Positions 1-64,000 of a stretch of DNA of 64,000 bases are shown piece after piece; within the stretch, counting starts at the first letter, position 1; each line of letters begins with the position of its first letter. A program made the position numbers and the translations under genes. The notes beneath the pieces were generated by a model. It made no database searches. It was given only the letters and a program-made list of their open reading frames with translations, and was not told the DNA's origin. The stretch is taken from contig NZ_ATUR01000003.1 in the NCBI RefSeq assembly GCF_000420305.1, positions 186,001 to 250,000 on the forward strand, read 5' to 3'. The stretch comes from Novosphingopyxis baekryungensis DSM 16222 (GTDB lineage Bacteria; Pseudomonadota; Alphaproteobacteria; Sphingomonadales; Sphingomonadaceae).

Positions 1-974
1 TTGGGGTTCACGTCCCGCTTCTGCCCGTCCCTGCTCCAGCTGGCATAGCGCAGCGGCTGCGGATCGAACCCCCAGTTTTTCTTGTAACTCCACGGACCGG
101 TGCCGGTCTTGGATCGGCCAAAATCGAAGCGGGTGCAGCCGCGCCCTGCGGCGTGGCGCATCAGGGTAAAATACATGATCTCACTGGCCCGGAGCATGCG
201 CGCCGCATGCACCCCGCCGCCCCAATAGGGCATCACCACGCCGTCATGATAAAGGCTGAGGACGCTGGCCACCGGCGCGCCGTCGTGCAGGACGGTCAGG
301 ATATCGGCATGCTCACCGAAGCGGTCCAGAACCTCCGCAAACAAGCGCTTCGGAAAGACCGGCGTGCCTAGATTGCGAACGCTGGTGGCATAGACCTGAT
401 AATGCCAATCCCGATCGCGCCGGGCACGGCCAGTTTCCACTTGCAGTCCTGCTTTCAGGCCTTTGCGTATCTCCGCCCGTTGCTTGCGCGGCACGGCCTT
501 CAGCTGCGCTTCCTCGCTGTCGGCCAAATCCCAGGAAAATCCGCAATAGGTCGTCTCGTCGATCTGCCATTCCGGGCCGCCCGGCAATGCCCCGCCGCGC
601 AGCTCCACGGAGGGAAAATCATGGGCACCGGCATGAGCGAGCACGGCTTCGGTCAAGGCTTTGCGCGTGGCATGATCGTCTGTCAGAATGCCGCCGTCGA
701 CCGCAAAGCCAGACGATGCCAGCGCCTTGCCGAACAGCGCCGAACGCATCTCGGTGATCGGCACGACGCCGCAAACGCGGCCTGCACGCTCAGCGATCAG
801 ATAGAGGCCCTGTTGACCGCAAGCCGCCGCCACGGCAGCCAGCCATTCCGGCCGGTGGAACGGCGTCGTATCGCCGCGTCCTGCGAGAAATTGCGCCGCC
901 TTCTCCATGGCTGCATGGTCATCGAGCCGCGCGGCGGTTATGCTCGGCGTTTCCGGAACAAACGGCATGCTCAT
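1..974 (-). CDS. FemAB-like acyltransferase, XrtA/PEP-CTERM system-associated (partial)
   Basis: The gene runs off the left edge; about 324 codons are visible and the C-terminus is missing. Reading the minus strand from the ATG at 974 gives a protein starting MSMPFVPETP with an open frame to base 1. It has the two-lobed GNAT architecture of FemAB/BioF2-like transferases. A conserved block near its visible end reads FDFGRSKTGTGPWSYKKNWG, which is typical of the exosortase-associated FemAB family. The start codon overlaps the stop of the deacetylase gene (ATGA at 974-971), so the two are translationally coupled. The family is thought to transfer an aminoacyl or acyl group to a cell-surface sugar or peptide; the substrate is not known. 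Family assignment is firm, function is inferred from context. Confidence 0.88.
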   Translation of the reverse strand, partial: MSMPFVPETPSITAARLDDHAAMEKAAQFLAGRGDTTPFHRPEWLAAVAAACGQQGLYLIAERAGRVCGVVPITEMRSALFGKALASSGFAVDGGILTDDHATRKALTEAVLAHAGAHDFPSVELRGGALPGGPEWQIDETTYCGFSWDLADSEEAQLKAVPRKQRAEIRKGLKAGLQVETGRARRDRDWHYQVYATSVRNLGTPVFPKRLFAEVLDRFGEHADILTVLHDGAPVASVLSLYHDGVVMPYWGGGVHAARMLRASEIMYFTLMRHAAGRGCTRFDFGRSKTGTGPWSYKKNWGFDPQPLRYASWSRDGQKRDVNP

Positions 975-1846
975 GCCAGCCGCAGCTTTTCCAGCTCGGC
1001 AACGCTATCCACGCGGCCCCACTCGAAGGCCGCAAGCATCCGGTCCATCTTGGCTTCCATGGCCGACAGATTGGTATAGTGGCGCAGGCGCGATTTCAGC
1101 GGCGCATGCGAAACGCGCGGCTGATCGGGGTCGATTTCCCAAGGGTGGAAGTAGAAGATACCGGGCCGGGCATCGCGCTGGTTTACCTGGTTGAACGCCC
1201 AGCGGCTGAAGGCATAGGGCAGCATGCGGAACCAGCCGCCGCCACCCGCCGCCAGTCGTTTGCCGGCAAACTCGGCGGTGGTCACCGGCAGTTCGATCAG
1301 ATCCGATCCGTCGACCGGACGAAAGGCGAAGCGGCCAGCTTCCGGCCAGCCATAATGGTCGCTCTGCACCGGGGCCACGCTCGAGGAATAACCATAGCCG
1401 CGCTCGGCCAAAATCTCATGGGCCCAGGGCGTGCGCTTATCGATGGAAAAACTCGGCGCGCGATAGCCTGTCACCATGGCGCCGCTGCTATCTTCCAGCA
1501 GTTTCTTCGTGCGGTCGATATTCCGGGAGAAAACCTCCGGGCTCAGTGTAAAAACCCGCTCATGGCCATAGCCGTGACTGGCCAGCTCATGCCCGGCATC
1601 GACGATCGCCCGCATCAGCGCCGGGTGCCGCTCGGCCACCCAGCCCAGCGTGAAAAAGGTCGCCTTCACCCCCGCGCGGTCGAACATCTCGATCACCGCA
1701 TGCGTGTTGCGCTCCACCCGCCGGGTAAGGCTGTCCCAATCGGTCCGGTCGATTGTATGTTCGAACGCACCGACCTGGAACCAGTCCTCGATATCGACGG
1801 ACATGGCATTCAGGATCGGTCCGTTCTTGATCGGGCCTTGCAACAT
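971..1846 (-). CDS. XrtA system polysaccharide deacetylase
   Basis: This 291-residue protein belongs to the NodB-type carbohydrate esterase 4 fold and would remove N-acetyl groups from the exopolysaccharide. Visible motifs are SVDIED (16-21), which carries the catalytic and metal-binding acidic residues, SHGYGH (90-95), which supplies the two metal-binding histidines, RAPSFS (129-134) and FYFHPWE (231-237). The last is characteristic of the exosortase-linked subfamily. There is no signal peptide, so it probably acts in the cytoplasm or is exported by an unusual route. It lies 27 bases downstream of the ATPase gene and overlaps the FemAB-like gene by four bases. The start at 1846 lacks a strong ribosome-binding site; M15 is an alternative. 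Confidence 0.93.
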   Translation of the reverse strand: MLQGPIKNGPILNAMSVDIEDWFQVGAFEHTIDRTDWDSLTRRVERNTHAVIEMFDRAGVKATFFTLGWVAERHPALMRAIVDAGHELASHGYGHERVFTLSPEVFSRNIDRTKKLLEDSSGAMVTGYRAPSFSIDKRTPWAHEILAERGYGYSSSVAPVQSDHYGWPEAGRFAFRPVDGSDLIELPVTTAEFAGKRLAAGGGGWFRMLPYAFSRWAFNQVNQRDARPGIFYFHPWEIDPDQPRVSHAPLKSRLRHYTNLSAMEAKMDRMLAAFEWGRVDSVAELEKLRLA

Positions 1847-1873
1847 GGTGCGTGGGGCTCCTCGCCAAATGGA

Positions 1874-3277
1874 TCAGGCGGCGCGAAGATGCGCCGGTTT
1901 TTCGTCGCGCTCAACATATTCCAGCAGAATGGTCACGAGCCGCCGGATGGTTTCCTCCTGATCGGCCACGCGGCCAGACAATAGATCGATCCGTTCCGCC
2001 AGTTCGTCGATGCGGGCTGCGGAAGCGCCTAGATTATCATGAGACCCGTCATGCCCGGGCGGGGAGTCCTCTGCAGTCGCCTCCATCGCGGGCATCGCCG
2101 GTTCGTCATGTTCGGCCATGCCGGCCTCATCAGCGGACGTTTCTTCTGCGCCCTGTTGCGAAATATCACCAAGGTCATGCGCGATCGCGGCCACGGGATC
2201 TTCCGGGGCCGCTTCGATCATGGGATCATCGCCCATGTCCGCAGCCCCATCGGCTTCGGGCGCATCATAAACAGGTGGCGGCTTGTCAGGGCGAAAGAAG
2301 CGCACCGGCGCGTTCTTCGGTCCATCGAACGCCGTGATGCTCTCCAGCGCCTCGTCCTGTACCGGCTCGTTCGGCTCGATGGACGGTTCCGGAATGTCCG
2401 CCACCGCTGCTGCATCGACCGATCGCGGCGTCTCCGGAGGGTTGGTAGCCCGGTCCGCCACGGGCGCATCTCCCTGAATATCGGCCAATACGGTATCGAC
2501 CAGCGCGCCGTCGATCCGTTCGCGGCGTTCGACCGCCCCCATAAGAAGCACCCGCGTCAGCAGCATGTTCAGCTTGCGCGGCACGCCCCCACTGGCGTCA
2601 TACAGGCGGCTTATGGCATCGACCGTGATGTCCGGGCGGCCGTTCCAGTCGACCTTGGACAGCCGGTGGATGATATAGGGTTCGATCTCGCTCGCCTGCA
2701 TCGCATCGAGATGATGGGTGGCGATCACGCGCTGGCGCAACTGTTCCAGACCTGGCGCATCGCGCAGCTTGTCCCGAAATTCCGGCTGCCCCAGCAGGAA
2801 TATCTGCAACAACGCCTGATTGCCGAGCTGGAAATTGGACAGCATGCGTAGCTCTTCCAGCGTGTCCGTGGGCAGATTTTGCGCCTCGTCCACCACCAGC
2901 AGGCAGCGCCGTCCCTCCCGCGCTTCGGCGTGGAGAAAATCTTCCAGCCCGCGCAGCATCTCGCTCTTCGGCTTGCCCGCCATGGAAAGGCCGAAGCTTT
3001 CCGTCACCATGCCAAGCAGGTCATGACCTTCGACCTGAGTCGTCACGATGGTCGCGGCGGTCAGCCGCCCTGGATCGACCGTTTCCATGAGATGACGCAC
3101 CAGCGTGGTCTTGCCCGCACCGATCTCGCCAGTAATGACGATGAAACCTTCGCCCTGCGCCAGCCCATAGCCCAGATAGCTGAGCGCCTTGCGATGCGTG
3201 GCGCTTTCGAAATAAAAGCGCGGATCGGGCGTCAGCTGGAACGGGCGTCCGCTCAGTTCATAGAATTGATCATACAT
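1874..3277 (-). CDS. XrtA-associated ATPase (ExeA/GspA-like AAA protein)
   Basis: The 467-residue protein has an N-terminal AAA ATPase of the ExeA type. It begins MYDQFYELSGRPF, has a Walker A loop GEIGAGKTT at 50-58 and a Walker B segment CLLVVDEAQ at 125-133. Residues from about 270 onward form an acidic, proline- and alanine-rich low-complexity tail ending in a short coiled coil near the C-terminus. The family is a regular member of exosortase A exopolysaccharide loci and may power or regulate assembly or secretion, possibly by contacting the envelope. Start supported by a GGGA sequence about 7 bases upstream of the ATG. It lies between the outer-membrane barrel and the deacetylase and is part of the same leftward operon. 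Confidence 0.92.
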   Translation of the reverse strand: MYDQFYELSGRPFQLTPDPRFYFESATHRKALSYLGYGLAQGEGFIVITGEIGAGKTTLVRHLMETVDPGRLTAATIVTTQVEGHDLLGMVTESFGLSMAGKPKSEMLRGLEDFLHAEAREGRRCLLVVDEAQNLPTDTLEELRMLSNFQLGNQALLQIFLLGQPEFRDKLRDAPGLEQLRQRVIATHHLDAMQASEIEPYIIHRLSKVDWNGRPDITVDAISRLYDASGGVPRKLNMLLTRVLLMGAVERRERIDGALVDTVLADIQGDAPVADRATNPPETPRSVDAAAVADIPEPSIEPNEPVQDEALESITAFDGPKNAPVRFFRPDKPPPVYDAPEADGAADMGDDPMIEAAPEDPVAAIAHDLGDISQQGAEETSADEAGMAEHDEPAMPAMEATAEDSPPGHDGSHDNLGASAARIDELAERIDLLSGRVADQEETIRRLVTILLEYVERDEKPAHLRAA

Positions 3278-3313
3278 CTCGTGATCCCCTGTCGCGTCTT
3301 GCTTGCGCGCGCG

Positions 3314-5023
3314 TTAAAAACTGTACCGCAGGCCAAGCAGTGCCGACGCCGTGAACTCGTCATTGTTCAGATTGAATGCCTGGCTGTCATAATAATCGAC
3401 ACCCAGCGCCGCCGTCGCGTCCAGGCCACGCCAGATGCTGCGATTATATCCCGCATTTGCGCCCAGAGCGAACACCTCGCCAGCGGCAAAGCCTGGATCG
3501 AAATAATTGGCGTAGACATTGGCGGTCAGCGTCGAAAGCGCATCCAGATCCCGCGAAAGGAACAGATTGGCGAAATAATTCTGATCGGTCGTGCCGTTGA
3601 TCGCCGCCTGCACACCGCTATCGGAAGTCAGGAATTTGCGCCGGTTATATCCCAGCGCCAGCCCGGCCTTCCATCCTGCCATATCGGTGGAATAGCTGCC
3701 GGTAATGCCGCGCGAGCGGAAGGCGACGCCGGAGGCGGACTGCAGCACATCGTCGAAACAGACGCCCGTGGCCGTGCCGAACGCACAGCTGCTGACGTCG
3801 CCCGTCAGGGGATTGCGGAAGGACTCGAAATCGGTCGGCAGACCGGCCAGGCGATCGCGCAACAGGCTGCCATATCCGGTCACGCTGTCATAAACGGACA
3901 CGCCGAGCGAGGATCGCTGATTGGGCTGCCAGCTGAACGTGCCGCTGAAAGTCTCGCTGCCATAACGCTGGCCGACCCGCGCCTCGAGCGAGGTGCGGCG
4001 GCTGGGCCGCCACAGCACGCCCACATCCCAGATGAAGCCGTCCTGCTCATAAGCCAGCAATCGCGGGCTGGACCGATCCACGATCAGTCGCCCGGCATCG
4101 TCGGTGAGGACATTGCCATTGGCATCGCGCTGCACATCGCGCTCGGAAATCTCGATTTCCTCATAGCCCGCACCGCCGACGGCGGCCAAGGTCGGGCTAA
4201 CGGGGACGGTCAGGTCCACCCGGCCATAGACATTCTCGAACCGGTTATCGAGCGCGCCTGCATCCTCGCGCTGATATCCGCCGCCGACTGCCCAGCCGAT
4301 TGGCAGCACGCCGCCCGCCTGCTGGCCGATCGTGGCGCTGGCCGAATGGCTGGTGCTTTCATCGAAGGGCAGCACTCCGCCAAGGCCGACAGCGGAATCG
4401 ATGCCGTCATCCTCCAGCCGGGTATAACCGGCCCGGTACGCTGCGCCGATCGTGACGCCGTTGGTCTGCACCCCGATGGTCGGCCCGGCGTACACCGAAT
4501 AGATCTGGCTGGTATTGGCCGGATTGCCGACCAGATTGCTGGGCCGCGCGCCGGCTCCATCGACCCGGGTGCGTGCGGCAAGACCGCCCGCATCGACGGA
4601 AATTCCCCGCGCCAGCTTGACGCTGCCGGATGCCAGGCCGGTCACATAATCGCTGTCCGCCAGATCGTCATCATAGGTAATCAGCCGCTCATAGCGCGCA
4701 CTGATCCCGGCCTCGACGCGCTGCTGGCTGATGCGCGCATCCACGCCAGCGGCGACGGTGGTGTAGGTGACGATATCGCTCTGACCATTGCCGCCGGTAA
4801 AGGCCACCTGATCCACTTCGATATAGGGCGTGATATCGCTGCGCACGCGGCTTGAGGAACGCGTCGTCGACGGCACTTCGTCCAGCGTTTCGGTTTCCAG
4901 CTGCGGCCCTGCCCCGTCGCTGGGCGGTGCATCATAGCTGGCGCCATAATCCTGCGCGGCCAGCGGCGCGCCAAGGGCGGCCAGCGTGAGCGCCATGGAT
5001 AGTCTGTAGGGGGCCATCATCAT
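3314..5023 (-). CDS. PEP-CTERM/XrtA system-associated outer membrane beta-barrel protein
   Basis: The 569-residue protein has a signal peptide (positively charged start, hydrophobic stretch, cleavage after LAAQ near residue 24) and then a low-complexity linker. A long series of alternating-hydrophobicity strands ends in ALLGLRYSF, the terminal aromatic residue expected of an outer-membrane barrel. It matches the TIGR03016-type family of exosortase loci, which is thought to provide the outer-membrane route or anchor for the exopolysaccharide machinery. The start falls in a run of three ATG codons (5023-5015) overlapping the stop of the tyrosine kinase gene, with GGAG just upstream. It is therefore translationally coupled to the kinase. 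Family is clear; pore function is inferred. Confidence 0.9.
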   Translation of the reverse strand: MMMAPYRLSMALTLAALGAPLAAQDYGASYDAPPSDGAGPQLETETLDEVPSTTRSSSRVRSDITPYIEVDQVAFTGGNGQSDIVTYTTVAAGVDARISQQRVEAGISARYERLITYDDDLADSDYVTGLASGSVKLARGISVDAGGLAARTRVDGAGARPSNLVGNPANTSQIYSVYAGPTIGVQTNGVTIGAAYRAGYTRLEDDGIDSAVGLGGVLPFDESTSHSASATIGQQAGGVLPIGWAVGGGYQREDAGALDNRFENVYGRVDLTVPVSPTLAAVGGAGYEEIEISERDVQRDANGNVLTDDAGRLIVDRSSPRLLAYEQDGFIWDVGVLWRPSRRTSLEARVGQRYGSETFSGTFSWQPNQRSSLGVSVYDSVTGYGSLLRDRLAGLPTDFESFRNPLTGDVSSCAFGTATGVCFDDVLQSASGVAFRSRGITGSYSTDMAGWKAGLALGYNRRKFLTSDSGVQAAINGTTDQNYFANLFLSRDLDALSTLTANVYANYFDPGFAAGEVFALGANAGYNRSIWRGLDATAALGVDYYDSQAFNLNNDEFTASALLGLRYSF

Positions 5024-5940
5024 GATGCTCCATGTCCATAATAGGAACCGAACTTGCGGCCGGTGGTGGAAAACTGCGTTCCGTTCAGCAGCAGGCGGAT
5101 ATGCTCGCAGCCGCCGAGCAGACCCAGCGCATCGCGCAGCGCCGCATCGCTGGTTTCGTCGGCCTTGACCACGAGCAACACCTGTCCGGCATGCATCGCC
5201 AAGACGCCGGCCGGTGACGCCGCCAATGCGGGTGGGCTGTCGAATATGACGATCCGGTTCGGGTCCGCTGCTTCCAGCCGCTGAAACACGGTTTGCGTGC
5301 GGTGCGACGCTAGATATTCAGTATCGGCTTTGTTCTGCATGCCTGACGGCAAAATGGTAAATCCCGGTATGTCGGTGCCCAGGATCAGGCTTTCGACATC
5401 GCGGTCCGGATCGGCCAGCGCGTCCATCAGTCCTGGAATGGTCACGCCGTCCGCATCCTGCGGATCGATGCCCAAGGTCGGAAGAATGGAGGGTCGCGCG
5501 AAATCCGCATCGACCAGCAAAACCCGGGTGTCGCGCTCCGTGGCAAGAGCCAGCGCCAGATTGATGGCGCAGAAGGTCTTGCCCTCATCCGCATTGGCGG
5601 AGCAGACCAGAATGCGCCGGCCATGCGGTATGGGCTCCATACCCTTGGCGCCATTGGCCCATAGCAGCAGCTGGCGTTTGACGATGCGGAATTCTTCGAG
5701 CAGTTTGCCGACTGCTCCGTCAGGAACGATCAGATTATTCTGGCGCAGGGTAGCACGGTCGATCTCGACCCTTTGGCTGGGCTCGCGGCGGGCCGGCGCT
5801 GGCTGCGCCTTGGCTTGGCTGCGCTGATAGGATTCTTCAGCGCCCCCCACCTGACGACGCAGCGCGGCACCAAAATCATAGATTTCGGCGGCACGCTCCA
5901 GGAGCGAGGGCTGATGCGCAGCAGGATCATTGTTGGTCAT
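5020..5940 (-). CDS. XrtA-associated tyrosine autokinase (CpsD/Wzc C-terminal type)
   Basis: This 306-residue bacterial tyrosine kinase partners the chain-length protein encoded just upstream. A P-loop variant SANADEGKTF lies at about 114-123, the Walker A' segment LLVDAD at 141-146 and a Walker B-like IVIFDSPP further on. The C-terminal tail ends with adjacent tyrosines (GSYYGHGAS) that would be autophosphorylated. Cycles of phosphorylation are known to control polymer length and export in related systems. I place the start at the ATG at 5940, because AAGGA lies 7 bases before it. The GTG at 5955 would overlap the previous stop but has no such signal. The stop overlaps the ATG cluster of the outer-membrane gene. 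Confidence 0.92.
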   Translation of the reverse strand: MTNNDPAAHQPSLLERAAEIYDFGAALRRQVGGAEESYQRSQAKAQPAPARREPSQRVEIDRATLRQNNLIVPDGAVGKLLEEFRIVKRQLLLWANGAKGMEPIPHGRRILVCSANADEGKTFCAINLALALATERDTRVLLVDADFARPSILPTLGIDPQDADGVTIPGLMDALADPDRDVESLILGTDIPGFTILPSGMQNKADTEYLASHRTQTVFQRLEAADPNRIVIFDSPPALAASPAGVLAMHAGQVLLVVKADETSDAALRDALGLLGGCEHIRLLLNGTQFSTTGRKFGSYYGHGAS

Positions 5941-5951
5941 GCATATATCCT

Positions 5952-7505
5952 TCACGCTACCGAGCCACGCTGGACGAATTCCACCATCATCAGCATCAGA
6001 AAGACAATGGCGAGCGCGCCCGCGCCACCATAGAAGAGACGCTGGCGCTTTTTGCGGGCGGCACGCTGGGCATCGGTCAGCATTTCCGAAATCGATCCGA
6101 TCACCGGCAGACCGCTGGCGCGTTCCAGCGCGGCGGGCGTGGGAAAGCTGGTGCGCAGCTGCGACATGGCAAAGGCAATCCCGGCGCCGCCGCCAAGGCC
6201 CAGCAGCAGCACGCCCGTCAGCAGGAGTGGGCGGTTCGGCGCGGCGGGCACGCGGCTGGCGCTCGGCGGCGTGACCACCCGGAACTGCGTGAGATCCGAT
6301 TCCTGCTCCACGTCACCGCGCAGACGAATATTTTCGCGTTCCGCCAAAAGCTTGTCATATTGCTGCTTCAGCACATCATAATCCTGGCTGATGCGCTCAT
6401 ATTCCGCCTGCACGCCTGGCTCGGCGGACTGTCTGCCCATCAGACGGCTGACATCGCTCTCCAGGGCCGCTTTGCGGGAGCGCAAGGCCGCCACCGCCGC
6501 GTTGCGGTCGGCCTGCATGGACTGCAGTGAGCTGTAGGCCGGATTGGGCGTGCGATAGCTGCCCGCGCCCGCATTGGACGGTGCGCTGGCCGCGCCGCGC
6601 AGACTGGCGATCTGATTCTTCATGGCGATGACATCGGGATGGCTGTCGGTCCAGCCGCGTGCCCGCGCCGAAGCCAGTTCGCCCTGCAACTGCGCCATCT
6701 GATTGGCCGCCGGATTGCCTCCACCGCCGCCTGGAATGGGCGTCGAGATTGTGGGCGGCGTACCGGCCAGCTGACCATTGAGCGCGGCGAGCGAGCTTTG
6801 GGCGGATGCCAGCTGGCTATCGATCTGCCCCAGTTCCGTGCGGGCCGCCAGGAGCTGCTGGCTGGCGGACCCGGCCCCCGGGAGCAGCCCGAGATTCTGG
6901 GTTTCAAACGCCACGCGCTTCTGCTCGGCTGCCTGCAGTTCCTGCTGCCGGTCGGCCAACTGCTGGTCCAGAAAGCGCAGCGCCGTGCCGGTGCGGCCTG
7001 CACCGCCCGCGATATTCTCCTCCTGAAATATATCGATCACTTTCTGCGCAATATCTCGGGCCAAGCCGGCTGCCTCCCCGTCCGTGCGTCCACTGCTGGA
7101 CTGCATGACGCTGATATCGACCAGATTGGCCTGCTCGGATTTCACCATGATATTCTGGCGCAGCGCCACGATCTTGCCGGCCATGTCCGCATCCGACGAT
7201 ACGGAATCGCCCAGCGCAGTGCCGCGTACGACCTTTTCCAGATTGTCCGCAGACAGCAGCGTTTGCTGGATCCGGTCCAGCTTCTGCCGCTGGTCGGCAC
7301 GGTCGTCGATGACATTGGTGGACAGCATCGCCTGATCGCCAACGAACAGCTGCGCACGCGATTCATAAACGTTCGGAATCAGCGCGATGACCAGCCAGCC
7401 GAGAAGACAGATGCCCCACGCCACGGCCAGTGCGAACCAGCGCCGTTTCCACACGCGGTAGAGCGCGATACGGATTTCGTCGAAGAGACCGTTCAAGACA
7501 GACAT
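5952..7505 (-). CDS. XrtA system polysaccharide chain length determinant (Wzz/PCP family)
   Basis: The 517-residue inner-membrane protein has one transmembrane segment at about 23-44 and a second near 490-510. They enclose a large periplasmic, coiled-coil-rich domain (about 150-400) with a glycine-rich loop around residue 260. This is the polysaccharide co-polymerase layout that sets chain length together with the tyrosine kinase encoded next. The kinase domain is separate here, as in Gram-positive and exosortase-type systems. The ATG at 7505 follows AAGGA with no spacer, which is poor geometry. The TTG three codons later (7496) has an ideal 9-base spacing and may be the true start. Confidence 0.92.
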   Translation of the reverse strand: MSVLNGLFDEIRIALYRVWKRRWFALAVAWGICLLGWLVIALIPNVYESRAQLFVGDQAMLSTNVIDDRADQRQKLDRIQQTLLSADNLEKVVRGTALGDSVSSDADMAGKIVALRQNIMVKSEQANLVDISVMQSSSGRTDGEAAGLARDIAQKVIDIFQEENIAGGAGRTGTALRFLDQQLADRQQELQAAEQKRVAFETQNLGLLPGAGSASQQLLAARTELGQIDSQLASAQSSLAALNGQLAGTPPTISTPIPGGGGGNPAANQMAQLQGELASARARGWTDSHPDVIAMKNQIASLRGAASAPSNAGAGSYRTPNPAYSSLQSMQADRNAAVAALRSRKAALESDVSRLMGRQSAEPGVQAEYERISQDYDVLKQQYDKLLAERENIRLRGDVEQESDLTQFRVVTPPSASRVPAAPNRPLLLTGVLLLGLGGGAGIAFAMSQLRTSFPTPAALERASGLPVIGSISEMLTDAQRAARKKRQRLFYGGAGALAIVFLMLMMVEFVQRGSVA

Positions 7506-7524
7506 TCCTTCATGAACAGAGCGA

Positions 7525-8163
7525 TCAGAACATGCTTTCCGGAATAATGATCACGTCGCCGGGGCGCAGCAGGACATTGGCCTTGCTGTCGCCGCGTTTG
7601 AGCAGATCATCGATCCGAACGGAATATTCGCGCTGCACGCCGGATTCGCGATCGGCACGGATCAGGCGGGCCTTGTTGCCGGCAGCAAATTCGCTGAGCC
7701 CGCCAACCGCGATCATCGCATCCAACAGCGTCATGTTCGCACGATAAGGAATCGAGGCCGGCTTGTCGGTGGCACCGACGATGCGGACCTGCTGAGAGAA
7801 GGTGCCGGCAAAGCTCTTCACGATTACCGACACGATCGGATCGTTGATATATTCCGCCAGACGCAGCTTGATATCGTCGGAAAGCTGCTTGGGCGTCTTG
7901 CCGGTGGCGGGCAGGTCGGTAATCAACGGCGTGGTGATGCGGCCATCCGGGCGCACCTGCACCGTGGCACCCAGTTCCGGATTGCGCCAGACGAAGATCT
8001 GGAGCTCATCCAACGGGCCGATAACATATTGCTCGCTGGGCGCTTCGGTCTGCGACACATAGGTTGCGGGCGGCAGTTGCGGCCCCGGCGCCGGTCCGGC
8101 GCATGCCGAAAGCAGCGCTACGCCGGACAAGAAAGCCGCCGCCCTGATCTTCATGTTCGCCAT
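7525..8163 (-). CDS. Polysaccharide export lipoprotein (Wza/BexD family), XrtA-associated
   Basis: The 212-residue protein has a lipoprotein signal ending in the lipobox LLSAC, with the lipidated cysteine at residue 21. A Poly_export/SLBB segment follows, including YVIGPLDELQIFVW and VRPDGRITTPLI, and then a second SLBB-like region that ends GDVIIIPESMF. It should form the outer-membrane or periplasmic export channel for the polymer. The start at 8163 is chosen because AGAGG lies 9 bases upstream and the lipoprotein signal begins there; the longer reading frame to 8301 has no such support. It is the first gene of the leftward export operon, 19 bases upstream of the chain-length gene. Confidence 0.94.
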   Translation of the reverse strand: MANMKIRAAAFLSGVALLSACAGPAPGPQLPPATYVSQTEAPSEQYVIGPLDELQIFVWRNPELGATVQVRPDGRITTPLITDLPATGKTPKQLSDDIKLRLAEYINDPIVSVIVKSFAGTFSQQVRIVGATDKPASIPYRANMTLLDAMIAVGGLSEFAAGNKARLIRADRESGVQREYSVRIDDLLKRGDSKANVLLRPGDVIIIPESMF

Positions 8164-8367
8164 AATAAAGTACCTCTTTGGATCTCCGCCACGCGCGCAT
8201 ATCGAACGAACGGATGTCTTGATGATGGCATGCACCAAAAGGGTGAACAGACCATTAGTATTGAACCGGAATTGGATCCGATTGCTGTCATAAGAACCCA
8301 TATTGGCAACGAATATGCTGCCTGTTTGGACGCATAGGGGACCGCCTTGGCCGGTGCTGACCGTTGC
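8164..8367 (-). promoter_or_regulatory. Probable promoter region of the leftward exopolysaccharide operon
   Basis: About 200 bases without a gene separate the decarboxylase stop from the export lipoprotein start. It is locally AT-richer than its surroundings. It contains an inverted repeat CATATT-N7-AATATG at 8299-8317 that could be an operator. I see no convincing -35/-10 pair for the leftward genes. Confidence 0.4.
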
Positions 8368-9594
8368 TCAGATCAACAGTTCCGCCGCCGGTCCCTGACC
8401 GAGGAAATTGGCCGGCGACGCGCTGGCGCCATATGCTCCGGCACAGAAGATCGCGACCAGATCTCCCACATCGGCACGGGGCAACATGGCCTGGTCCGAC
8501 AACCGGTCCAGCGGCGTGCATAGACATCCTACCACAGATTGCACGTCTTCGGCAGTGGCATCGAACCGGTTGGCAATGGCAACCGGATAATTGCGCCGAA
8601 TGACGGTCCCGAAATTTCCGCTCGCGGCCAGTTGATGGTGCAAACCGCCATCGGTGATCAGGAATGTTTCGCCGTGGCTGATTTTTCGGTCGATCACCCG
8701 GGTGAGATAGACGCCCGCCTCGCCAACCAGATAGCGCCCGAGCTCTATCGCAAAATGCGTATCGGCCAAAATCGACGCGCGCCCGGCCAGTTCTGCGGAA
8801 AGCGCCCGCCCCACCGCCTCGATATCGACCGGCTCGTCTCCGGGGAAATAGGGGATGCCATAACCGCCGCCCAGATTGACATGCGGCGGCGTCACGCCGG
8901 CCTCTTCCGCCAGCCGCGCCGCCAGAGCGATCGTCTGGCTCTGCGTTTCGATCAGCGCGTCCGCCTTCAGCGCCTGGCTGCCGGCATAGATGTGAAAACC
9001 CCGCCAGTCCGCGCCCGCATCGATCAGACGCCGCACCAGCACCGGCACCCGTTCCTCGTCGATCCCGAACTGCTTGGCCCCGCCGCCCATCTTCATGCCC
9101 GATCCCTTGAGATCGAAACTGGGATTGACGCGAATGGCGATTTTCAGCGGTTTTCCAATGCGCGCAGCAATAGCCAGCGCGCGTTCGGCCTCACCCTCGG
9201 ATTCGCAATTGAGGGTGACGCCATGGCCGATGGCCGCTTCCAGTTCGGCGTCGCGCTTGCCCGGTCCGGCAAAGCTGATGCGGGCCGGGTCGACGCCGGC
9301 GTTTATCGCCAGCGCCAGCTCTCCGCCGCTGGCAATGTCAAACCCGTCCACCAGCCCATTCATATGCTGGAGCAGCGGCCCGAAGGGGTTGGCTTTCATC
9401 GCATAATGGATGGCCAGTTGCTGCGGCATCGCAGCGCGTAGCCGCGCGAATGTTTCGCTCAACAATGCGCGCGAATAGACGAACAACGGTGTCTCGCCCG
9501 CCTGCGCGGCCACATCGGTGATCTTCACCTCGCCGATCGCCAGCGCGCCGTCCAGGGCCGAAAAGCCGTCTGGAATAGGTCCGGTCTTCTTCAT
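8368..9594 (-). CDS. Pyridoxal-dependent decarboxylase, exosortase A system-associated
   Basis: This 408-residue protein has the alanine-racemase-like barrel fold of DAP/ornithine decarboxylases (group IV, LysA type). The PLP lysine is in HYAMKANP (K67). The glycine-rich phosphate-binding loop reads NLGGGYGIPYF. VGCLCTPLDRL contains the conserved cysteine contributed across the dimer interface. The family recurs beside the acyl ligase in exosortase loci and presumably makes an amine from an amino acid; the substrate is unknown. True lysA genes sit elsewhere, so this copy is probably dedicated to envelope or polymer chemistry. Its start overlaps the ligase stop by four bases (ATGA), indicating translational coupling. 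Confidence 0.93.
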   Translation of the reverse strand: MKKTGPIPDGFSALDGALAIGEVKITDVAAQAGETPLFVYSRALLSETFARLRAAMPQQLAIHYAMKANPFGPLLQHMNGLVDGFDIASGGELALAINAGVDPARISFAGPGKRDAELEAAIGHGVTLNCESEGEAERALAIAARIGKPLKIAIRVNPSFDLKGSGMKMGGGAKQFGIDEERVPVLVRRLIDAGADWRGFHIYAGSQALKADALIETQSQTIALAARLAEEAGVTPPHVNLGGGYGIPYFPGDEPVDIEAVGRALSAELAGRASILADTHFAIELGRYLVGEAGVYLTRVIDRKISHGETFLITDGGLHHQLAASGNFGTVIRRNYPVAIANRFDATAEDVQSVVGCLCTPLDRLSDQAMLPRADVGDLVAIFCAGAYGASASPANFLGQGPAAELLI

Positions 9595-11099
9595 GCAGCC
9601 ACCCGCGCCTGCAGCGCCGTCCGGTCGATCTTGCCATTGGCGTTTTTAGGAAACGCGTCGAGCCAGATGACCTCGCTCGGTTGCATGAAATTGGGGAGCG
9701 TGGCCTTCAGATGCTGGCGCAGCGCCGTCTCGTCTCCGGTGCCGCGCGCAAACAGCACGATGGCCTCCCCCAGCGCAGCGTCCTTGCGCCCCATCGCGCA
9801 GCTTTCGGCCACCGCCTCGCTGGCATCGGCGGCCTCTTCGATCTCTTGGGGGGATATGCGATTGCCGCTCGTCTTGATCATCGCATCGTCCCGGCCCACG
9901 AAATATAGCAGGCCGTCCGCGCCGCGTCGCACGGTATCGCCGGACCACACGGCAGTGCCGCCAGAATGCGAAAAGGCCGGCGCCGGTTTGAAGCGCATCG
10001 CCGTGCGCTCGGAATCGCGCCAATAGCCCTGCGCCACCAGCGGCCCAGCATGAACAAGCTCGCCGGGCTCATCGGGCGCGGCTTCCGTTCCGTCCGCAGC
10101 CACCACGAGGATTTCGGCATGCGGTATCGCCTTGCCCATCGAGGTAGGGTTATCATCGATCAGCATGGGATCCAGATAGGTAGACCGGAATGCTTCGGTA
10201 AGACCGTACATCGCGTAGATCTCGGCCGAGGCGAAGATGCCGCGCAACTTGGCCACCAGCCCCGGCGTCAATGCGCCGCCGCTGTTGGTCAGCCGCCGCA
10301 TTGAAGAAACGGCGTCGTCCGTCCAGCCTTGCTCCACCAGCTGGACCCAGAGTGGCGGTACTGCCGCTAGCGTAGTCACGCCATGTCTTGCGCAGGCCTT
10401 CACGACATCCTTCGGTGTCAGATAATCGAGCGGCGCCACCGACGCGCCGGCAGCCCAGCTGCTGAGCAGCTGGTTCTGGCCATAGTCGAAACTCAGCGGC
10501 AACACCGCCAGCGTCACGTCGTCGGACGCGAGCTTCAGATATTGCGCCACGCTCAGCGCGCCCAGCCACAAATTGGCATGGCTCAGCATCACGCCCTTCG
10601 GCCGGCCGGTCGATCCGGATGTGTAGAGGATCGCCGCAAGGTCGTGCACGTTGCGATGATCCGATGACGCACCAAGACTGTCGCCATCTTCGTTGAGAGC
10701 GGCCTCCGCCTGCCCTTCCTCGATCGCTGCGGCGTCGTGCAGATCGGCGGTTTCGAGGGTGCTGAGACGGGCCTTGCCGGCGATCAGAAGACGCGCGCCG
10801 CTATCGCCCAGAATATGATCGACCTGCGCGCGTTTCAGCAGCGGATTGATCGGCACATGGATCAGTTCGGCGCGCGCGGCCGCCAGCGGCATCAGGCAGG
10901 CTGTTTCGGTCTTGCCCATCCAGCTCGCCACCCGGTCACCTGAATTCAGACCGTGATCGCGCAACCAGCTGGCCAGTTTACCGATACGGAGATTTAACGC
11001 CTGATAGCTTATGGCGCCTCCACGCAGATGCAGGGCATCATCATCGGGCTTGCCACGCAGCGCCAGATGATCGAGCGGAAGGATAACGGGATGCGACAT
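9591..11099 (-). CDS. AMP-forming acyl-CoA ligase, exosortase A system-associated
   Basis: The 502-residue enzyme belongs to the ANL superfamily. The phosphate-binding loop YTSGSTGRPKG lies at 159-169, YGLTEAFRST forms the A5 motif, and GDTVRRGADGLLYFVGRDD the A7/A8 hinge. The C-terminal catalytic lysine is in NANGKIDRTAL. It would adenylate a carboxylic acid and pass it to CoA or, more plausibly here, to the acyl carrier protein encoded on the other side of the divergent gap. The start codon at 11099 is only 36 bases from the rightward acyltransferase start, so the promoters of both directions must overlap each other or coding sequence. The acid substrate cannot be deduced. Confidence 0.93.
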   Translation of the reverse strand: MSHPVILPLDHLALRGKPDDDALHLRGGAISYQALNLRIGKLASWLRDHGLNSGDRVASWMGKTETACLMPLAAARAELIHVPINPLLKRAQVDHILGDSGARLLIAGKARLSTLETADLHDAAAIEEGQAEAALNEDGDSLGASSDHRNVHDLAAILYTSGSTGRPKGVMLSHANLWLGALSVAQYLKLASDDVTLAVLPLSFDYGQNQLLSSWAAGASVAPLDYLTPKDVVKACARHGVTTLAAVPPLWVQLVEQGWTDDAVSSMRRLTNSGGALTPGLVAKLRGIFASAEIYAMYGLTEAFRSTYLDPMLIDDNPTSMGKAIPHAEILVVAADGTEAAPDEPGELVHAGPLVAQGYWRDSERTAMRFKPAPAFSHSGGTAVWSGDTVRRGADGLLYFVGRDDAMIKTSGNRISPQEIEEAADASEAVAESCAMGRKDAALGEAIVLFARGTGDETALRQHLKATLPNFMQPSEVIWLDAFPKNANGKIDRTALQARVAA

Positions 11100-11135
11100 G
11101 AGCAGGTAACCGAAGCTCCGCTTGGAGAGGAAAGA

Positions 11136-12182
11136 ATGGCGGAATACGTGGCGTCAAAAGGTGAATATCACGATAATTTTCAGGATGCGAGCGTCCGTGC
11201 GGCGCTGTCGCGTCCGGCGCAGACCAGGCTGTTCGACAGAGCCGACTGGCTGGCGCCGCTGCACGCCGCCGCCTTCGAAGATCAACCGCTGCAACTGCTG
11301 CAACTGCGTCAACCTATGGGCGAGATCTGGCTGCCGCTGGTGCAGGAGAATGCTGGCAAGCTGAAGGCGCTGGCAAATTGGTACAGCTTTCGCTGGTCAC
11401 CACTTTTTTACGCGCTGGAAGATCCCGCCTTTCGCCTGCCCCTGCTGCGTGATGCGGCGGTGGCGCTGAGATCCCGGGCTCGCGCCGTCACCTTTTCTCC
11501 ATTGGCCGAAAGCGATGCACAGCAGATGCGCACGGCGTTCACCGCAGCCGGCTGGCAGGTCGACGTGGAGCAATGTGACGAAAACCACATCCTGCATGTA
11601 AACGGCCGCAGCTTTGAGGAATATTGGGTGCAGCGACCCGGCAAGCTGCGCAGCACCGTCAAGCGCAAGGGCAAGTCCGGCGCGGTCACCTTGCGCATTC
11701 TCGACCATTTCGATGAAGCCGCCTGGGCCGATTATCAGACCGTCTACGCGCGCAGCTGGAAGCCCGAGGAAGGCAGCCCGGATTTCTTGAAAACCATCGC
11801 GCGGATCGAAGGTGCCCATGGCGCGCTGCGCCTTGGCCTCGCTTATATCGACGGCACCTGCGTGGCGGCGCAGTTCTGGACCTGCGAGCATGGGGAAGCG
11901 CTGATCCACAAGCTGGCCTATGACGAACGCCATGCCAAGGCGTCCGCCGGCACGCTGTTGACCCACGCATTGTTCCGGCATGTGATCGATGAGGACAAGG
12001 TCGATCTGGTCGATTACGGCACCGGTTCGGACGCGTATAAGCGCGACTGGATGGAGGCCGTGCGCCCGCGCTTTCGCCTGACGGCCATGCGCCCCTTTCA
12101 CCCGGCCAACTGGCCCGAGATGATCCGCTCTTCACTCGGCCGCGCGCTCGCGCCGCTTGTGCGGCGCGCGGACAATGTCTAG
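11136..12182 (+). CDS. GNAT/FemAB-like N-acyltransferase of the XrtA locus
   Basis: The 348-residue protein resembles the BioF2-like acetyltransferase fold (Acetyltransf_6). Its C-terminal half contains YIDGTCVAAQFWT, the alpha-beta core LIHKLAYDERHAKASAGTLL, and DYGTGSDAYKRDWM, the typical end motif. It has no membrane segment or signal. The start at 11136 follows GAGAGG at good spacing. A longer frame reaching 11028 would run into the divergent ligase gene. It opens an operon with the acyl carrier protein and two hydrolases, so a likely role is moving an acyl group from carrier protein to a sugar or amine. That donor and acceptor are inference. Confidence 0.85.
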   Translation: MAEYVASKGEYHDNFQDASVRAALSRPAQTRLFDRADWLAPLHAAAFEDQPLQLLQLRQPMGEIWLPLVQENAGKLKALANWYSFRWSPLFYALEDPAFRLPLLRDAAVALRSRARAVTFSPLAESDAQQMRTAFTAAGWQVDVEQCDENHILHVNGRSFEEYWVQRPGKLRSTVKRKGKSGAVTLRILDHFDEAAWADYQTVYARSWKPEEGSPDFLKTIARIEGAHGALRLGLAYIDGTCVAAQFWTCEHGEALIHKLAYDERHAKASAGTLLTHALFRHVIDEDKVDLVDYGTGSDAYKRDWMEAVRPRFRLTAMRPFHPANWPEMIRSSLGRALAPLVRRADNV

Positions 12183-12224
12183 GGGCGTCGCTGCAACGCG
12201 CTCTATTCAGGGGAATTCCAGCCT

Positions 12225-12488
12225 GTGGCACATGATATGCAAGCCGATATTGCGGTTCGATCGGTCCTGGTCGACGTGCTGGGCCTCGATGCCGAGCGTG
12301 TGGCCGCGTTCGACGCCGATACCGAGCTGTTCGGCGCCATTCCCGAACTTGATTCCATGGCGGTGGCCGGTCTGCTGACCGAGCTGGAAGACCGGCTGGA
12401 CATCGAGATCGACGATGACGATGTCGATGCGGAAATCTTCGAGACATTCGGCAATCTGGTCGCCTTTGCCGAGGCGAAACAGGATTGA
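12225..12488 (+). CDS. Acyl carrier protein, exosortase A system-associated
   Basis: An 87-residue phosphopantetheine carrier protein. The attachment serine is S44 in ELDSMAVAGLL, and an acidic helix III (DIEIDDDDVDAEIFETFG) follows. This is distinct from the fatty-acid acpP in the window (34712-34954), whose motif is GADSLDI. The GTG at 12225 is the likely start, with AGGGG about 10 bases upstream; the ATG at 12237 is an alternative. The stop overlaps the next ATG by one base (TGATG), so it is coupled to hydrolase 2. Its presence beside an AMP ligase and an acyltransferase implies a dedicated acyl or aminoacyl thioester intermediate. Confidence 0.92.
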   Translation: MAHDMQADIAVRSVLVDVLGLDAERVAAFDADTELFGAIPELDSMAVAGLLTELEDRLDIEIDDDDVDAEIFETFGNLVAFAEAKQD

Positions 12489-13174
12489 TGCCCGGCGCGC
12501 TGCGCCATCTCTCCTATACTATAGACGGGCTGGCCGAACAGCTGCTCGTGATTGGCGACGGGAGCCCCAGGGTCCTGTTCGTGCCGCCCCTGTTCGATGA
12601 AATGAACCGCATGCGCCGCACGCTGGTGCTGGCCATGCATGCGCTGGCGCAGCGCGATATCGCATCCGCGCTGATGGATCTGCCCGGCTGCAATGAAAGT
12701 CTCGCCCAGCTCGATACGCAAAGCCTGACGCGCTGGCGGGATGCCGTGGTCGCCGCTGCAGCCGTCACGGAGCCAGATTGCCTGGCATCTTTACGCGGCG
12801 GTTGCCTGATCGATGACGGGGCAGACCCAGCGCATCGCTGGCGGCTTTCTCCTGCCAAGGGAGCCAGCCTGCTGAAGACATTGCTGCGCACACGAATAGC
12901 GGGCGAGCGCGAGGATGGCCGGACCGTCACCGCCGCGCAGCTTATCGAACAGTCCAGGCTCGCGCCGATCGAGCTGGCCGGCAACTGGCTTGGCCCGCAG
13001 ATGGTGGCCGAGTTGCATGACGCCTTGCCCGCTGCGCTGCCTGCCCGGGAGGTGAAGCCGGGAACCGGCCCATCGACCATCACCGGCTCCGCTCTGTGGC
13101 TGCGCGCCGAACCGGGCGAAGACGCGGCCATGGCCCATGCCATAGTCAGCGATATCGCGCAGTTGATGGCATGA
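12488..13174 (+). CDS. Hydrolase 2, exosortase A system-associated
   Basis: The 228-residue alpha/beta-hydrolase-like protein is of the type paired with hydrolase 1 in exosortase loci. It has the family's conserved opening FVPPLFDEMNRMRR (roughly 35-48) and then LMDLPGCNES. The segment where the nucleophile elbow is expected reads SLRGGCLIDDG, giving a cysteine rather than serine. It may act as a thioesterase or transferase on the carrier-bound intermediate; no reaction has been shown for the family as far as I know. ATG at 12488 overlaps the carrier-protein stop (TGATG), and its own stop overlaps hydrolase 1 (ATGA). A TTG at 12485 in the same frame is a less likely start. Confidence 0.88.
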   Translation: MPGALRHLSYTIDGLAEQLLVIGDGSPRVLFVPPLFDEMNRMRRTLVLAMHALAQRDIASALMDLPGCNESLAQLDTQSLTRWRDAVVAAAAVTEPDCLASLRGGCLIDDGADPAHRWRLSPAKGASLLKTLLRTRIAGEREDGRTVTAAQLIEQSRLAPIELAGNWLGPQMVAELHDALPAALPAREVKPGTGPSTITGSALWLRAEPGEDAAMAHAIVSDIAQLMA

Positions 13175-14025
13175 GGCGCTTCATCAGCTTTTCCTGCGAT
13201 GGCGACCATCTGGCCGCTACGCTGGATGAGGCGCCCGGCACCACCGGGCTGCTCATCGTCAGCGGCGGCAATGAAATTCGCAGCGGCGGGCACGCCAATC
13301 AGGCCAGGCTCGCGGCCTGGGCCGCTGGCGAGGGCCACCCCGTCTTTCGCTATGACCGCCCCGGGATCGGGGACAGCGCAGGAATGAACCGGGGCTATCT
13401 GGAAGGTGGGCCGGCGCTGCGCGCCGCCGTCACCGCATTTCGCGATGCCTGTCCCAGCCTCGACAGGATCGTCGCCTTCGGCAATTGCGACGCGGCCGCC
13501 CTGCTGATCCACTGTGCCAGCGATCTGGATATCGATGCGCTGCTGCTGGCCAACCCCTGGCTGATCGAGCCTTCCGAAACGCCGGACTTGGCCGACGGTG
13601 CGGCGGATGGCCCGTCCCCCATGCCGTCCCCCATGCCATCCAGCGCCGCCATCCGCGCTCGCTATCTGGCGCGGCTGAAAAATCCGGTCCGGCTGCTGCG
13701 TGACCTGATGGGCGGCGCGATCGACCTGAGAAAATTTGCCGCCGGATTGGCCAGGCTGCGCGCAAGGCAGGCACCCTCCCCGCTGGCCGCCCGGGCGGCG
13801 GCGGCGCTGGAAGCGTTGGAAACGCCGGCGACCATCCTGATCGCACAGGCCGATGCCACGGCGCTCACCTTCATGGCCGCCTGGAAAAGCCCGCTTTTCC
13901 GCAAGGTACAGCGCAATCCGCACGTGCGATTGACCGCCCATGCCACCAGTTCGCACAGTTTCTCCGACGCATCGTCCCAGCGCTGGTTGCGCGAGGAAAT
14001 ATTGGACAGTCTGCAAAAAGTCTGA
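13171..14025 (+). CDS. Hydrolase 1, exosortase A system-associated
   Basis: This 284-residue alpha/beta-hydrolase has an early strand-loop LLIVSGGNEIRSGGH (oxyanion region), then FRYDRPGIGDSAG. The nucleophile elbow VAFGNCDAAALL carries cysteine at the usual serine position. A terminal histidine lies in ATSSHSFSD. The lid region contains a short internal duplication (PSPMPSPMPS) coded by near-identical 12-base units at about 13615-13645. The start at 13171 overlaps the hydrolase 2 stop as ATGA. It is the last gene of the rightward operon, followed by the tRNA promoter. Likely a thioester hydrolase or acyl transfer enzyme of the same pathway, by context only. Confidence 0.89.
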   Translation: MRRFISFSCDGDHLAATLDEAPGTTGLLIVSGGNEIRSGGHANQARLAAWAAGEGHPVFRYDRPGIGDSAGMNRGYLEGGPALRAAVTAFRDACPSLDRIVAFGNCDAAALLIHCASDLDIDALLLANPWLIEPSETPDLADGAADGPSPMPSPMPSSAAIRARYLARLKNPVRLLRDLMGGAIDLRKFAAGLARLRARQAPSPLAARAAAALEALETPATILIAQADATALTFMAAWKSPLFRKVQRNPHVRLTAHATSSHSFSDASSQRWLREEILDSLQKV

Positions 14026-14052
14026 GCGCGGGAAGAACAGGCAGCTGGCCTG

Positions 14053-14081
14053 TTGACGCCCCTGCAACCCCGCCCTATAGG
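14053..14081 (+). promoter_or_regulatory. Sigma-70-type promoter of the tRNA-Met gene
   Basis: TTGACG at 14053-14058 and TATAGG at 14076-14081 are separated by exactly 17 bases. They sit about 40 bases upstream of the tRNA 5' end, a classical housekeeping promoter arrangement. Confidence 0.75.
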
Positions 14082-14122
14082 CCTGCGATCCGCGCGGCGA
14101 CTGGCCGCGCCGGGCCCTTTGG

Positions 14123-14199
14123 GGCGGAGTAGCTCAGGTGGTTAGAGCAGCGGAATCATAATCCGCGTGTCGGGGGTTCAAGTCCCTCCTCCGCTACCA
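14123..14199 (+). tRNA. tRNA-Met (anticodon CAT)
   Basis: The 77-base sequence folds as a cloverleaf. The acceptor arm is GGCGGAG against CTCCGCT (G-U at the first pair), and the D arm contains AGCTCAG with GGTTAGAGC. The anticodon stem is GCGGA/TCCGC with CAT at 14157-14159. The T loop is GTTCAAGTC and the CCA end is encoded. No initiator features (unpaired first base, three G-C pairs in the anticodon stem) are present, so elongator Met is most likely. A lysidine-type Ile(CAT) tRNA cannot be excluded by sequence alone. Confidence 0.96.
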
Positions 14200-14292
14200 A
14201 TTTCACGATGGCGTTTTTGCCAAAGCCTCGGCCTGGTCGGCCTAGGCCGGCCCACGCGCAATGAAGTCCTTCAAAACTTCCGATAGCGATTG

Positions 14293-16923
14293 ATGCCGCC
14301 GTTGCGTATCAGCACGCGACTCACGTTGGTGAGCAGGCAGGCAGACGGGCTGAACGTGCAGATCGAGATGGGCGTCCTTCGTGAATTCGGGGTGCGGCAC
14401 AAGACCGCGATCAGCCTGCTGGTGATGCTGGTGATAACCGCGCTCGGCCTTATGGCCGTCCATGCCCTGTCCCAGGAAATCAACGTGGCCGATCTGCGTT
14501 AACAATTGCGCACGATTGCCCCATCCCATGTGATGCTGGCGATCTTGTTTACCGCAGGCAGTTTCACCTGTCTGACCATCTATGACTTTCTGGCCCTGCG
14601 CACGGTGGGCGCCGGCCAGCCTTAGGCGACCGCGGCAAAAGGCGGCGCCTTGAGCTATGCCGTCGGAAATATGCTTGGCCTGTCGCTGCTCACGGGCGGA
14701 TCGGTGCGCATGCGCATTTACCGGCAGGCAGGGGTGTCGCCGGAAAATGTCGCGCGTGTGATCGCCATTGCGGCGCTGACCTTCTGGTCGGGCATTTTCA
14801 GTCTTTTCGGGATCGTGCTTCTGCTGCGGCCGGGTGCCCTGTCGCTCGGCGGCTTTGCCGTGCCCGGGCCACTGCAGCTCGCAATGGGCGGGGTCATTTT
14901 GCTGACCCTGATGGCGGCGCTCGCCGCATCCGCACGTGGCAAAAGGCTGCTCACCCTGAACCGGTTTTCGCTGCCCCTGCCCTCGCCCGGCACGGGATTG
15001 GCGCAGCTCAGCATCGCCGCCATCGATATCGCCTGTTCCGCGGCCGTGCTGTTCGTGCTGGTGCCAGGGCTCGGCTGGGAGAGCTACCCCACGCTGCTGA
15101 CCGCTTATGTAATCGCTCTGGTGATCGCCGTGCTCACCCATGCGCCGGGCGGTCTGGGGGTCTTCGAAACAATCATCCTGCTGGCGCTCCCGCAGATCGA
15201 TAAATCGGACATGCTGACCGGGCTGATCGCCTATCGCCTGATCTATTATGTCCTGCCCTTCCTGCTGGCGATGGGCGTGCTGGCGGCCAGCGAGGGCGCA
15301 CATATCCGGCGGCGCTTCGGCACCGTGGCGCGCGGATCACGCACTGTCGCGACATCGATTGCGCCCTTTGCCATGGGATCGCTGGTCTTCGTGGCGGGCG
15401 CGATCCTTTTGCTCAGTGGCACCCTGCCAGCGCTTCCGGATCGCCTGAAAGCGGTGGAGAGTGTCCTTCCGCTGCTGCTCGTCAACTTCTCGCACCTCGT
15501 CGCCAGCCTGATCGGCACCTTGCTGCTGATGGTTGGCTTTGGCCTGTTCCGCCGGCTCGATGCGGCGCGCCATGCCGCCAGCGGGCTGCTCCTGGCGGGC
15601 GCAGCCTTCGCCCTGCTGCGCGGGATCGACTATGAGGAAGCCGCCACGCTGCTGGCCGTGTTCGCGCTCCTGCGATGGACCGGGCCCGCCTTCTACCGCC
15701 GTACCGCCTTTTCCGCCGAGCCGCTTTCGCTTCGCTGGATTCTGGCGGTCGTCGCCGTCATTCTGCTGTCCGGCTGGCTGGGCTTGTTTGCCTATAGGAA
15801 CGGGGCCTATGGCGCGGAGAACTGGTGGGAACTGGGCGTGCGCGGCGATGCCCCTCGTTTCCTGCGCGGCCTGATCCTGTCCGTGCTGGTCGCGCTGGGC
15901 TTCGCCCTCTGGCGCCTGGCCTCACCCCACCATATCCGTCTTTCCACCGGCAAATTGCCAGATGAGGTTTGGGACAAGGCAATCGCCGCCACCGATAATG
16001 CGGAGGCGCATCTGGCGCGCACGGGGGACAAGCGCTTCATCGTGTCGCAGGATGGCAGCGCGTTTCTGATGTACCAGGTGCAGGGCCGCAGCTGGATCGC
16101 CATGGGTGATCCCTTCGGCCCTGCCGAGCGCTGGAGCGGCCTGATGTGGCAACTGCGCGAGGTGGCCGATCGCGAGCAGGGGCGCGCCGTCTTCTACCAG
16201 CTGTCCGCAGCCGCCCTGCCCCATGTCATCGATCTTGGCCTTGGCATCATGAAACTGGGCGAGGAAGCGCGCGTGGACCTGACCAGTTTTACGCTGAGCG
16301 GTGCGGCCCGCAAATCGCTGCGCAACACCTATGGCCGGATGGAGCGCGAAGGGCAGCGGTTCGAGGTGATCGAGGGCGATGCCTTGCTGGCCGAGATGGA
16401 TGCCCTTCGCGCGGTGTCCGACAGCTGGCTATCGGCCAAGAAGCAGCGCGAGAAACGCTTCAGCCTGGGACGGTTCGATCCGGCCTATATCGGCGGCGCG
16501 CCGGTTGCCGTGGTGCGCAACGACGCAGGCAGCATCACCGCCTTTGCCAATCTATGGACGCTGCCGGGCCGCGAAGAGCTCTCCATAGACCTCATGCGCC
16601 ACGCACCGGATGCGCGCAGCGGATCGATGGACTATCTGTTCGTCAGCATATTTCTGTTGGGGCAGAGCCAGGGCTATCGGTGGTTCAACCTGGGCATGGC
16701 GCCGCTTTCCGGCATCGAGAACCGGCGGCTTGCCCCGCTCTGGGCGCGCGCGGCGGGCCTGCTCTATCATCATGGCGAGGTGCTTTACGGCTATGAGGGT
16801 CTGCGCGCCTATAAGGAGAAATTCCATCCCATATGGCGCTCGCGCTATCTGGCCGCACCGCGGGGATTGCCCATGGCCCAGGCGTTGATCGATACGACCT
16901 TGTTGGTTTCCGGCAAACCCTAG
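14293..16923 (+). pseudogene. mprF: mprF-like lysylphosphatidylglycerol synthetase/flippase, interrupted by two in-frame stops
   Basis: The conceptual protein matches MprF/LpiA end to end: an N-terminal multi-helix flippase domain, then a cytosolic lysyl-transfer domain (about the last 320 residues). The latter includes DKRFIVSQDGSAFLMYQVQGR, MGDPFGP, SLRNTYGRMEREG and NLGMAPLSGIENR. In the same frame there is a TAA at 14500-14502 and a TAG at 14623-14625, both within the first membrane helices. The TAG falls where relatives have a tyrosine (GAGQP-stop-ATAAKG). From a TTG at 14650 the frame is open for 757 residues to 16923. Either the gene is a fresh pseudogene, or a shortened protein is made from an internal start, or stops are read through. 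The extreme N-terminus also looks degraded. The neighbouring AcvB/VirJ-type hydrolases act on the same lipid. Confidence 0.75.
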
Positions 16924-16954
16924 GGCTGTTTCCCGCCAAGCCCTTGGCCGCGCA

Positions 16955-17686
16955 TTAACGTGCCCGTTTGGCAATTTGCCGTTCAAGCGTCTCGTAAACC
17001 GCGTCGGGATCGTCATTCAGATAATGACCGCCGGGCAAGGCGATATCGTTGATATTGGACCGATGCAGCAGCGGACAGAGCGAATGTTCTTCCCTCACGC
17101 CATGGATGCAGGCGGCGGACACCCAGTCCAGCTGCCGTGCCGTCGGCAGGGCCGGACGATCCGGTTTCATCCAGTTGAAAATCTCGGCGGGGCTGGCCCT
17201 CAGAAACACCGTGTCTGTCGGAACGATAAGGGCGACGAAGGCGACGTGGTCCCGCAATTCCGGCGACATGGCCGGCAGCGCGAGCTGCAAGGCATCAGCG
17301 CCGAAAGACTGGCCGACCAGAACGACGGTCCGCACACCGAATTGCCGCATGGTGCGACGGGTGAGCAGAGCGATTATATCCTCCACCTGCTCTGGCGTGC
17401 GGCGGTGGCGGAAATAGGTCAGCGAGTTGAAGCCCAGCACCGGAACGCCATCGGCGGCGAACCGCGCGGCGATTTTTGGCCCCATGCCGGCGTTGAAGCC
17501 CATGTCTCCCGACAGAAAGGCGACGGCATAATCGGCCTTTGGCGCGTCCGCCGCCGCTGGAACCGGCGTGAAAGGATCGCTGGAGAAATAACCGAGATAG
17601 CCCAGATACCCCCCGCCGCCGATGGCGAGGGTCAGCAGCGCGGCACCCGTCCAGCCCAACAGCCTTTTCATGCGCCGATTTCTCAC
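16955..17686 (-). CDS. VirJ-like lysyl-phosphatidylglycerol hydrolase (AcvB/VirJ family, short form)
   Basis: The 243-residue protein begins with a charged start and hydrophobic stretch (about 9-34), a signal peptide or anchor that sends it to the periplasm. A single VirJ-type alpha/beta-hydrolase domain follows: FLSGDMGF near 58, the nucleophile elbow VGQSFGAD (S127), and a C-terminal GGHYLNDD supplying the histidine (about 221). The family removes lysine from lysyl-PG, balancing MprF. It is convergent with the mprF-like gene, 31 bases from its stop, and divergent from the long AcvB form. The GTG at 17686 has GAAGG at 9 bases; the ATG at 17671 is an alternative. Naming by family is firm; activity is inferred. 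Confidence 0.85.
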   Translation of the reverse strand: MRNRRMKRLLGWTGAALLTLAIGGGGYLGYLGYFSSDPFTPVPAAADAPKADYAVAFLSGDMGFNAGMGPKIAARFAADGVPVLGFNSLTYFRHRRTPEQVEDIIALLTRRTMRQFGVRTVVLVGQSFGADALQLALPAMSPELRDHVAFVALIVPTDTVFLRASPAEIFNWMKPDRPALPTARQLDWVSAACIHGVREEHSLCPLLHRSNINDIALPGGHYLNDDPDAVYETLERQIAKRAR

Positions 17687-17829
17687 GACACGGCACCTTC
17701 GGGCAGCCAGTCGTCGCCGGGGCGAGGCGGGCGCTTAAGCTTATCGGCATGGCATTTCATATCAGCACCCTTGTCAGGCATCTTCGGCCGGTGTCTTGCA
17801 GATCATCCAATCGCGCAGAGGGGAAAAGG

Positions 17830-19176
17830 ATGCGCCTGCTTCGGCACTTCTGGTTCATAGCGCTGCTGGCGGCGGTTCTGGCCGTTCTCGCAGTCATCTG
17901 GTGGCCCGGTTCGTCGTCCGCCAGGCAAAGCATCTATGCCTATGGCCCCGTGGGCAAGGTGTACCTGACGCAGCCCGAGGGCAACCCGCAAGGAATGGCC
18001 ATGCTGGTCTCCGGCCGCGCCGGCTGGACCTTGCAGGAAGACCGGTTGGCGCGCGACCTATCGAATATCGGCATAATCGTCGCGGGGGTGGACGCACGGC
18101 TTCTGGTTCAGCGCTCCGCCAAGGCCAGCGTGCGGCAGAAGTTTTCCTGTCTGAACTTTTCCAGCCAGCTGCATGCGGTGGGCAAAGATGTGCAGCACCG
18201 GCTGAACCTGGATCATTATATCCAGCCGGTTCTGCTGGGCGTCGGCGAAGGCGGAGCACTGGCCTATATCGCCCAGGCACAGTCCGGGAATGGCTTTTAT
18301 CAGGCAGCGATGTCGATCGGCCTGCCGAAATCGGTGGACATGCCGATGCGCGGATGCGGCAAAACGACCGCGCGTACGGCGGGGCCGGATGGCTATATGC
18401 TTGCTGCGCTGCCCAAGGCCGATCAGCCGTGGTTCGTGGTCCTTGACGGCGGCGGAGATCCGATGTCCGATTTCGTGCGGAAAGTGGGCGGCGGCAAGCT
18501 GATCGGGCCACGCCAGATCGCCGGTACGCTGATGCCCGTTTTGCAGGATGCCGAAGCCGACGATATGCCCGGCGGACTGCCCATTACGGAAATTCCCGCC
18601 ACGGCTGCTGGCAATCCCAGGCTGATGGCCATCCTCTATTCCGGCGATGGCGGCTGGGCCGGGCTGGACCGAGATATCGCCGCCGAGCTTGCCCGGCGCG
18701 GCATTCCTGTCGCCGGTATGAGCAGTCTGAAATATTTTTGGACCGCCCGCACGCCGCAGCAGAGCGCCACCGACCTTCAAACCATGATGGACCATTACAG
18801 CCAGAAATGGGGCCGCAACGAGATATTGCTGGTGGGGTACAGCTTCGGTGCGGACGTCCTGCCCTTCATCTACGATGCGCTGCCGCCGGAGCGACGGAAG
18901 CAGATCATACGGGTTGGGATGATCGGTTTTTCCGACAATGCCGATTTCCAGTTCCATCTCGACAACTGGCTGGTGGCTAAGGATGCCGCCAGTCGCCCCA
19001 CCTTGCCGGAAGTCGCGCGCATGGCTGGCAGCGTCCTGTGCATCGGCGGCTTGAAAGACAGCGACAACGCCTGCCCCCGCATCACCAACCCATCGGTACG
19101 CAAAGTCACCCTGCCGGGCGATCATCACCTCAATGATGATGCCGGCAGGATCGTCGACAGCCTGCTCGAACGCTAG
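17830..19176 (+). CDS. acvB: AcvB-like lysyl-phosphatidylglycerol hydrolase (long form)
   Basis: A 448-residue protein with an N-terminal signal-anchor (about 7-25), a variable N-terminal domain (about 35-240) that resembles a degenerate hydrolase fold, and a C-terminal VirJ-type domain. The latter shows LYSGDGGWAGLDRDIA, the nucleophile elbow VGYSFGAD (S338) and PGDHHLNDD. This matches AcvB of Agrobacterium in length and layout. It should act in the periplasm on aminoacylated phosphatidylglycerol. The start at 17830 has GAGGGG six bases before it; the longer frame to 17749 lacks support. It is divergent from the VirJ-like gene, giving two hydrolases beside one interrupted synthetase. Confidence 0.88.
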   Translation: MRLLRHFWFIALLAAVLAVLAVIWWPGSSSARQSIYAYGPVGKVYLTQPEGNPQGMAMLVSGRAGWTLQEDRLARDLSNIGIIVAGVDARLLVQRSAKASVRQKFSCLNFSSQLHAVGKDVQHRLNLDHYIQPVLLGVGEGGALAYIAQAQSGNGFYQAAMSIGLPKSVDMPMRGCGKTTARTAGPDGYMLAALPKADQPWFVVLDGGGDPMSDFVRKVGGGKLIGPRQIAGTLMPVLQDAEADDMPGGLPITEIPATAAGNPRLMAILYSGDGGWAGLDRDIAAELARRGIPVAGMSSLKYFWTARTPQQSATDLQTMMDHYSQKWGRNEILLVGYSFGADVLPFIYDALPPERRKQIIRVGMIGFSDNADFQFHLDNWLVAKDAASRPTLPEVARMAGSVLCIGGLKDSDNACPRITNPSVRKVTLPGDHHLNDDAGRIVDSLLER

Positions 19177-19225
19177 ATCGCCGAGGAACGGGCGATGTGG
19201 CGCGCGCGCCGGATACTCTTGGTGA

Positions 19226-19825
19226 TTACATCTTGCTGTCCATGAGGAACACCGCATTCGCCCTGGCTGGATCCGTCGTGGACTGCGCCAGTACGGCTGC
19301 CACGTCTCCGCGATGGGCCTTGCCCTTGGGATCGACATCGTCACCGAGGCGAATATTGCGCTCGCCATCCTCTTCGGTCAGCGTGACGGGGCGAACGATG
19401 ACATATTCCAGGCCGGACGCCTTGAGATGCTCATCGGCTTCATGCTTTGCCTGCAGATAATGGGCCAGATCGGAACTGGGATCGGGCTTCCCGGCGCCGA
19501 TGGAACTGAGCATCACGAACCGTTTCACGCCTTGCTTGGCAGCAAGATCGATAAGGGCTTTGGCACCGTCGCGGTCGACCTTGTCGGTCATATCGGCGCC
19601 CGTGTGACCACCCGAACCAGCCGCGAAGACCACGATGTCCGCATCCCGGCAGACATCGGCGGACAAATTCGTCAGATCGGCCTGCCGCGTCTCGATGCCT
19701 TCCGGCAGTTTCGAGAGATCCGAGGATTCCCGCACCATCGCAATGGGATAATGGCCGATCTCTTTGAGTTGTCGAGTGAGCCTGGCACCGGTATTTCCGG
19801 TGGCTCCGGCGATCAGAATGTTCAT
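19226..19825 (-). CDS. NAD(P)-binding atypical SDR protein
   Basis: The 199-residue protein opens with the glycine-rich motif GATGNTGARL (7-16) of atypical short-chain dehydrogenases (NAD(P)H-binding, NmrA/SDR_a5-like). It has ADIVVFAAGSGGHTG and VMLSSIGAG as the later strands, and a YLQAKHEAD stretch carrying the family's tyrosine and lysine. Substrate unknown; such proteins often act as redox sensors or epimerase-like enzymes. AAGGA lies about 10 bases upstream of the ATG at 19825. It is convergent with acvB (49 bases apart) and does not look co-transcribed with the next gene. Confidence 0.85.
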   Translation of the reverse strand: MNILIAGATGNTGARLTRQLKEIGHYPIAMVRESSDLSKLPEGIETRQADLTNLSADVCRDADIVVFAAGSGGHTGADMTDKVDRDGAKALIDLAAKQGVKRFVMLSSIGAGKPDPSSDLAHYLQAKHEADEHLKASGLEYVIVRPVTLTEEDGERNIRLGDDVDPKGKAHRGDVAAVLAQSTTDPARANAVFLMDSKM

Positions 19826-20061
19826 GGTCTGCAGGTCCTTGTTGCATGGAGAATGGCCGGAGAGCTCCGGCGTCGCCCATGCAATGGCTGACCCGCTTAT
19901 TCGTTGCCCAAATGCGCGGCTTTGTCGATTATATGCCTGATCGGCACAGCCGCTGACGCCTTGATCCTGGATGCTGGAAAGCGGTGGCCGGAGCAGGCGA
20001 AAAGGGCATGCAGGACCTCACGCCATAGGCCGATAGCCTGCCCGAACGGAGTGGTCGCGGT

Positions 20062-22200
20062 TCAGGCTGCCGCGCGGACCGACAGGCTTTCCTCGTCGCA
20101 TAACAGCGCGCGAAGCTGGGACGTGATGGCGTCGCCGTCGGCAGCGGCGAAATCGAAGCCGCTGTCGGCCGCATAATGACCGAATTTTTCCGCCGACGCT
20201 TCGTTCTGGCCAACAAATGCCATGGCCCAGCCCGGAAAGACGCGCGTTTCGACCGGACCGAAGGACAGCAACTGAACCTCGCCATGCCGCTCGTCGCGCT
20301 GGATATGTTCGAATACGGTCTCGATGGCCGCCTGGCCGCCTTCCAGAACCTGCGCGAACAGACCATCGGTGAACATCAGGGCGCCGGTGATACCGGCGGC
20401 CGCATTGTTGCGCTGCGATGTCGCCAGAATCTGATCGACCGTGCTGCGCACCTCCTCGTCCAGGCCCATCACCATGTTGCGACTATAATAGACAAGACGA
20501 TACAGATCCGTTGCCACGATCGGACGCGCCTCTGCCGGTTCCGGATCGCCCAGAATGTCGTCCAGCCCCACGGGCGTCGTCGCCAGCCGCTCCAGCATGG
20601 ACGAAATCTCGTCAGCGGGAACAGGGCGACTGAACAGATATCCCTGCGCCGAACCGCAGCCGCTCTCGGTCGCCTGATCGAGCTGCGCGGCCGTCTCCAC
20701 GCCTTCCGCGATGGTCGTCATGCCCAGATGGCTGCCGATCGCGGTGATCGCGCTGATAATGCCCTTGCTCTTGATCGGGTCCATCGAGCGGATGAAGCTC
20801 TGGTCAATCTTGATCGTGTGAAATGGAAAGCTTTGAAGGTAGCTCAGCGAGGAATAACCGGTCCCGAAATCGTCCATCGAAATCTTGATGCCGAGTTCGC
20901 GCAGCGCGTACAGCGTGGCCACACATCCCTCGACGTCGGACATCAGTACGCTTTCGGTGATCTCCATTTCGAACCGTTCCGGCGGTAGACCGCTGCTGGC
21001 GAGCGCGTTGAGCACCGTGTTGGTCAGCTTGCCGCTTGCCAGTTGCTTGGCCGATACATTGACGGCAACGGGGATCGCCGTGCTCCAGCTGGCGGCATGT
21101 TCGCAGGCCTGGCGAATGACCCATTCACCGATCGGGATGATCAGCCCCGTCTCCTCGGCTATGGGAATGAATTGGGCGGGAGTGACGATCCCGCGTTCCG
21201 GATGGCGCCAGCGAATCAGGGCCTCCATGCCAGTCACCGTGCGCGTCTTCAGGTCCATCTGCGGCTGATAATAAAGCTCGAACTGCCGAAAGGCGAGCGC
21301 ACGGCGCAAATCCACCTCCAGCGCGCGGCGTTCCTGCATGGCGGCGTCCATCGATGGTTCGAAGAAGCAATATTGACCGCGGCCAGCGCGCTTGGCCCGG
21401 TACAGGGCTATATCCGCCTGTTTCATCAGGCCGATCGCATCCTCCGCCTCGCCGCGCAGCGCCACGCCGACGCTGGCACCGATGTCGATCATATGGCCAT
21501 CGATCACATAAGGGCGGCCGATCAGTTCGACCAGGCGCTTGGCGAGCATTTCGGCGCCGAACGGCTGCTCGGCGTCGCATTGCAGCACCACGAATTCATC
21601 GCCGCCGAACCGTGCCACACGGTCGGATTTGCGCAGGGCCGATGTCAGCCGCTCCGATACCTTGCGCAAAAGCGTATCGCCAACCGGGTGGCCCAGGGTG
21701 TCGTTGACCGTCTTGAAGTGATCCAGATCGACCATGATCAAAGCCGATTGCGTCCTGCTCTCGAAGGCGCGCTCAAGCTCTGGAAGAAAGGATCCGCGAT
21801 TGCCCAGTCCGGTCAATATATCGAAGTTGGACGAGGCATGTGCCCGGTTCTGCCCCTCGATCCATTCTGTCACCTCATGCAGATGACAGACGGCGCCCGC
21901 ACCGGCGAGCGGGCGAACCACGAGCGAATAATGTTTCTCGCCAAGCATGATCGTCTCGCCCTTGCCAAAGAACAGGTCCGGCTCGAGGGAGAAAAGATCG
22001 TGAAAGGTGCAAGCAGCGCCCTGGTCCGCATCCACGGCCGCCCAGAAGCTCGCATTGGCATTGATGATCCGATTGGCGCCATCCAGTAAAGCCACGCCGG
22101 TCGGCAGGGCATCCAGCATCATGCTTTGGTCAAACGGCAAATTTTTCAGATCAGCCACGTCGTTATCATATTCCATAGTTCTTGCCGTCGATGCATGCAT
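20062..22200 (-). CDS. PAS-GGDEF-EAL-BLUF cyclic-di-GMP enzyme, probably blue-light controlled
   Basis: The 712-residue protein has a PAS-like sensor (about 25-115) and a GGDEF domain (about 120-285) with intact GGDEF at 199-203 and the inhibitory RxxD site at 190-193. An EAL domain (about 296-545) follows, with EAL at 327-329 and DDFGTGYSSL. The C-terminal BLUF domain (about 565-665) has LVYYSR (flavin tyrosine about 571), NNAAAGITG, the glutamine in FAQVLEG (Q617) and GWAM (W658). All catalytic signatures look intact, so it could both make and break c-di-GMP, with flavin-based blue-light control. BLUF is usually N-terminal on EAL proteins; here it is C-terminal. The start at 22200 has GAGG 7 bases upstream and lies inside an ATGC repeat; M9 (22176) is an alternative. 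Confidence 0.93.
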   Translation of the reverse strand: MHASTARTMEYDNDVADLKNLPFDQSMMLDALPTGVALLDGANRIINANASFWAAVDADQGAACTFHDLFSLEPDLFFGKGETIMLGEKHYSLVVRPLAGAGAVCHLHEVTEWIEGQNRAHASSNFDILTGLGNRGSFLPELERAFESRTQSALIMVDLDHFKTVNDTLGHPVGDTLLRKVSERLTSALRKSDRVARFGGDEFVVLQCDAEQPFGAEMLAKRLVELIGRPYVIDGHMIDIGASVGVALRGEAEDAIGLMKQADIALYRAKRAGRGQYCFFEPSMDAAMQERRALEVDLRRALAFRQFELYYQPQMDLKTRTVTGMEALIRWRHPERGIVTPAQFIPIAEETGLIIPIGEWVIRQACEHAASWSTAIPVAVNVSAKQLASGKLTNTVLNALASSGLPPERFEMEITESVLMSDVEGCVATLYALRELGIKISMDDFGTGYSSLSYLQSFPFHTIKIDQSFIRSMDPIKSKGIISAITAIGSHLGMTTIAEGVETAAQLDQATESGCGSAQGYLFSRPVPADEISSMLERLATTPVGLDDILGDPEPAEARPIVATDLYRLVYYSRNMVMGLDEEVRSTVDQILATSQRNNAAAGITGALMFTDGLFAQVLEGGQAAIETVFEHIQRDERHGEVQLLSFGPVETRVFPGWAMAFVGQNEASAEKFGHYAADSGFDFAAADGDAITSQLRALLCDEESLSVRAAA

Positions 22201-22206
22201 GCATGC
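22191..22206. repeat. (ATGC)4 tetranucleotide repeat over the start codon
   Basis: Four perfect ATGC units cover the start of the PAS-GGDEF-EAL-BLUF gene. They place ATG codons every four bases on the minus strand (22204, 22200, 22196), one in each frame; only 22200 opens the long frame. Confidence 0.8.
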
Positions 22207-22217
22207 GCCTCAGGTCG

Positions 22218-22232
22218 TTAATAATCGTTTAT
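22218..22232. promoter_or_regulatory. CtrA-like box upstream of the PAS-GGDEF-EAL-BLUF gene
   Basis: TTAA-N7-TTAT on the plus strand differs by one base from the CtrA consensus TTAA-N7-TTAA. It lies about 18 bases upstream of the gene start. Confidence 0.35.
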
Positions 22233-22337
22233 GAGGGTCGGCGGCCGGCCCGCCGGCCATGCCCGTCGGCATTGACCCCGATGAACCTTACGTTCCATCC
22301 GATCAGATAGTTTCGCCCAGTTCACCGATGCCAACGC

Positions 22338-22356
22338 GCGGCACGAAGCGTGCCGC
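22338..22356 (-). terminator. Hairpin downstream of the RND efflux operon
   Basis: A perfect 8-bp stem (GCGGCACG/CGTGCCGC) with a three-base loop lies about 50 bases after the last efflux gene. No T-tract follows, so termination is only a guess. The rest of 22233-22406 shows nothing else. Confidence 0.35.
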
Positions 22357-22406
22357 ATGCCGGGCGCCGCACGGTGAGTGTCGTCAGCGTGCCGTGGACG
22401 CGCTGC

Positions 22407-23801
22407 TCAGTCCGCGGTGATCGGCGGCGCTTCCGGCATGTTGGGCGCACCGACGGCGCGGTACATGCGGATGATGGCGCTCGCCAGATCGGCCTGCGCA
22501 TCGACATAATCCTGGCGGCTGGAGATCAGCTGGCGCTGCACATCGAGCACTTCGAACAGGGATGTCAGGCCTTCGCGGTACAAGGCGTTGGATTGATTGA
22601 ACGCCACCTCGCTCTGGTCGATCGCACCGGCCAGCGCGTCCAGACGTTCCTCATAGCTTTGAATCGCAACCAGCGAGGTCTCGACCTCGGCCAGTATCTG
22701 CAGCAGCAGCTGACGATAATCATACAGGCTGGCCTCGGCCAAGGCTTCGGCAGAGCGAACTTCCGCGCGGCGGCGACCGCCATCGATCAGCGGTATATCC
22801 AGAACGGCGGTCAGCGTGGCGATAATCGAAGAGACAATGCTGACCGACCCCAAGGCGTCGAAGCCGATCTGCCCCGGAATGACCAGGCTGGGATAAAGAT
22901 CGGCGCGCTCGATCCCCACGGCGGCGCCTGCCGCGGCAAGATTGGCCTCGGCAACCAGAAGATCGGGGCGGCGGCGCACCAGATCCGTCGGCACCCCCCG
23001 CGGCGGGCCACCGGCATATTCGGGGATACCGCCATCATCGTCCGGCAAGCTGATCCCGGTGGAGGCCGGTTCGCCGATCAGGACGGCCAGACTGTTCAGC
23101 GCATCGGCCCGTGCCAGATCGATCAGGCCGCGCTGCGCCTGCGTGCGCGCCAGATCGGCGGCGGCGCGGCGCACGTCCAGATTGGCGGACAACCCCGCCT
23201 CGTAACGCAGCGTGACGATGTTGAGCGTGCGTTCCTGCAGCGCGCTGGACTGGGCGAGCAGATCGAGCCGTTCCTCGCTGCGCTTGAGTTCGATATAGGT
23301 CAGCGCCACGGAGGCGGCGATCAGGCGGCGCGCGTCGGCCAGCTGATAGGCCGCGCCCTGCGTTCGCGCGAGCTGCTGCGCAATCTCCGCCGACAGCCGG
23401 CCATTGATGTCCGGATTGAACGACCCCGCCAGACCCGCTGCAGCGCGCAGATCATTGTTGTTGCCGCGAAAGCCGCCATCGGCGCCTGCCTCGGCAAAAC
23501 CGTCCAGCTGCGGCAATCGGTCGCTGCGTTCCGCGTCGAGCAGCGCGCGGGCGGCCATCAGCCTTTGCCGGGTCGCCGCGATATCCAGATTTTGCGCCAG
23601 CGCACGATCGACCAGACGGTTGAGTTCCCGGTCGCCAAAGCCCCGCCACCACAGCTCCGCCTCGCCCGGCGACGGACGGTAGGCCGCCGAAAAATCTGCC
23701 GACAAGGCGGTCTGCGCTGCCGCCGGGGCTGGCGACTGCGGCGTGGCACAGGCGGCCAGCAGGCATAGCGGGGCCGGTAGAAGAAAGCGCGCCATCCTCA
23801 T
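22407..23801 (-). CDS. RND efflux outer-membrane factor (OprM/NodT-type lipoprotein)
   Basis: The 464-residue protein has a lipoprotein signal ending LLAAC (cysteine about 18) and two TolC-type repeat regions of long coiled-coil helices and barrel strands. Family motifs include LWWRGFGDRELNRLVDRAL near the N-terminus and RRPDLLVAEANLAAAGAAVG in the middle. It would form the outer-membrane channel of the tripartite pump encoded upstream. Its ATG overlaps the permease stop by four bases, so pump and channel are translated together. It is the last gene of the operon. Confidence 0.95.
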   Translation of the reverse strand: MRMARFLLPAPLCLLAACATPQSPAPAAAQTALSADFSAAYRPSPGEAELWWRGFGDRELNRLVDRALAQNLDIAATRQRLMAARALLDAERSDRLPQLDGFAEAGADGGFRGNNNDLRAAAGLAGSFNPDINGRLSAEIAQQLARTQGAAYQLADARRLIAASVALTYIELKRSEERLDLLAQSSALQERTLNIVTLRYEAGLSANLDVRRAAADLARTQAQRGLIDLARADALNSLAVLIGEPASTGISLPDDDGGIPEYAGGPPRGVPTDLVRRRPDLLVAEANLAAAGAAVGIERADLYPSLVIPGQIGFDALGSVSIVSSIIATLTAVLDIPLIDGGRRRAEVRSAEALAEASLYDYRQLLLQILAEVETSLVAIQSYEERLDALAGAIDQSEVAFNQSNALYREGLTSLFEVLDVQRQLISSRQDYVDAQADLASAIIRMYRAVGAPNMPEAPPITAD

Positions 23802-26800
23802 GCCGGTGCCCCCGCGCCCGGCAGCATCCCGTCCTCCCGCGCTTCGGCCAGTTCCTCACGCAAGCGGGACAGGTCCTGCGTCTGCGGTTTGCTGAACTGC
23901 GCGATCAGAAGATAGATCACCGGCGTCAGGAACAAGGTGAACAGCCCCGCCAGACCCAGCCCGCCGAAGATGACCCAGCCGATGGATTGCCGCGCTTCCG
24001 CCCCTGCCCCGCTGGCGATGATCAGCGGCACCGCGCCGACCACGGTGGAGATGAGCGTCATCGCGATCGGGCGCAGACGGATGGCGGCGGCTTCCTGGGT
24101 GGCTTGCCGCAGACTGCGGCCCTCCAGCCGCAGCTGGTCGGCGAATTCCACGATCAGAATGCCGTTCTTGGCCATCAGGCCGATCAGCATGACCAGCCCG
24201 ATCTGCGAATAGATGTTGAGCGATATGCCGGACAGGGAAAGCGCAAAGACCGCCGCCGCCAGCGCGAACGGCACGGTCAGCAGCACCACCAGCGCGCTCG
24301 TCAGGCTTTCGAACTGCGCCACCAGCACCAGAAACACGATGACGAAAGCAAAGATATAGGTGAGCAGCAGATCGCTCGACGTTTCCTCCAGCGTCTGCGC
24401 ATCGCCCTGCAGGATCATGTCGATATCCTCGGCCACGCTTTGGTCGGTCAATCGCTCGATCTCCGTCACCGCATCGGCCAGGGTCACGTCCGGATCGATA
24501 TCGGCCTGCACCTCGATCGCGCGGCGCTGCTCGGTGCGGTCCAGCTCGGCCGCGATGCCTTCCTCGCGGATGCTGGCGACGGTGGACAGCGGCACCAATC
24601 CGCCACTTTGGGTCCGCACGAACAGATTGCCCAGATCGGCCGGGTTGGCGACCGATACGGTTTCCGAGGACAAGAGGATCGGGATCGCCTGATCGTCGAC
24701 ATTCAGATCCACCACCTCGTCCCCGCCGACCATGGCGCGCAGGGTGGCCGCCAGATCATCCAGATCGATGCCGAGATCGGCGGCGCGCTCGCGATCGATC
24801 TGCACGGATAGCTGCGGCTGGGTCGGCTGATAGCTGATTTCGCTCTGCGACAGAATATCGGAACGGGTGTCGATCGCCTCGGACAGTTTGAGCGCGGAGC
24901 GATAGATACGGTCATAATTGCTGCCGGTCAGCGCCACCTCGATGCGGTCCCCGCCCCCGCCGCCGACATTCAGCGAACTCTGGCCGCGCGCGCTGGCGCG
25001 CGATCCGGGGATCTCCTTCAGCGGATCGCGCAGCGAATCCACGATCTCGCGCTGGCTGCGGTCGCGCTGGCTCCAGTCGGCCAGCGTCGCATCGACCCGG
25101 ATACGGTTGGGATCATATCGCCCGACGATCGAGAAGCTGGAGACGATCTCCCCGCTGTCGATCAGCGGCTGCAACACCTGTTCGATCTCATCCATCTCAC
25201 CCTGCATGAAATCGATGCCCACGCCGTCCGGCCCGCTGGCATCGACGATGATGCTGCCCCGGTCCTCGTCCGGCACCAGTTCATTGTCGAGCGTGCCGTA
25301 AAGGAGCGCCGCCGCGCCCGCCGCCAGCACCGCGACGCCCAAAGTGAGTTTCGGCCTGTCCAGACAGTGGTTCAGGATGCGCTCGTAACGCGCGTTCAGC
25401 CATCCACCCCACGCGCCCAGACGGCGCGAGATGGCGCCTTCCTCCTGCTTCGTTCCATCTTCCTGCTCCTGCGGCACCAGATGCAGCCGGGCAGCCAGTG
25501 CGGGCACAAGCGACAGGGCGACGAAGGAGGAAATAATCACCGACAGCGCAAGCACAAAGCCGAATTCGCGGAACAGTCGCCCGGCCTCGGACGGCAGAAA
25601 GCTGATCGGCACGAACACCGATACCAGCACCGCCGTGGTGGCGATCACCGCGAAGAAGACCTGCCGCGTGCCGATGACCGCTGCCGCCTTGCGGCCCAGC
25701 CCCTTGCCCTGCAATCGCTGCGCATTTTCCAGCACCACGATGGCGTCATCGACAATCAGCCCGGTGGCCAGCACCAGCGCCAGGAGGGTGAGCAGATTGA
25801 TCGAAAAGCCCAGGAGCCAGATGCCCGCCAGCACGCCGATCAGTGCAACCGGGATGGTGGCGCTGGGAATGATGGTCGCCTTCCATTGGCGGAAGAAAAG
25901 CAGGATGGTCAGGATCACGATGGCGATGGTGAAGCCCAGCGTGATCAGCACCTCCTCCACCGAGACGCGGATGAACTCGGCATCGTCGGAGATGACGGAA
26001 ATCTTCAGATCGTCGAACCGCCCGTTGAGCCTATCGACCGACGCATTGACCGCGTCCGATATCTCGATGGTGTTGCTGCTGGCCTGCCGCACCACGCCCA
26101 GCCCAATGATCTGCTCGCCGTTCAACCGCACGAAATTGGTGGCATCGGCGGGCGCGAAATAGACCTCGGCCACGTCGCCGATGCGGGTATTGGCGTTGAT
26201 CGCGACATTCTTGATCAGCGCGGGCGTTGCGGCATTCGCCTCGGCCCGCACGACCAGCTCCTGCGCTTCGGAGCGAAAGCTGCCAACTGGTACATCGAAC
26301 GGCGCGCTCTGCAGCGCTTCGGACACATCGGCGATCGTCAGGCCATAGCGGTTGAGGCGGATCGGATCGATCGCCACACGCATCTGCCGGATCCGCGCAC
26401 CGAACTGATCGATGCTGGCCACGCCGTCCGCGGCCAGCAGTTCGGGCACGATATCATTGTCGATGATGCGGGTCAGCTCGGCCTCGTCATGGACGCGGCT
26501 GGATATGGCCAGACGCATGATCGGCTGCGCATCGTTATCGGCCTTGACCACCCGCAGCTGCTCGACGCGGTCCGGCAGGTCGCGCTGCACGCGGCTCACC
26601 GCTTCGCGTACATCGCTGGCCGCGGTATCCAGATCGGTGCCGGGATAGAATTCCACGCGGATACGGCTGTTGTTTTCCTCGCTGGACGACCGGATTTCGC
26701 GCACCCCGGTCACGCGGGCGGCGGCGTCTTCCAAAATGGAGGTGACCTCGCTGTCCATGGTTTCGGGCGCCGCGCCGGGGAAATTGGCGGTTACCGACAC

Positions 26801-26944
26801 GACCGGTCGATCGATATCGGGCAGCTCGCGCACTTCGATGCCGAACAGCGCCGCCAGACCCGCGATCACGATCAGCAAGTTGAGCACGGCGATCAGCAGC
26901 GGCCGCTTGACCGCCAGCATGGGAAGATCGGACTTTTCCTCCAT
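23798..26944 (-). CDS. RND multidrug efflux permease (HAE-1 family)
   Basis: A full-length 1048-residue AcrB/MexF-type proton antiporter. It has the N-terminal helix (about 13-35), two large periplasmic loops, and two sets of membrane helices. The signature GLIVDDAIVVLENAQR of helix 4 carries the paired aspartates of the proton relay, and the conserved TLISTVVGAVPLIIASGAGAE precedes the last helices. The C-terminus is charged and cytoplasmic. Substrates cannot be predicted beyond organic compounds. Its start abuts the adaptor stop (shared base at 26944) and its stop overlaps the outer-membrane gene. Confidence 0.96.
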   Translation of the reverse strand: MEEKSDLPMLAVKRPLLIAVLNLLIVIAGLAALFGIEVRELPDIDRPVVSVTANFPGAAPETMDSEVTSILEDAAARVTGVREIRSSSEENNSRIRVEFYPGTDLDTAASDVREAVSRVQRDLPDRVEQLRVVKADNDAQPIMRLAISSRVHDEAELTRIIDNDIVPELLAADGVASIDQFGARIRQMRVAIDPIRLNRYGLTIADVSEALQSAPFDVPVGSFRSEAQELVVRAEANAATPALIKNVAINANTRIGDVAEVYFAPADATNFVRLNGEQIIGLGVVRQASSNTIEISDAVNASVDRLNGRFDDLKISVISDDAEFIRVSVEEVLITLGFTIAIVILTILLFFRQWKATIIPSATIPVALIGVLAGIWLLGFSINLLTLLALVLATGLIVDDAIVVLENAQRLQGKGLGRKAAAVIGTRQVFFAVIATTAVLVSVFVPISFLPSEAGRLFREFGFVLALSVIISSFVALSLVPALAARLHLVPQEQEDGTKQEEGAISRRLGAWGGWLNARYERILNHCLDRPKLTLGVAVLAAGAAALLYGTLDNELVPDEDRGSIIVDASGPDGVGIDFMQGEMDEIEQVLQPLIDSGEIVSSFSIVGRYDPNRIRVDATLADWSQRDRSQREIVDSLRDPLKEIPGSRASARGQSSLNVGGGGGDRIEVALTGSNYDRIYRSALKLSEAIDTRSDILSQSEISYQPTQPQLSVQIDRERAADLGIDLDDLAATLRAMVGGDEVVDLNVDDQAIPILLSSETVSVANPADLGNLFVRTQSGGLVPLSTVASIREEGIAAELDRTEQRRAIEVQADIDPDVTLADAVTEIERLTDQSVAEDIDMILQGDAQTLEETSSDLLLTYIFAFVIVFLVLVAQFESLTSALVVLLTVPFALAAAVFALSLSGISLNIYSQIGLVMLIGLMAKNGILIVEFADQLRLEGRSLRQATQEAAAIRLRPIAMTLISTVVGAVPLIIASGAGAEARQSIGWVIFGGLGLAGLFTLFLTPVIYLLIAQFSKPQTQDLSRLREELAEAREDGMLPGAGAPA

Positions 26945-28092
26945 CAGCGCGCAGGTGCGGCGCGCGCGGGGCCGGCCCCAGAACCGGCCCCTGGACCGGT
27001 CTTAGTCAGCTGCGCATCGATAGGCTTGGCGCGGTCCCGGCTAATCACGCGAACCTTGCTGCCGTCCCGCACCTTCTGCGCCCCTTGCGCAATGATGGTG
27101 GCGCCGCGCGGCAAGGCCGCGTCGACCAGCGCCATTCCCTGCCGGCGCGACAGAATGGTCAACGGCACGCGCCGCGCGGTGCCATTGTCCACGCGGAACA
27201 GATGCGCGCCTTCGCTGCCCCAGATAATGGCCTCTTCCGGCACGGCGGGCATTGCGCGCCCTTCCAGATCCAGATTGATGCGAAAGCTCATGCCCGGGCG
27301 CAGCGTATCGCCGGCATTGGGCACGCGGGCGCGCACGGTGAAATTGCGCTCATCGCTGGAAATGATGGTGTTGCGATCGCGCACCTCGGCCTCAAAAGTG
27401 CGGTCCGGCATCGAATAGGGGGTGATGCTGACCGCGCGGCCCGGCGTCATCGCGTCGTACACGCTCTCCGGTGCCTGGAAATCCACGAACAGGGTGGACC
27501 GGCGATCGAGCTGTGCAATCAGGGTGCTGGTCGTCACCCGGTCGCCCACATCCGCTTCGGTAAATCCGATATTGCCCGAAAAGGGCGCGCGCACCGTGCG
27601 TTGATCGAGCGCCAGCTTGGCCTGCCGCAGCTGAATCTGCGCGGAGACCAGCGCGGTTTCGCCCTGCTCGATCTGGCTGTCCGACAGGGCGCCGGTATCC
27701 TCGATCCGGCGATACCGCCCCAGCAACTGCTCCGCCTCACGCACGGCATTCTGCGCCAGATCGACGGCCAGCTGCTCCTCGCGCGATTCCAGTCTAACCA
27801 GCGGCGCGCCTTCGCGCACATAATCGCCGCCGTCGAACAGCACCGCCGTGACGATGCCGTCGCTGCGTGCGAACAGCTCCGCCGAATCCTGCGCGCGCGC
27901 GGTTCCGATCGCTTCGATCTGGCGTTGCTCTGGAAGATAGGACACCGCCTGCGCGGTCACCGTCACCGCCTCTTCGCCTGCGTCCCTTTCCTTGTCGGCA
28001 GCGCAACTCATGAGCAGAAGGCAGCAGGAAAGCTTGCAGAATGTGGGGAACGCATGCGGCATGGCCACTGGACTAAGCATCGTTCGCGCCAT
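26944..28092 (-). CDS. RND efflux periplasmic adaptor (membrane fusion protein), lipoprotein
   Basis: The adaptor of the pump has a lipoprotein signal CKLSCCLLLMSC just after the start and a barrel-sandwich (lipoyl) half FARSDGIVTAVLFDGGDYVREG. It then has a helical hairpin (LLGRYRRIEDTGALSDSQIEQ), the second lipoyl half ending RTVRAPFSGNIGF, and beta-barrel and membrane-proximal domains. I place the start at the ATG at 28092 (382 residues); 28062 is also possible, and the frame extends to 28245 without a plausible signal there. No ribosome-binding site is strong. First gene of the leftward efflux operon and divergent from the four-helix-bundle gene. No regulator gene is adjacent. Confidence 0.9.
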   Translation of the reverse strand: MARTMLSPVAMPHAFPTFCKLSCCLLLMSCAADKERDAGEEAVTVTAQAVSYLPEQRQIEAIGTARAQDSAELFARSDGIVTAVLFDGGDYVREGAPLVRLESREEQLAVDLAQNAVREAEQLLGRYRRIEDTGALSDSQIEQGETALVSAQIQLRQAKLALDQRTVRAPFSGNIGFTEADVGDRVTTSTLIAQLDRRSTLFVDFQAPESVYDAMTPGRAVSITPYSMPDRTFEAEVRDRNTIISSDERNFTVRARVPNAGDTLRPGMSFRINLDLEGRAMPAVPEEAIIWGSEGAHLFRVDNGTARRVPLTILSRRQGMALVDAALPRGATIIAQGAQKVRDGSKVRVISRDRAKPIDAQLTKTGPGAGSGAGPARAAPAR

Positions 28093-28280
28093 GGCAATAG
28101 CGCTGTCACCTGAAGGCCCATGTTCGGCCAGCATCCGGCAGGGCGGAATGGTGCCCGACGATCTGAAAGGGTGGCGGTTACGGCGGCGCGTGCCGGGCGT
28201 GCGACATAACCTTTGTTTGCCCGGCACCCATTGCCCCGCGCCCACGTTTCATCAGCTCAACAAGTATGGAGTTCAATATC

Positions 28281-28718
28281 ATGGCAGACGGTCTCAAAAC
28301 GCTAGAAACCCTCACCGACACCGCGTTCGACAGCGCAATCGGATATGAAAAGGCCGCCGAAAAGGCGACCAACAGCGGTCTCAAGACCACCCTGATCGAA
28401 CAGGCCGGCAAGCGCCGCCAGACGGTCGCCACGCTCAATGCGGAAATTCAGCGCCTGGGCGGCACGGCCCGGACCGACGGCAGCACGCTGGGTGCGGCGC
28501 ACCGCGCGTTCACCTCGCTTGCCGATGCCTTTGGCGATTCCAATGAGCGCGCTGCCGAACGTGTGGAAGAGGGCGAGGATTATATCGAGAAGAAATTCCG
28601 CGAGGCCCTGGAAGACAAGTCCTTCACGCCGGAAACCCGCGCCGTGATCGAGGCTGCGCACCGCGAAATCAGCGAAGGCGAGCGTCTGACCGATCGTCTG
28701 GAAGCACAGTTCGACTGA
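28281..28718 (+). CDS. PA2169-type four-helix-bundle protein (DUF2383)
   Basis: This 145-residue all-helical protein begins MADGLKTLETLTDTAFDSAI and matches the PA2169 ferritin-like four-helix-bundle family throughout. Conserved segments are YEKAAEKA, RRQTVATLNAEIQRLGG and RVEEGEDYIEKKFREAL. No full di-iron ExxH set is evident. The role of the family is unsettled; it is often induced by stress. GGAG lies 9 bases before the ATG at 28281, which decides that start over the in-frame ATG at 28266. A strong terminator follows. Confidence 0.9.
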   Translation: MADGLKTLETLTDTAFDSAIGYEKAAEKATNSGLKTTLIEQAGKRRQTVATLNAEIQRLGGTARTDGSTLGAAHRAFTSLADAFGDSNERAAERVEEGEDYIEKKFREALEDKSFTPETRAVIEAAHREISEGERLTDRLEAQFD

Positions 28719-28741
28719 TCCAGTCCGGATAGCTACTTTTT

Positions 28742-28769
28742 CGCCCGCGATCGGCAACGGTCGCGGGCG
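28742..28769 (+). terminator. Intrinsic terminator after the PA2169-type gene
   Basis: A perfect 9-bp GC-rich stem (CGCCCGCGA/TCGCGGGCG) with a ten-base loop is followed by TTTCTGT on the plus strand, 24 bases after the stop codon. Confidence 0.8.
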
Positions 28770-28841
28770 TTTCTGTGTCCATCGCGGGCGCGGTCAAGCC
28801 AGGTCTTGCAACATATGGCTGCGCGCTGCATCACCGGCGCC

Positions 28842-30092
28842 ATGGACAGCGATACACTTCAAGAGCGCTACGATATCGTCATCGTCGGCGCTGGGCATGC
28901 CGGTGCGCAGGCGGCCATCAATCTTCGGCAGGCCAAGTTCGAAGGTACGATTGCGCTGCTCGGGGATGAACGCGCCCTCCCCTATGAGCGGCCACCGCTC
29001 AGCAAGGAATATCTTGCCGGCGACAAGCCGTTCGAACGCATCATGCTGCGGCCCGAAGCCTTCTGGGCGGAGCGCCATATCGCGTTTCATGGTGGCGCGC
29101 GCGTGGCCAGCATCGATTCCATGGATCGCACGCTGCGGCTGGCCGATGACCGGACGGTGGGTTTCGACAAGCTGATCTGGGCCGCCGGTGGCAGCCCGCG
29201 CATGCTGCCCTGCCCGGGCGCACAAGCCGCCAATGTCCACGCCATCCGCCGCAAGCGCGATGTCGACGTTATTCGGCAGGATCTCGGCGCGGCCGAGCGT
29301 ATCGTGATCGTCGGCGGCGGCTATATCGGCCTGGAAACGGCGGCGGTGATGCGCAAGCTGGGCAAGCAAGTGACCGTGCTGGAATCGCTGGACCGTGTGC
29401 TGGCGCGCGTGGCCGGCCCGCTCCTGTCCCGCTTTTACGAGGCCGAGCATCGCGCGCAAGGCGTCGATCTGCGGCTGGATTCCACGCTGGAGATGTTCGA
29501 AACGGATGAGCGCGGACGCGCGGTGGCGGCCATTCTGACCAGCGGCGAAGCTATTCCCATGGACATGGCCGTGGTCGGCATCGGTATCGTGCCGGAAGTC
29601 GGGCCGCTGATCAGTGCGGGCGCGGCAGGCGGCAATGGTGTGGATATCGACAGCCAGTGCCGCACCAGCCTGCCCGATGTCTATGCGATCGGCGACTGCG
29701 CGGCGCATGGCAATCCCTATGCGGACGGCGCGCATATCCGGCTGGAATCGGTGCAAAACGCCAATGACATGGCCAAGGTGGCGGCGATGAGCATCGTCGG
29801 CACCCCGATCGATTATGACGCGGTGCCCTGGTTCTGGTCCAATCAATATGATCTGAAGTTGCAGACGGTGGGCCTGTCGACCGGGTTCGATCAATGCGTG
29901 CTGCGCGGCGATCCTGCCGAGCGCAGCTTTTCCCTCGCCTATCTGCGCGGCGGACAGCTGATCGCGCTGGACTGCGTCAATCGGACCAAGGACTATGCGC
30001 AGGGGCGTGCGCTGGTCGCGGCAGGCGCGATGCCCGATCCCAATGAGCTGGCCGATGGTGAGCGCACCCTGAAAGACGTCGCGCTTCTCTAG
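28842..30092 (+). CDS. NAD(P)/FAD-dependent ferredoxin reductase-like oxidoreductase
   Basis: The 416-residue flavoprotein of the rubredoxin/ferredoxin reductase family has an N-terminal FAD motif VGAGHAG (15-21) and the family signature YERPPLSKEYL near 48. The NAD-binding motif IVGGGYIGLE lies at about 156-165, and VYAIGDCA binds the FAD ribityl end. The C-terminal reductase domain starts around 330 (VPWFWSNQYDLKLQTVG). It would pass electrons from NADH to a small ferredoxin for an oxygenase or cytochrome P450; none is encoded nearby. The frame is open upstream to a TTG at 28806 and an ATG at 28815. I chose 28842 by comparison with typical family N-termini. Confidence 0.92.
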   Translation: MDSDTLQERYDIVIVGAGHAGAQAAINLRQAKFEGTIALLGDERALPYERPPLSKEYLAGDKPFERIMLRPEAFWAERHIAFHGGARVASIDSMDRTLRLADDRTVGFDKLIWAAGGSPRMLPCPGAQAANVHAIRRKRDVDVIRQDLGAAERIVIVGGGYIGLETAAVMRKLGKQVTVLESLDRVLARVAGPLLSRFYEAEHRAQGVDLRLDSTLEMFETDERGRAVAAILTSGEAIPMDMAVVGIGIVPEVGPLISAGAAGGNGVDIDSQCRTSLPDVYAIGDCAAHGNPYADGAHIRLESVQNANDMAKVAAMSIVGTPIDYDAVPWFWSNQYDLKLQTVGLSTGFDQCVLRGDPAERSFSLAYLRGGQLIALDCVNRTKDYAQGRALVAAGAMPDPNELADGERTLKDVALL

Positions 30093-30095
30093 ACC

Positions 30096-30623
30096 CTAGC
30101 GCCCGCGAAAGCTGTACCGGCCGATCGCTTCCCAGGGGCCGCCGCGATAATAGAAGCTGGCCAGACCGGTAATGGCAAAAGGGCGCGGCTCGAACCCGGC
30201 CGAAAGCTCGGCATGGAGCGCCTTGGATTCCTTGGGCGTCACCTTGTTCTGCACGGTCACATGCAAGCGCGGGCGCGCCTGATCCTGCGGGGTCAGCAGC
30301 CCGCGAAATCGGTCCGCCAGTTCGTCCCGCATGGCCAGCAGCTCCGGGCTGTCGATGCGATAGGCCACGCCCTTGCCCAGATGCATGACCTCGCTCAGCC
30401 GCGCTCCGGGCGGCGGGTAATCCGCCGCCATAGCGGCCAGCGCCTGTGCAATCTCGCGCGCGCAGGCAGGCGGCAGATGGTGAAACAGCGTGACATGCGC
30501 ATCCAGATAGTTGCGCTCGGGAGGAAAGTAGCGCTGCCGCAGGCCATTGGCCCAGGCGAAATCCTCCGCTCCCATCAGGGCGGTGACGATGATCGGGGCG
30601 GCGGCGGGCGCTTCCTCAGTCAT
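30096..30623 (-). CDS. 2'-5' RNA ligase family protein (2H phosphoesterase)
   Basis: The 175-residue protein has the two HxT/S motifs of the 2H phosphoesterase superfamily: HVTLFHHLPP (about 43-52) and RLHVTVQNKV (about 124-133). They place two histidines across a bilobal active site. Members hydrolyse or ligate 2'-5' or cyclic phosphodiester bonds; the physiological substrate here is unknown. It follows mltG by a few bases on the same strand and is likely co-transcribed with it. Confidence 0.9.
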   Translation of the reverse strand: MTEEAPAAAPIIVTALMGAEDFAWANGLRQRYFPPERNYLDAHVTLFHHLPPACAREIAQALAAMAADYPPPGARLSEVMHLGKGVAYRIDSPELLAMRDELADRFRGLLTPQDQARPRLHVTVQNKVTPKESKALHAELSAGFEPRPFAITGLASFYYRGGPWEAIGRYSFRGR

Positions 30624-30629
30624 AGTGAC

Positions 30630-31601
30630 TTACATCTCCCCGCGCTGACGGCGGATGGCATACCATTTGGCGACATTGGCGTTGTGCTCATCCAGCGTTC
30701 TGGCGAAGACATGGCCGCCCGTGCCATCGGCCACGAAATAGAGCGCATCGCTGTCCGCAGGATGCAGCACCGCCTCTATCGACGCGCGCCCAGGATTGGC
30801 GATCGGCCCCTGGGGCAGCCCGGTCATGGCATAGGTGTTGTAGGCGTTCACATCCGCAATCTCGGACTGGCGAATGCGGCGGCCGAGCGGCTTGCCCTTG
30901 GTGATGGGATAGATGATCGTGGGATCGGCCTGCAGCATCATGTTCTGCCGCAGCCGGTTGGAGTAGACGGCGGCCACCGTGGTGCGCTCTGCCGACAAAG
31001 CGGTTTCCTTCTCCACGATCGATGCCAGCGCCAGCGCCTCCTGCGGCGTCTTGACCACGATGTTCGGATCGCGCTTGGGCCATAGCTCGGCCATCGTCTT
31101 GGTCATCGCTTCCTGCATGCGCTCCAGCACCGCCGCACGCGGCTCGCCGCGTTGAAAGCTGTAGCTTTCCGGCAGAACGGAGCCTTCGGGCGGCACCGGA
31201 ACGTCACCGGTCAGCAGCGGTTCGGCCATCAGCGTATCGCGCACCATGACGGACGGCATGCCCTCCGGAATGGTGACGAGCCGGTTCAGCACATCGCCGC
31301 CCTGCAAGATGTCCATTACCGCGCTGTTGCTGGATTTGGCCGGAATGAAGAACTCGCCCGCCTTGATCGCCGCGCCGCCGCCCAGCAGGCGCGCCCGGTT
31401 GAGAAAGGCCTCGGCGGACTTGATCGCGCCCGCCTCTTCCAGCGTCTTGGCCGCTCTGGTGAGCGTGGAGCCCTCCTTGATGACGACCGTGAGATCCTTC
31501 GGCGCTGGGCCGTCGGCGGTCCAGCCATAGACGAAATTGCCGCCCACGAAGAGCGCGATACCGATGGCGAGAACGAGGATAAAGAGACCGATTTTGCGCA
31601 T
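30630..31601 (-). CDS. mltG: Endolytic murein transglycosylase MltG
   Basis: The 323-residue YceG/MltG protein has one N-terminal transmembrane helix (about 4-23) and a LysM-like region (LTVVIKEGSTLTRAAKTLEE). The catalytic domain has the active-site glutamate in ALASIVEKET, and conserved QADPTIIYPI and NTYAMTGLPQGPI stretches. It cleaves nascent glycan strands in the periplasm and sets their length. ATG at 31601 is the expected start, since the membrane helix follows at once; the frame extends to 31682 without need. In many relatives mltG directly follows fabF; here a diguanylate cyclase gene lies between. Confidence 0.93.
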   Translation of the reverse strand: MRKIGLFILVLAIGIALFVGGNFVYGWTADGPAPKDLTVVIKEGSTLTRAAKTLEEAGAIKSAEAFLNRARLLGGGAAIKAGEFFIPAKSSNSAVMDILQGGDVLNRLVTIPEGMPSVMVRDTLMAEPLLTGDVPVPPEGSVLPESYSFQRGEPRAAVLERMQEAMTKTMAELWPKRDPNIVVKTPQEALALASIVEKETALSAERTTVAAVYSNRLRQNMMLQADPTIIYPITKGKPLGRRIRQSEIADVNAYNTYAMTGLPQGPIANPGRASIEAVLHPADSDALYFVADGTGGHVFARTLDEHNANVAKWYAIRRQRGEM

Positions 31602-31787
31602 GAGGAATTCTGTAGCGGCAATGCGCAAGGGCGCAAAGCATCTTGGCAAGCCGGCGTTGCGCCAGCGCCCAAACGCAGCCACTCGGTCGCGTCGGCTTTC
31701 CAGTCAGGTCTGCGTTCTGATATCGATCGGTCCGGCTTCCGTCGGTTTTTTGCCGAAGAGCGACCTCTCAGCCTGATCGGCGCCGCC

Positions 31788-32927
31788 CTATTTGGGCTCC
31801 ACAAATGGGCCAAGCTTGGCGGAAGCGCGTGAAGGCGATGGGTGGGGCTGGAAACCGCCACCATTTCGTTTGATCTCATAGCTGGCCGCGTCGGCTTCGC
31901 GCATCAGGGCGTTGAGCGATGCCGTGCTCAACGGGGCAATACTGAAACCAAGGCTGAGGCCCAATGTGATCGGTCGACCGGTGCCGACATCATAAGGTTC
32001 TGTCAGCTGCCGATGAATGTTTCCCGCAAGTGCCCCTGCATCGGACTGGCGGTCGGAAACCGGCTGCAAGACCACGAATTCGTCCCCGCCGACGCGGGCG
32101 GCCGCATAATTTTGCCCGACGAGCTGCTGCAGCCTCTCGGCGATGGCTTTCAGCAGAATGTCCCCGGTGGCATGGCCGAATTGGTCGTTGACCGCCTTGA
32201 AGCCGTCCAGATCGAAGGCGTGGACCGCTATGAGCCCATTGTTACCATGCGGCAGCGCGTCGAATGCTTCGCGTAATCCCAAACGGTTTTGCAGCGACGT
32301 GAGGGGATCGAGCCTGGCCAGATTGGCCATCTGCAGACGCATGGTAATCAGGCGGCGATCATTGCCGTAAATATGCCAGATCGTCTCCAGGGCGATCAGT
32401 AGAAACAGCGCAAAGACGGCGATGATCAACAGCCGGGCGTCCTGCAGGAATATCAAAGCGGACGCAATTGCAGGCACGGCGGCGATGGTCACGGCGCTCA
32501 TCGCGATCAATGGCCGCGCCGAAATACGCGTGGCGACGCCCGCGCAATATCCAAATAGCAGCGCGGTTCCAACGACGTGCAACTGGAGGGCGGGCAGCGA
32601 AAACAAAAGCGCGCAGAGGGCACCGACCGGCCCCGCCATGCACCATGTGGTGATCGCATGGCCAAGTTCGAACCGTTTGACGGCTGCGTCCGAGGACGGG
32701 CGAACGACCATCGCGCGCCGATGAAAGCGGATCAGCAAGATCTTGAGGGCGGTGGCCATGATGCCGACGACGGTAATGCCAATCGCAACAGCGGCGCCGG
32801 TCTTGCTGTAGGTATAAAGGCCGATGCCGGCAAAAATTGCCCCGATCGCCGCTGTCGGCAGCACATTATCTGCCAGGGCCGACACCAGGGCCCGGTAGAC
32901 ATCGATCGGTTCGGTGTGACGCCGCAT
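31788..32927 (-). CDS. Membrane-bound diguanylate cyclase (GGDEF)
   Basis: The 379-residue protein has about six transmembrane helices in its first 190 residues, then a GGDEF domain (about 205-365). The domain has LDPLTSLQNRLGL, FDLDGFKAVND and an intact VGGDEFVVLQ, so it should make c-di-GMP. The position of the inhibitory RxxD site (about nine residues before GGDEF) reads GQNY, so product inhibition there is absent. The helix region resembles MASE-type sensors but I do not recognise a specific one. It lies between fabF and mltG on the same strand, with its own long upstream region carrying a CtrA-like box. Confidence 0.92.
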   Translation of the reverse strand: MRRHTEPIDVYRALVSALADNVLPTAAIGAIFAGIGLYTYSKTGAAVAIGITVVGIMATALKILLIRFHRRAMVVRPSSDAAVKRFELGHAITTWCMAGPVGALCALLFSLPALQLHVVGTALLFGYCAGVATRISARPLIAMSAVTIAAVPAIASALIFLQDARLLIIAVFALFLLIALETIWHIYGNDRRLITMRLQMANLARLDPLTSLQNRLGLREAFDALPHGNNGLIAVHAFDLDGFKAVNDQFGHATGDILLKAIAERLQQLVGQNYAAARVGGDEFVVLQPVSDRQSDAGALAGNIHRQLTEPYDVGTGRPITLGLSLGFSIAPLSTASLNALMREADAASYEIKRNGGGFQPHPSPSRASAKLGPFVEPK

Positions 32928-32975
32928 CAGCTTACCATCATTGTTCCGAAGAGCGTCTTGCTACCACGGGGCCTG

Positions 32976-32990
32976 TTTAGGATTGTTTAA
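32976..32990. promoter_or_regulatory. CtrA-like box upstream of the diguanylate cyclase gene
   Basis: TTTA-N7-TTAA differs by one base from TTAA-N7-TTAA and lies about 50 bases upstream of the cyclase start, a position compatible with a -35 overlapping site. Confidence 0.35.
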
Positions 32991-33318
32991 GTGGCATCGG
33001 CGGCGCTTTCGGCAGATGGGCGCGAATCTGCCAGAACAGTATCTCCGCTGCACCCATGGCCCCGCAGAAGGGCTGTGGAGACCGCATCGAGAAGGGTTCA
33101 AACTCGCAACGCAGAAGCGCAAATGGCCATCAATTGAGCCGTTCGCAAAACGTCAGCCGGGCACGAACGACGACCTAGAGGCTATCGTTTCGCGCAGGTC
33201 TTGCGATCACGAACCTGCACATGCCAGACCCACGAAAGCACCCGGTCAGCAAGCTGGATCCAGTGGGACTGAAAAGCAAAAGCCCTTCAGTCCTCGCCTG
33301 AAACAGACTGCCTGACGA
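32991..33318. other. Gene-free stretch between fabF and the diguanylate cyclase
   Basis: No convincing gene is seen; the plus-strand frame here (32941-33315) has unnatural composition. An 8-bp inverted repeat GGACTGAA/TTCAGTCC at 33266-33293 lies 26 bases after the fabF stop and may end that transcript, though no T-tract follows. The rest is featureless and could be decayed sequence. Confidence 0.5.
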
Positions 33319-34578
33319 TCAGACCCGTGTCATGATCAGGCTGGCATTGGTGCCGCCGAAGCCAAAGCTGTTGTTCAGCACCGCGCGCACCTCGCGCTCC
33401 TTGGCGACGTGCGGCACCAGATCGACACCCTCGCAGCCCTCGGACGGGTGATCGAGATTGAGCGTTGGCGGCACGATCTGGTCGCGCATGGCCAGGATGC
33501 AGAAGATGCTCTCCACCGCGCCCGCGCCGCCCAGCAGATGGCCGATGGCGGACTTGGTCGAGCTCATCGACATTTTCTTCAGATCGTCGCCGAACAGGCG
33601 GCGCACCGCGCCCAGCTCCAGCTCGTCGCCCAGCGGCGTGGAGGTGCCGTGCGCGTTGACATAATCGATGTCTTCCAGGCTGAGGCCGGACTTTTTCAGC
33701 GCCATTTCCATCGAACGGAATGCGCCGGAGCCTTCCGGATGCGGGGCGGTGACGTGATAGGCATCGCCCGACAGACCGTAGCCGATCACCTCGGCATAGA
33801 TCTTCGCGCCGCGCGCCTTGGCATGCTCATATTCTTCCAGGCAGACGACGCCGGCGCCCTCACCCATCACGAAGCCGTCGCGGTCCTTGTCATAGGGGCG
33901 CGAGCCTTTTTCGGGCGCATCGTTGAAATTGGTGCTGAGTGCGCGCGCCTGCGCAAAGCCGGCAATGCCGATCGGGCAGATCGCGCCTTCCGCGCCGCCC
34001 GCCAGCATCACGTCCGCATCGCCATCACGGATCATGCGCGCGGCATCGCCGATGGAGTGGGCGCCCGTGGAACAGGCGGTGACGACGGCATGGTTCGGCC
34101 CCATCAGGCCATATTTGATCGAGACCTGGCCGGAGATCAGATTGATCAGGCGGCCATGGACGAAGTGCGGCGAGACGCGGCTGGGGCCCTTGCGGTCCAG
34201 CACGAGCGATTCGCTCTCGATGCCCGGCAGGCCGCCAATGCCCGATCCGATCGAGCAGCCCATGCGATAGCGCTCTTCCTCGCTCGCGTCGGTCAGCCCG
34301 GCATCTTCCAATGCCTGCCCGGCGGCATCGATGCCGTAGACGATGAACGGATCGACCTGGCGCTGCACCTTGTGATCGACACGCAGGTTCGGATCGAAGC
34401 CATATTCATGGTCCGCCGGCTTCACTTCGCATGCGATGCGGCATTTATAGTCCGTCGCATCGAAGCGCGTGATGGTTCCCGCGCCGGATTTGGACGCCAG
34501 AATATTTTTCCACGCGGTTTCCACGTCCGCCCCCAAAGGCGTGACCAGCCCAAGCCCCGTTACGACGATCCGACGCAT
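33319..34578 (-). CDS. fabF: Beta-ketoacyl-ACP synthase II (FabF)
   Basis: The 419-residue thiolase-fold condensing enzyme has the catalytic triad in VVTACSTGAHS (C169), NAHGTSTPLGD and KSAIGHLLGGAGA. The ending NNSFGFGGTNASLIM is typical. It extends acyl-ACP with malonyl-ACP in fatty-acid synthesis. It lies 133 bases downstream of acpP, with a terminator in between, so it may be partly uncoupled from acpP expression. Confidence 0.97.
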   Translation of the reverse strand: MRRIVVTGLGLVTPLGADVETAWKNILASKSGAGTITRFDATDYKCRIACEVKPADHEYGFDPNLRVDHKVQRQVDPFIVYGIDAAGQALEDAGLTDASEEERYRMGCSIGSGIGGLPGIESESLVLDRKGPSRVSPHFVHGRLINLISGQVSIKYGLMGPNHAVVTACSTGAHSIGDAARMIRDGDADVMLAGGAEGAICPIGIAGFAQARALSTNFNDAPEKGSRPYDKDRDGFVMGEGAGVVCLEEYEHAKARGAKIYAEVIGYGLSGDAYHVTAPHPEGSGAFRSMEMALKKSGLSLEDIDYVNAHGTSTPLGDELELGAVRRLFGDDLKKMSMSSTKSAIGHLLGGAGAVESIFCILAMRDQIVPPTLNLDHPSEGCEGVDLVPHVAKEREVRAVLNNSFGFGGTNASLIMTRV

Positions 34579-34640
34579 GCGTTATTCCTCATTCCCATTC
34601 ACTCGGCGCGCAGCCATGGCCCGCGTGCCGCAAACTAAAA

Positions 34641-34673
34641 CGGCCCCCCGCCCGTTGCCGGATCGGAGGGCCG
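34641..34673 (-). terminator. Intrinsic terminator after acpP
   Basis: On the minus strand a 10-bp stem (CGGCCCTCCG/CGGGGGGCCG, one G-U pair) is followed by TTTTAGTTT. It sits between acpP and fabF and would allow acpP to be made in excess. Confidence 0.75.
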
Positions 34674-34711
34674 CATTGATAGCATCACCGTCAGGCGGCG
34701 ACCATCGGCCG

Positions 34712-34954
34712 TCAGGCGGCCTTGACGTTCCGGATGTAGTCGATCGCGTCCTTGACGGTCGTGATCTTCTCGGCGGCGTCGTCAGGAATCTCGACGTTGA
34801 ACTCTTCTTCGAAGGCCATCACGAGCTCGACGATATCAAGGCTGTCCGCGCCCAGATCGTCGATGAAGCTCGCATCCTCGGTTACCTTGTCGGATTCGAC
34901 GCCGAGATGTTCGACTACGATCTTCTTTACGCGTTCGGCAATATCATCACTCAT
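34712..34954 (-). CDS. acpP: Acyl carrier protein AcpP
   Basis: The 80-residue acidic four-helix protein has the phosphopantetheine serine in [11 protein letters not shown] (S38). It carries growing acyl chains in fatty-acid synthesis. It is distinct from the XrtA-associated carrier at 12225-12488. It has a long 5' region with a candidate promoter and its own terminator, consistent with high separate expression. Confidence 0.98.
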
Positions 34955-34997
34955 GGAATGAGCCCCTTCATGGTCTGAAAACTTGTGTCACGGATTG

Positions 34998-35026
34998 CCC
35001 TACTTGGGCGCTGCCCGCTGCGCAAG
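34998..35026 (-). promoter_or_regulatory. Candidate promoter of acpP
   Basis: On the minus strand TTGCGC (35026-35021) and TAGGGC (35003-34998) are 17 bases apart, about 45 bases upstream of the acpP start. The match to consensus is moderate. Confidence 0.4.
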
Positions 35027-35094
35027 AGGCCCCGCGATCTGCGCAGCCACAACGGACAACGCCTCGGCGCGCGCATGGGGTCCATGCTGGCACG

Positions 35095-35835
35095 TTACAG
35101 CATGGCCATGCCGCCGTTGACGTGCAGCGTCTCGCCGGTGACATAGCCGGCTTCACGGCTCGCTAGATAGGTGACGGCAGCGGCAATGTCCGCGCCTTCG
35201 CCCAGGTCGCCTGCGGGAATCTTGGTCAGCAGCGCGCTTTTCTGCGCGTCGGGCAGACCGTCCGTCATGTCGGACCGGATGAAGCCGGGCGCCACGCAAT
35301 TGACGGTGATGCCCCGGCTCGCCAGCTCCTGCGCCAGCGCCTTGGACATGCCGACCATCCCGGCCTTGGCCGCCGCATAATTGGCCTGCCCCGGATTGCC
35401 GGTCGCGCCCACGATGCTGGTGATGGAGACGATGCGCCCGAAGCGCGCCTTCATCATCGGACGCGCAGCGGCGCGGCACAGACGGAACGCGGCCTCCAAA
35501 TTGACGCGCAGCACATCGGACCATTCCTCGTCCTTCATGCGCATCGCCAGATTATCGCGCGTGATGCCGGCATTGTTGACCAGGATATCGAGCTTGCCGA
35601 GCTTCTCCACCGCAGACGGCACCAGCGCGTCCACCGCAGCGCCATCGGACAGGTTGCACGGTAGGCTGACATGGCCATCGCCTTTCAGCGTACCGCGCAC
35701 CTCGTCCAGCTTGCCCTCCCGCGTGCCGGACAGCGCAATCGTCGCGCCCTGCTCGGCGAGCGCGGCGGCGATGGCAGAACCGATACCGCCGCTGGCCCCG
35801 GTTACAAGGGCGGTCATGCCGCTAAGGTCGAACAT
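35095..35835 (-). CDS. fabG: 3-oxoacyl-ACP reductase FabG
   Basis: The 246-residue classical SDR has TGASGGIG (12-19) for NADPH binding, NNAGITRDNLAMRM, the catalytic serine region SITSIVGATGN and NYAAAKAGMVG with the Tyr/Lys pair. It ends in HVNGGMAML, as bacterial FabG does. It reduces beta-ketoacyl-ACP. The ATG at 35835 has AGGAG at 7 bases. The ATG two codons earlier (35841) overlaps the GxxExxY stop but is too close to the ribosome-binding site. The gene now sits behind the GxxExxY insert rather than directly behind fabD. Confidence 0.97.
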   Translation of the reverse strand: MFDLSGMTALVTGASGGIGSAIAAALAEQGATIALSGTREGKLDEVRGTLKGDGHVSLPCNLSDGAAVDALVPSAVEKLGKLDILVNNAGITRDNLAMRMKDEEWSDVLRVNLEAAFRLCRAAARPMMKARFGRIVSITSIVGATGNPGQANYAAAKAGMVGMSKALAQELASRGITVNCVAPGFIRSDMTDGLPDAQKSALLTKIPAGDLGEGADIAAAVTYLASREAGYVTGETLHVNGGMAML

Positions 35836-35837
35836 GG

Positions 35838-36263
35838 TCATTCTCCTTTTTGATTCACGCGAAGTCGCGAAGACGCGGAGGGCGTGTAATTGTTCACGAT
35901 ACGGCGCAGCCCTTCCTTGAGGGTCGCGCCACCAAAATTTACGAGCAGCCCGAGCGGTTGTCCGGTAAGCTTCAGGTAGGTCAGCAATTGTTTTGCATGC
36001 GCCGCATGCAGTTTTTCAACCGATTTGATTTCAATGAGTAAAATGTTGTCGACCAGCAGGTCGATCCGAAACGCTGCGTTGAACGACAATCCCCGATAAT
36101 CGATATCGACCGGCTTTTGCCGGTCAATCCTGTGGCCGCGCCGTTCCAATTCAGCAGCAAGGATCATTTCATACACGCTTTCCAGCAAACCCGGCCCAAG
36201 ATCGCGATGCAAATGAAACGCAGCGTCGACGACATCTTCAGCAATTGCCTCAAGGTCGGACAT
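35838..36263 (-). CDS. GxxExxY protein (PD-(D/E)XK-like)
   Basis: The 141-residue protein has the defining motif GPGLLESVYE (about 23-32), and then IDLLVDNILLIEIKSVEKL, with the D...ExK arrangement of PD-(D/E)XK nucleases, and QLLTYLKLTGQPLGLLVNFG. The family is widespread, often single-copy and placed at random in genomes; its biological role is unknown. The gene is bracketed by imperfect 27-bp inverted repeats (35854-35880 and 36264-36290). The left repeat codes for its C-terminal tail (SASSRLRVN), so the end of the protein is partly repeat-encoded. It lies between fabD and fabG, two genes that are usually adjacent, which indicates insertion. Confidence 0.92.
   Translation of the reverse strand: MSDLEAIAEDVVDAAFHLHRDLGPGLLESVYEMILAAELERRGHRIDRQKPVDIDYRGLSFNAAFRIDLLVDNILLIEIKSVEKLHAAHAKQLLTYLKLTGQPLGLLVNFGGATLKEGLRRIVNNYTPSASSRLRVNQKGE
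35854..35880. repeat. Left 27-bp inverted repeat of the GxxExxY unit
   Basis: The sequence starts TTCACGCGAAGTCGCGAAGA. Its reverse complement matches 36264-36290 at 22 of 27 positions. It falls within the last codons of the GxxExxY gene. Confidence 0.85.
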
Positions 36264-36290
36264 CTTCGCGCCTTTGCGTCTTCGCGAGAA
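36264..36290. repeat. Right 27-bp inverted repeat of the GxxExxY unit
   Basis: The sequence ends GTCTTCGCGAGAA and pairs with 35854-35880. It fills the whole gap between the GxxExxY start codon (36263) and the fabD stop codon (36292), leaving no room for a separate promoter. Confidence 0.85.
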
Positions 36291-36291
36291 C

Positions 36292-37242
36292 CTATATACC
36301 CTTAATCAGCGCCTCGATATCGTCCATCCCCTGCACGCTCAGCACCTGAGCATCGGGCGCGATGCGGCCGACCATGGGGCCGACGACCTTGCCGCCGATC
36401 TCCACGAAATACTCTGCGCCCGCGTCGTGCATGGCGGCGACGCTTTCGCGCCAGCGCACGCGGCCCGTCACCTGATCGACAAGGAGGGTGCGGATCACGT
36501 CAGGGTTCGACGTCGCCTCCGCCGTGACATTGGCAAAGAGCGGCACGTCCGGCGCAGTGATCGCGGTATCGGCCAGCGCCTTTTCCATCGCCTCGGCAGC
36601 GGGCTGCATCAACGGGCAGTGGAACGGCGCGGAGACGGGCAGCAGAACGCCGCGCTTGATGCCCCAGCGCTCCTTGTCGTCCTTCACCATGGCCACCGCC
36701 CGTTCGATCGCGCCCTTATGGCCGGAAATCACGACCTGGGTGGGATCATTATCGTTCGCGACGGTACAGATCTCCCCTTCCGCCTCGGCAGCTTCGGCAA
36801 GGTCTTCGGCTTTGGCGACATCGGCGCCGAGCAGCGCGGCCATCGCACCCTCACCCACCGGCACGGCACGCTGCATCGCCTGCCCGCGCAGTTTAAGCAG
36901 CCGTGCGGTTTCGCCCAGCGGGATCGCTCCGGCGGCGCACAGCGCGCTATATTCGCCCAGCGAATGCCCGGCCACGCAGCCGGCGACATCGGCCAGCTTC
37001 ACGCCGCCCTCCTTCTCCAGCACGCGCAGCACGGCCAGGGACAGCGCCATGATCGCGGGCTGGGCATTTTCGGTGAGCATCAGCTCATCCGCCGGGCCGT
37101 CCTTCATGAGCGCGAACAGCTTCTGGCCGAGCGCGTCGTCGACTTCCTCGAACAGTTCGCGGGCATGGGGGCTGGCGGCGGCCAGGTCTGCGCCCATGCC
37201 GACCTTCTGGCTGCCCTGTCCGGGGAAAATGAATGCGCGCAT
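36292..37242 (-). CDS. fabD: Malonyl-CoA:ACP transacylase FabD
   Basis: A 316-residue acyltransferase with FPGQGSQKVGMG at the N-terminus, QPAIMALS, the nucleophile GHSLGEYSA (S94), and VSAPFHCPLM supplying the histidine. It loads malonyl units on AcpP. It is the first gene of the leftward fab cluster, which continues with fabG, acpP and fabF after the GxxExxY insert. Confidence 0.97.
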   Translation of the reverse strand: MRAFIFPGQGSQKVGMGADLAAASPHARELFEEVDDALGQKLFALMKDGPADELMLTENAQPAIMALSLAVLRVLEKEGGVKLADVAGCVAGHSLGEYSALCAAGAIPLGETARLLKLRGQAMQRAVPVGEGAMAALLGADVAKAEDLAEAAEAEGEICTVANDNDPTQVVISGHKGAIERAVAMVKDDKERWGIKRGVLLPVSAPFHCPLMQPAAEAMEKALADTAITAPDVPLFANVTAEATSNPDVIRTLLVDQVTGRVRWRESVAAMHDAGAEYFVEIGGKVVGPMVGRIAPDAQVLSVQGMDDIEALIKGI

Positions 37243-37347
37243 CGCTCGTCCTGTTCGCTCTGTAATGGGAGCGGTGGGTTAGGACGCGGATCGAGCGAGT
37301 GCAAGACCGGTGGGATCGTGCGAGGCGTGCCCCCCGGATAGGACAAC

Positions 37348-37381
37348 GCCCCGGCCCGTTCGACTGGAACGGGGCCGGGGC
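37348..37381 (-). terminator. GC-rich hairpin downstream of the acyl-CoA dehydrogenase gene
   Basis: A 14-bp stem with one bulged base (GCCCCGGCCCGTTC against its complement) and a five-base loop lies 79 bases after the dehydrogenase stop and about 105 bases upstream of fabD. No clear T-tract is present, so efficiency is uncertain. Confidence 0.55.
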
Positions 37382-37387
37382 GTCGTC

Positions 37388-37471
37388 TTTACCTTCTGAC
37401 GCAGGACGTCAGCGATTTCAGGCTGCCGCTTTACCTTCTGACGCAGGACGTCAGCGATTTCAGGCTGCCGC
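37388..37471. repeat. Two perfect tandem copies of a 42-bp unit
   Basis: Bases 37388-37429 are repeated exactly at 37430-37471. The second copy contains the last codons and stop of the acyl-CoA dehydrogenase gene, so the first copy is a duplicated gene end plus downstream sequence. Perfect identity indicates a recent duplication. Confidence 0.95.
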
Positions 37472-39247
37472 GAACATCTCCGGCTCCAGATCCATCAGGC
37501 TGTCCGCGCCCGCTTCGATCTTGCGGCGCAGCGCGCCGGCATCGGGCATGATCCGCTCGGCAAAGAAGCGCGCGGTGATCAGCTTGGCTTCGGCGAACTT
37601 GTCACCTTCCATGCCAGCGGCCGCCTTGGCCATGCGCAGCCACATCAGACCGAGCGCGACGATGCCGAGGATGTGCATATAGCTATGCGCACCGGCGCCG
37701 ACATTGTTGGGATTGCTCATGCCGTTCTGCATGAACCACATGGTCGCCGCCTTCAGCTCGCCATTGGCCTTTTCCAGACGCTCGGCGAAATCCTTCACCG
37801 CCGCTACGTCCTTGGCATCGGCGCATTCGGAATCGACCAGCGCGAAGAATGCCTGAATGGCGCGGCCATTGTTCTTGGCCAGCTTACGCCCGACCAGATC
37901 CATGGCCTGCACGCCATTGGTGCCCTCATAGATCATGGCGATCCGCGCATCGCGAACATATTGCTCCATGCCCCATTCCTGGATGTAGCCATGGCCGCCA
38001 TAGACCTGCTGCATATTGGTGGCGATGTCATAACCCTTGTCGGTGCCATAGCCCTTGATGACCGGGGTCAGCAGGCTGATCAGGTCGTCGGCCATTTCCT
38101 TGTCTTCGTCGCTCACCGCCTTGTGCGTGAGATCGACCTGCAGCGCGCCCCAGATGCACAGGGCGCGAAGGCCTTCGGTCAGCGCCTTGGCTTCCATCAG
38201 CATGCGGCGCACATCAGGATGCACGAACAGCGTGTCGGCCTTTTCGGACGTGTCTTCCGGCCCGGTCAGCGCACGGCCCTGACGGCGATCCTGCGCATAG
38301 GCGACCCCGTTCTGGAAGGCGACTTCCGCCACGCCCAGACCCTGAAGACCCACACCAAGCCGTGCGGCGTTCATCATGATGAACATGGCGGCCAGACCCT
38401 TGTTCTCTTCGCCGACCATATAACCGGTCGCGCCGTCATAGTTCATGACGCAGGTCGAGTTGCCGTGGATGCCCATCTTGTGCTCGATCGAGCCGCAGCT
38501 GACCGGATTGCGCTCGCCCAGCGAGCCATCCTCATTCACCATCACCTTGGGCACGATGAACAGCGAGATCCCCTTCACGCTGTCGGGCGCATCCGGCGTC
38601 TTGGCCAGCACCAAATGGATGATATTGTCGGTCAGGTCATGCTCGCCCGAGGAGATGAAAATCTTGGTGCCGGTGATGGCATAGCTGCCATCGTCATTTG
38701 GCACGGCCTTGGTCCGGATCAGGCCCAGATCGGTGCCGCATTGCGGCTCTGTCAGGTTCATGGTGCCGCCCCATTCGCCGGACACCATCTTGGGAACATA
38801 TTTTTCCTTCTGCTCCTGCGATCCCTTGGCCAGGATCGCGGAAACGGCGCCGTGGGTCAGGCCCGGATACATGGCAAAGGCCATGTTGGCGCTGGTCATA
38901 TATTCCTCGAACGCCATCGCCATCACATGCGGCAATTCCTGTCCGCCGAATTCCACCGGCGTGGCCAGCGTGCCCCAGCCGCCTTCGCGGAACTGCGCAT
39001 AGGCTTCCTTGAAACCCTTGGGCGTGGTCACGCTGCCATCTTCATGGCGCGTGCACCCTTCCTGATCGCCGCTCTGGTTGAGCGGAAACAGCACTTCACT
39101 GACGAATTTGCCGCCTTCATTCAGAATGGCTTCCACCATGTCGGCGGAAGCGTTCTCGAAACCGGCCAGGTTCGAATAGCGATCGAGGCCGACGACATGG
39201 TCGAGGATGAAACGGGTGTCCTGCACTGGGGCGCGATATTGAGGCAT
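37460..39247 (-). CDS. Acyl-CoA dehydrogenase with C-terminal extension
   Basis: The 595-residue flavoenzyme has the acyl-CoA dehydrogenase core with [19 protein letters not shown] (FAD/substrate loop) and [38 protein letters not shown] is followed by [17 protein letters not shown]. An extra C-terminal domain (about 470-595) is typical of long FadE/DmdC-type proteins. It oxidises an acyl-CoA to the enoyl-CoA; chain length is not predictable. A MerR regulator gene lies 47 bases upstream on the same strand, with a LiuR-like operator before it. The 3' end lies in a perfect 42-bp duplication. Confidence 0.95.
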
Positions 39248-39294
39248 GGGGGAATTCTCCGGCTAAGGTCGTTTGATAAAAAGGGATGAAATGG

Positions 39295-39768
39295 TCAGGC
39301 GCGGCGGGCGATCCTGGCGGATTGCTGTTCCTCACGTTCCACCAGTTCCACCTGCGCTACGAAATCGGTCAGTTCTTCGATCGCACTTTCGATATCGTCT
39401 CGCTGACGGGTCAGGCTGTCGATACGCTCGCGGCATTTCTCGATCGTGACGCGGCGCTGCTTGTTTCGGCCATCGTCGAGATCATAGAGATCGATCATCT
39501 CGCGGATTTCCGACAGGCTGAACCCGACGCGCTTGGCCCGCAGGATCCAGGCCACACGCGCCCGGTCCCGCTTGGAATAGATACGCGACAGGCCCACGCG
39601 CTCGGGCGCGATCAGTCCCTGATCCTCGTAAAAACGCAGGGCGCGCGGGGTAATGTCGAATTCTCGGCTGAGATCGGAAATGCTGTAACGCTCCCGGTCG
39701 TCACCCGGCGTGTCGATCGTCGCCGTGCCCGAAACGGCTTTGCTTTGCGAAGCTCTGCTGTGTGACAT
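39295..39768 (-). CDS. MerR-family regulator, LiuR-like
   Basis: The 157-residue protein has an N-terminal winged helix-turn-helix (YSISDLSREFDITPRALRFY, about 26-45) and the following wing ERVGLSRIYSKRDRAR. A dimerising coiled coil lies at about 100-145. There is no metal-binding cysteine set, as in the LiuR branch that controls branched-chain amino-acid and fatty-acid breakdown. It precedes the acyl-CoA dehydrogenase gene it probably controls. A palindromic operator lies 43 bases upstream of its start, so autoregulation is likely. Confidence 0.9.
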   Translation of the reverse strand: MSHSRASQSKAVSGTATIDTPGDDRERYSISDLSREFDITPRALRFYEDQGLIAPERVGLSRIYSKRDRARVAWILRAKRVGFSLSEIREMIDLYDLDDGRNKQRRVTIEKCRERIDSLTRQRDDIESAIEELTDFVAQVELVEREEQQSARIARRA

Positions 39769-39810
39769 GGCGGCTCTCCCCGGAAACGAACGGAACGCCT
39801 GTTGTTATAC

Positions 39811-39832
39811 TTTACGTTTGCGTAAACGTCAA
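39811..39832. promoter_or_regulatory. LiuR-like operator upstream of the MerR gene
   Basis: The 22-base site contains TTTACGTTTGCGTAAACGTC. Its overlapping ACGTTT/AAACGT arms resemble LiuR binding sites. It is located where the MerR/acyl-CoA dehydrogenase promoter should be. Confidence 0.65.
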
Positions 39833-39868
39833 GACAAAGCGAGCGTCGCCACAGAGCATCACGGAGGT

Positions 39869-40399
39869 CTATGGACACAGCCGGTCCACACCCCTGCCCA
39901 GCGTCGATCGGGCCGCCGCTGCGCCGGGTTCGACCAGATAATAGCTCGTGCCGGCAAAACTGGCCCGCGCGCTGCAAAGCTGCGCGCAGCTTTCCGGTAT
40001 ATCGCCGGAAAAGCGCAGCTCGGCGCCGTCATAATGTGCGTCAATCTCGCATCCCTCGGCACGGTCGAAGCGGATCAGCATTCCGTCCCCGGTCTGCCGT
40101 GCTTCGCCTTGTCCTTCGCAGACGCTGGCGCCGCCAAAAACCGCCAGCGCGCCGATGCGAAAGCGGTCGTCTCCGCTGGCCACGGCGCAGAATTTGTCGG
40201 TGCCCAGATCGCTGCGCCGTTCATAGCGGCCCACCAGCTGCACGGCGTCCGGATCCGGCACGATGCCGCGCGCGATGGCGGCTTTTTCCAGTGCGCTGCC
40301 GGCGCCCGTCGGGTCTGGGGGCGTCCGCCCTGCCTCGTCCTGTCCGCAGCCCGCCAATAGCGATGCGAGCAGCAGGGCCAGCGGCAGGACGTGCCTCAC
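39869..40399 (-). CDS. Uncharacterised lipoprotein
   Basis: The 176-residue protein has a lipoprotein signal with lipobox LLAGC (cysteine 18) and a mature part with six further cysteines in spaced pairs that could form disulfides. I do not recognise a family. Its start overlaps the hisI stop by four bases, so the two are co-translated. Location in the outer or inner membrane facing the periplasm is likely. Confidence 0.8.
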
Positions 40400-40758
40400 A
40401 GCCGTTCCAGCGATCCCGAAGCGGTAACGCGGCGATAGAAGCAGCTGCGCTCCCCGGTATGGCAGGTCGGTCCGGCGGGGCGCGCGATCACCAGAACAGC
40501 GTCCTGATCACAATCGATCCGCAGGTCCTCGACCGTCAGCACGTTGCCGCTGCTTTCACCCTTTTTCCAGAGCGTCTGGCGGCTGCGCGAAAAGAACCAT
40601 GTCTCGCCGCTCTCGATGGTCCGGTCCAGCGCTTCGCGGTTCATATGGCCCACCATCAGCACGGTGCCATCGGCAGCGTCCGTCACCACCGCCGTCAGCA
40701 GTCCATCGTCGCCAAATTTCGGATCGAGCGCGAGCCCGGATTCGCGTGCATTGTCCAT
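40396..40758 (-). CDS. hisI: Phosphoribosyl-AMP cyclohydrolase HisI
   Basis: A 120-residue enzyme of histidine biosynthesis. It shows [32 protein letters not shown], the zinc/magnesium site DCDQDAVLV and [10 protein letters not shown]. It opens the ring of phosphoribosyl-AMP. The ATG at 40758 gives the normal family length; the frame reaches 40794 upstream. The partner hisE domain is not fused and not in the window. Confidence 0.95.
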
Positions 40759-40790
40759 GGCAAAGCAGCTAGCGGCCCCGCACCCGCCGT

Positions 40791-41045
40791 TCAACTGTTG
40801 CGGATTGCCGCAATCAGCTCATCCTTGGTCATGTCCGAACGCCCATCGATGCCGATGTCCTGCGCTTCCTCATAAAGCTCATCCTTGGTGCGGTCCTCCA
40901 GCTTGCGGCTGTCATGATCGATCGAGCCATTGGCCTGCGCATTGGCGATGCGCGCCGCCTTCTCCTTAGACGCACCGTCGTCGCGCAACGCTTCATAGGT
41001 ATCCTTGTTCTTTACCGATGGGCCGGGATCGTTCTTCGCTGCCAT
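40791..41045 (-). CDS. Small Rho_N/SAP-like domain protein (DUF7218-type)
   Basis: This 84-residue protein starts [20 protein letters not shown], with a conserved [20 protein letters not shown] middle and a C-terminal Rho-N/SAP-like helix-extended-helix ([20 protein letters not shown]). The domain suggests nucleic-acid binding. An ideal AAGGAG lies 9 bases before the ATG at 41045, so the upstream frame to 41192 is not used. It is divergent from purF. Confidence 0.87.
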
Positions 41046-41153
41046 GATCATCATCTCCTTTGCCATCCGGAACGCACGTCTTTTGCGCGTCGTTCCCTGC
41101 CCACTCGCGCCGCGCCCCGCAGGCACCGCGTGACAATTGCATGACGACAAGGG

Positions 41154-41182
41154 GAGACAAGCGAACCGGCCCGCCCTATATG
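41154..41182 (+). promoter_or_regulatory. Candidate promoter of purF
   Basis: GAGACA (41154-41159) and TATATG (41177-41182) are 17 bases apart, about 43 bases upstream of the preferred purF start. This supports the start at 41225 over those farther upstream. Confidence 0.5.
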
Positions 41183-41224
41183 CGCGTGGCACAGGCCCAC
41201 TCCAGCGAAAGTACCGCGATCGGC

Positions 41225-42694
41225 ATGCTGACCACCCACCCCTATGACGATGACAAACTGCGCGAAGAATGCGGGGTATTCGGAGTCGCCGATGTGTCGG
41301 ACGCTGCGGCCATGGTCGCGCTCGGCCTCCACGCCCTGCAGCATCGCGGGCAGGAGGGCGCCGGCATCGTCAGCTTCGACGGGGCGGAGTTCCACAACCA
41401 CCGCGCCGCCGGCCATATCGCGGGCAATTTCGACAGCGAGGAGGTGATTGCCTCGCTGCCCGGCCGTTCGGCCATCGGCCATACGCGCTATTCCACCCAT
41501 GGCGAATCGGGCCTGCGCAATGTGCAGCCCTTGTTCGCGGAGCTGGCCAGCGGCGGCTTCGCCATCGCGCATAACGGCAATATTTCCAACGCCATGGCGC
41601 TGCGGCGCGATCTGGTGAACCGCGGCTCGATCTTCCAGTCGACCTCCGATACCGAGGTGATCATCCACCTCGTCGCCACCTCCAGCTACCGCACCCTGCT
41701 GGACAAGTTCATCGACGCGCTGAAGCAGGTGGAGGGCGCCTACTCGCTCATCACCATGACGCCGCGCGGGATGATCGCCTGCCGCGATCCGCTGGGCATC
41801 CGTCCGCTGGTGATGGGCAAGCTGGGCGACAGCATCATCTTCGCCAGCGAGACCGTGGCGCTCGACATCGTCGGGGCGGATTATGTGCGCAGCGTGGATC
41901 CGGGCGAGCTGGTGGTGGTCGAGGGGGGCAAGATCACCTCGCACCGCCCCTTTGGCGAGAATCGCCCGCGCCCGTGCATCTTCGAACATGTCTATTTCAG
42001 CCGCCCGGACAGCATCGTCGACGGCAGCTCGGTCTATGGCGTGCGCAAGGCGATCGGCGCGGAGCTGGCGCGCGAAAATCCGGTGGAGGCGGATATCGTC
42101 ATCCCCGTGCCGGACAGCGGCACGCCCGCCGCGCTGGGCTATGCCGAAGAATCGGGCATCCCGTTCGAGCTGGGCATCATCCGCTCCCACTATATCGGCC
42201 GCACCTTCATTCAGCCGGGCGACGGCGTGCGCCATCTGGGCGTCAAGCTGAAGCACAATGCCAACAAGCCGCTGGTGAACGGCAAGCGCATCATCCTGGT
42301 GGATGACAGCATCGTGCGCGGCACCACCTCCCTGAAGATCGTGCAGATGATGCGCGAGGCCGGCGCGCGCGAGGTGCATATGCGCATCGCCAGCCCGCCC
42401 ACGCGCCACAGCTGCTTCTACGGCGTCGATACGCCGGAAAAGTCCAAGCTGCTCGCCAACCGCAAGACCATTGAGGAGATGCAGGACTTCATCCATGCCG
42501 ACAGCCTGGATTTCCTGACCATCGACGGGCTCTACCGCGCGCTGGGCGAAGCCAATCGCCGCGATGAGCGCCCGCAATATTGCGATGCCTGCTTCACCGG
42601 CGATTATCCGACCCGCCTGACCGATCACGATGCGCTGGAGCGCCCCGATCAGCTGACCCTGCTGAACGCCGTGGAGACCGAGGCGGCGGAATAA
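41225..42694 (+). CDS. purF: Amidophosphoribosyltransferase PurF
   Basis: The 489-residue enzyme makes phosphoribosylamine, the first step of purine synthesis. It has an N-terminal glutaminase with the nucleophile in EECGVFG (C16, exposed after propeptide removal), then HRGQEGAG and [10 protein letters not shown]. The C-terminal phosphoribosyltransferase has the PRPP loop [12 protein letters not shown] and cysteines (SCFYGVD, YCDACF) of the iron-sulfur-type subclass. The start at 41225 gives the normal short propeptide; the frame continues upstream to 41060 through the promoter. An SDR gene follows at 46 bases. Confidence 0.96.
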
Positions 42695-42740
42695 CCCTCC
42701 CCCTCCGCCACGGCGAGAGGACCTGTATTCAAGAGCGAGA

Positions 42741-43457
42741 ATGCCCATGACCGACATGCCAGACCAGAACGTCGCCCTCGTCACCGGCGCGGGGCGCGGG
42801 ATCGGCGCTGCGCTGGCCCGGCGGCTGGCGGCAGACGGCATGCATGTCGTCCTCACCGCCCGCACCAGCAGCGAGCTGGAGGCGGTGGAGGACCAGATTT
42901 TCGAGGCCGGCGGACAGGCCACCATCGCCCCGCTGGACCTGACCGAGAGCGACAGCATCGCGCGCCTGGCCAATGCGATATCGGAGCGCTGGAACCGGCT
43001 GGACCTGCTGGCGCTGAACGCCGCCATGCTCGGCAATCTCTCCCCCGTCACCGCGATCGACGGCAAGCAGTTCAACAAGCTGCTCACCCTCAACATCGTG
43101 GCGCAGCAATCGCTCATCGCCAATTTCGATCCGCTGCTGCGGCGCAGCGCGGCGGGCCGCCTGATCGCCATCACCAGCAGCGTGGGCCAGACCCCGCGCC
43201 CCTATTGGGGGGCTTATGGCGCCAGCAAGGCCGCGCTGGAGGTGCTGGTGCAAAGCTATGCCGCGGAGGTCAAACGCCTCAGCCCCATCCGCGCCGCCAT
43301 CGTGGACCCGGGCGCCACCCGCACCAAGATGCGTGAAAACGCCTATCCCGGCGAAGACCCAGAGACGGTCAAACCGCCCGAGGCCGTGGCCGATGCCATC
43401 GCCGCGCTGCTGGAAAGCGGGTTCGAGACCGGGCACCGGATGCGCGTGGAGGGCTGA
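42741..43457 (+). CDS. SDR-family oxidoreductase
   Basis: The 238-residue classical SDR has TGAGRGIGAALARRL (cofactor loop, about 15-29), ALNAAMLGNLSPV (NNAG-equivalent), ITSSVGQTPRPY with the catalytic serine and YGASKAALEVL with Tyr/Lys. Substrate unknown. It lies directly behind purF on the same strand and is probably carried on the purF transcript. A terminator 45 bases downstream is oriented for the opposite strand. Confidence 0.92.
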   Translation: MPMTDMPDQNVALVTGAGRGIGAALARRLAADGMHVVLTARTSSELEAVEDQIFEAGGQATIAPLDLTESDSIARLANAISERWNRLDLLALNAAMLGNLSPVTAIDGKQFNKLLTLNIVAQQSLIANFDPLLRRSAAGRLIAITSSVGQTPRPYWGAYGASKAALEVLVQSYAAEVKRLSPIRAAIVDPGATRTKMRENAYPGEDPETVKPPEAVADAIAALLESGFETGHRMRVEG

Positions 43458-43501
43458 TCGCCCGCCCCGCCGAACGCCGGGTCCCAATCCTTCCAGAAAA
43501 A

Positions 43502-43526
43502 GAGGCCCGCTGAACCAGCGGACCTC
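43502..43526 (-). terminator. Intrinsic terminator of the small lipoprotein gene
   Basis: On the minus strand an 11-bp stem (GAGGTCCGCTG/CAGCGGGCCTC, one G-U pair) with a three-base loop is followed by TTTTTCTGG. It is 47 bases past the stop of the 92-residue lipoprotein. Confidence 0.82.
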
Positions 43527-43572
43527 CCAGGGAGGGGTGCGACGCCTGCCGCACCCGATCCATCACGATAGC

Positions 43573-43851
43573 TCAGATACCGTCTGCGGTGTCTTCCAGC
43601 GTCTCGGCTTTCTGATCCATGGCTTCGGCCTTCTGCTCCATCTTGGCAGCGCCCACCTGATCGGTGGCCATCTCGGCCTGTTCCTCGGCCAGATCGCTCT
43701 GCGCTTCGGCAACACCGGCCTGCGCGTCCATCACTTCGCCCTGCGCTTCGAGCACATCGTCCTGCTGTTCGGCGGCTTCCTCATTCGGGCCATCGCAAGC
43801 GGCGAGAACGAACATCGAGGACAGGGCAACGGCGGCAATCAGTTTCTTCAT
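43573..43851 (-). CDS. Small coiled-coil lipoprotein of unknown function
   Basis: This 92-residue protein has a lipoprotein signal (MKKLIAAVALSSMFVLAAC, cysteine 19). The rest is an acidic, Glu/Gln/Ala-rich helix with heptad pattern, reminiscent of Lpp-like trimeric lipoproteins but without a recognisable terminal lysine anchor. AGGA lies 6 bases before the ATG at 43851; the longer frame to 44004 is not plausible. It has its own strong terminator, so it is a single-gene unit. Confidence 0.88.
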   Translation of the reverse strand: MKKLIAAVALSSMFVLAACDGPNEEAAEQQDDVLEAQGEVMDAQAGVAEAQSDLAEEQAEMATDQVGAAKMEQKAEAMDQKAETLEDTADGI

Positions 43852-44200
43852 GATACATCCTGTTAAAATGACTTCTGTAACGCAGCGGCCTATAGCATCT
43901 CCGCCCGCCACGTACAGCGCTGGTACATTCCCAAGGCCAGCGACACAAATTTTTGCGAAGCCGACCGTCCAGACGGCGCGTACCGACGGTCGATCTCCAC
44001 GCATTTGGAAATCGAACGGCGGCTGTGGTTTTTAGAACGATATTGCTGTCGAAGCAGCGCGTAATCGCCGCGCCATTTGCAGAGAAGAACCAAATCTAGG
44101 TCCGCGTTGGAGTTGCGCCGTCGAAAAAGAATGGCAGTTATTGGGCCGGGAACAGACTGGCCGGTTTGAAACCTTCTGAGGCCGAAAGGAGACATTCAAT
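43852..44200. other. Gene-free stretch upstream of the small lipoprotein
   Basis: It must carry the lipoprotein promoter; TATAGG at 43896-43891 on the minus strand is a possible -10 but lacks a good -35. A GTAC-N7-GTAC inverted repeat lies at about 43912-43926. I find no credible gene. Confidence 0.5.
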
Positions 44201-45289
44201 TCAGATTTGTTGTCGTTTTTCTGCGTCCATCTTCAAAATCCATGTTTCAACGCTTTCGGGCAGGCCGAGCCTTCGAGCCGCGGCAATATCCCGCCGAGGG
44301 TCGTAAGAAAACGCGGTCATAGGAATGGCGCGGTTGGCCATTTCGAGCATAAGATGGGTGAACTGCTCTATGCCCAAAGTTGTTTGGTCCTTTGAGATGG
44401 TGACGGGTGGGTTTTTGAGGAAGCTCAAGGTGTTGACCAGCATGATCTCATCGAATCGATCGCGCAGTTGATCGTTGGTCAAAGGCTGCAGATACGGATT
44501 TCGACGATAGTCGGTTCGCCATCGTTCGTGACGAGGTGCGTGCTCAGGAATATGATCAATGGTGGTGAAGTCGGACGCTTGTGGTTCGTCAAAGGAAAGG
44601 TCGGGGTAGTCGCAATGGCGTATCCACGCGTGTTGGATGAACTCAACCACCTCCGATTTCCACGGCGCATATTGAATGCCGCTCCCTTCGACCACGGTGA
44701 GTGGGAAGGTCAGGAGATTTTCCACGATTGTTGCATGGCGCTCGGTGAAGTAGATGATCGCATCGACATGGGCGAAGCGCGGCGAGCCGTCCTTGTCTCG
44801 GCGCCGGACGGCGTGCCAAAGGATATATGACACGGTGTGTGGGTCATACGCTTCGTGATCCTCGTTCACTAGTATCAGAATTTTTACGAGGCTTTTGCGC
44901 GGGTGATCTTTCTCATGCGCTTCGAGCTGGCGATTGGCTTTCTGTAACGGGCGAGTGATGCCGCGCCCGATCCTTTCAAGCACCTGTTTACCGATGCCGT
45001 CTGGGTCGTCCGTATTCTTTATAAAGGAGTCCATCGGGGCGCTGCCGAGGAAGATCGGCCAATCCGGGCGCTTGCGTAATTGCTCGACGAGATTTTCAAC
45101 ACGCTCCTCACCATCATCTTCAAGTGTTTTCAACTCAATGGCGACAAGACCGCGGAAGCAGGCATAGTCTGGTCGAAGCTGCTCAGAACTGTCTGGGTCG
45201 TCGAGCGATTGGCCGCGCAGGGCTTCAAAGATAAAGCGTTCGACGCGCGGAGTTAGTGGCTCGACAGGGCCGGTTCGTTCGATACGCAT
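44201..45289 (-). CDS. Unknown protein with a PD-(D/E)XK-like N-terminus
   Basis: A 362-residue protein of no family I recognise. Residues about 40-55 read RPDYACFRGLVAIELKTL, with the spaced D...ExK arrangement of restriction-endonuclease-fold enzymes. The rest is charged and mixed alpha/beta without membrane segments. The start at 45289 (MRIERTGPVEPLTPRVERF) is preferred over a TTG at 45346. Codon use looks less GC-biased than in the neighbouring housekeeping genes, which suggests acquisition. It is divergent from another unknown gene, and no transposase or integrase is nearby. A nuclease-like or defence role is a guess. Confidence 0.75.
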   Translation of the reverse strand: MRIERTGPVEPLTPRVERFIFEALRGQSLDDPDSSEQLRPDYACFRGLVAIELKTLEDDGEERVENLVEQLRKRPDWPIFLGSAPMDSFIKNTDDPDGIGKQVLERIGRGITRPLQKANRQLEAHEKDHPRKSLVKILILVNEDHEAYDPHTVSYILWHAVRRRDKDGSPRFAHVDAIIYFTERHATIVENLLTFPLTVVEGSGIQYAPWKSEVVEFIQHAWIRHCDYPDLSFDEPQASDFTTIDHIPEHAPRHERWRTDYRRNPYLQPLTNDQLRDRFDEIMLVNTLSFLKNPPVTISKDQTTLGIEQFTHLMLEMANRAIPMTAFSYDPRRDIAAARRLGLPESVETWILKMDAEKRQQI

Positions 45290-45423
45290 GACATAACTAC
45301 CATAACCACTGCTGCGGCAAATGTTAATGGTAGTGCGGAGGGGCAAAGCTGCCTTTCGCCTAACGCCCCTATTGCGGACCTTCTACAAAAATATACGATG
45401 CCCTAAGGCGGCCATCCAATCGG

Positions 45424-45777
45424 TTGGGACGGGATCTACAGGGATGCCGAGAGGGGGTGGCGGTATTCATTGCATCCGGTCAGTTGGGCATCCATGACCC
45501 ACGCTTCGCACGTTGGCCAAGAGAGGCATTTACGGCGTATTATGAGATTTACCTGAGCGGTGGTGAACGGGATGAGAGGAGAGCCATCCGGGAGACGTTC
45601 AATGGCCGTGAGGCGGACTACACAGGCCACGAGGTCGTTTTCTATGTAAATCGCGATTATGACATCGAAAAAATGCGCACGAACGTGAGCGGCCTTTTGT
45701 CTGACGATATGGAAGTGACGGTGATACGTTCATCGAAACGTCAATGGGATTGGAAGAAGAACCAAAAAAAGTCTTGA
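45424..45777 (+). CDS. Unknown protein, possibly a fragment
   Basis: A 117-residue frame opening at a TTG; a GTG at 45457 is an alternative start. The sequence (AFTAYYEIYLSGGERDERRA, HEVVFYVNRDYDIEKMRTNV) has normal protein composition, with a mixed alpha/beta pattern and a basic C-terminus, but no family I know. There is no clear ribosome-binding site, so it may be the remnant of a longer gene. It is divergent from the PD-(D/E)XK-like gene and may belong with it. Confidence 0.45.
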   Translation: MGRDLQGCREGVAVFIASGQLGIHDPRFARWPREAFTAYYEIYLSGGERDERRAIRETFNGREADYTGHEVVFYVNRDYDIEKMRTNVSGLLSDDMEVTVIRSSKRQWDWKKNQKKS

Positions 45778-46088
45778 AGCACGTTGTCGATGTCTTTGCA
45801 AAGTGTTGGCTAGGTACCCCTAGTTTCCGCAGGGGGGGACTCGCCGTCGTCAGATTTGCAGCGCCGCAAATCCAGGGCGCTTTTCGACACCCACAAACTG
45901 ACAGTCACAAAACCACCCCCAAGGCGGTCATTCAGGGGCCGCTCGGGCAGTCCCGAAAGCGGATATCGCCGGAGGCTCGCGGCTACTACCGCTTTCAGGT
46001 TCGCCTAACGAAAATCGGAATGACCGACGTAAAGACGCAAAGCCGCCCTCTCTTGCAATGTAGGACTATCTTTGCCCTATCCTGTTCG
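45778..46088. other. Gene-free stretch before the HTH protein
   Basis: About 310 bases with no convincing gene, repeat or RNA. An open frame crosses it in phase with the next gene, but the composition is not protein-like. Confidence 0.5.
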
Positions 46089-47099
46089 ATGACAGGCTCA
46101 TCGAAACCGCATCGCCCTTCGGCCCACCATCATGCCGGGGAGGACGCGCCTGATCCTGTCGAACGCGCCGCGCGGGCCGAGGCGTTGGCGGATGCGGAGG
46201 CCGGGCCGGGGGATGCGGAAAGCACGCAGGATTTCGTCGATCGCATATGGACCGACCATGGGCATTGGCCGGATGTCTATTTCCCCGAGGGGCTGGCAGG
46301 GCTTTGTTACAAGGACGGCGCGCCGCTGCCCAGCAACCATCCCGATCATCCGCGCGTGCGCGGCGCACCGCGGCAGGCGGATGGCTCGCTGGCCAGCTAT
46401 TGGCAGTGCACGCCGGGCGAGCTTCGGGACATGGGCGTGGATGCGCCCCCGCCGCGCCGCAGCCGCCATGACGGCTGGACCACCGCGCGGATCGAGCAAT
46501 TTCTGGAGGAGCTGCGCGCCACCGCCAGCATCTCGGACGCTTGCCGGGCCGTTAGCATGTCGCGTTCTTCGGCCTACAAGCTCTATGCCCGCGCCGATTC
46601 CGGCCATATCCGCAAGGCGTGGGACGCGGCGTTGAAGGCGGCGACCAATGTGCTGGTCACCACCGCGTTCGACCGGGCGGTGAACGGCGTGCAGGAGCAG
46701 GTCTGGTATCAGGGCAGAATGGTCGGTTTTCGCGAACGCCATGACAACCGCCATCTGCAATTCATGCTGAAGGCGCGCGATCCGCTCAACTGGGCGCCGC
46801 TGGACGATCTGCAGGGCTGGGTCCGCCATCGCGGCCTGCCCGAGGCGGCGATGCCGGCGGACACGGCGCTCGCCCATGTCCGCAAGGGGGAGGAGGCGTG
46901 GGGCCGGCAGCTGCCCGGTGAAGATGGCTGCGCGGAGGAGACGCTCCTGCCCCCACCGGACGAGCGCGCCAGGGCCGCCAGGGACGCGCCGACGCAGGAG
47001 ACGGCGGCGAACCGCCAGCTGGGTTCGGGAGGGTTGGATTCGGGGGTGTTGGATTCGGGCATGTTGGATTCGGGGGACGACCGAAAGGAACAGGATTGA
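46089..47099 (+). CDS. Helix-turn-helix protein of unknown function with repetitive tail
   Basis: A 336-residue protein. Residues about 135-190 (TTARIEQFLEELRATASISD then ACRAVSMSRSSAYKLYARA) form a HTH of the terminase-small-subunit or resolvase type, preceded by a WPDVYFPEGLAG region. The C-terminus ends in an imperfect tandem LDSG repeat coded by three near-identical 15-base units (47034-47078). The function is unknown; phage origin is possible but there are no other phage genes. The start at 46089 follows the usual composition change from noncoding to coding; the frame extends upstream without support. Confidence 0.75.
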   Translation: MTGSSKPHRPSAHHHAGEDAPDPVERAARAEALADAEAGPGDAESTQDFVDRIWTDHGHWPDVYFPEGLAGLCYKDGAPLPSNHPDHPRVRGAPRQADGSLASYWQCTPGELRDMGVDAPPPRRSRHDGWTTARIEQFLEELRATASISDACRAVSMSRSSAYKLYARADSGHIRKAWDAALKAATNVLVTTAFDRAVNGVQEQVWYQGRMVGFRERHDNRHLQFMLKARDPLNWAPLDDLQGWVRHRGLPEAAMPADTALAHVRKGEEAWGRQLPGEDGCAEETLLPPPDERARAARDAPTQETAANRQLGSGGLDSGVLDSGMLDSGDDRKEQD

Positions 47100-47201
47100 G
47101 CAATCGATCCGTGTTCACTTTGTCAACTTAGCGCAATTTTATAACGGGCCGAGAGTGATGCGCCATGGGGCGGCCCTGCGGTTCGCCGCGCTTATTAGGC
47201 T

Positions 47202-48605
47202 CTAGCTGATCTTGTAGGGCAATCGCTCGAACGCGCCGCGCTTGTGATCCCGGCGATAGGCCTTGTGGTCCTTGCGGATGCGTTTGGCCGCCTCGCACGC
47301 GAAGCAGGTGACGTCGTCTATGAAGACATGGCGCGGCTCCATCGCCTCCAGGATGGCCGGTTCCACGTCATAATCGACATCGCCCACCTCGTCCGACCGG
47401 GCATGGGCGCGGGCCAGGGCGCGGCCGCAGATATCGGCATAGTCCAGCCACTCGTCATAGGACAGGTCGTCCAGATCGATATCGTCGCGGAACGGCGCCC
47501 GCTCGCGCGACAGGAAGCTCATGCCGTCTATCTTCACGCTGCCATAGAACACATCGCCATCGGGCAGATGCACCTTCTGGCCATGGACGATGCGGGCGGC
47601 CTCATCCTCGAACTGCCGGTCCGGCGTGGGGACCAGCCCGGCCATGGCGCTGCGGCGGGCGCGCTTGAACTCGACGATCCAGTCATCGGTGGCGTCTTCC
47701 GATGGCCCCTCCAGCAGGATGTAGAAGCGATCGAGGCCGAGCGAGGCGGTGCCCTGCCCGTGCCGCCGGGCCACGTCCTTCACCCGCAGCTGGCCGTGCA
47801 GGCTGTCCGGCTCGATCCCGTTGCTCTTGGCCAGCCCGTCGATCAGCGCCTGAAACTCGTCGCGCCGGCTGCTGATCGGCGTCAGCTCCTCGCTGGTGCG
47901 AAAGCCGTCGCCCTTTTCATTATGGTAGCGGTCCTTCAGCCAGCGGTGCCGGTCCGTCAGCGCGCTATGGAACAGCTTTTTGATCAGCGGTGGGCTGTTG
48001 TCCATGCGGTAGACATGGCGCGTCTCGATCTCGTCGCGCGCGCACTCCTCCATGGCGGCGGCATAGCCTTTGACGAAAGCCTTGGCGATCTTGCGCCGCT
48101 TCTTCTTGCCATGCCCGCCAATCTCCCGCGCGGCGATCACGAAACCGGTGGCGCCGCGCTTGATGTCCCAGCTGAACGGGCCGTACCCCACTTCGTCGAA
48201 ATCATTGACCGAGAAGATGGGCGCATGGTCCGCATTTGGCATGATGCCGAAATTCTCCGGGTGCACATCACCCAGCAGCATCACCTCCGGCATGGCCGCA
48301 TCGGCGCCCGCCATGTCGCGGTAGAAGACCAGCGCGGTGCCACGGAAATAGGCGAACAGCGACGCGGAAAGCGCTGCGAACTTCTCGCGCGTGCCCTCGG
48401 CATGATTGTCGATCCGCTCGACATGGTCTTCCAGAATGGTGGCACGCACATGCTCGCGCCGGGCCTGGCCCTTGAGCATCGTGGGCAGCATGATCGCGGC
48501 CTCATGGGCAAAGCGCTCGGACAGACGGGCATAGGCCTCCCGCCGCTTGCCAACGTCATGATCGTCCTGCTCGCGCCCCTTGGTCCATTTATCCTTGGTC
48601 GCCAC
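47202..48605 (-). CDS. DUF2252 family protein
   Basis: The 467-residue protein has the features of DUF2252: an N-terminal FRGTALVFYRDM region, the kinase-like GDVHPENFGIMPN and NDFDEVGYGPFSWDIKRGATGF stretches, and a C-terminal ARAHARSDEVG. The fold is related to aminoglycoside phosphotransferase-like kinases, with H/N and D positions resembling catalytic HxDxxxxN and DxD. Substrate and role are unknown. It is a single leftward unit. Confidence 0.9.
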   Translation of the reverse strand: MATKDKWTKGREQDDHDVGKRREAYARLSERFAHEAAIMLPTMLKGQARREHVRATILEDHVERIDNHAEGTREKFAALSASLFAYFRGTALVFYRDMAGADAAMPEVMLLGDVHPENFGIMPNADHAPIFSVNDFDEVGYGPFSWDIKRGATGFVIAAREIGGHGKKKRRKIAKAFVKGYAAAMEECARDEIETRHVYRMDNSPPLIKKLFHSALTDRHRWLKDRYHNEKGDGFRTSEELTPISSRRDEFQALIDGLAKSNGIEPDSLHGQLRVKDVARRHGQGTASLGLDRFYILLEGPSEDATDDWIVEFKRARRSAMAGLVPTPDRQFEDEAARIVHGQKVHLPDGDVFYGSVKIDGMSFLSRERAPFRDDIDLDDLSYDEWLDYADICGRALARAHARSDEVGDVDYDVEPAILEAMEPRHVFIDDVTCFACEAAKRIRKDHKAYRRDHKRGAFERLPYKIS

Positions 48606-48684
48606 GCGCTGCTCCTGTTGCTATCCGCCTGCCCCGTGGCGGATACGTGTGCGCTGTTTCAACGCTTCGGGACGGGTTTGGCCC

Positions 48685-49905
48685 CTAACGCGTTCCAGCC
48701 GCGAGCTTCTGGAAGAAAGCCAGCCGCTCTGCGGTCAGCTTGCGTGACGAGGCGACCGGCCAGTTGGAGACCGCCGCGATCACCACATTCTGTTCGGGAA
48801 AGATCGTGATCGCCTGCCCGAATATGCCCTGCGCGCCGTAATTGCCGCCGGGATACACCCACCATTGATATCCATATCCGAGGCCCGCAATCCCGGTATC
48901 GGCCTGCGACGACCCGGCCGCGGCAAACCATCCGTCCGGTACCTGCCCCTTGCCCCCGTCCATCGCGAACAGGCCCATCCTTGCATAATCGGACAGGCGC
49001 AGCGACAGGCAACAGCCACCGATATTGTTGGTCGCGCTATCGACCATCCAGAACAGATCACCGGCGAAGCCCGCCGGATCGACGATCTTGCGCTTGGCAT
49101 AATCGCTGAGGCGCTCCCCGGTGGCCCGCGACACCAAGGTGCCGATCAGATTGGTTTCGCCGGTCTTGTATTCCCAATGCGTACCGGGCGCATATTCGCG
49201 CTTCAGGGTCTTCATGTAAGCGGTGACCGGGTCCTGCCCCGCCCCCACCGGGATGGACAACATTTTGACCACATCGCTCTGCGGATCGGTATAGTCCTCG
49301 TTCCATGCGACGCCGGATGTCATGCTGAGCAGCTGCTCGATGGTGACCCCGTCATAGCCGCTGCCGCCCAGCTCAGGGATATAGGCGGTGACAGGGTCCT
49401 GCAGCGATCCGATCTTTCCGTCCCTGATCGCCGCGCCGACCAGCGTGGAGGTGAAGCTTTTGGCCACCGAGAAACTGGTCCACCGATCGGTCGGCTTCAG
49501 GCCTAGCCCGTAGCGCTCCAGCACGATCTTGCCGTCCTTGATCACCATCAGTCCGGCGACCTGCTGTACTTGCATGAACGTGGTCACGGCGGCATCGTCC
49601 ATGGCCAGCGGCGCGCCTTTGGGCAGCACAAGCGGCTTGGGAGACGCCTTTGCGGTGGTGCCGGGGAAAATATCCTCCATCCGCCGGAAATTGGCCGAGC
49701 GCTGTTCATCGGACCAGAACAGGATCTCCGCCCCCGCCTTCTGGACGCGCGCCATTTCCTCCGGAGAGAGGATCAGCGTGTCAGCTTTTGACGATGCCAA
49801 CGTCGGGGCCGACGTCGAGGCCGACGCCAAATCGGTAGTCGACACCGGTGCGCAGCCCCCCATCGACAATGCGGCCAGTGCCCCGAAAGCTGTGATATAT
49901 TTCAT
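48685..49905 (-). CDS. Serine hydrolase (class C beta-lactamase-like), lipoprotein
   Basis: The 406-residue protein has a lipoprotein signal (MKYITAFGALAALSMGGC, cysteine 18) and a beta-lactamase/esterase domain. It has the SxxK motif in SFSVAKSFTS, then a YKTGETN segment with the Tyr-x-Asn-like role and GYGYQWWVYPGG near the C-terminus. It probably acts on an ester or peptide at the envelope; true beta-lactam activity is not implied. AAGGAG lies 8 bases before the ATG at 49905, and that ATG overlaps the stop of cfa (ATGA). The pair is therefore translationally coupled. Confidence 0.92.
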   Translation of the reverse strand: MKYITAFGALAALSMGGCAPVSTTDLASASTSAPTLASSKADTLILSPEEMARVQKAGAEILFWSDEQRSANFRRMEDIFPGTTAKASPKPLVLPKGAPLAMDDAAVTTFMQVQQVAGLMVIKDGKIVLERYGLGLKPTDRWTSFSVAKSFTSTLVGAAIRDGKIGSLQDPVTAYIPELGGSGYDGVTIEQLLSMTSGVAWNEDYTDPQSDVVKMLSIPVGAGQDPVTAYMKTLKREYAPGTHWEYKTGETNLIGTLVSRATGERLSDYAKRKIVDPAGFAGDLFWMVDSATNNIGGCCLSLRLSDYARMGLFAMDGGKGQVPDGWFAAAGSSQADTGIAGLGYGYQWWVYPGGNYGAQGIFGQAITIFPEQNVVIAAVSNWPVASSRKLTAERLAFFQKLAAGTR

Positions 49906-51197
49906 CGATCCTGCTCCTTCACCAAGGTCACCTGCGCCACGTCGATCCCGCCGCCGCGAAAACCGCCCTCGCAATACATCAGATAATAGCGCCACAGCGC
50001 CACGAAATCGGTGTCGAACCCCTCTGGCAGACGCCCTGCCTCGACGGCCGCGTCGAACCGTTCCCGCCAGATCCGCAGCGTGCGGGCATAATCCAGACCC
50101 ATGGAGTGTTGGTTCTCCCACATGAGCCCGCGGGCTTCGGCAAGCGCGCGAAAGCGGCTTTCGGACAGCAACATGCCGCCGGGGAAAATATATGTCTGAA
50201 TGAAATCGGCGCCGGCCGCATAATGCTCGAAAATGTCATCGGCGATGCTGATATATTGCAACCCGGCCCGCCCGCCCGGCTTCAGATTGGCGGCGATGGC
50301 GTCGAGATAGGCGGGCCAGTAGCGCTGGCCCACGGCCTCCACCATTTCAACGCTGGCAATGGCATCGAAGCGCCCCGCCCCTTTCTCGCCCAAAACGTCG
50401 CGATAATCGGTCAGGGTGAAAGACAGCTGCGATCCGCCAGAGCAGCCCCTTCCCCTCTGCTGCGCCGCAACCATCTGCTCGGCAGACAGCGTGATGCCGC
50501 GATAATCGAGCGCATGGCGCTCGCACGCGCGAACAGCAAGCCCGCCCCAGCCGCAGCCGATTTCCAGCAGTCTGGCGCCGTCATGCAGATCAAGCCGGTC
50601 CAGCAAGGCGTCGATCTTGCGCAGCTGGGCCTGCTCCAGCCGTTCGCCATCGTCCGCACCGGCATTGTCGAACAGAGCGCTGGAATAGCTCATCGTATCG
50701 TCGAGCCACAGCTCGTAGAAATCATTGCCGAGATCGTAATGATATTCGATGTTGCGGCGGGCCTTGGAAGGGCTGTTATCGCGCAGCCAATGGCGCAATT
50801 TGCCAAGCAATTTCCATGGGCCGCGTGATCGTGCCGATTGACCGAGCGACACCCGGTTGCGCATGAATAGGTCGAACAACGGCACCGGATCGGGACTGGT
50901 CCATTCGCCGAGCTCCCATGCGTGATACCATCCTGCCGATCCGCCGGTAATCAGCCGGAGCAGTGCCCGCCAGTCGCGCAGATCGACTTGCGGCACCGGC
51001 CCGGACGCGCGGCAACCGAGGATGCGGAACTCGCCATTGGGAAGGGTCGCCTCAATCCCGCCTTCGGCCAGCCCTGCATCGATCCTGTCCAGAATGCGGT
51101 GCATGCTGGGCGCGAGGAGACGGGACAGCAGGCTGCCGCCAAGCGCCAAGCGCTGCTTCGTCAAATGCTTGGCCCTATTGGACGCCGGCGCGTTCAT
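49902..51197 (-). CDS. cfa: Cyclopropane-fatty-acyl-phospholipid synthase family protein
   Basis: The 431-residue SAM-dependent enzyme has the CFAS N-terminal lipid-binding region and the linker RRNIEYHYDLGNDFYELWLD. The SAM motif LLEIGCGWGGLAVRA and IASVEMVEAVGQRYW follow, and the end YYLMYCEGGFRGGGIDV is typical. It would methylenate unsaturated acyl chains of membrane lipids. The start at 51197 gives the usual length; a TTG at 51215 is in frame. It is followed by the coupled serine hydrolase. Confidence 0.94.
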   Translation of the reverse strand: MNAPASNRAKHLTKQRLALGGSLLSRLLAPSMHRILDRIDAGLAEGGIEATLPNGEFRILGCRASGPVPQVDLRDWRALLRLITGGSAGWYHAWELGEWTSPDPVPLFDLFMRNRVSLGQSARSRGPWKLLGKLRHWLRDNSPSKARRNIEYHYDLGNDFYELWLDDTMSYSSALFDNAGADDGERLEQAQLRKIDALLDRLDLHDGARLLEIGCGWGGLAVRACERHALDYRGITLSAEQMVAAQQRGRGCSGGSQLSFTLTDYRDVLGEKGAGRFDAIASVEMVEAVGQRYWPAYLDAIAANLKPGGRAGLQYISIADDIFEHYAAGADFIQTYIFPGGMLLSESRFRALAEARGLMWENQHSMGLDYARTLRIWRERFDAAVEAGRLPEGFDTDFVALWRYYLMYCEGGFRGGGIDVAQVTLVKEQDR

Positions 51198-51238
51198 CCG
51201 TTGCTCATGCCGCAAGCCGCGGGCGAAGGCAATTGCCG

Positions 51239-52021
51239 CTAGCTGCCGGGGGCCGCGGCAGATCCTGCAAGTATCCCTCCGTCCAAAGTCAGCTCCGCAC
51301 CAGTCATATAGCTGGCCTCATCGGACGCCAGCAGCACCGCCAGCGCCGCCACTTCCTGCGGTGTACCGAAACGGCGGAGCGGCGTATCCGCGACGAGCGC
51401 ATCCATGCGCGCCTGGCGGCCGGGTTCATCCCCCAGCATGGGCTCCCACATCGCAGTCAGGATCGCTGCAGGATGAATGGAATTGCAACGGATCGCGAGC
51501 CCCTGTTGCGCGCAGTACAGGGCCACAGTCTTGCTATGGTTGCGCACGGCCGCCTTGGACGCCGCATAGGCGGCCGCACCGGGTATGCCGACCATGCCGG
51601 AGCGCGACGATATATTGATGATGGACCCCGCCCCGCGCGCCCGCATCGCGCGGATGGCGTACCGGCAGCCCAGGAACGTACCGTCGCTATTCACGGCATG
51701 AACGCGCCGCCAGCTTTCCAGGGTGGCATGTTCGGGATCATGCGCCGCTGGCCCATGTTCAAAACCGGTGATCCCGGCATTGTTTACCAGGATATCCAAC
51801 TGTGGGACGTTCCGCGCAAGATCGTCCCAATCGGCCTCTTCAGACACATCGAGCCGGAAAAACTGCCCGCCAAGTTCTTCAGCCAGTTCCTGGCCGGCAG
51901 ATTCATCGATATCGGTAATGATGAGGTGGCCGCCCTCGCGGTGAAACGCGCGTGCGATCGCCTCGCCAATCCCGCGCGCGGCGCCGGTGACAAGGCAGAT
52001 CTTGCCTATCAATTTTTGCAT
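51239..52021 (-). CDS. SDR-family oxidoreductase
   Basis: The 260-residue classical SDR has [15 protein letters not shown] (about 12-26), [22 protein letters not shown] and [14 protein letters not shown] with the catalytic Tyr/Lys. The end [15 protein letters not shown] is typical of glucose-1-dehydrogenase-like members. Substrate unknown. The ATG at 52021 gives the normal N-terminus. It is 41 bases upstream of cfa on the same strand and may share its transcript. Confidence 0.92.
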
Positions 52022-52178
52022 GGAAAATCTTTCGTGAACAAAACGCGCAGTTGTGGGCTGCGCCAAAAGGACGCCGCAACGTCCGGGCTTCAAAAGGTCA
52101 GAAGCGCTTGTTCACTGGTCTCACTCCGCACATCAATGCCCGGAAGCTAGATCGCAATCTGGCGCCGGTCAATCGGCG

Positions 52179-53573
52179 CTAATTCTTGATCTTCTCATAC
52201 GCCGCGAGTGCACGCTCGCGCGCGTCCTTGTGCCCGATGATCTTGGCGGGATAGTCATCCGGCTTGCATCCGGCATCCTCGGGATCGTGGATGGCATCAT
52301 CGGGCAGATCGGCCAGTTCCGGCACATAACGGCGGATATAGTCGGCCGCGTCGAACTTTTCGGACTGGCTCAGCGGTGCCATGATCCGCACGAACATGTT
52401 GCTGTCGACACCGGTGCCAGAGATCCATTGCCAGTTGACCGCGTTGTTGCCGTAATCGGCATCGACAAGACAGTCCCAGTACCAGCGCTCGCCCTCGCGC
52501 CAGTCGATCAGCAGATGCTTGATCAGGAAACTGGCGCAGATCATCCGCACGCGATTGTGCAGCCAGCCATGCTTCCAGAGCTGCCGCATGCCAGCGTCCA
52601 CGATGGGATAGCCCGTCTGGCCATGGCACCAGCGATCGAACTCGTCCCGAACAGTCGAGGAGCGAAAGTCGCGCCATTCCAGCTCTTCGAAGCGTTCGCG
52701 ATAGCCCTGCACGCCATAATCGGGAAACTGCATGATCACATTCTGGGCATAGTCACGCCAGGCCAGTTCCTTGAGGAACACCGTGGCATCGCCCTTGGCC
52801 TCGGCGATACGGTGCCAGACATAGCTTGGGGACACTTCGCCAAAATGCAGATGCGGGCTGAGGCGCGAGCTGCCGTCCTCCGATGGAAGGTTGCGCCGAT
52901 CGTCATAGTCCGCGGCAGACGGACGAAAATCATTCACTTGCCGCCGCGCCGCTTCCTCACCCGGGGTCCACATCTCGGTAAAGGCCGTGGCCCAGTCGGG
53001 ATCGGTCGGCAGCAACGCCCAGTCCTCCAACCTTTCGCTATCGGGCCATTGGTCCGGGCACTCGATCTTTTGCGGGGCGCGGAGAGCCTCTTCGGGAGGC
53101 ATCGTCTCCTTCAGCGATTTCCAGAATGGCGTGTAGATTTTATACGGCTCATCGGAGCCGGTCGTCACGCTACCGGGGGGTTTCAGATAATTGCCATCAT
53201 GGAGGCACAGCGCGCAATCTGCGTCCAGCTGCGCCTTCAGCTCGCTTTCCGCCTCGACCCACCATGGCTCATAATGCCGCAGGGCATGGATCTGCGACAC
53301 ACCCTGCTGCGCCGCGATGGCGCATAACACGGACACGCTGTCGCCCTTTCGCAGGATAAGCTGGCTGCCTTTTTCTTCCAGATCCGCGCTCAGCGACGCA
53401 AGGCTATGGTGCAGCCACCACCGGCTGGCCCCGCCCATCGCATGGTCTGCGGCGCGCTCGTCATCCAGAACATAGACCGGAATGACCGGCCCGGCCGCAA
53501 CTGCCGCGCGCAGGGCCGGTTGATCCGACAGGCGCAGATCGCGGCGCAGCCAAAGGATGACAGGATCGGGCAT
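52179..53573 (-). CDS. phrB: Deoxyribodipyrimidine photolyase
   Basis: The 464-residue class I photolyase has an N-terminal antenna-binding Rossmann half (ILWLRRDLRLSDQPAL) and a C-terminal FAD domain. The latter has SRLSPHLHFGEVSP, WRDYAQNVIMQFP, the cyclobutane-repair region TGYPIVDAGMRQLWKHGWLHN and WQWISGTGVDSN. The tryptophans of the electron chain are present. It repairs UV dimers using blue light. Confidence 0.95.
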   Translation of the reverse strand: MPDPVILWLRRDLRLSDQPALRAAVAAGPVIPVYVLDDERAADHAMGGASRWWLHHSLASLSADLEEKGSQLILRKGDSVSVLCAIAAQQGVSQIHALRHYEPWWVEAESELKAQLDADCALCLHDGNYLKPPGSVTTGSDEPYKIYTPFWKSLKETMPPEEALRAPQKIECPDQWPDSERLEDWALLPTDPDWATAFTEMWTPGEEAARRQVNDFRPSAADYDDRRNLPSEDGSSRLSPHLHFGEVSPSYVWHRIAEAKGDATVFLKELAWRDYAQNVIMQFPDYGVQGYRERFEELEWRDFRSSTVRDEFDRWCHGQTGYPIVDAGMRQLWKHGWLHNRVRMICASFLIKHLLIDWREGERWYWDCLVDADYGNNAVNWQWISGTGVDSNMFVRIMAPLSQSEKFDAADYIRRYVPELADLPDDAIHDPEDAGCKPDDYPAKIIGHKDARERALAAYEKIKN

Positions 53574-53668
53574 GCGCTTGGACTCCAGCAGAAAATTGAT
53601 CGGGCTTGGCCGCCATTGTTTCTATAGCGGCCAGCCTGCTTTGCCCAATGCACGATCCGGACTTCCGT

Positions 53669-54670
53669 TCACTGATCGCCCGCTATCCGCACCGTCCGGC
53701 TGAAACCGCTGGCGGTACGCGCATCGCTGAACCGCGCATCGCCCACCTTAACCAGCGTCTCGTTCGGCCCGCGTTCGGCACGCGCGACGGGAACGAGCGA
53801 CCAGTTGAGAAATGCCGCCAGCTGCCGATCCTGCCGCGCGGCCTCTGCCACCGCAGGGTCGGCCATATTGGTGTCGGTGGGTGTTTCGTCCGCGGTCATC
53901 CTGCCGGAGAGCGCATCGTAGCTGGTCCGCCCAAGCGTCGTGCCGCGCCGCCAGATGATCTCACGCCGCCAGAAGGCAATCGGCACTTCGCCAGCCATCA
54001 CAAAATCCGGGCTTATGCCATAAAAGCCCTGCGCCAGCGCGCGCGTGGCGTGTTCCGCCTTCAGGCTGAGCAGGCCATTGGCACAAATATAGACCAGCGC
54101 CGCGCACAGCCCCACGATTGCCGGACGACGCCATTCGGTACGCTTGCGTTTTTCCCACCGCCGGGAAAGCCAGATGGAGAAGGCGAGGATCGACCAGACC
54201 CAGACATCGATGATGAACAGGGTGTCTCCATGAAACCAGCGCTCGCTGAACGGCGCGAGCAGCTGGATGCCATAGGTGTTCATGAAATCCAGCGCCGGAT
54301 GGGTCAGCGTGCCGATATAGCATAGCGCGACAAGCCAGCCGAAGCGTACGGTATCGCGCCCCAGCGGACGGCGGTTCCACTGTTGCCACCAGCGCGCCTC
54401 GGCAGACCGGTCACCCTGTTTGCCCTGCCAGCGATCGAGCGCCAGCAGCAGGCAGGCGAGCAGGAACGGCATGATGGCCACGCCGCCCACACCATGGGTA
54501 AATCCGCGATGATATTGGATGCTTGGCAGCCCGAAGAGCGGTTCCAGCACCACATCGATATCCGGCATGTTCGCGCCGAGGATAAGCGCGGCCATGCCCA
54601 GCCCGGTCTTGCGCTTCAGCCCGGCCTGCCCCAGCGCCCAGCCAGCCAGCGAGTGGGTGAAATTGTCCAC
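53669..54670 (-). CDS. Membrane-bound metal-dependent hydrolase (YdjM/DUF457 type)
   Basis: The 333-residue membrane protein begins MDNFTHSLAGWALGQAG. It has the metal-site motifs ANMPDIDVV and YHRGFTHGVGG of the LexA-binding/YdjM-like family, several transmembrane helices up to about residue 210, and a soluble C-terminal domain of about 130 residues. Substrate unknown; relatives have been linked to phospholipid or membrane maintenance. It lies 15 bases after korB on the same strand. Confidence 0.9.
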   Translation of the reverse strand: MDNFTHSLAGWALGQAGLKRKTGLGMAALILGANMPDIDVVLEPLFGLPSIQYHRGFTHGVGGVAIMPFLLACLLLALDRWQGKQGDRSAEARWWQQWNRRPLGRDTVRFGWLVALCYIGTLTHPALDFMNTYGIQLLAPFSERWFHGDTLFIIDVWVWSILAFSIWLSRRWEKRKRTEWRRPAIVGLCAALVYICANGLLSLKAEHATRALAQGFYGISPDFVMAGEVPIAFWRREIIWRRGTTLGRTSYDALSGRMTADETPTDTNMADPAVAEAARQDRQLAAFLNWSLVPVARAERGPNETLVKVGDARFSDARTASGFSRTVRIAGDQ

Positions 54671-54685
54671 GCGGCTGCGGCGGCC

Positions 54686-55717
54686 CTAAAGGTCGGGGCC
54701 GGGATCCGTTACAGTCCAGGTCTGTCCTTTGCTCACCAGCTTCTGCAGATTGGGCGTCTTGCCCTTGGCGGCTTCTGCCATTTGCTCGACCACTGCGCTC
54801 TCGAACGTTTCGCGCGGATCGTCATAGAGCACGCCGAGCGCCTTGGGAAACGGGCCGAACGGCATCTCGACCAGCATCTGCGCCATCATGCGGTTCTTCA
54901 CATCATGCACGCGCACACCAGCGCCCTGCCAGTCGCCGTCTGCCACGTCGACCACTTCCAGCTTCAGCGTGTCGTTGTTGAGCGCAAGGCCCTTGGTGCC
55001 GCCGTCGAACAGCATCGGTTCGCCATCGTTCAGCCAGAGCTGGCCGGTCGCTGCGTTCTTCTTCTCGGTAAATTCGCCGAACACGTCCTTGTTATAGACG
55101 ATGCAGTTCTGGAAAATCTCGATGAACGCTGCGCCCTTGTGCGCATGCGCCGCCTTCAGCACATCGGGCAGATCCTTCGACACGTCGAAGCCCCGCGCGA
55201 TGAACCGGGCACCCGAGCCCAGCGCAAAGCTGCACGGCTCGGCTGGATGGTCGACCGAGCCGAATGGCGTTGACGGTGTGGTCGTGCCTTCGCGGCTGGT
55301 CGGTGAATATTGGCCCTTGGTGAGGCCATAGATCTCATTGTTGAACAGCATGATCTGGCAGTCGAGATTGCGGCGGACCAAATGCATCATGTGATTGCCG
55401 CCGATCGACAGACCATCGCCATCACCGGTGATGATCCAAACGTCCAGATCGGGGTTGGCCAGCTTCACGCCCGTGGCCACCGCCGGCGCGCGGCCGTGGA
55501 TCGTGTGGAAGCCATAGGTTTCCATATAATAGGGAAAGCGGCTGGAACAGCCGATGCCGGAGATGAACACGGTGTTGGCCGGATCGCCGCCAATCTGCGG
55601 CATCGTGCGCTGCACCGCCTTCAGGATGGCGTAATCGCCGCAGCCGGGGCACCAGCGAACTTCCTGATCGGTTTCCCAATCCTTCAGCGTGGTCGTGACG
55701 GGGGTCATGTCATTCAT
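54686..55717 (-). CDS. korB: 2-oxoacid:ferredoxin oxidoreductase, beta subunit
   Basis: The 343-residue thiamine-diphosphate subunit of 2-oxoglutarate (or pyruvate-type) ferredoxin oxidoreductase has RWCPGCGDYAIL and GIGCSSRFPYYM. TPP binding is GDGDGLSIGGNHMMHLVRRN, and the cluster ligands are cysteines of CPGC plus a later one. With the alpha subunit it decarboxylates a 2-oxoacid to acyl-CoA and reduces ferredoxin, an alternative to the NAD-linked TCA step. GAGAG lies 8 bases before the ATG. A 34-residue membrane ORF separates it from korA. Confidence 0.95.
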   Translation of the reverse strand: MNDMTPVTTTLKDWETDQEVRWCPGCGDYAILKAVQRTMPQIGGDPANTVFISGIGCSSRFPYYMETYGFHTIHGRAPAVATGVKLANPDLDVWIITGDGDGLSIGGNHMMHLVRRNLDCQIMLFNNEIYGLTKGQYSPTSREGTTTPSTPFGSVDHPAEPCSFALGSGARFIARGFDVSKDLPDVLKAAHAHKGAAFIEIFQNCIVYNKDVFGEFTEKKNAATGQLWLNDGEPMLFDGGTKGLALNNDTLKLEVVDVADGDWQGAGVRVHDVKNRMMAQMLVEMPFGPFPKALGVLYDDPRETFESAVVEQMAEAAKGKTPNLQKLVSKGQTWTVTDPGPDL

Positions 55718-55732
55718 GGAATCAACTCTCGC

Positions 55733-55837
55733 TCAGGAATACAGCTTCCAGATCAGGAAGCCGACTACTGCCAGCATCGCGATCAGGGGGAGGACGGGCT
55801 TGGGTTTCAGCTCGTCCGGTTCAATGGGTCCGGGCAT
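55733..55837 (-). CDS. 34-residue membrane micro-ORF between korA and korB
   Basis: The minus-strand ORF reads MPGPIEPDELKPKPVLPLIA, then MLAVVGFLIWKLYS, and stops. It has an acidic and proline-rich N-terminus and one predicted transmembrane helix. Its ATG shares a base with the korA stop (TGATG at 55839-55835) and it ends 15 bases before korB, so it is positioned for coupled translation. It is well below the length most gene callers report. Whether it is made, and whether it anchors the soluble Kor complex to the membrane, is unknown. Confidence 0.65.
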   Translation of the reverse strand: MPGPIEPDELKPKPVLPLIAMLAVVGFLIWKLYS

Positions 55838-57693
55838 CACGACGCGCCCTGGATCGCCAATTCCAGTTCGGCAATCGTGAAGGGCTGTCCGGTCACCTTG
55901 GTCAGCGGCTGGGCATCGATCAGATATTGATCGCGCAAAAGGGTCTTCAGCTGCCCGGTGTTCATTTCCGGCACTATGACCTTATCATAGCTTTTCAGCA
56001 GATCGCCCAGATTGGCGGGCATCGGCCAGATGTGGCGCAGATGAATATGGCTGACATCATGGCCATCGCGGCGCATGCGGCGCACGGCCTGATGAATTGG
56101 CCCATAGGTGGAGCCCCAGCCGACTAGCGCCAGCTTGCCGCCAGGCTCGCCCAGCGTGACATCCTGATCCGGAATCGAATCCTGCACACCCATCACCTTG
56201 GCGGCGCGAATGCCGGTCATCTGCGCATGGTTTTCAGGGCTGTAATCGATATGGCCGGTGCCGGCCGCCTTTTCGATGCCACCGATGCGGTGCATCAGGC
56301 CGGGCGTACCGGGCTTCACCCATGGGCGGGCCAGCTTCCTGTCGCGCGCATAGGGAAGATATCCGCCCTCCGGCACGTCCTCGAGAAATTGCACTTCGAA
56401 CGGTTTGTAATCGTCCATGTCCGGCACCTTCCAGGGCTCGGCAGCATTGGCGATATAACCATCTGTCAGGAGCATGACCGGCGTCATATATTGCACGGCC
56501 AGGCGCACCGCTTCGATGGCGCAGTCGAACACATCGACGGGCGAGCGCGCGGCCACCACCGGCATCGGCGCGTCGCCATTGCGACCGAATACGGCCTGAT
56601 ACAGATCGGACTGTTCGGTCTTGGTCGGCAGACCGGTCGATGGTCCACCCCGCTGCGAGTTCACGATGACGAGCGGCAGTTCCGTCATGATGGCGAGGCC
56701 CATGGCCTCTCCCTTCAGCGCGATGCCGGGACCGGACGAACTGGTGACGCCCAGCTGCCCGGCATAGCTTGCGCCGATGGCAGAACAGATGGCCGCGATC
56801 TCGTCTTCCGCCTGGAAGGTCGTGACGCCGAATTCCTTGAGGCGCGACAGATGATGCAAGATCGCGGAGGCCGGGGTGATCGGATAGCCGCCAAAGAACA
56901 TCGGCAGACCGGCCAGCTGCGCGCCCGCCACCAACCCGAGCGCCACCGCCTCGGCGCCGTTCACCGTCCGGTACAGACCCGGACTTGCCGGTGCCGGATC
57001 GACATGATGCTGCTTGAGCGGACCGGAAATCTCTGCGGTCTCGCCATAGGCATGGCCAGCGTTCAACGCCGCGATATTGGCTTCCGCGATATCGGGTTTC
57101 TTGGCGAACTTGGCGTTCAGCCAATCGACAATCGGCTGCCGATCGCGATCGAACATCCAGAGCGCGAGTCCCAGCGTCCACATGTTCTTGCAACGCAGCG
57201 CTTCCTTGTTGCCAAGACCAAACGGCTTCACCGCTTCGAGCGTCAGTGCACTGATATCGAACGCCAGCAGATCATAGGGCGCCAGGCTGCCATCCTCGAG
57301 CGGATTGACCTCATATTTCGCCTTGTCCAGATTGCGTTTACCAAACTCGCCGGTGTCGGCAATGATCAGGCCCCCTTCGCGCAAGGAGCCGACATTGGTC
57401 TTCAGCGCCGCCGGGTTCATCGCAACCAGCACATCGGGCCGATCCCCGGCGGTATCGATCGCGGTCGAACCGAAGTTGATCTGAAACGCGGACACGCCAA
57501 ACAAGGTGCCCTGCGGTGCCCGGATTTCCGCGGGGAAATCCGGAAAAGTCGCAAAATCGTTGCCCGCCATGGCCGAGGACAGCGTGAACTGCCCACCGGT
57601 CAGCTGCATACCGTCTCCACTATCGCCTGCGAAACGCACCACCACGCGCTCGGCGCTTGCTACGTTGTCCTGATCCTTCAGCGCCGTCGCCAT
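55837..57693 (-). CDS. korA: 2-oxoacid:acceptor oxidoreductase, alpha subunit (gamma-alpha fusion)
   Basis: The 618-residue fused subunit has an N-terminal gamma domain (about 20-190, beginning RFAGDSGDGMQLTGGQFTLS) and an alpha domain with FGGYPITPASAILHHL, SSGPGIALKGEAMGLA and NSQRGGPSTGLPTKTEQSD. The C-terminal part is WGSTYGPIHQAVRRMR. It binds CoA and 2-oxoacid and partners KorB. The long intergenic region upstream contains a TTGAC-N6-GTCAA palindrome. First gene of the leftward kor operon. Confidence 0.95.
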   Translation of the reverse strand: MATALKDQDNVASAERVVVRFAGDSGDGMQLTGGQFTLSSAMAGNDFATFPDFPAEIRAPQGTLFGVSAFQINFGSTAIDTAGDRPDVLVAMNPAALKTNVGSLREGGLIIADTGEFGKRNLDKAKYEVNPLEDGSLAPYDLLAFDISALTLEAVKPFGLGNKEALRCKNMWTLGLALWMFDRDRQPIVDWLNAKFAKKPDIAEANIAALNAGHAYGETAEISGPLKQHHVDPAPASPGLYRTVNGAEAVALGLVAGAQLAGLPMFFGGYPITPASAILHHLSRLKEFGVTTFQAEDEIAAICSAIGASYAGQLGVTSSSGPGIALKGEAMGLAIMTELPLVIVNSQRGGPSTGLPTKTEQSDLYQAVFGRNGDAPMPVVAARSPVDVFDCAIEAVRLAVQYMTPVMLLTDGYIANAAEPWKVPDMDDYKPFEVQFLEDVPEGGYLPYARDRKLARPWVKPGTPGLMHRIGGIEKAAGTGHIDYSPENHAQMTGIRAAKVMGVQDSIPDQDVTLGEPGGKLALVGWGSTYGPIHQAVRRMRRDGHDVSHIHLRHIWPMPANLGDLLKSYDKVIVPEMNTGQLKTLLRDQYLIDAQPLTKVTGQPFTIAELELAIQGAS

Positions 57694-57805
57694 GCCCGGC
57701 CTTTCCTGTCATGCATTGTCTGGTTTCCGGAAGTAGGACAGGCAGTGCAGTTGCGCAAATTAGAAAATCTGTGCCGCACCCAGCCTGCGGTTCACCGATA
57801 AGATT

Positions 57806-57821
57806 TTGACAGGCCGGTCAA
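57806..57821. promoter_or_regulatory. TTGAC-N6-GTCAA palindrome in the korA/hydrolase divergent region
   Basis: TTGACAGGCCGGTCAA is symmetrical except for one central base pair. It contains TTGACA, a perfect -35 for rightward transcription, though no good -10 follows. Operator of an unidentified regulator is likely. Confidence 0.5.
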
Positions 57822-57863
57822 CCATCTCCACCTACAGCTTCAAGACAGGCGAAAGGAACCAAT

Positions 57864-58817
57864 ATGCCGGACCTCTACGTTCGCGACGACGTGCGCAATT
57901 TCCTCCAGATGCTCGAACAGATGGGCGGAAAAGCAGCGCATGAGGGGACGCCTGCCGAGGCGAGACAGGCGTACAACATGCTCACGCCGCTGGCCGACAT
58001 GCCGCCTGAACACCTGGCCGTCATCACCGAAATGCATTGTGACGGACCGGATGGTCGCATTCCGCTGCGCTATTATGATGCGCGTTCCGACCGCGCGGAC
58101 AACCCCGTCATATTGTTCATCCATGGCGGCGGATTCGTCATCGGCAATCTGGACAGCCATCACCCTTTCTGCACCAGCCTTGCCAAGGCGCTCGACCTTC
58201 CGGTGATTGCGGTCGATTATCGCCTGGCGCCGGAACATCCGTTCCCCGCCGCGCCGGATGATTGCGAGGCGGTGGCCCGCTGGATTGCCTCCAATCCAGC
58301 CGCGCTTCCCTTCAAGCCCACCGGCCTGATCCCATGCGGCGACAGTGCGGGTGGCAATCTGGCTATCGTGACCACCATGGCGCTCCGCAAGGATCCGGCA
58401 GAGGTGCCTGTGGTGGCACAGTTCCCAATCTATCCAGTGGTCGATTCGGGCGCGGACTATGACAGTTTTCGCGAATGCGCGGAGGGCTTCCTTCTGACGA
58501 GCGAGACGATGGCATGGTTCGGCGAGCAATATGCAGCTCAAGCCGGTCATGAGCGCAATGACGTGCTCCACCTTTCGCAGGAAGGAATGCCGCCAACAGT
58601 CATCGTCACTGCATCGCTCGATCCGTTGCGCGATCAGGGGCTGGCCTATGCCGACAAGCTGCGCGAGGCCGGTGTGCCGGTGCGGGCCATCATGGCCGAA
58701 GGCACGATCCATGGCTTCATCTGCATTCGCAAGGCGATCCCTTCCGGTCAGGAGGATATCGCCAAACTGTTCGGTCTGATGAAGGAGACGCTGGCCGATA
58801 TCGGAGTGACACAGTGA
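57864..58817 (+). CDS. Alpha/beta hydrolase (hormone-sensitive lipase family)
   Basis: The 317-residue esterase has the HSL oxyanion motif FIHGGGFVIGN (about 90-100), the nucleophile GDSAGGN, and the C-terminal acid and histidine in SLDPLRDQG and TIHGF. It has no signal peptide and is probably a cytoplasmic carboxylesterase. AAAGGA lies 6 bases upstream of the ATG. Its stop overlaps the rppH start (GTGA), so the two are coupled. Confidence 0.93.
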   Translation: MPDLYVRDDVRNFLQMLEQMGGKAAHEGTPAEARQAYNMLTPLADMPPEHLAVITEMHCDGPDGRIPLRYYDARSDRADNPVILFIHGGGFVIGNLDSHHPFCTSLAKALDLPVIAVDYRLAPEHPFPAAPDDCEAVARWIASNPAALPFKPTGLIPCGDSAGGNLAIVTTMALRKDPAEVPVVAQFPIYPVVDSGADYDSFRECAEGFLLTSETMAWFGEQYAAQAGHERNDVLHLSQEGMPPTVIVTASLDPLRDQGLAYADKLREAGVPVRAIMAEGTIHGFICIRKAIPSGQEDIAKLFGLMKETLADIGVTQ

Positions 58818-59293
58818 CCACATCCACCGATCTTCCTTACAGGCCTTGTGCAGGGATCATGCTGGCCAACAGGTCCGGCAAGATCTTTGTCGGACAGCGC
58901 ATCGACAATCCGGACAGCGATGCCTGGCAGATGCCACAGGGCGGTATCGACGAAGGGGAAGACGCCGAACAGGCGGCCCTGCGCGAACTGACCGAAGAGA
59001 CCGGTATCGCGCCGGACAAGGTGACCATCGTGGCCCGCTCCAGCGAGGAGCTGTTCTACGATCTGCCACCCGAACTCTACGGCAAGATCTGGGGCGGACG
59101 CTATGGCGGGCAGCGGCAGAGCTGGTTCCTCATGCGGTTCGAGGGCGAAGACAGCGATGTCGACATCGCCACCAGCCATGCCGAGTTCCGCGCTTGGCGC
59201 TGGGCCGATCCGGACGAGCTGCCACAGCTGATCGTCCCGTTCAAACGCAAGCTTTACCGTGACATCATCGATGAGTTCGGCCCGCTCATCTGA
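58814..59293 (+). CDS. rppH: RNA pyrophosphohydrolase RppH
   Basis: The 159-residue Nudix hydrolase starts at a GTG and has the full Nudix box GGIDEGEDAEQAALRELTEE (about 38-57), preceded by WQMPQGG, and WRWADPDELPQLIVPFKR near the end. It removes pyrophosphate from mRNA 5' ends or cleaves dinucleoside polyphosphates. Translation is probably coupled to the upstream hydrolase. Confidence 0.94.
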   Translation: MTTSTDLPYRPCAGIMLANRSGKIFVGQRIDNPDSDAWQMPQGGIDEGEDAEQAALRELTEETGIAPDKVTIVARSSEELFYDLPPELYGKIWGGRYGGQRQSWFLMRFEGEDSDVDIATSHAEFRAWRWADPDELPQLIVPFKRKLYRDIIDEFGPLI

Positions 59294-59326
59294 GGGGTTG
59301 GACGCGCGTTGACCTTGAGGGACTTC

Positions 59327-60223
59327 ATGAGACCGATCCTCTCCGGGCTGGCCGGCGGCGCCGTGATGCTTGCCAGCCCCGCCGCTGCGCAACTGAGCGA
59401 TCCTGTGCGCGTCATGCTGGAAGGTTCAATCGAGAGCGGCAATGCCAGCGAAGTCGACACCGTCGCCAAATACGCCAAGACGGCGTTTCCCGAAGACGCC
59501 GATGCCATCGATGCGATGGTGAGCGGATGGAAGACCAAGGTGGCGGAGCGCAAGCGCGCGGAGCTTGAGAGCGCCAACCTGCTGGACCGCTGGGAGGGCG
59601 AAGGCCAGCTGGGCTTCACCCGCTCCACCGGCACCAGCAGCGACATCGGCCTGAACTCCGCCCTCCGGCTCAAGCGGGTGGGGCTCGACTGGACGCACGC
59701 CCTGCGCGCACAGGTCGACTATCAGGAGAGCAACGGCGTCACCACGCGCGAGCGCATCATGGCGGCGCTGGAGAGCCAGTATCGGTTCGACGACAGCGCC
59801 TTCGCCTTCGGCCAGTTCCAGTTCGACCGGGACCGCGTGCAGGGCGTGGAGCAGCGCTATGCCGTCTCCGGCGGCCTCGGCTGGACCGTCGTGGAGCAGC
59901 CCGACCTGCGCATCGCGCTCAAGGGCGGCCCGGCCTATCGCTACACCCGCTACCGGCGCGATGGCGACGAGCAGGTCATCACCGGCCTTGGCGCCGTCGA
60001 CAGCCGCTGGACGGTCGCCAGCGGCATCGCCCTGACCGAACAGGCACAGGCGCTTGTGGCCACGGACAACAGCACCTTCACCTCCACCACCGCGCTCGAT
60101 GCCAATCTGATCGGATCGCTCTCCGCCCGGCTATCCTACACGCTGGACTATCAGACCGCGCCGCCCCCGGGCCTGGTCGACCTCAGCACGCTGAGCCGGG
60201 TGAGCCTGGTCTACGGCTTCTGA
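59327..60223 (+). CDS. DUF481 (YdiY-like) outer membrane protein
   Basis: A 298-residue protein with a signal peptide (MRPILSGLAGGAVMLASPAA, cleavage after AQ) and a helical segment (about 35-80) containing a VAERKRAELESANLLDRW stretch. A DUF481 beta-barrel follows, with repeated strands beginning WEGEGQLGFTRSTG and ending VSLVYGF. Role unknown, possibly acid- or salt-related. GAGG lies 6 bases before the ATG at 59327; the TTG at 59309 is less likely. Confidence 0.9.
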   Translation: MRPILSGLAGGAVMLASPAAAQLSDPVRVMLEGSIESGNASEVDTVAKYAKTAFPEDADAIDAMVSGWKTKVAERKRAELESANLLDRWEGEGQLGFTRSTGTSSDIGLNSALRLKRVGLDWTHALRAQVDYQESNGVTTRERIMAALESQYRFDDSAFAFGQFQFDRDRVQGVEQRYAVSGGLGWTVVEQPDLRIALKGGPAYRYTRYRRDGDEQVITGLGAVDSRWTVASGIALTEQAQALVATDNSTFTSTTALDANLIGSLSARLSYTLDYQTAPPPGLVDLSTLSRVSLVYGF

Positions 60224-60246
60224 CACCGCGGCCGCACGGCAGCCGC

Positions 60247-60780
60247 TCAGGGCTGTTCCTCGGCGCGGCGTTCCGCCTCTTCCACCGTGGTGGCCGGCGT
60301 TACCGCCTCGGCTGAGCGGACCGGCTCGGCGGCAGCCTGATCGATCGCCTGCGCCAGACGGTCCGCATCGGAGCAATCGGTCCGGCAGAGCAGCCGCAGC
60401 CGCGCCAGATCCTCCCGCGCCCGCTCCAGCGCGCCGCGATCCGCCAGCGCCTCCCCCTCGCCCGCCAGCGCGGCCACGTCATTGGGGTCGCGCTCCAGCG
60501 CCTCCCGGTAGAGCCGCACCGCCTTGCCATCGAGACCCTGTGCGCGGGCGATATCAGCCAGCGATACGAACGCCTGCTGGAAGGCGGGATCGACCGCCAG
60601 CGCAGTCTCGTACAGGTCTATCGCCAGCGCGCTATCGCCTGCGGCCTGCGCCGCCGCAGCCCGTGCCGCAAGCGCCTGCGCCTGCGCGCTAATCGGCGGC
60701 AGTTCCGGCTTCGATAAACCGGCGCTCGACACCATGGCAAGGCCGAGCGACAGGGCGATGGCGGCGGGAGAAAAGCGCAT
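60247..60780 (-). CDS. TPR-repeat protein, secreted
   Basis: The 177-residue protein has a signal peptide (MRFSPAAIALSLGLAMVSSA) and two to three tetratricopeptide repeats (ALAARAAAAQAAGDSALAID, then LYREALERDPNDVAALAGEG and a third). A C-terminal cysteine pair follows (LLCRTDC). It probably scaffolds proteins in the periplasm. The start at 60780 gives a normal signal peptide. It lies 33 bases after rsmB on the same strand. Confidence 0.85.
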   Translation of the reverse strand: MRFSPAAIALSLGLAMVSSAGLSKPELPPISAQAQALAARAAAAQAAGDSALAIDLYETALAVDPAFQQAFVSLADIARAQGLDGKAVRLYREALERDPNDVAALAGEGEALADRGALERAREDLARLRLLCRTDCSDADRLAQAIDQAAAEPVRSAEAVTPATTVEEAERRAEEQP

Positions 60781-60812
60781 GATGAGATTCCAGATCGTTT
60801 CGCGGTTTGCGG

Positions 60813-61994
60813 TCATTTGGGCGTGAGCAGGGCGTAGAAAAAGCCGTCACTCCCGTCATGAGACGGATCGAGCAACGTTCCGTTCCGATGGCCGCGGCCG
60901 GGGCCCTCATGGGGCATCGCCGTCCAGCCGGCATGGCCTGTCAGAAACCGGTCGATCTGCCCTGCGCCCTCTTCATCCAGCAGCGAGCAGACGGCATAGA
61001 CGATCCGCCCGCCCGGCGCGACCATCGTCGCCGCCAGATCGAGTAGCCGCGCCTGCAGCGCCGTCACCGCCTCCAGCCGCTTGGGCGTCAGCCGCCAGCG
61101 CGTCTCCGGGTTGCGCCGCCAGGTGCCGGTGCCCGAACAGGGCGCGTCGACCACCACGATATCGCATTGCCCCGCCAGGGCGGCGAGCGCCTCGGCCTCC
61201 TTGCCGGGATCGAGCAGCAGCGTCTCGGCGATGGTCGCCCCGGCGCGTTCGGCCCGGTCGGGCAATTGATTGAGCCGCCGCCGATCGGTGTCGGCTGCGA
61301 TCAGGCGGCCACGGTTCTGCATCAGCGCGGCCAGGGACAGCGTCTTGCCGCCCGCGCCCGCGCACAGATCGAGCACGGTCATGCCCGGCTGCGCGCCGCT
61401 GGCCTGGCAGATGAGCTGGCTGCCCAGATCCTGAATTTCCACGCGTCCGTCCCGATAGGCATCGGTGGTCAACACGTCGCTGTCCGGCGGCAGACGCACC
61501 GCATTGGGCGCGGTGTCGATCGGCTCCGGCGCAAGATCGGCCAGATCGCCCAGCACGGACTCGCGGCTCGTCTTCAGCCGATTGACGCGCAGGTCCAGCG
61601 GGGCGCGCTCCATCAGCGCATCGAGATCGCGCCGCACCGGCGCGGCGAAGCGCTTGACCAGCCAGCCGGGGATGGTGCGGCCACTGGCCACCGGTTCGTC
61701 CGCGCCCATGGCGGGCGGCGCATGCCCTTCCCCGCCAAACATTTCCGCCAGTTCGGGCTGGCTGGCCGCCATGCCGAGCATCGCCGCGCGCCCACTGACG
61801 GGCCGGTCGCCCCAGCGGCGGATGGCGTTCCACGCCAGATCGCGCACCGCGCGCCGGTCCTTGGACCCGGCATAACGGCGCGCCTTGAAGAATTGCCGCG
61901 CAATCACATCCGCCGCCGGTCCGCCATCGCGCGCCGAGACGATCACCTCGTCCAGCAGCTCGATAGCCGACTGCACCCGCGCCGCCGGAGTCAC
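60813..61994 (-). CDS. RsmB/NOP-family rRNA (cytosine-C5) methyltransferase
   Basis: The 393-residue enzyme has an N-terminal NusB-like helical domain (about 1-130) and a C-terminal SAM-dependent methyltransferase. Conserved parts are LDLCAGAGGKTLSLAAL, VDAPCSGTGTWRRNPETRW with one catalytic cysteine and VYAVCSLLDEEG with the second. It methylates 16S rRNA (position 967 type) or a related RNA. The pair of cysteines in the PCSG and VCSL motifs is complete. Confidence 0.92.
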   Translation of the reverse strand: MTPAARVQSAIELLDEVIVSARDGGPAADVIARQFFKARRYAGSKDRRAVRDLAWNAIRRWGDRPVSGRAAMLGMAASQPELAEMFGGEGHAPPAMGADEPVASGRTIPGWLVKRFAAPVRRDLDALMERAPLDLRVNRLKTSRESVLGDLADLAPEPIDTAPNAVRLPPDSDVLTTDAYRDGRVEIQDLGSQLICQASGAQPGMTVLDLCAGAGGKTLSLAALMQNRGRLIAADTDRRRLNQLPDRAERAGATIAETLLLDPGKEAEALAALAGQCDIVVVDAPCSGTGTWRRNPETRWRLTPKRLEAVTALQARLLDLAATMVAPGGRIVYAVCSLLDEEGAGQIDRFLTGHAGWTAMPHEGPGRGHRNGTLLDPSHDGSDGFFYALLTPK

Positions 61995-62256
61995 GACCGC
62001 CGCCCCAGGGTCACACGGTTCACACAGTCCAGAGCGGGAAAAGCTGGTCCCTCACAGCCGACGGAACTGGACATGACATGATGGCAACCACGCAGGGGCT
62101 GAGAATAAGAAAAATGCATGAGGACCGCATAAGCAAACTCCGCCCGGTAGGACAGCGATTTGAATCATTGCCCGCTCAGCGTGGCGTGCCGTGGCGTGAT
62201 CGCTTGTTTTTCTCCAGGCTCGATTGGTGTCCGGCGCCAACAGAAGGACCGACAAG

Positions 62257-62979
62257 ATGAAGAGAAAGAAGATGAGCGAAGAGCGCATCATCGCCGTGCT
62301 GAAGGAGGCCGTGGCGGGTTCTACGACCGCTGACCTCGCTCGGCGGCACCGCGTGTTTCAAGCAGCGATCTAGAGCTGGAAGGCCACATGAGGCGGGTTG
62401 AAGCTGTGTGCTTCGCACGCCTTCGCCACCCGATGCGCGTTGGCTGAGGGCGCTTGAGCGCGAGAACGCGAAGCTGAAGCGACTGCTGGCGACTATGATG
62501 CTCTGCCAGGCTGCCTTAACCCGAAGGGCGGCGTCGCCAAGGATATCCTAGCATAAAGGCTCTGACGCTCGCCGCCGGGCCGCAGGAGGCGACGCAGTTG
62601 CAAGCGTGCTGTTGAAATGAGGGCGCCGGACCCGGTGCTTGCCCTGCCGAACCAGCGCTGCAGCCTAAAGTTCGGCGTAGAATGGCATGACATAGCACCG
62701 GATAAACCGATGCAGACCAGCTTCTGTGCCAGCATGAACGGTCGCATACGCAGCGAACTTCCCAATGAGACGCCGTTCATGAGCCTCGCGCATGCCCGGG
62801 CCGTAATCGTGGATTACAACCAACAGAAACCACACTCATCCCTCGGCTACGCAACAGCAGCGGCGTTCGCATCAGCGTCACATCCGGCATATAGCTCACC
62901 CAGCGCGTTTTTCAGGGTCAGCTTTTCAACTCCGGCCGCAGCGGGATTGGCCTCGACCTTGCAGCCTCACGCCTCCTAA
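62257..62979 (+). mobile_element. IS3-family (IS407/IS51-like) transposase remnant
   Basis: The 5' part starts MKRKKMSEERIIAVLKEAVA, an IS3 OrfA, and stops at a TAG at 62371-62373. Further stops and frame changes follow. The 3' part (62617-62979) has [40 protein letters not shown] and [20 protein letters not shown], the end of an OrfB integrase with the final catalytic glutamate region altered (the usual VESFNG reads CASMNG). The middle is deleted. No transposase can be made. I could not define its terminal repeats. Confidence 0.9.
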
Positions 62980-63065
62980 CAAATCAGTTTTTCTATTAAC
63001 TAAAGTCAGCGTCCAACCATTAAACGATTCGCGGCACAAAGACCCACTAACAGAGGGTCGGGAAT

Positions 63066-63149
63066 ATGCAGGGTCAATCGTTCGCAATAGTGAAGCATCA
63101 TGATCGCATCGCTCAGCTTCGCATAAGCCAGCTACGGTTCACGTCATGA
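63066..63149 (+). CDS. 27-residue ORF overlapping the FeeM-like gene
   Basis: An ATG two bases after GGGTCGGGA opens a 27-codon frame (MQGQSFAIVKHHDRIAQLRI and seven more) that ends in TGA at 63147-63149. The ATG of the synthase gene (63146) overlaps that stop as ATGA. The downstream gene has no ribosome-binding site of its own, so this leader may provide coupled translation. Evidence is positional only. Confidence 0.4.
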   Translation: MQGQSFAIVKHHDRIAQLRISQLRFTS

Positions 63150-63949
63150 TCGTATCCGCGCTGGATCAGGCAGCCGATCCTTCGCTCGATGCTACGATCT
63201 GTTCTCGGCATTTCCAAAGAGCAGAGAACGGTCCGTTGCAGGAAGTCATGTTCAGGCTCGCAAATTCCGACGGGCAGCGCAGCAACGCGCAATTTCTGCT
63301 CAACCAAATCTATGCACGCAAGGGTTTCGGTTCGAATCATTCGTTCGCCCGGTCCCAAAAGTCTTCGACGTTCATTGCGTCCGTGGAAGATTATATCTTT
63401 GGCACCCTTACGCTGACCGCCGATTCAAGTGACGGCCTTGGGCTAGATTCGACCTTCCGAGACGAAATTGATTATTTCCGTGCAACAGCACGTCTGGACA
63501 TATGTGAGCTGACCAAGTTTGCGTTCGATCCATCCCCGCGCTCGCGGCCATTACTGGCCGCATTGTTCCACATCATATATATTTACGGGGTTAGCCACTT
63601 AAACTGCAGCGACTTGCTCATTGAAGTGAATCCGCGACATGTCCGTTTTTACGAAACGATGCTTGGATTTAGCAAAGTAGGGGCTCCACGAACGAACAGA
63701 CATGTTTGCGCGCCGGCTCAGCTCATGCACATTACAGTCGATCAGGTCAGTGAATCGATCCGGATGCTTGCCGGAAAACAGACCCCCGGCGAACGGTCTT
63801 TGTACCCTTATTTTTTCAGCCCAGCGGAAGAGGCTGGCATACGGACACGGCTTGCCAGGGAAAATGGACTGGGACGAACGAACGACGTCACGTCTCTAGG
63901 GAGCACTTTAGCCGTTCCAGGCCCATCCAGCCGTCAAAAAGTGCATTAA
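63146..63949 (+). CDS. N-acyl amino acid synthase, FeeM-like (PEP-CTERM/exosortase-associated type)
   Basis: The 267-residue GNAT-fold protein is related to FeeM and acyl-homoserine-lactone synthases. It has FRLANSDGQRSNAQFLLNQI and IYARKGFGSN near the N-terminus, the core ICELTKFAFDP, and a later EVNPRHVRFYETMLGFSKVG. Such enzymes join a fatty acyl group from ACP to an amino acid, giving long-chain N-acyl amino acids that may be signals. A subfamily is linked to exosortase loci; the XrtA cluster in this window is about 50 kb away. The ATG at 63146 has no ribosome-binding site and overlaps a short upstream ORF. Codon use is AT-richer than average. Confidence 0.8.
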   Translation: MIVSALDQAADPSLDATICSRHFQRAENGPLQEVMFRLANSDGQRSNAQFLLNQIYARKGFGSNHSFARSQKSSTFIASVEDYIFGTLTLTADSSDGLGLDSTFRDEIDYFRATARLDICELTKFAFDPSPRSRPLLAALFHIIYIYGVSHLNCSDLLIEVNPRHVRFYETMLGFSKVGAPRTNRHVCAPAQLMHITVDQVSESIRMLAGKQTPGERSLYPYFFSPAEEAGIRTRLARENGLGRTNDVTSLGSTLAVPGPSSRQKVH

Positions 63950-63952
63950 AAA

Positions 63953-63982
63953 GGCGGGAAGAAACATCTGTTTCTTCCCGCC
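63953..63982. terminator. Strong hairpin at the right end of the window
   Basis: A perfect 13-bp stem (GGCGGGAAGAAAC and its complement) with loop ATCT. The A-tract lies on the left (AAAAA), so a U-tract forms only for leftward transcripts. It ends a gene beyond the right edge and may also stop the synthase transcript. Confidence 0.8.
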
Positions 63983-64000
63983 CTTGAACATTGCCAGATT

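Follow-up and report, generated by a model that had tools for sequence, protein, structure and literature searches.

Homing endonuclease genes are small nuclease genes that occupy recurrent sites in related genomes, and the intervening sequences of 23S rRNA have complementary ends. In one article (PMC4990558) such an intervening sequence, 428 nt long with one small ORF, is called a selfish element. Among the systems closest to the locus analyzed here are the REPINs and their RAYT partner genes; in the published account (PMC3116915), REPINs are inverted doublets with a spacer that are capable of forming hairpins, occur in many copies and in several types per genome, and have a gene for a nuclease-type partner nearby. 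In the open PubMed Central literature we found no published function for GxxExxY proteins, the mentions seen being incidental, and no published description there of the arm-gene-arm unit or of the arm sequences reported below. One published pipeline assigned a GxxExxY domain to a place that a second tool annotated as cas4 (PMC8934634).

The window is the whole stretch of DNA that was analyzed, 64,000 nucleotides of Novosphingopyxis baekryungensis DSM 16222, and all coordinates are those of the window unless otherwise stated. A GxxExxY gene lies there between fabD and fabG and is bracketed by inverted arms. On balance we lean toward the reading that it is one copy of a widespread chromosomal miniature mobile unit (arm, GxxExxY gene, arm; about 440-480 bp) that works like a REPIN-RAYT system with a Cas4/RecB-like nuclease, that nuclease being the putative mover of the unit. 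The features concerned are the following.

35095..35841, minus strand: fabG, the downstream neighbor, whose first ATG overlaps the stop codon of the unit gene as ATGA
35838..36263, minus strand: GxxExxY protein gene, 141 aa, PD-(D/E)XK nuclease fold (TIGR04256, PF13366, alignment of n = 50, AlphaFold2 model)
35854..35880, plus strand: 3′ arm, the inverted copy, TTCACGCGAAGTCGCGAAGACGCGGAG, within the 3′ end of the coding sequence
35854..36290, minus strand: entire unit, arm to arm, 437 bp; in the unit alignments displayed, cross-site homology stops at the outer arm ends
36264..36290, minus strand: 5′ arm, TTCTCGCGAAGACGCAAAGGCGCGAAG, immediately preceding the ATG
36292..37242, minus strand: fabD, the upstream neighbor, co-directional (ORF list; FabD searches)

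A preliminary description of this DNA had reported a pair of 27-bp inverted repeats (35854-35880 and 36264-36290) with 22 of 27 bases in common, one of them coding for the tail of the protein and the other filling the gap to fabD. Re-alignment bears this out: the two arms are identical at 22/27 bases when inverted, the 3′ arm is translated as part of the tail of the GxxExxY protein, and 27 of the 28 bases between its ATG and the fabD stop are the 5′ arm. Each arm is composed of an 8-bp unit, roughly CRCNRAGN. The 22/27 match was not reached in any dinucleotide shuffle of this region of 1.1 kb (n = 200), and when the window was divided into 58 tiles of 1.1 kb the sole tile reaching 22 was the one that contains the arm pair. 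The octamer motif (two mismatches or fewer) occurs in the window at the two arms only, with 0.27 occurrences expected. A chance repeat at 35854-36290 is thus rejected by the shuffles, the window tiles and the octamer scan, as it is by the mock intervals given below. In the whole 3.06-Mb genome (labeled G000) the arm pattern, with up to three mismatches allowed, has four matches, each with one mismatch, and a reversed control has none; these four form two inverted pairs, the fabD-fabG unit and a geneless 181-bp pair at G000:C2:744-924. Elsewhere in the window a 42-bp stretch is present twice in tandem (37388-37471, copies starting at 37388 and 37430), and its second copy overlaps the 3′ end of an acyl-CoA dehydrogenase-like ORF that begins at 37460.

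A QxxxY motif marks nucleases of the Cas4/RecB type, and Cas4 proper also has cysteines that bind an iron-sulfur cluster. At E 0.001 the only profiles matched by the gene of the unit are TIGR04256 (129 bits, cut-off 35) and PF13366 (PDDEXK_3; 128.3 bits, cut-off 22), and the unit contains no transposase gene. In an alignment of 50 sequences G25, E28 and Y31 (the G-E-Y motif) and D68, E78 and K80 are invariant, as are H19, Q92, N109 and F110, with Y96 present in at least 90%; Q92 and Y96 form a QxxxY motif. The PD-(D/E)XK core that had been attributed to the protein is therefore intact (D68, with the E-x-K at E78/K80). The AlphaFold2 model has a pLDDT of 91.5, and its best structural match is SSO0001, which we take to be a Cas4 (Z 9.4, rmsd 5.1, 110 aligned). 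Lower matches (Z 8.1 or less, in a range that the tool calls common and that may reflect no more than a shared arrangement) are to restriction-type folds, the Wolbachia Cin/Cid nuclease domains, Hjc resolvases, Dna2 and AdnAB. Foldseek alone is weak here (best E 0.012), the single hit obtained when solved structures were searched by sequence has E 0.19, and PADLOC gave weak hits to RTasPDDEXK and Cas4. The translation of the window's GxxExxY gene has no cysteine.

Among the genomes of the host family, the Sphingomonadaceae, TIGR04256 is present in 67/298 (66 above the curated cut-off, the remaining genome of the set having a match under it) and in 36/96 genera. Arms were scored by aligning the upstream flank locally against the reverse-complemented downstream flank for 87 of the 92 gene hits, after exclusion of fragments, cut flanks and repeats of the same upstream stretch. 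Own arm pairs of these 87 units score 25.1 on average, against 13.3 for swapped partners and 14.9 for the best of 5000 permutations; in 81/87 the inverted arms score higher than the 99th percentile of shuffles, and 6/87 fall below the arm threshold. Mock intervals in the same loci (n = 339) have a mean of 10.9 and a maximum of 23.5, and 78/87 units exceed their 99th percentile. Two strict octamers are found on both sides in 62/87 units, and in the wrong orientation in 0/87. In genomes with several units, 36/39 units match their own arm better than any other partner within the genome, and so the match is more than a genome-wide arm type. The arm sequence is thus not one fixed 27-mer; it varies between units, and the two arms of a unit stay matched.

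These complementary arms lie on either side of a gene, and most units are oriented like the upstream ORF (80/87, by a simple choice of ORF), as might be expected if they formed a stem in the transcript that is then processed, in the manner of the 23S rRNA intervening sequences. The mismatches between arms show no sign of selection for such a stem, G-U not being preferred to C-A: 52 vs 50 in 67 units (p 0.92) and 108 vs 95 in all 87. Rfam gives one match, far below the gathering score, and the unit sits outside rRNA, between fabD and fabG. With no G-U preference and no adequate Rfam match we set the RNA stem aside, and an element acting at the RNA level is very improbable. Transcription that continues from the upstream gene probably accounts for expression of the GxxExxY gene itself.

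The preliminary description had proposed a search for repeat-gene-repeat units in other genomes, and such units are found outside the family as well as within it. One scan gave at least 580 relatives of the GxxExxY protein. From 80 public-genome loci, 41 were picked by hand as not being named sphingomonads, and 39 of these have enough flank to be scored. Their own arms have a mean of 22.4, swapped arms 12.0 and the best of 5000 permutations 15.0; 30/39 lie above the 99th percentile of shuffles and 9/39 fail the arm threshold. These loci include records titled Verrucomicrobia, Chloroflexi, Planctomycetota, Acidobacteria, Desulfobacteraceae and a cyanobacterium, and an octamer of the CRCNRAGN kind is common to most of their arms. 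In one record titled Arthrobacter (L159) the protein is 64% identical to the sphingomonad one, and that record may be mislabeled.

Searched with one tblastn query each, a plasmid collection has matches in 8 of 72,556 records and a phage collection in 0 of 50,697. This near absence from both with a single query leads us to reject recent spread by plasmids or phages, and it fits a chromosomal, REPIN-like life. In six plasmid-collection records, arms from Sphingomonas, Bacteroides, Bernardetia and Gemmatirosa align at 20.5-24 and those from Treponema weakly (12). The arms of the Prevotella nigrescens locus from that collection (L152) do not align (11), and its tandem units look, by eye, direct and not inverted. 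In two related contigs of a viral collection both arms are the same 36-bp run of TACTTAAAATT units, and arm scores of 17, 28 and 49 were obtained for three further contigs of that collection. Long AT-rich inverted arms made of tandem units flank the GxxExxY genes of L340, L341 and L342 in the viral collection.

With TACTTAAAATT arms in the viral-collection contigs and octamer arms elsewhere, the inverted tandem architecture seems to be better conserved than the motif. A tentative extension of the mobile-unit reading, to which we would give somewhat less than an even chance, is that these units constitute a class of mobile DNA of their own. Its sole protein would be a Cas4/RecB-like nuclease that recognizes the shape of a hairpin or cruciform and not a fixed sequence, its arms would be rewritten from each other, and its geneless hairpins would be carried in trans. 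Arms that are rewritten from each other would be free to drift, from CRCNRAGN octamers to TACTTAAAATT runs, while the architecture and the nuclease stay.

Among 776 pairs of units that match by blastn, homology does not extend beyond the unit in 254; the site labels differ in 215 of these pairs, and both members of the remaining 39 are unlabeled. In the four unit alignments displayed the match ends at the outer arm ends. L045 and L049 are units at two places in one genome; they agree at 76% over 468 bp, and a 1-nt indel of one arm has its mirror image in the opposite arm. The unit is discrete, with the arms as its ends. The earlier suggestion of a small mobile unit thus stands as to discreteness and as to occupancy, which varies at orthologous sites (below); against it, no movement was observed, and the recognition of the ends by the unit's own protein that was suggested with it is putative. 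The proposed comparison of empty and filled sites did not fix the insertion exactly: the junctions compared are too diverged for any target-site duplication or exact insertion point to be called. At the empty junctions of the genus site described below, stop and start abut, and the filled junctions carry extra bases outside the arms.

The 87 family units include 27 that follow fabD, 16 that follow a korB-like gene and eight that follow a saccharopine-dehydrogenase-like gene (the last two names being a reading of the translations). On a tree built from 107 columns the fab-site units cluster (5 changes, against a shuffled mean of 23.3), and for the korB-like site the starred branches of that tree force at least four changes. 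Distances among fab-site units correlate weakly with those of FabD (Mantel r 0.34; 6/5000 permutations as high) in the 22 of 27 names that entered the test, four lacking fabG in the stretch and one having been filtered out earlier. The 30 closest FabD loci comprise 21 with a short gap before fabG, six that hold a unit and three that are not resolved; one of the short gaps (L114, genome G252), without a GxxExxY unit, contains a different hairpin repeat, of the GCCGGCGAAAGCCGGCAT type. A set of 20 further relatives was chosen for not having the unit in the fabD-fabG gap. One of these gaps (L131, genome G154) keeps an apparent solo 3′ arm. In L144, L145 and L146 other sequence of 639-655 bases separates the fabD stop from the fabG motif, and in two of them it resembles, by eye, the start of a methyltransferase gene.

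Site clustering, the FabD correlation and variable occupancy indicate that the location is in part old and has been entered or lost repeatedly. The order fabD-GxxExxY-fabG is thus not fixed; fabD-fabG is a recurrent, partly inherited site.

Variation in occupancy can be followed at one site in the genus of genome G043, where a stretch around one unit of G043 is matched in 80/80 genomes. Fifty loci were read, the 30 best matches of the search and 20 that were chosen, half of them for resembling geneless pairs, and 46 gave both flanks; with loci partly picked by hand, the following counts of states are not frequencies. Fifteen are empty, with a gap of 45-54 bases between fixed edges; 15 are geneless pairs (212-219), six have the gene (527-531), one has a truncated gene (335) and nine hold other inserts (220-1254). 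In the truncated one (L317) both arms are present and the GxxExxY gene looks internally shortened. The nine other inserts (L297, L298, L299, L300, L302, L303, L304, L306 and L310; 220-1254 bases) are without detected arms; the site may attract insertions in general. The gene forms have CACRAAG-type arms and the geneless pairs CGC-type arms, so these geneless pairs are not simple deletions of those gene forms.

At octamer position 5 the two arms agree in their majority letter in 14 of the 15 geneless pairs, and the remaining pair is a tie. On a quick flank tree at least five changes are required for the pooled arm type (5 A, 10 G) and three for the orientation of the spacer. Thus the arm type at this site changed on both sides together, and spacers were inverted. 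The interior of the geneless C2 pair of N. baekryungensis is inverted in the congener G001, and the arms of the pair differ from those of G001 on both sides together (by eye). Homogenization of arms and inversion of spacers are the two signatures that are reported for template switching between inverted repeats (PMC8604942), and both the matching of arms and the inversion could arise passively in this way. The extreme form of this idea is that the units are nothing more than passive quasi-palindromes, in which template switching keeps short repeats matched and to which the nuclease has no tie. The two signatures at the genus site agree with it, but it leaves unexplained why inverted arms flank most GxxExxY genes, why an octamer is shared, and why geneless arms are linked to the gene (below); we give it next to no credence.

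The six GxxExxY genes at the genus site have dN/dS values of 0.05-0.18, with many dS over 1, which indicates purifying selection on the protein. Such selection raises the question of whether the nuclease and the arms serve the host, as partners in a chromosomal function such as hairpin processing, repair or defence, inherited mostly vertically, often lost and with little mobility. The chromosomal location of the units, with their near absence from plasmids and phages, would agree with this, as would the correlation of fab-site units with FabD and the 80/87 units that are co-directional with the upstream ORF. It accounts poorly for genome G108, which holds eight TIGR04256 gene matches and 172 arm hits, for units at differently labeled sites that are homologous only within the unit, for the four or more forced changes at the korB-like site, and for the repeated changes of state at the genus site. 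A host-serving system of little mobility is therefore unlikely in our estimation.

Arms also occur away from the genes. The arm motif CRCNRAGNCRCNRAGNCRCNRAG has 1187 hits in 88/298 family genomes, against 19 for the reversed control. Strict arm hits are found in 56/67 gene-bearing genomes vs 32/231 others; they are absent from 11 of the 67, and 15 of the 32 genomes with arms and no gene match have at least five. When two arms are subtracted for each gene copy, extra arms are still present in 43/67 gene genomes vs 32/231 others, and none of 5000 within-genus shuffles of gene presence reaches 43 (maximum 39). Y1_Tnp, the RAYT domain, shows no such association: extra arms are present in 13 of the 39 genomes with it and 62 of the 259 without it, and 2330/5000 shuffles are as high. 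The genome of N. baekryungensis has no Y1_Tnp match. Geneless arm pairs thus track GxxExxY within genera and not Y1 transposases. On the same grounds, no within-genus link and no match in the host genome, we reject a RAYT as the mover, yet genomes with Y1_Tnp average more extra arms (8.54) than those without it (2.71).

The association extends to the rest of the phylum, where the units' own arms are still counted and the gene set includes one match under the curated cut-off. Outside the host family 34/56 gene genomes have arms vs 21/278 others. In the gene-rich family f32 alone the difference is not significant (30/45 vs 14/29, p 0.15, own arms still counted), and outside both the host family and f32 it is 4/11 vs 7/249 (p 0.0005, own arms still counted). 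The highest number of arm hits in the phylum table, 118, belongs to G522, a genome that is 94% complete and has no GxxExxY match.

Genome G066 has 100 arm hits, 97 after overlaps are merged for the pair statistics, and these form 31 plus/minus pairs within 500 bp, two of them of gene-unit length. Apart from these two, the outer lengths are 61 to 274 bp, and some pairs are nested in pairs. Both arms are of one type in 28/31 pairs, where 10,000 shuffles give at most 25. Among 13 geneless interiors, 31 of the 78 comparisons lie above the 99th percentile of mononucleotide shuffles (10 of 20 stretches were used), and many G066 interiors therefore appear to be diverged copies and not unrelated fillings.

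Because arms exist without the gene, also in some genomes that lack it, the gene might be a passenger, cargo between arms that are moved by an unrelated transposase or a host process; the higher mean of extra arms with Y1_Tnp would agree. However, arms bracket GxxExxY genes across phyla, geneless arms follow GxxExxY within genera as Y1_Tnp, the transposase domain examined, does not (2330/5000), and N. baekryungensis has its arms without a Y1_Tnp match. We regard a passenger gene as improbable.

We envisage the mobile unit working as follows. In single-stranded or supercoiled DNA the arms would fold into a hairpin or cruciform, on which the small Cas4/RecB-like GxxExxY nuclease may act by structure-specific cutting. 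Its action on this structure could thereby spread or maintain the unit that encodes it and also, acting in trans, the geneless pairs, both being copied or moved in the way proposed for REPINs and their RAYTs. During replication, template switching from one arm to the other would keep them matched and sometimes invert the spacer, and the co-varying arms may therefore record such switching over long times. GxxExxY genes are common, and the arms give this family an anatomy and a testable job.

The unit shares one small ORF and complementary ends with the 23S rRNA intervening sequence, but lies outside rRNA, has a nuclease in place of the S23 protein and shows no sign of selection for pairing at the RNA level. 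Like homing endonuclease genes it brings a small nuclease gene to recurrent sites in related genomes; unlike them it lies between genes, has arms of its own and occupies many different sites, with no intron or intein seen. Its inverted ends, gene-bearing and geneless forms, and homology that stops at the ends are those of MITEs and small insertion sequences, and the geneless interiors appear partly related within one genome (G066), but it has neither a transposase gene nor a fixed terminal sequence, and no target-site duplication could be called. The protein resembles Cas4/RecB/Dna2-type nucleases in its D and E-x-K core and its Q92/Y96 pair, and perhaps in its overall fold (SSO0001, Z 9.4), and differs from Cas4 in having no cysteine for an iron-sulfur cluster, in its location outside a CRISPR locus and in being bracketed by inverted arms. 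With REPINs and RAYTs, as PMC3116915 describes them, the unit has in common all the properties listed at the outset; it differs in that its partner is a PD-(D/E)XK nuclease and not a Y1 (HUH) transposase, and in that each unit has its own privately matched arms of tandem octamers. The unit would work like REPIN-RAYT but without the defining enzyme of that family. The REPIN-RAYT way of life, in which many non-coding hairpins accompany a nuclease gene, may thus have arisen a second time, around an unrelated nuclease fold.
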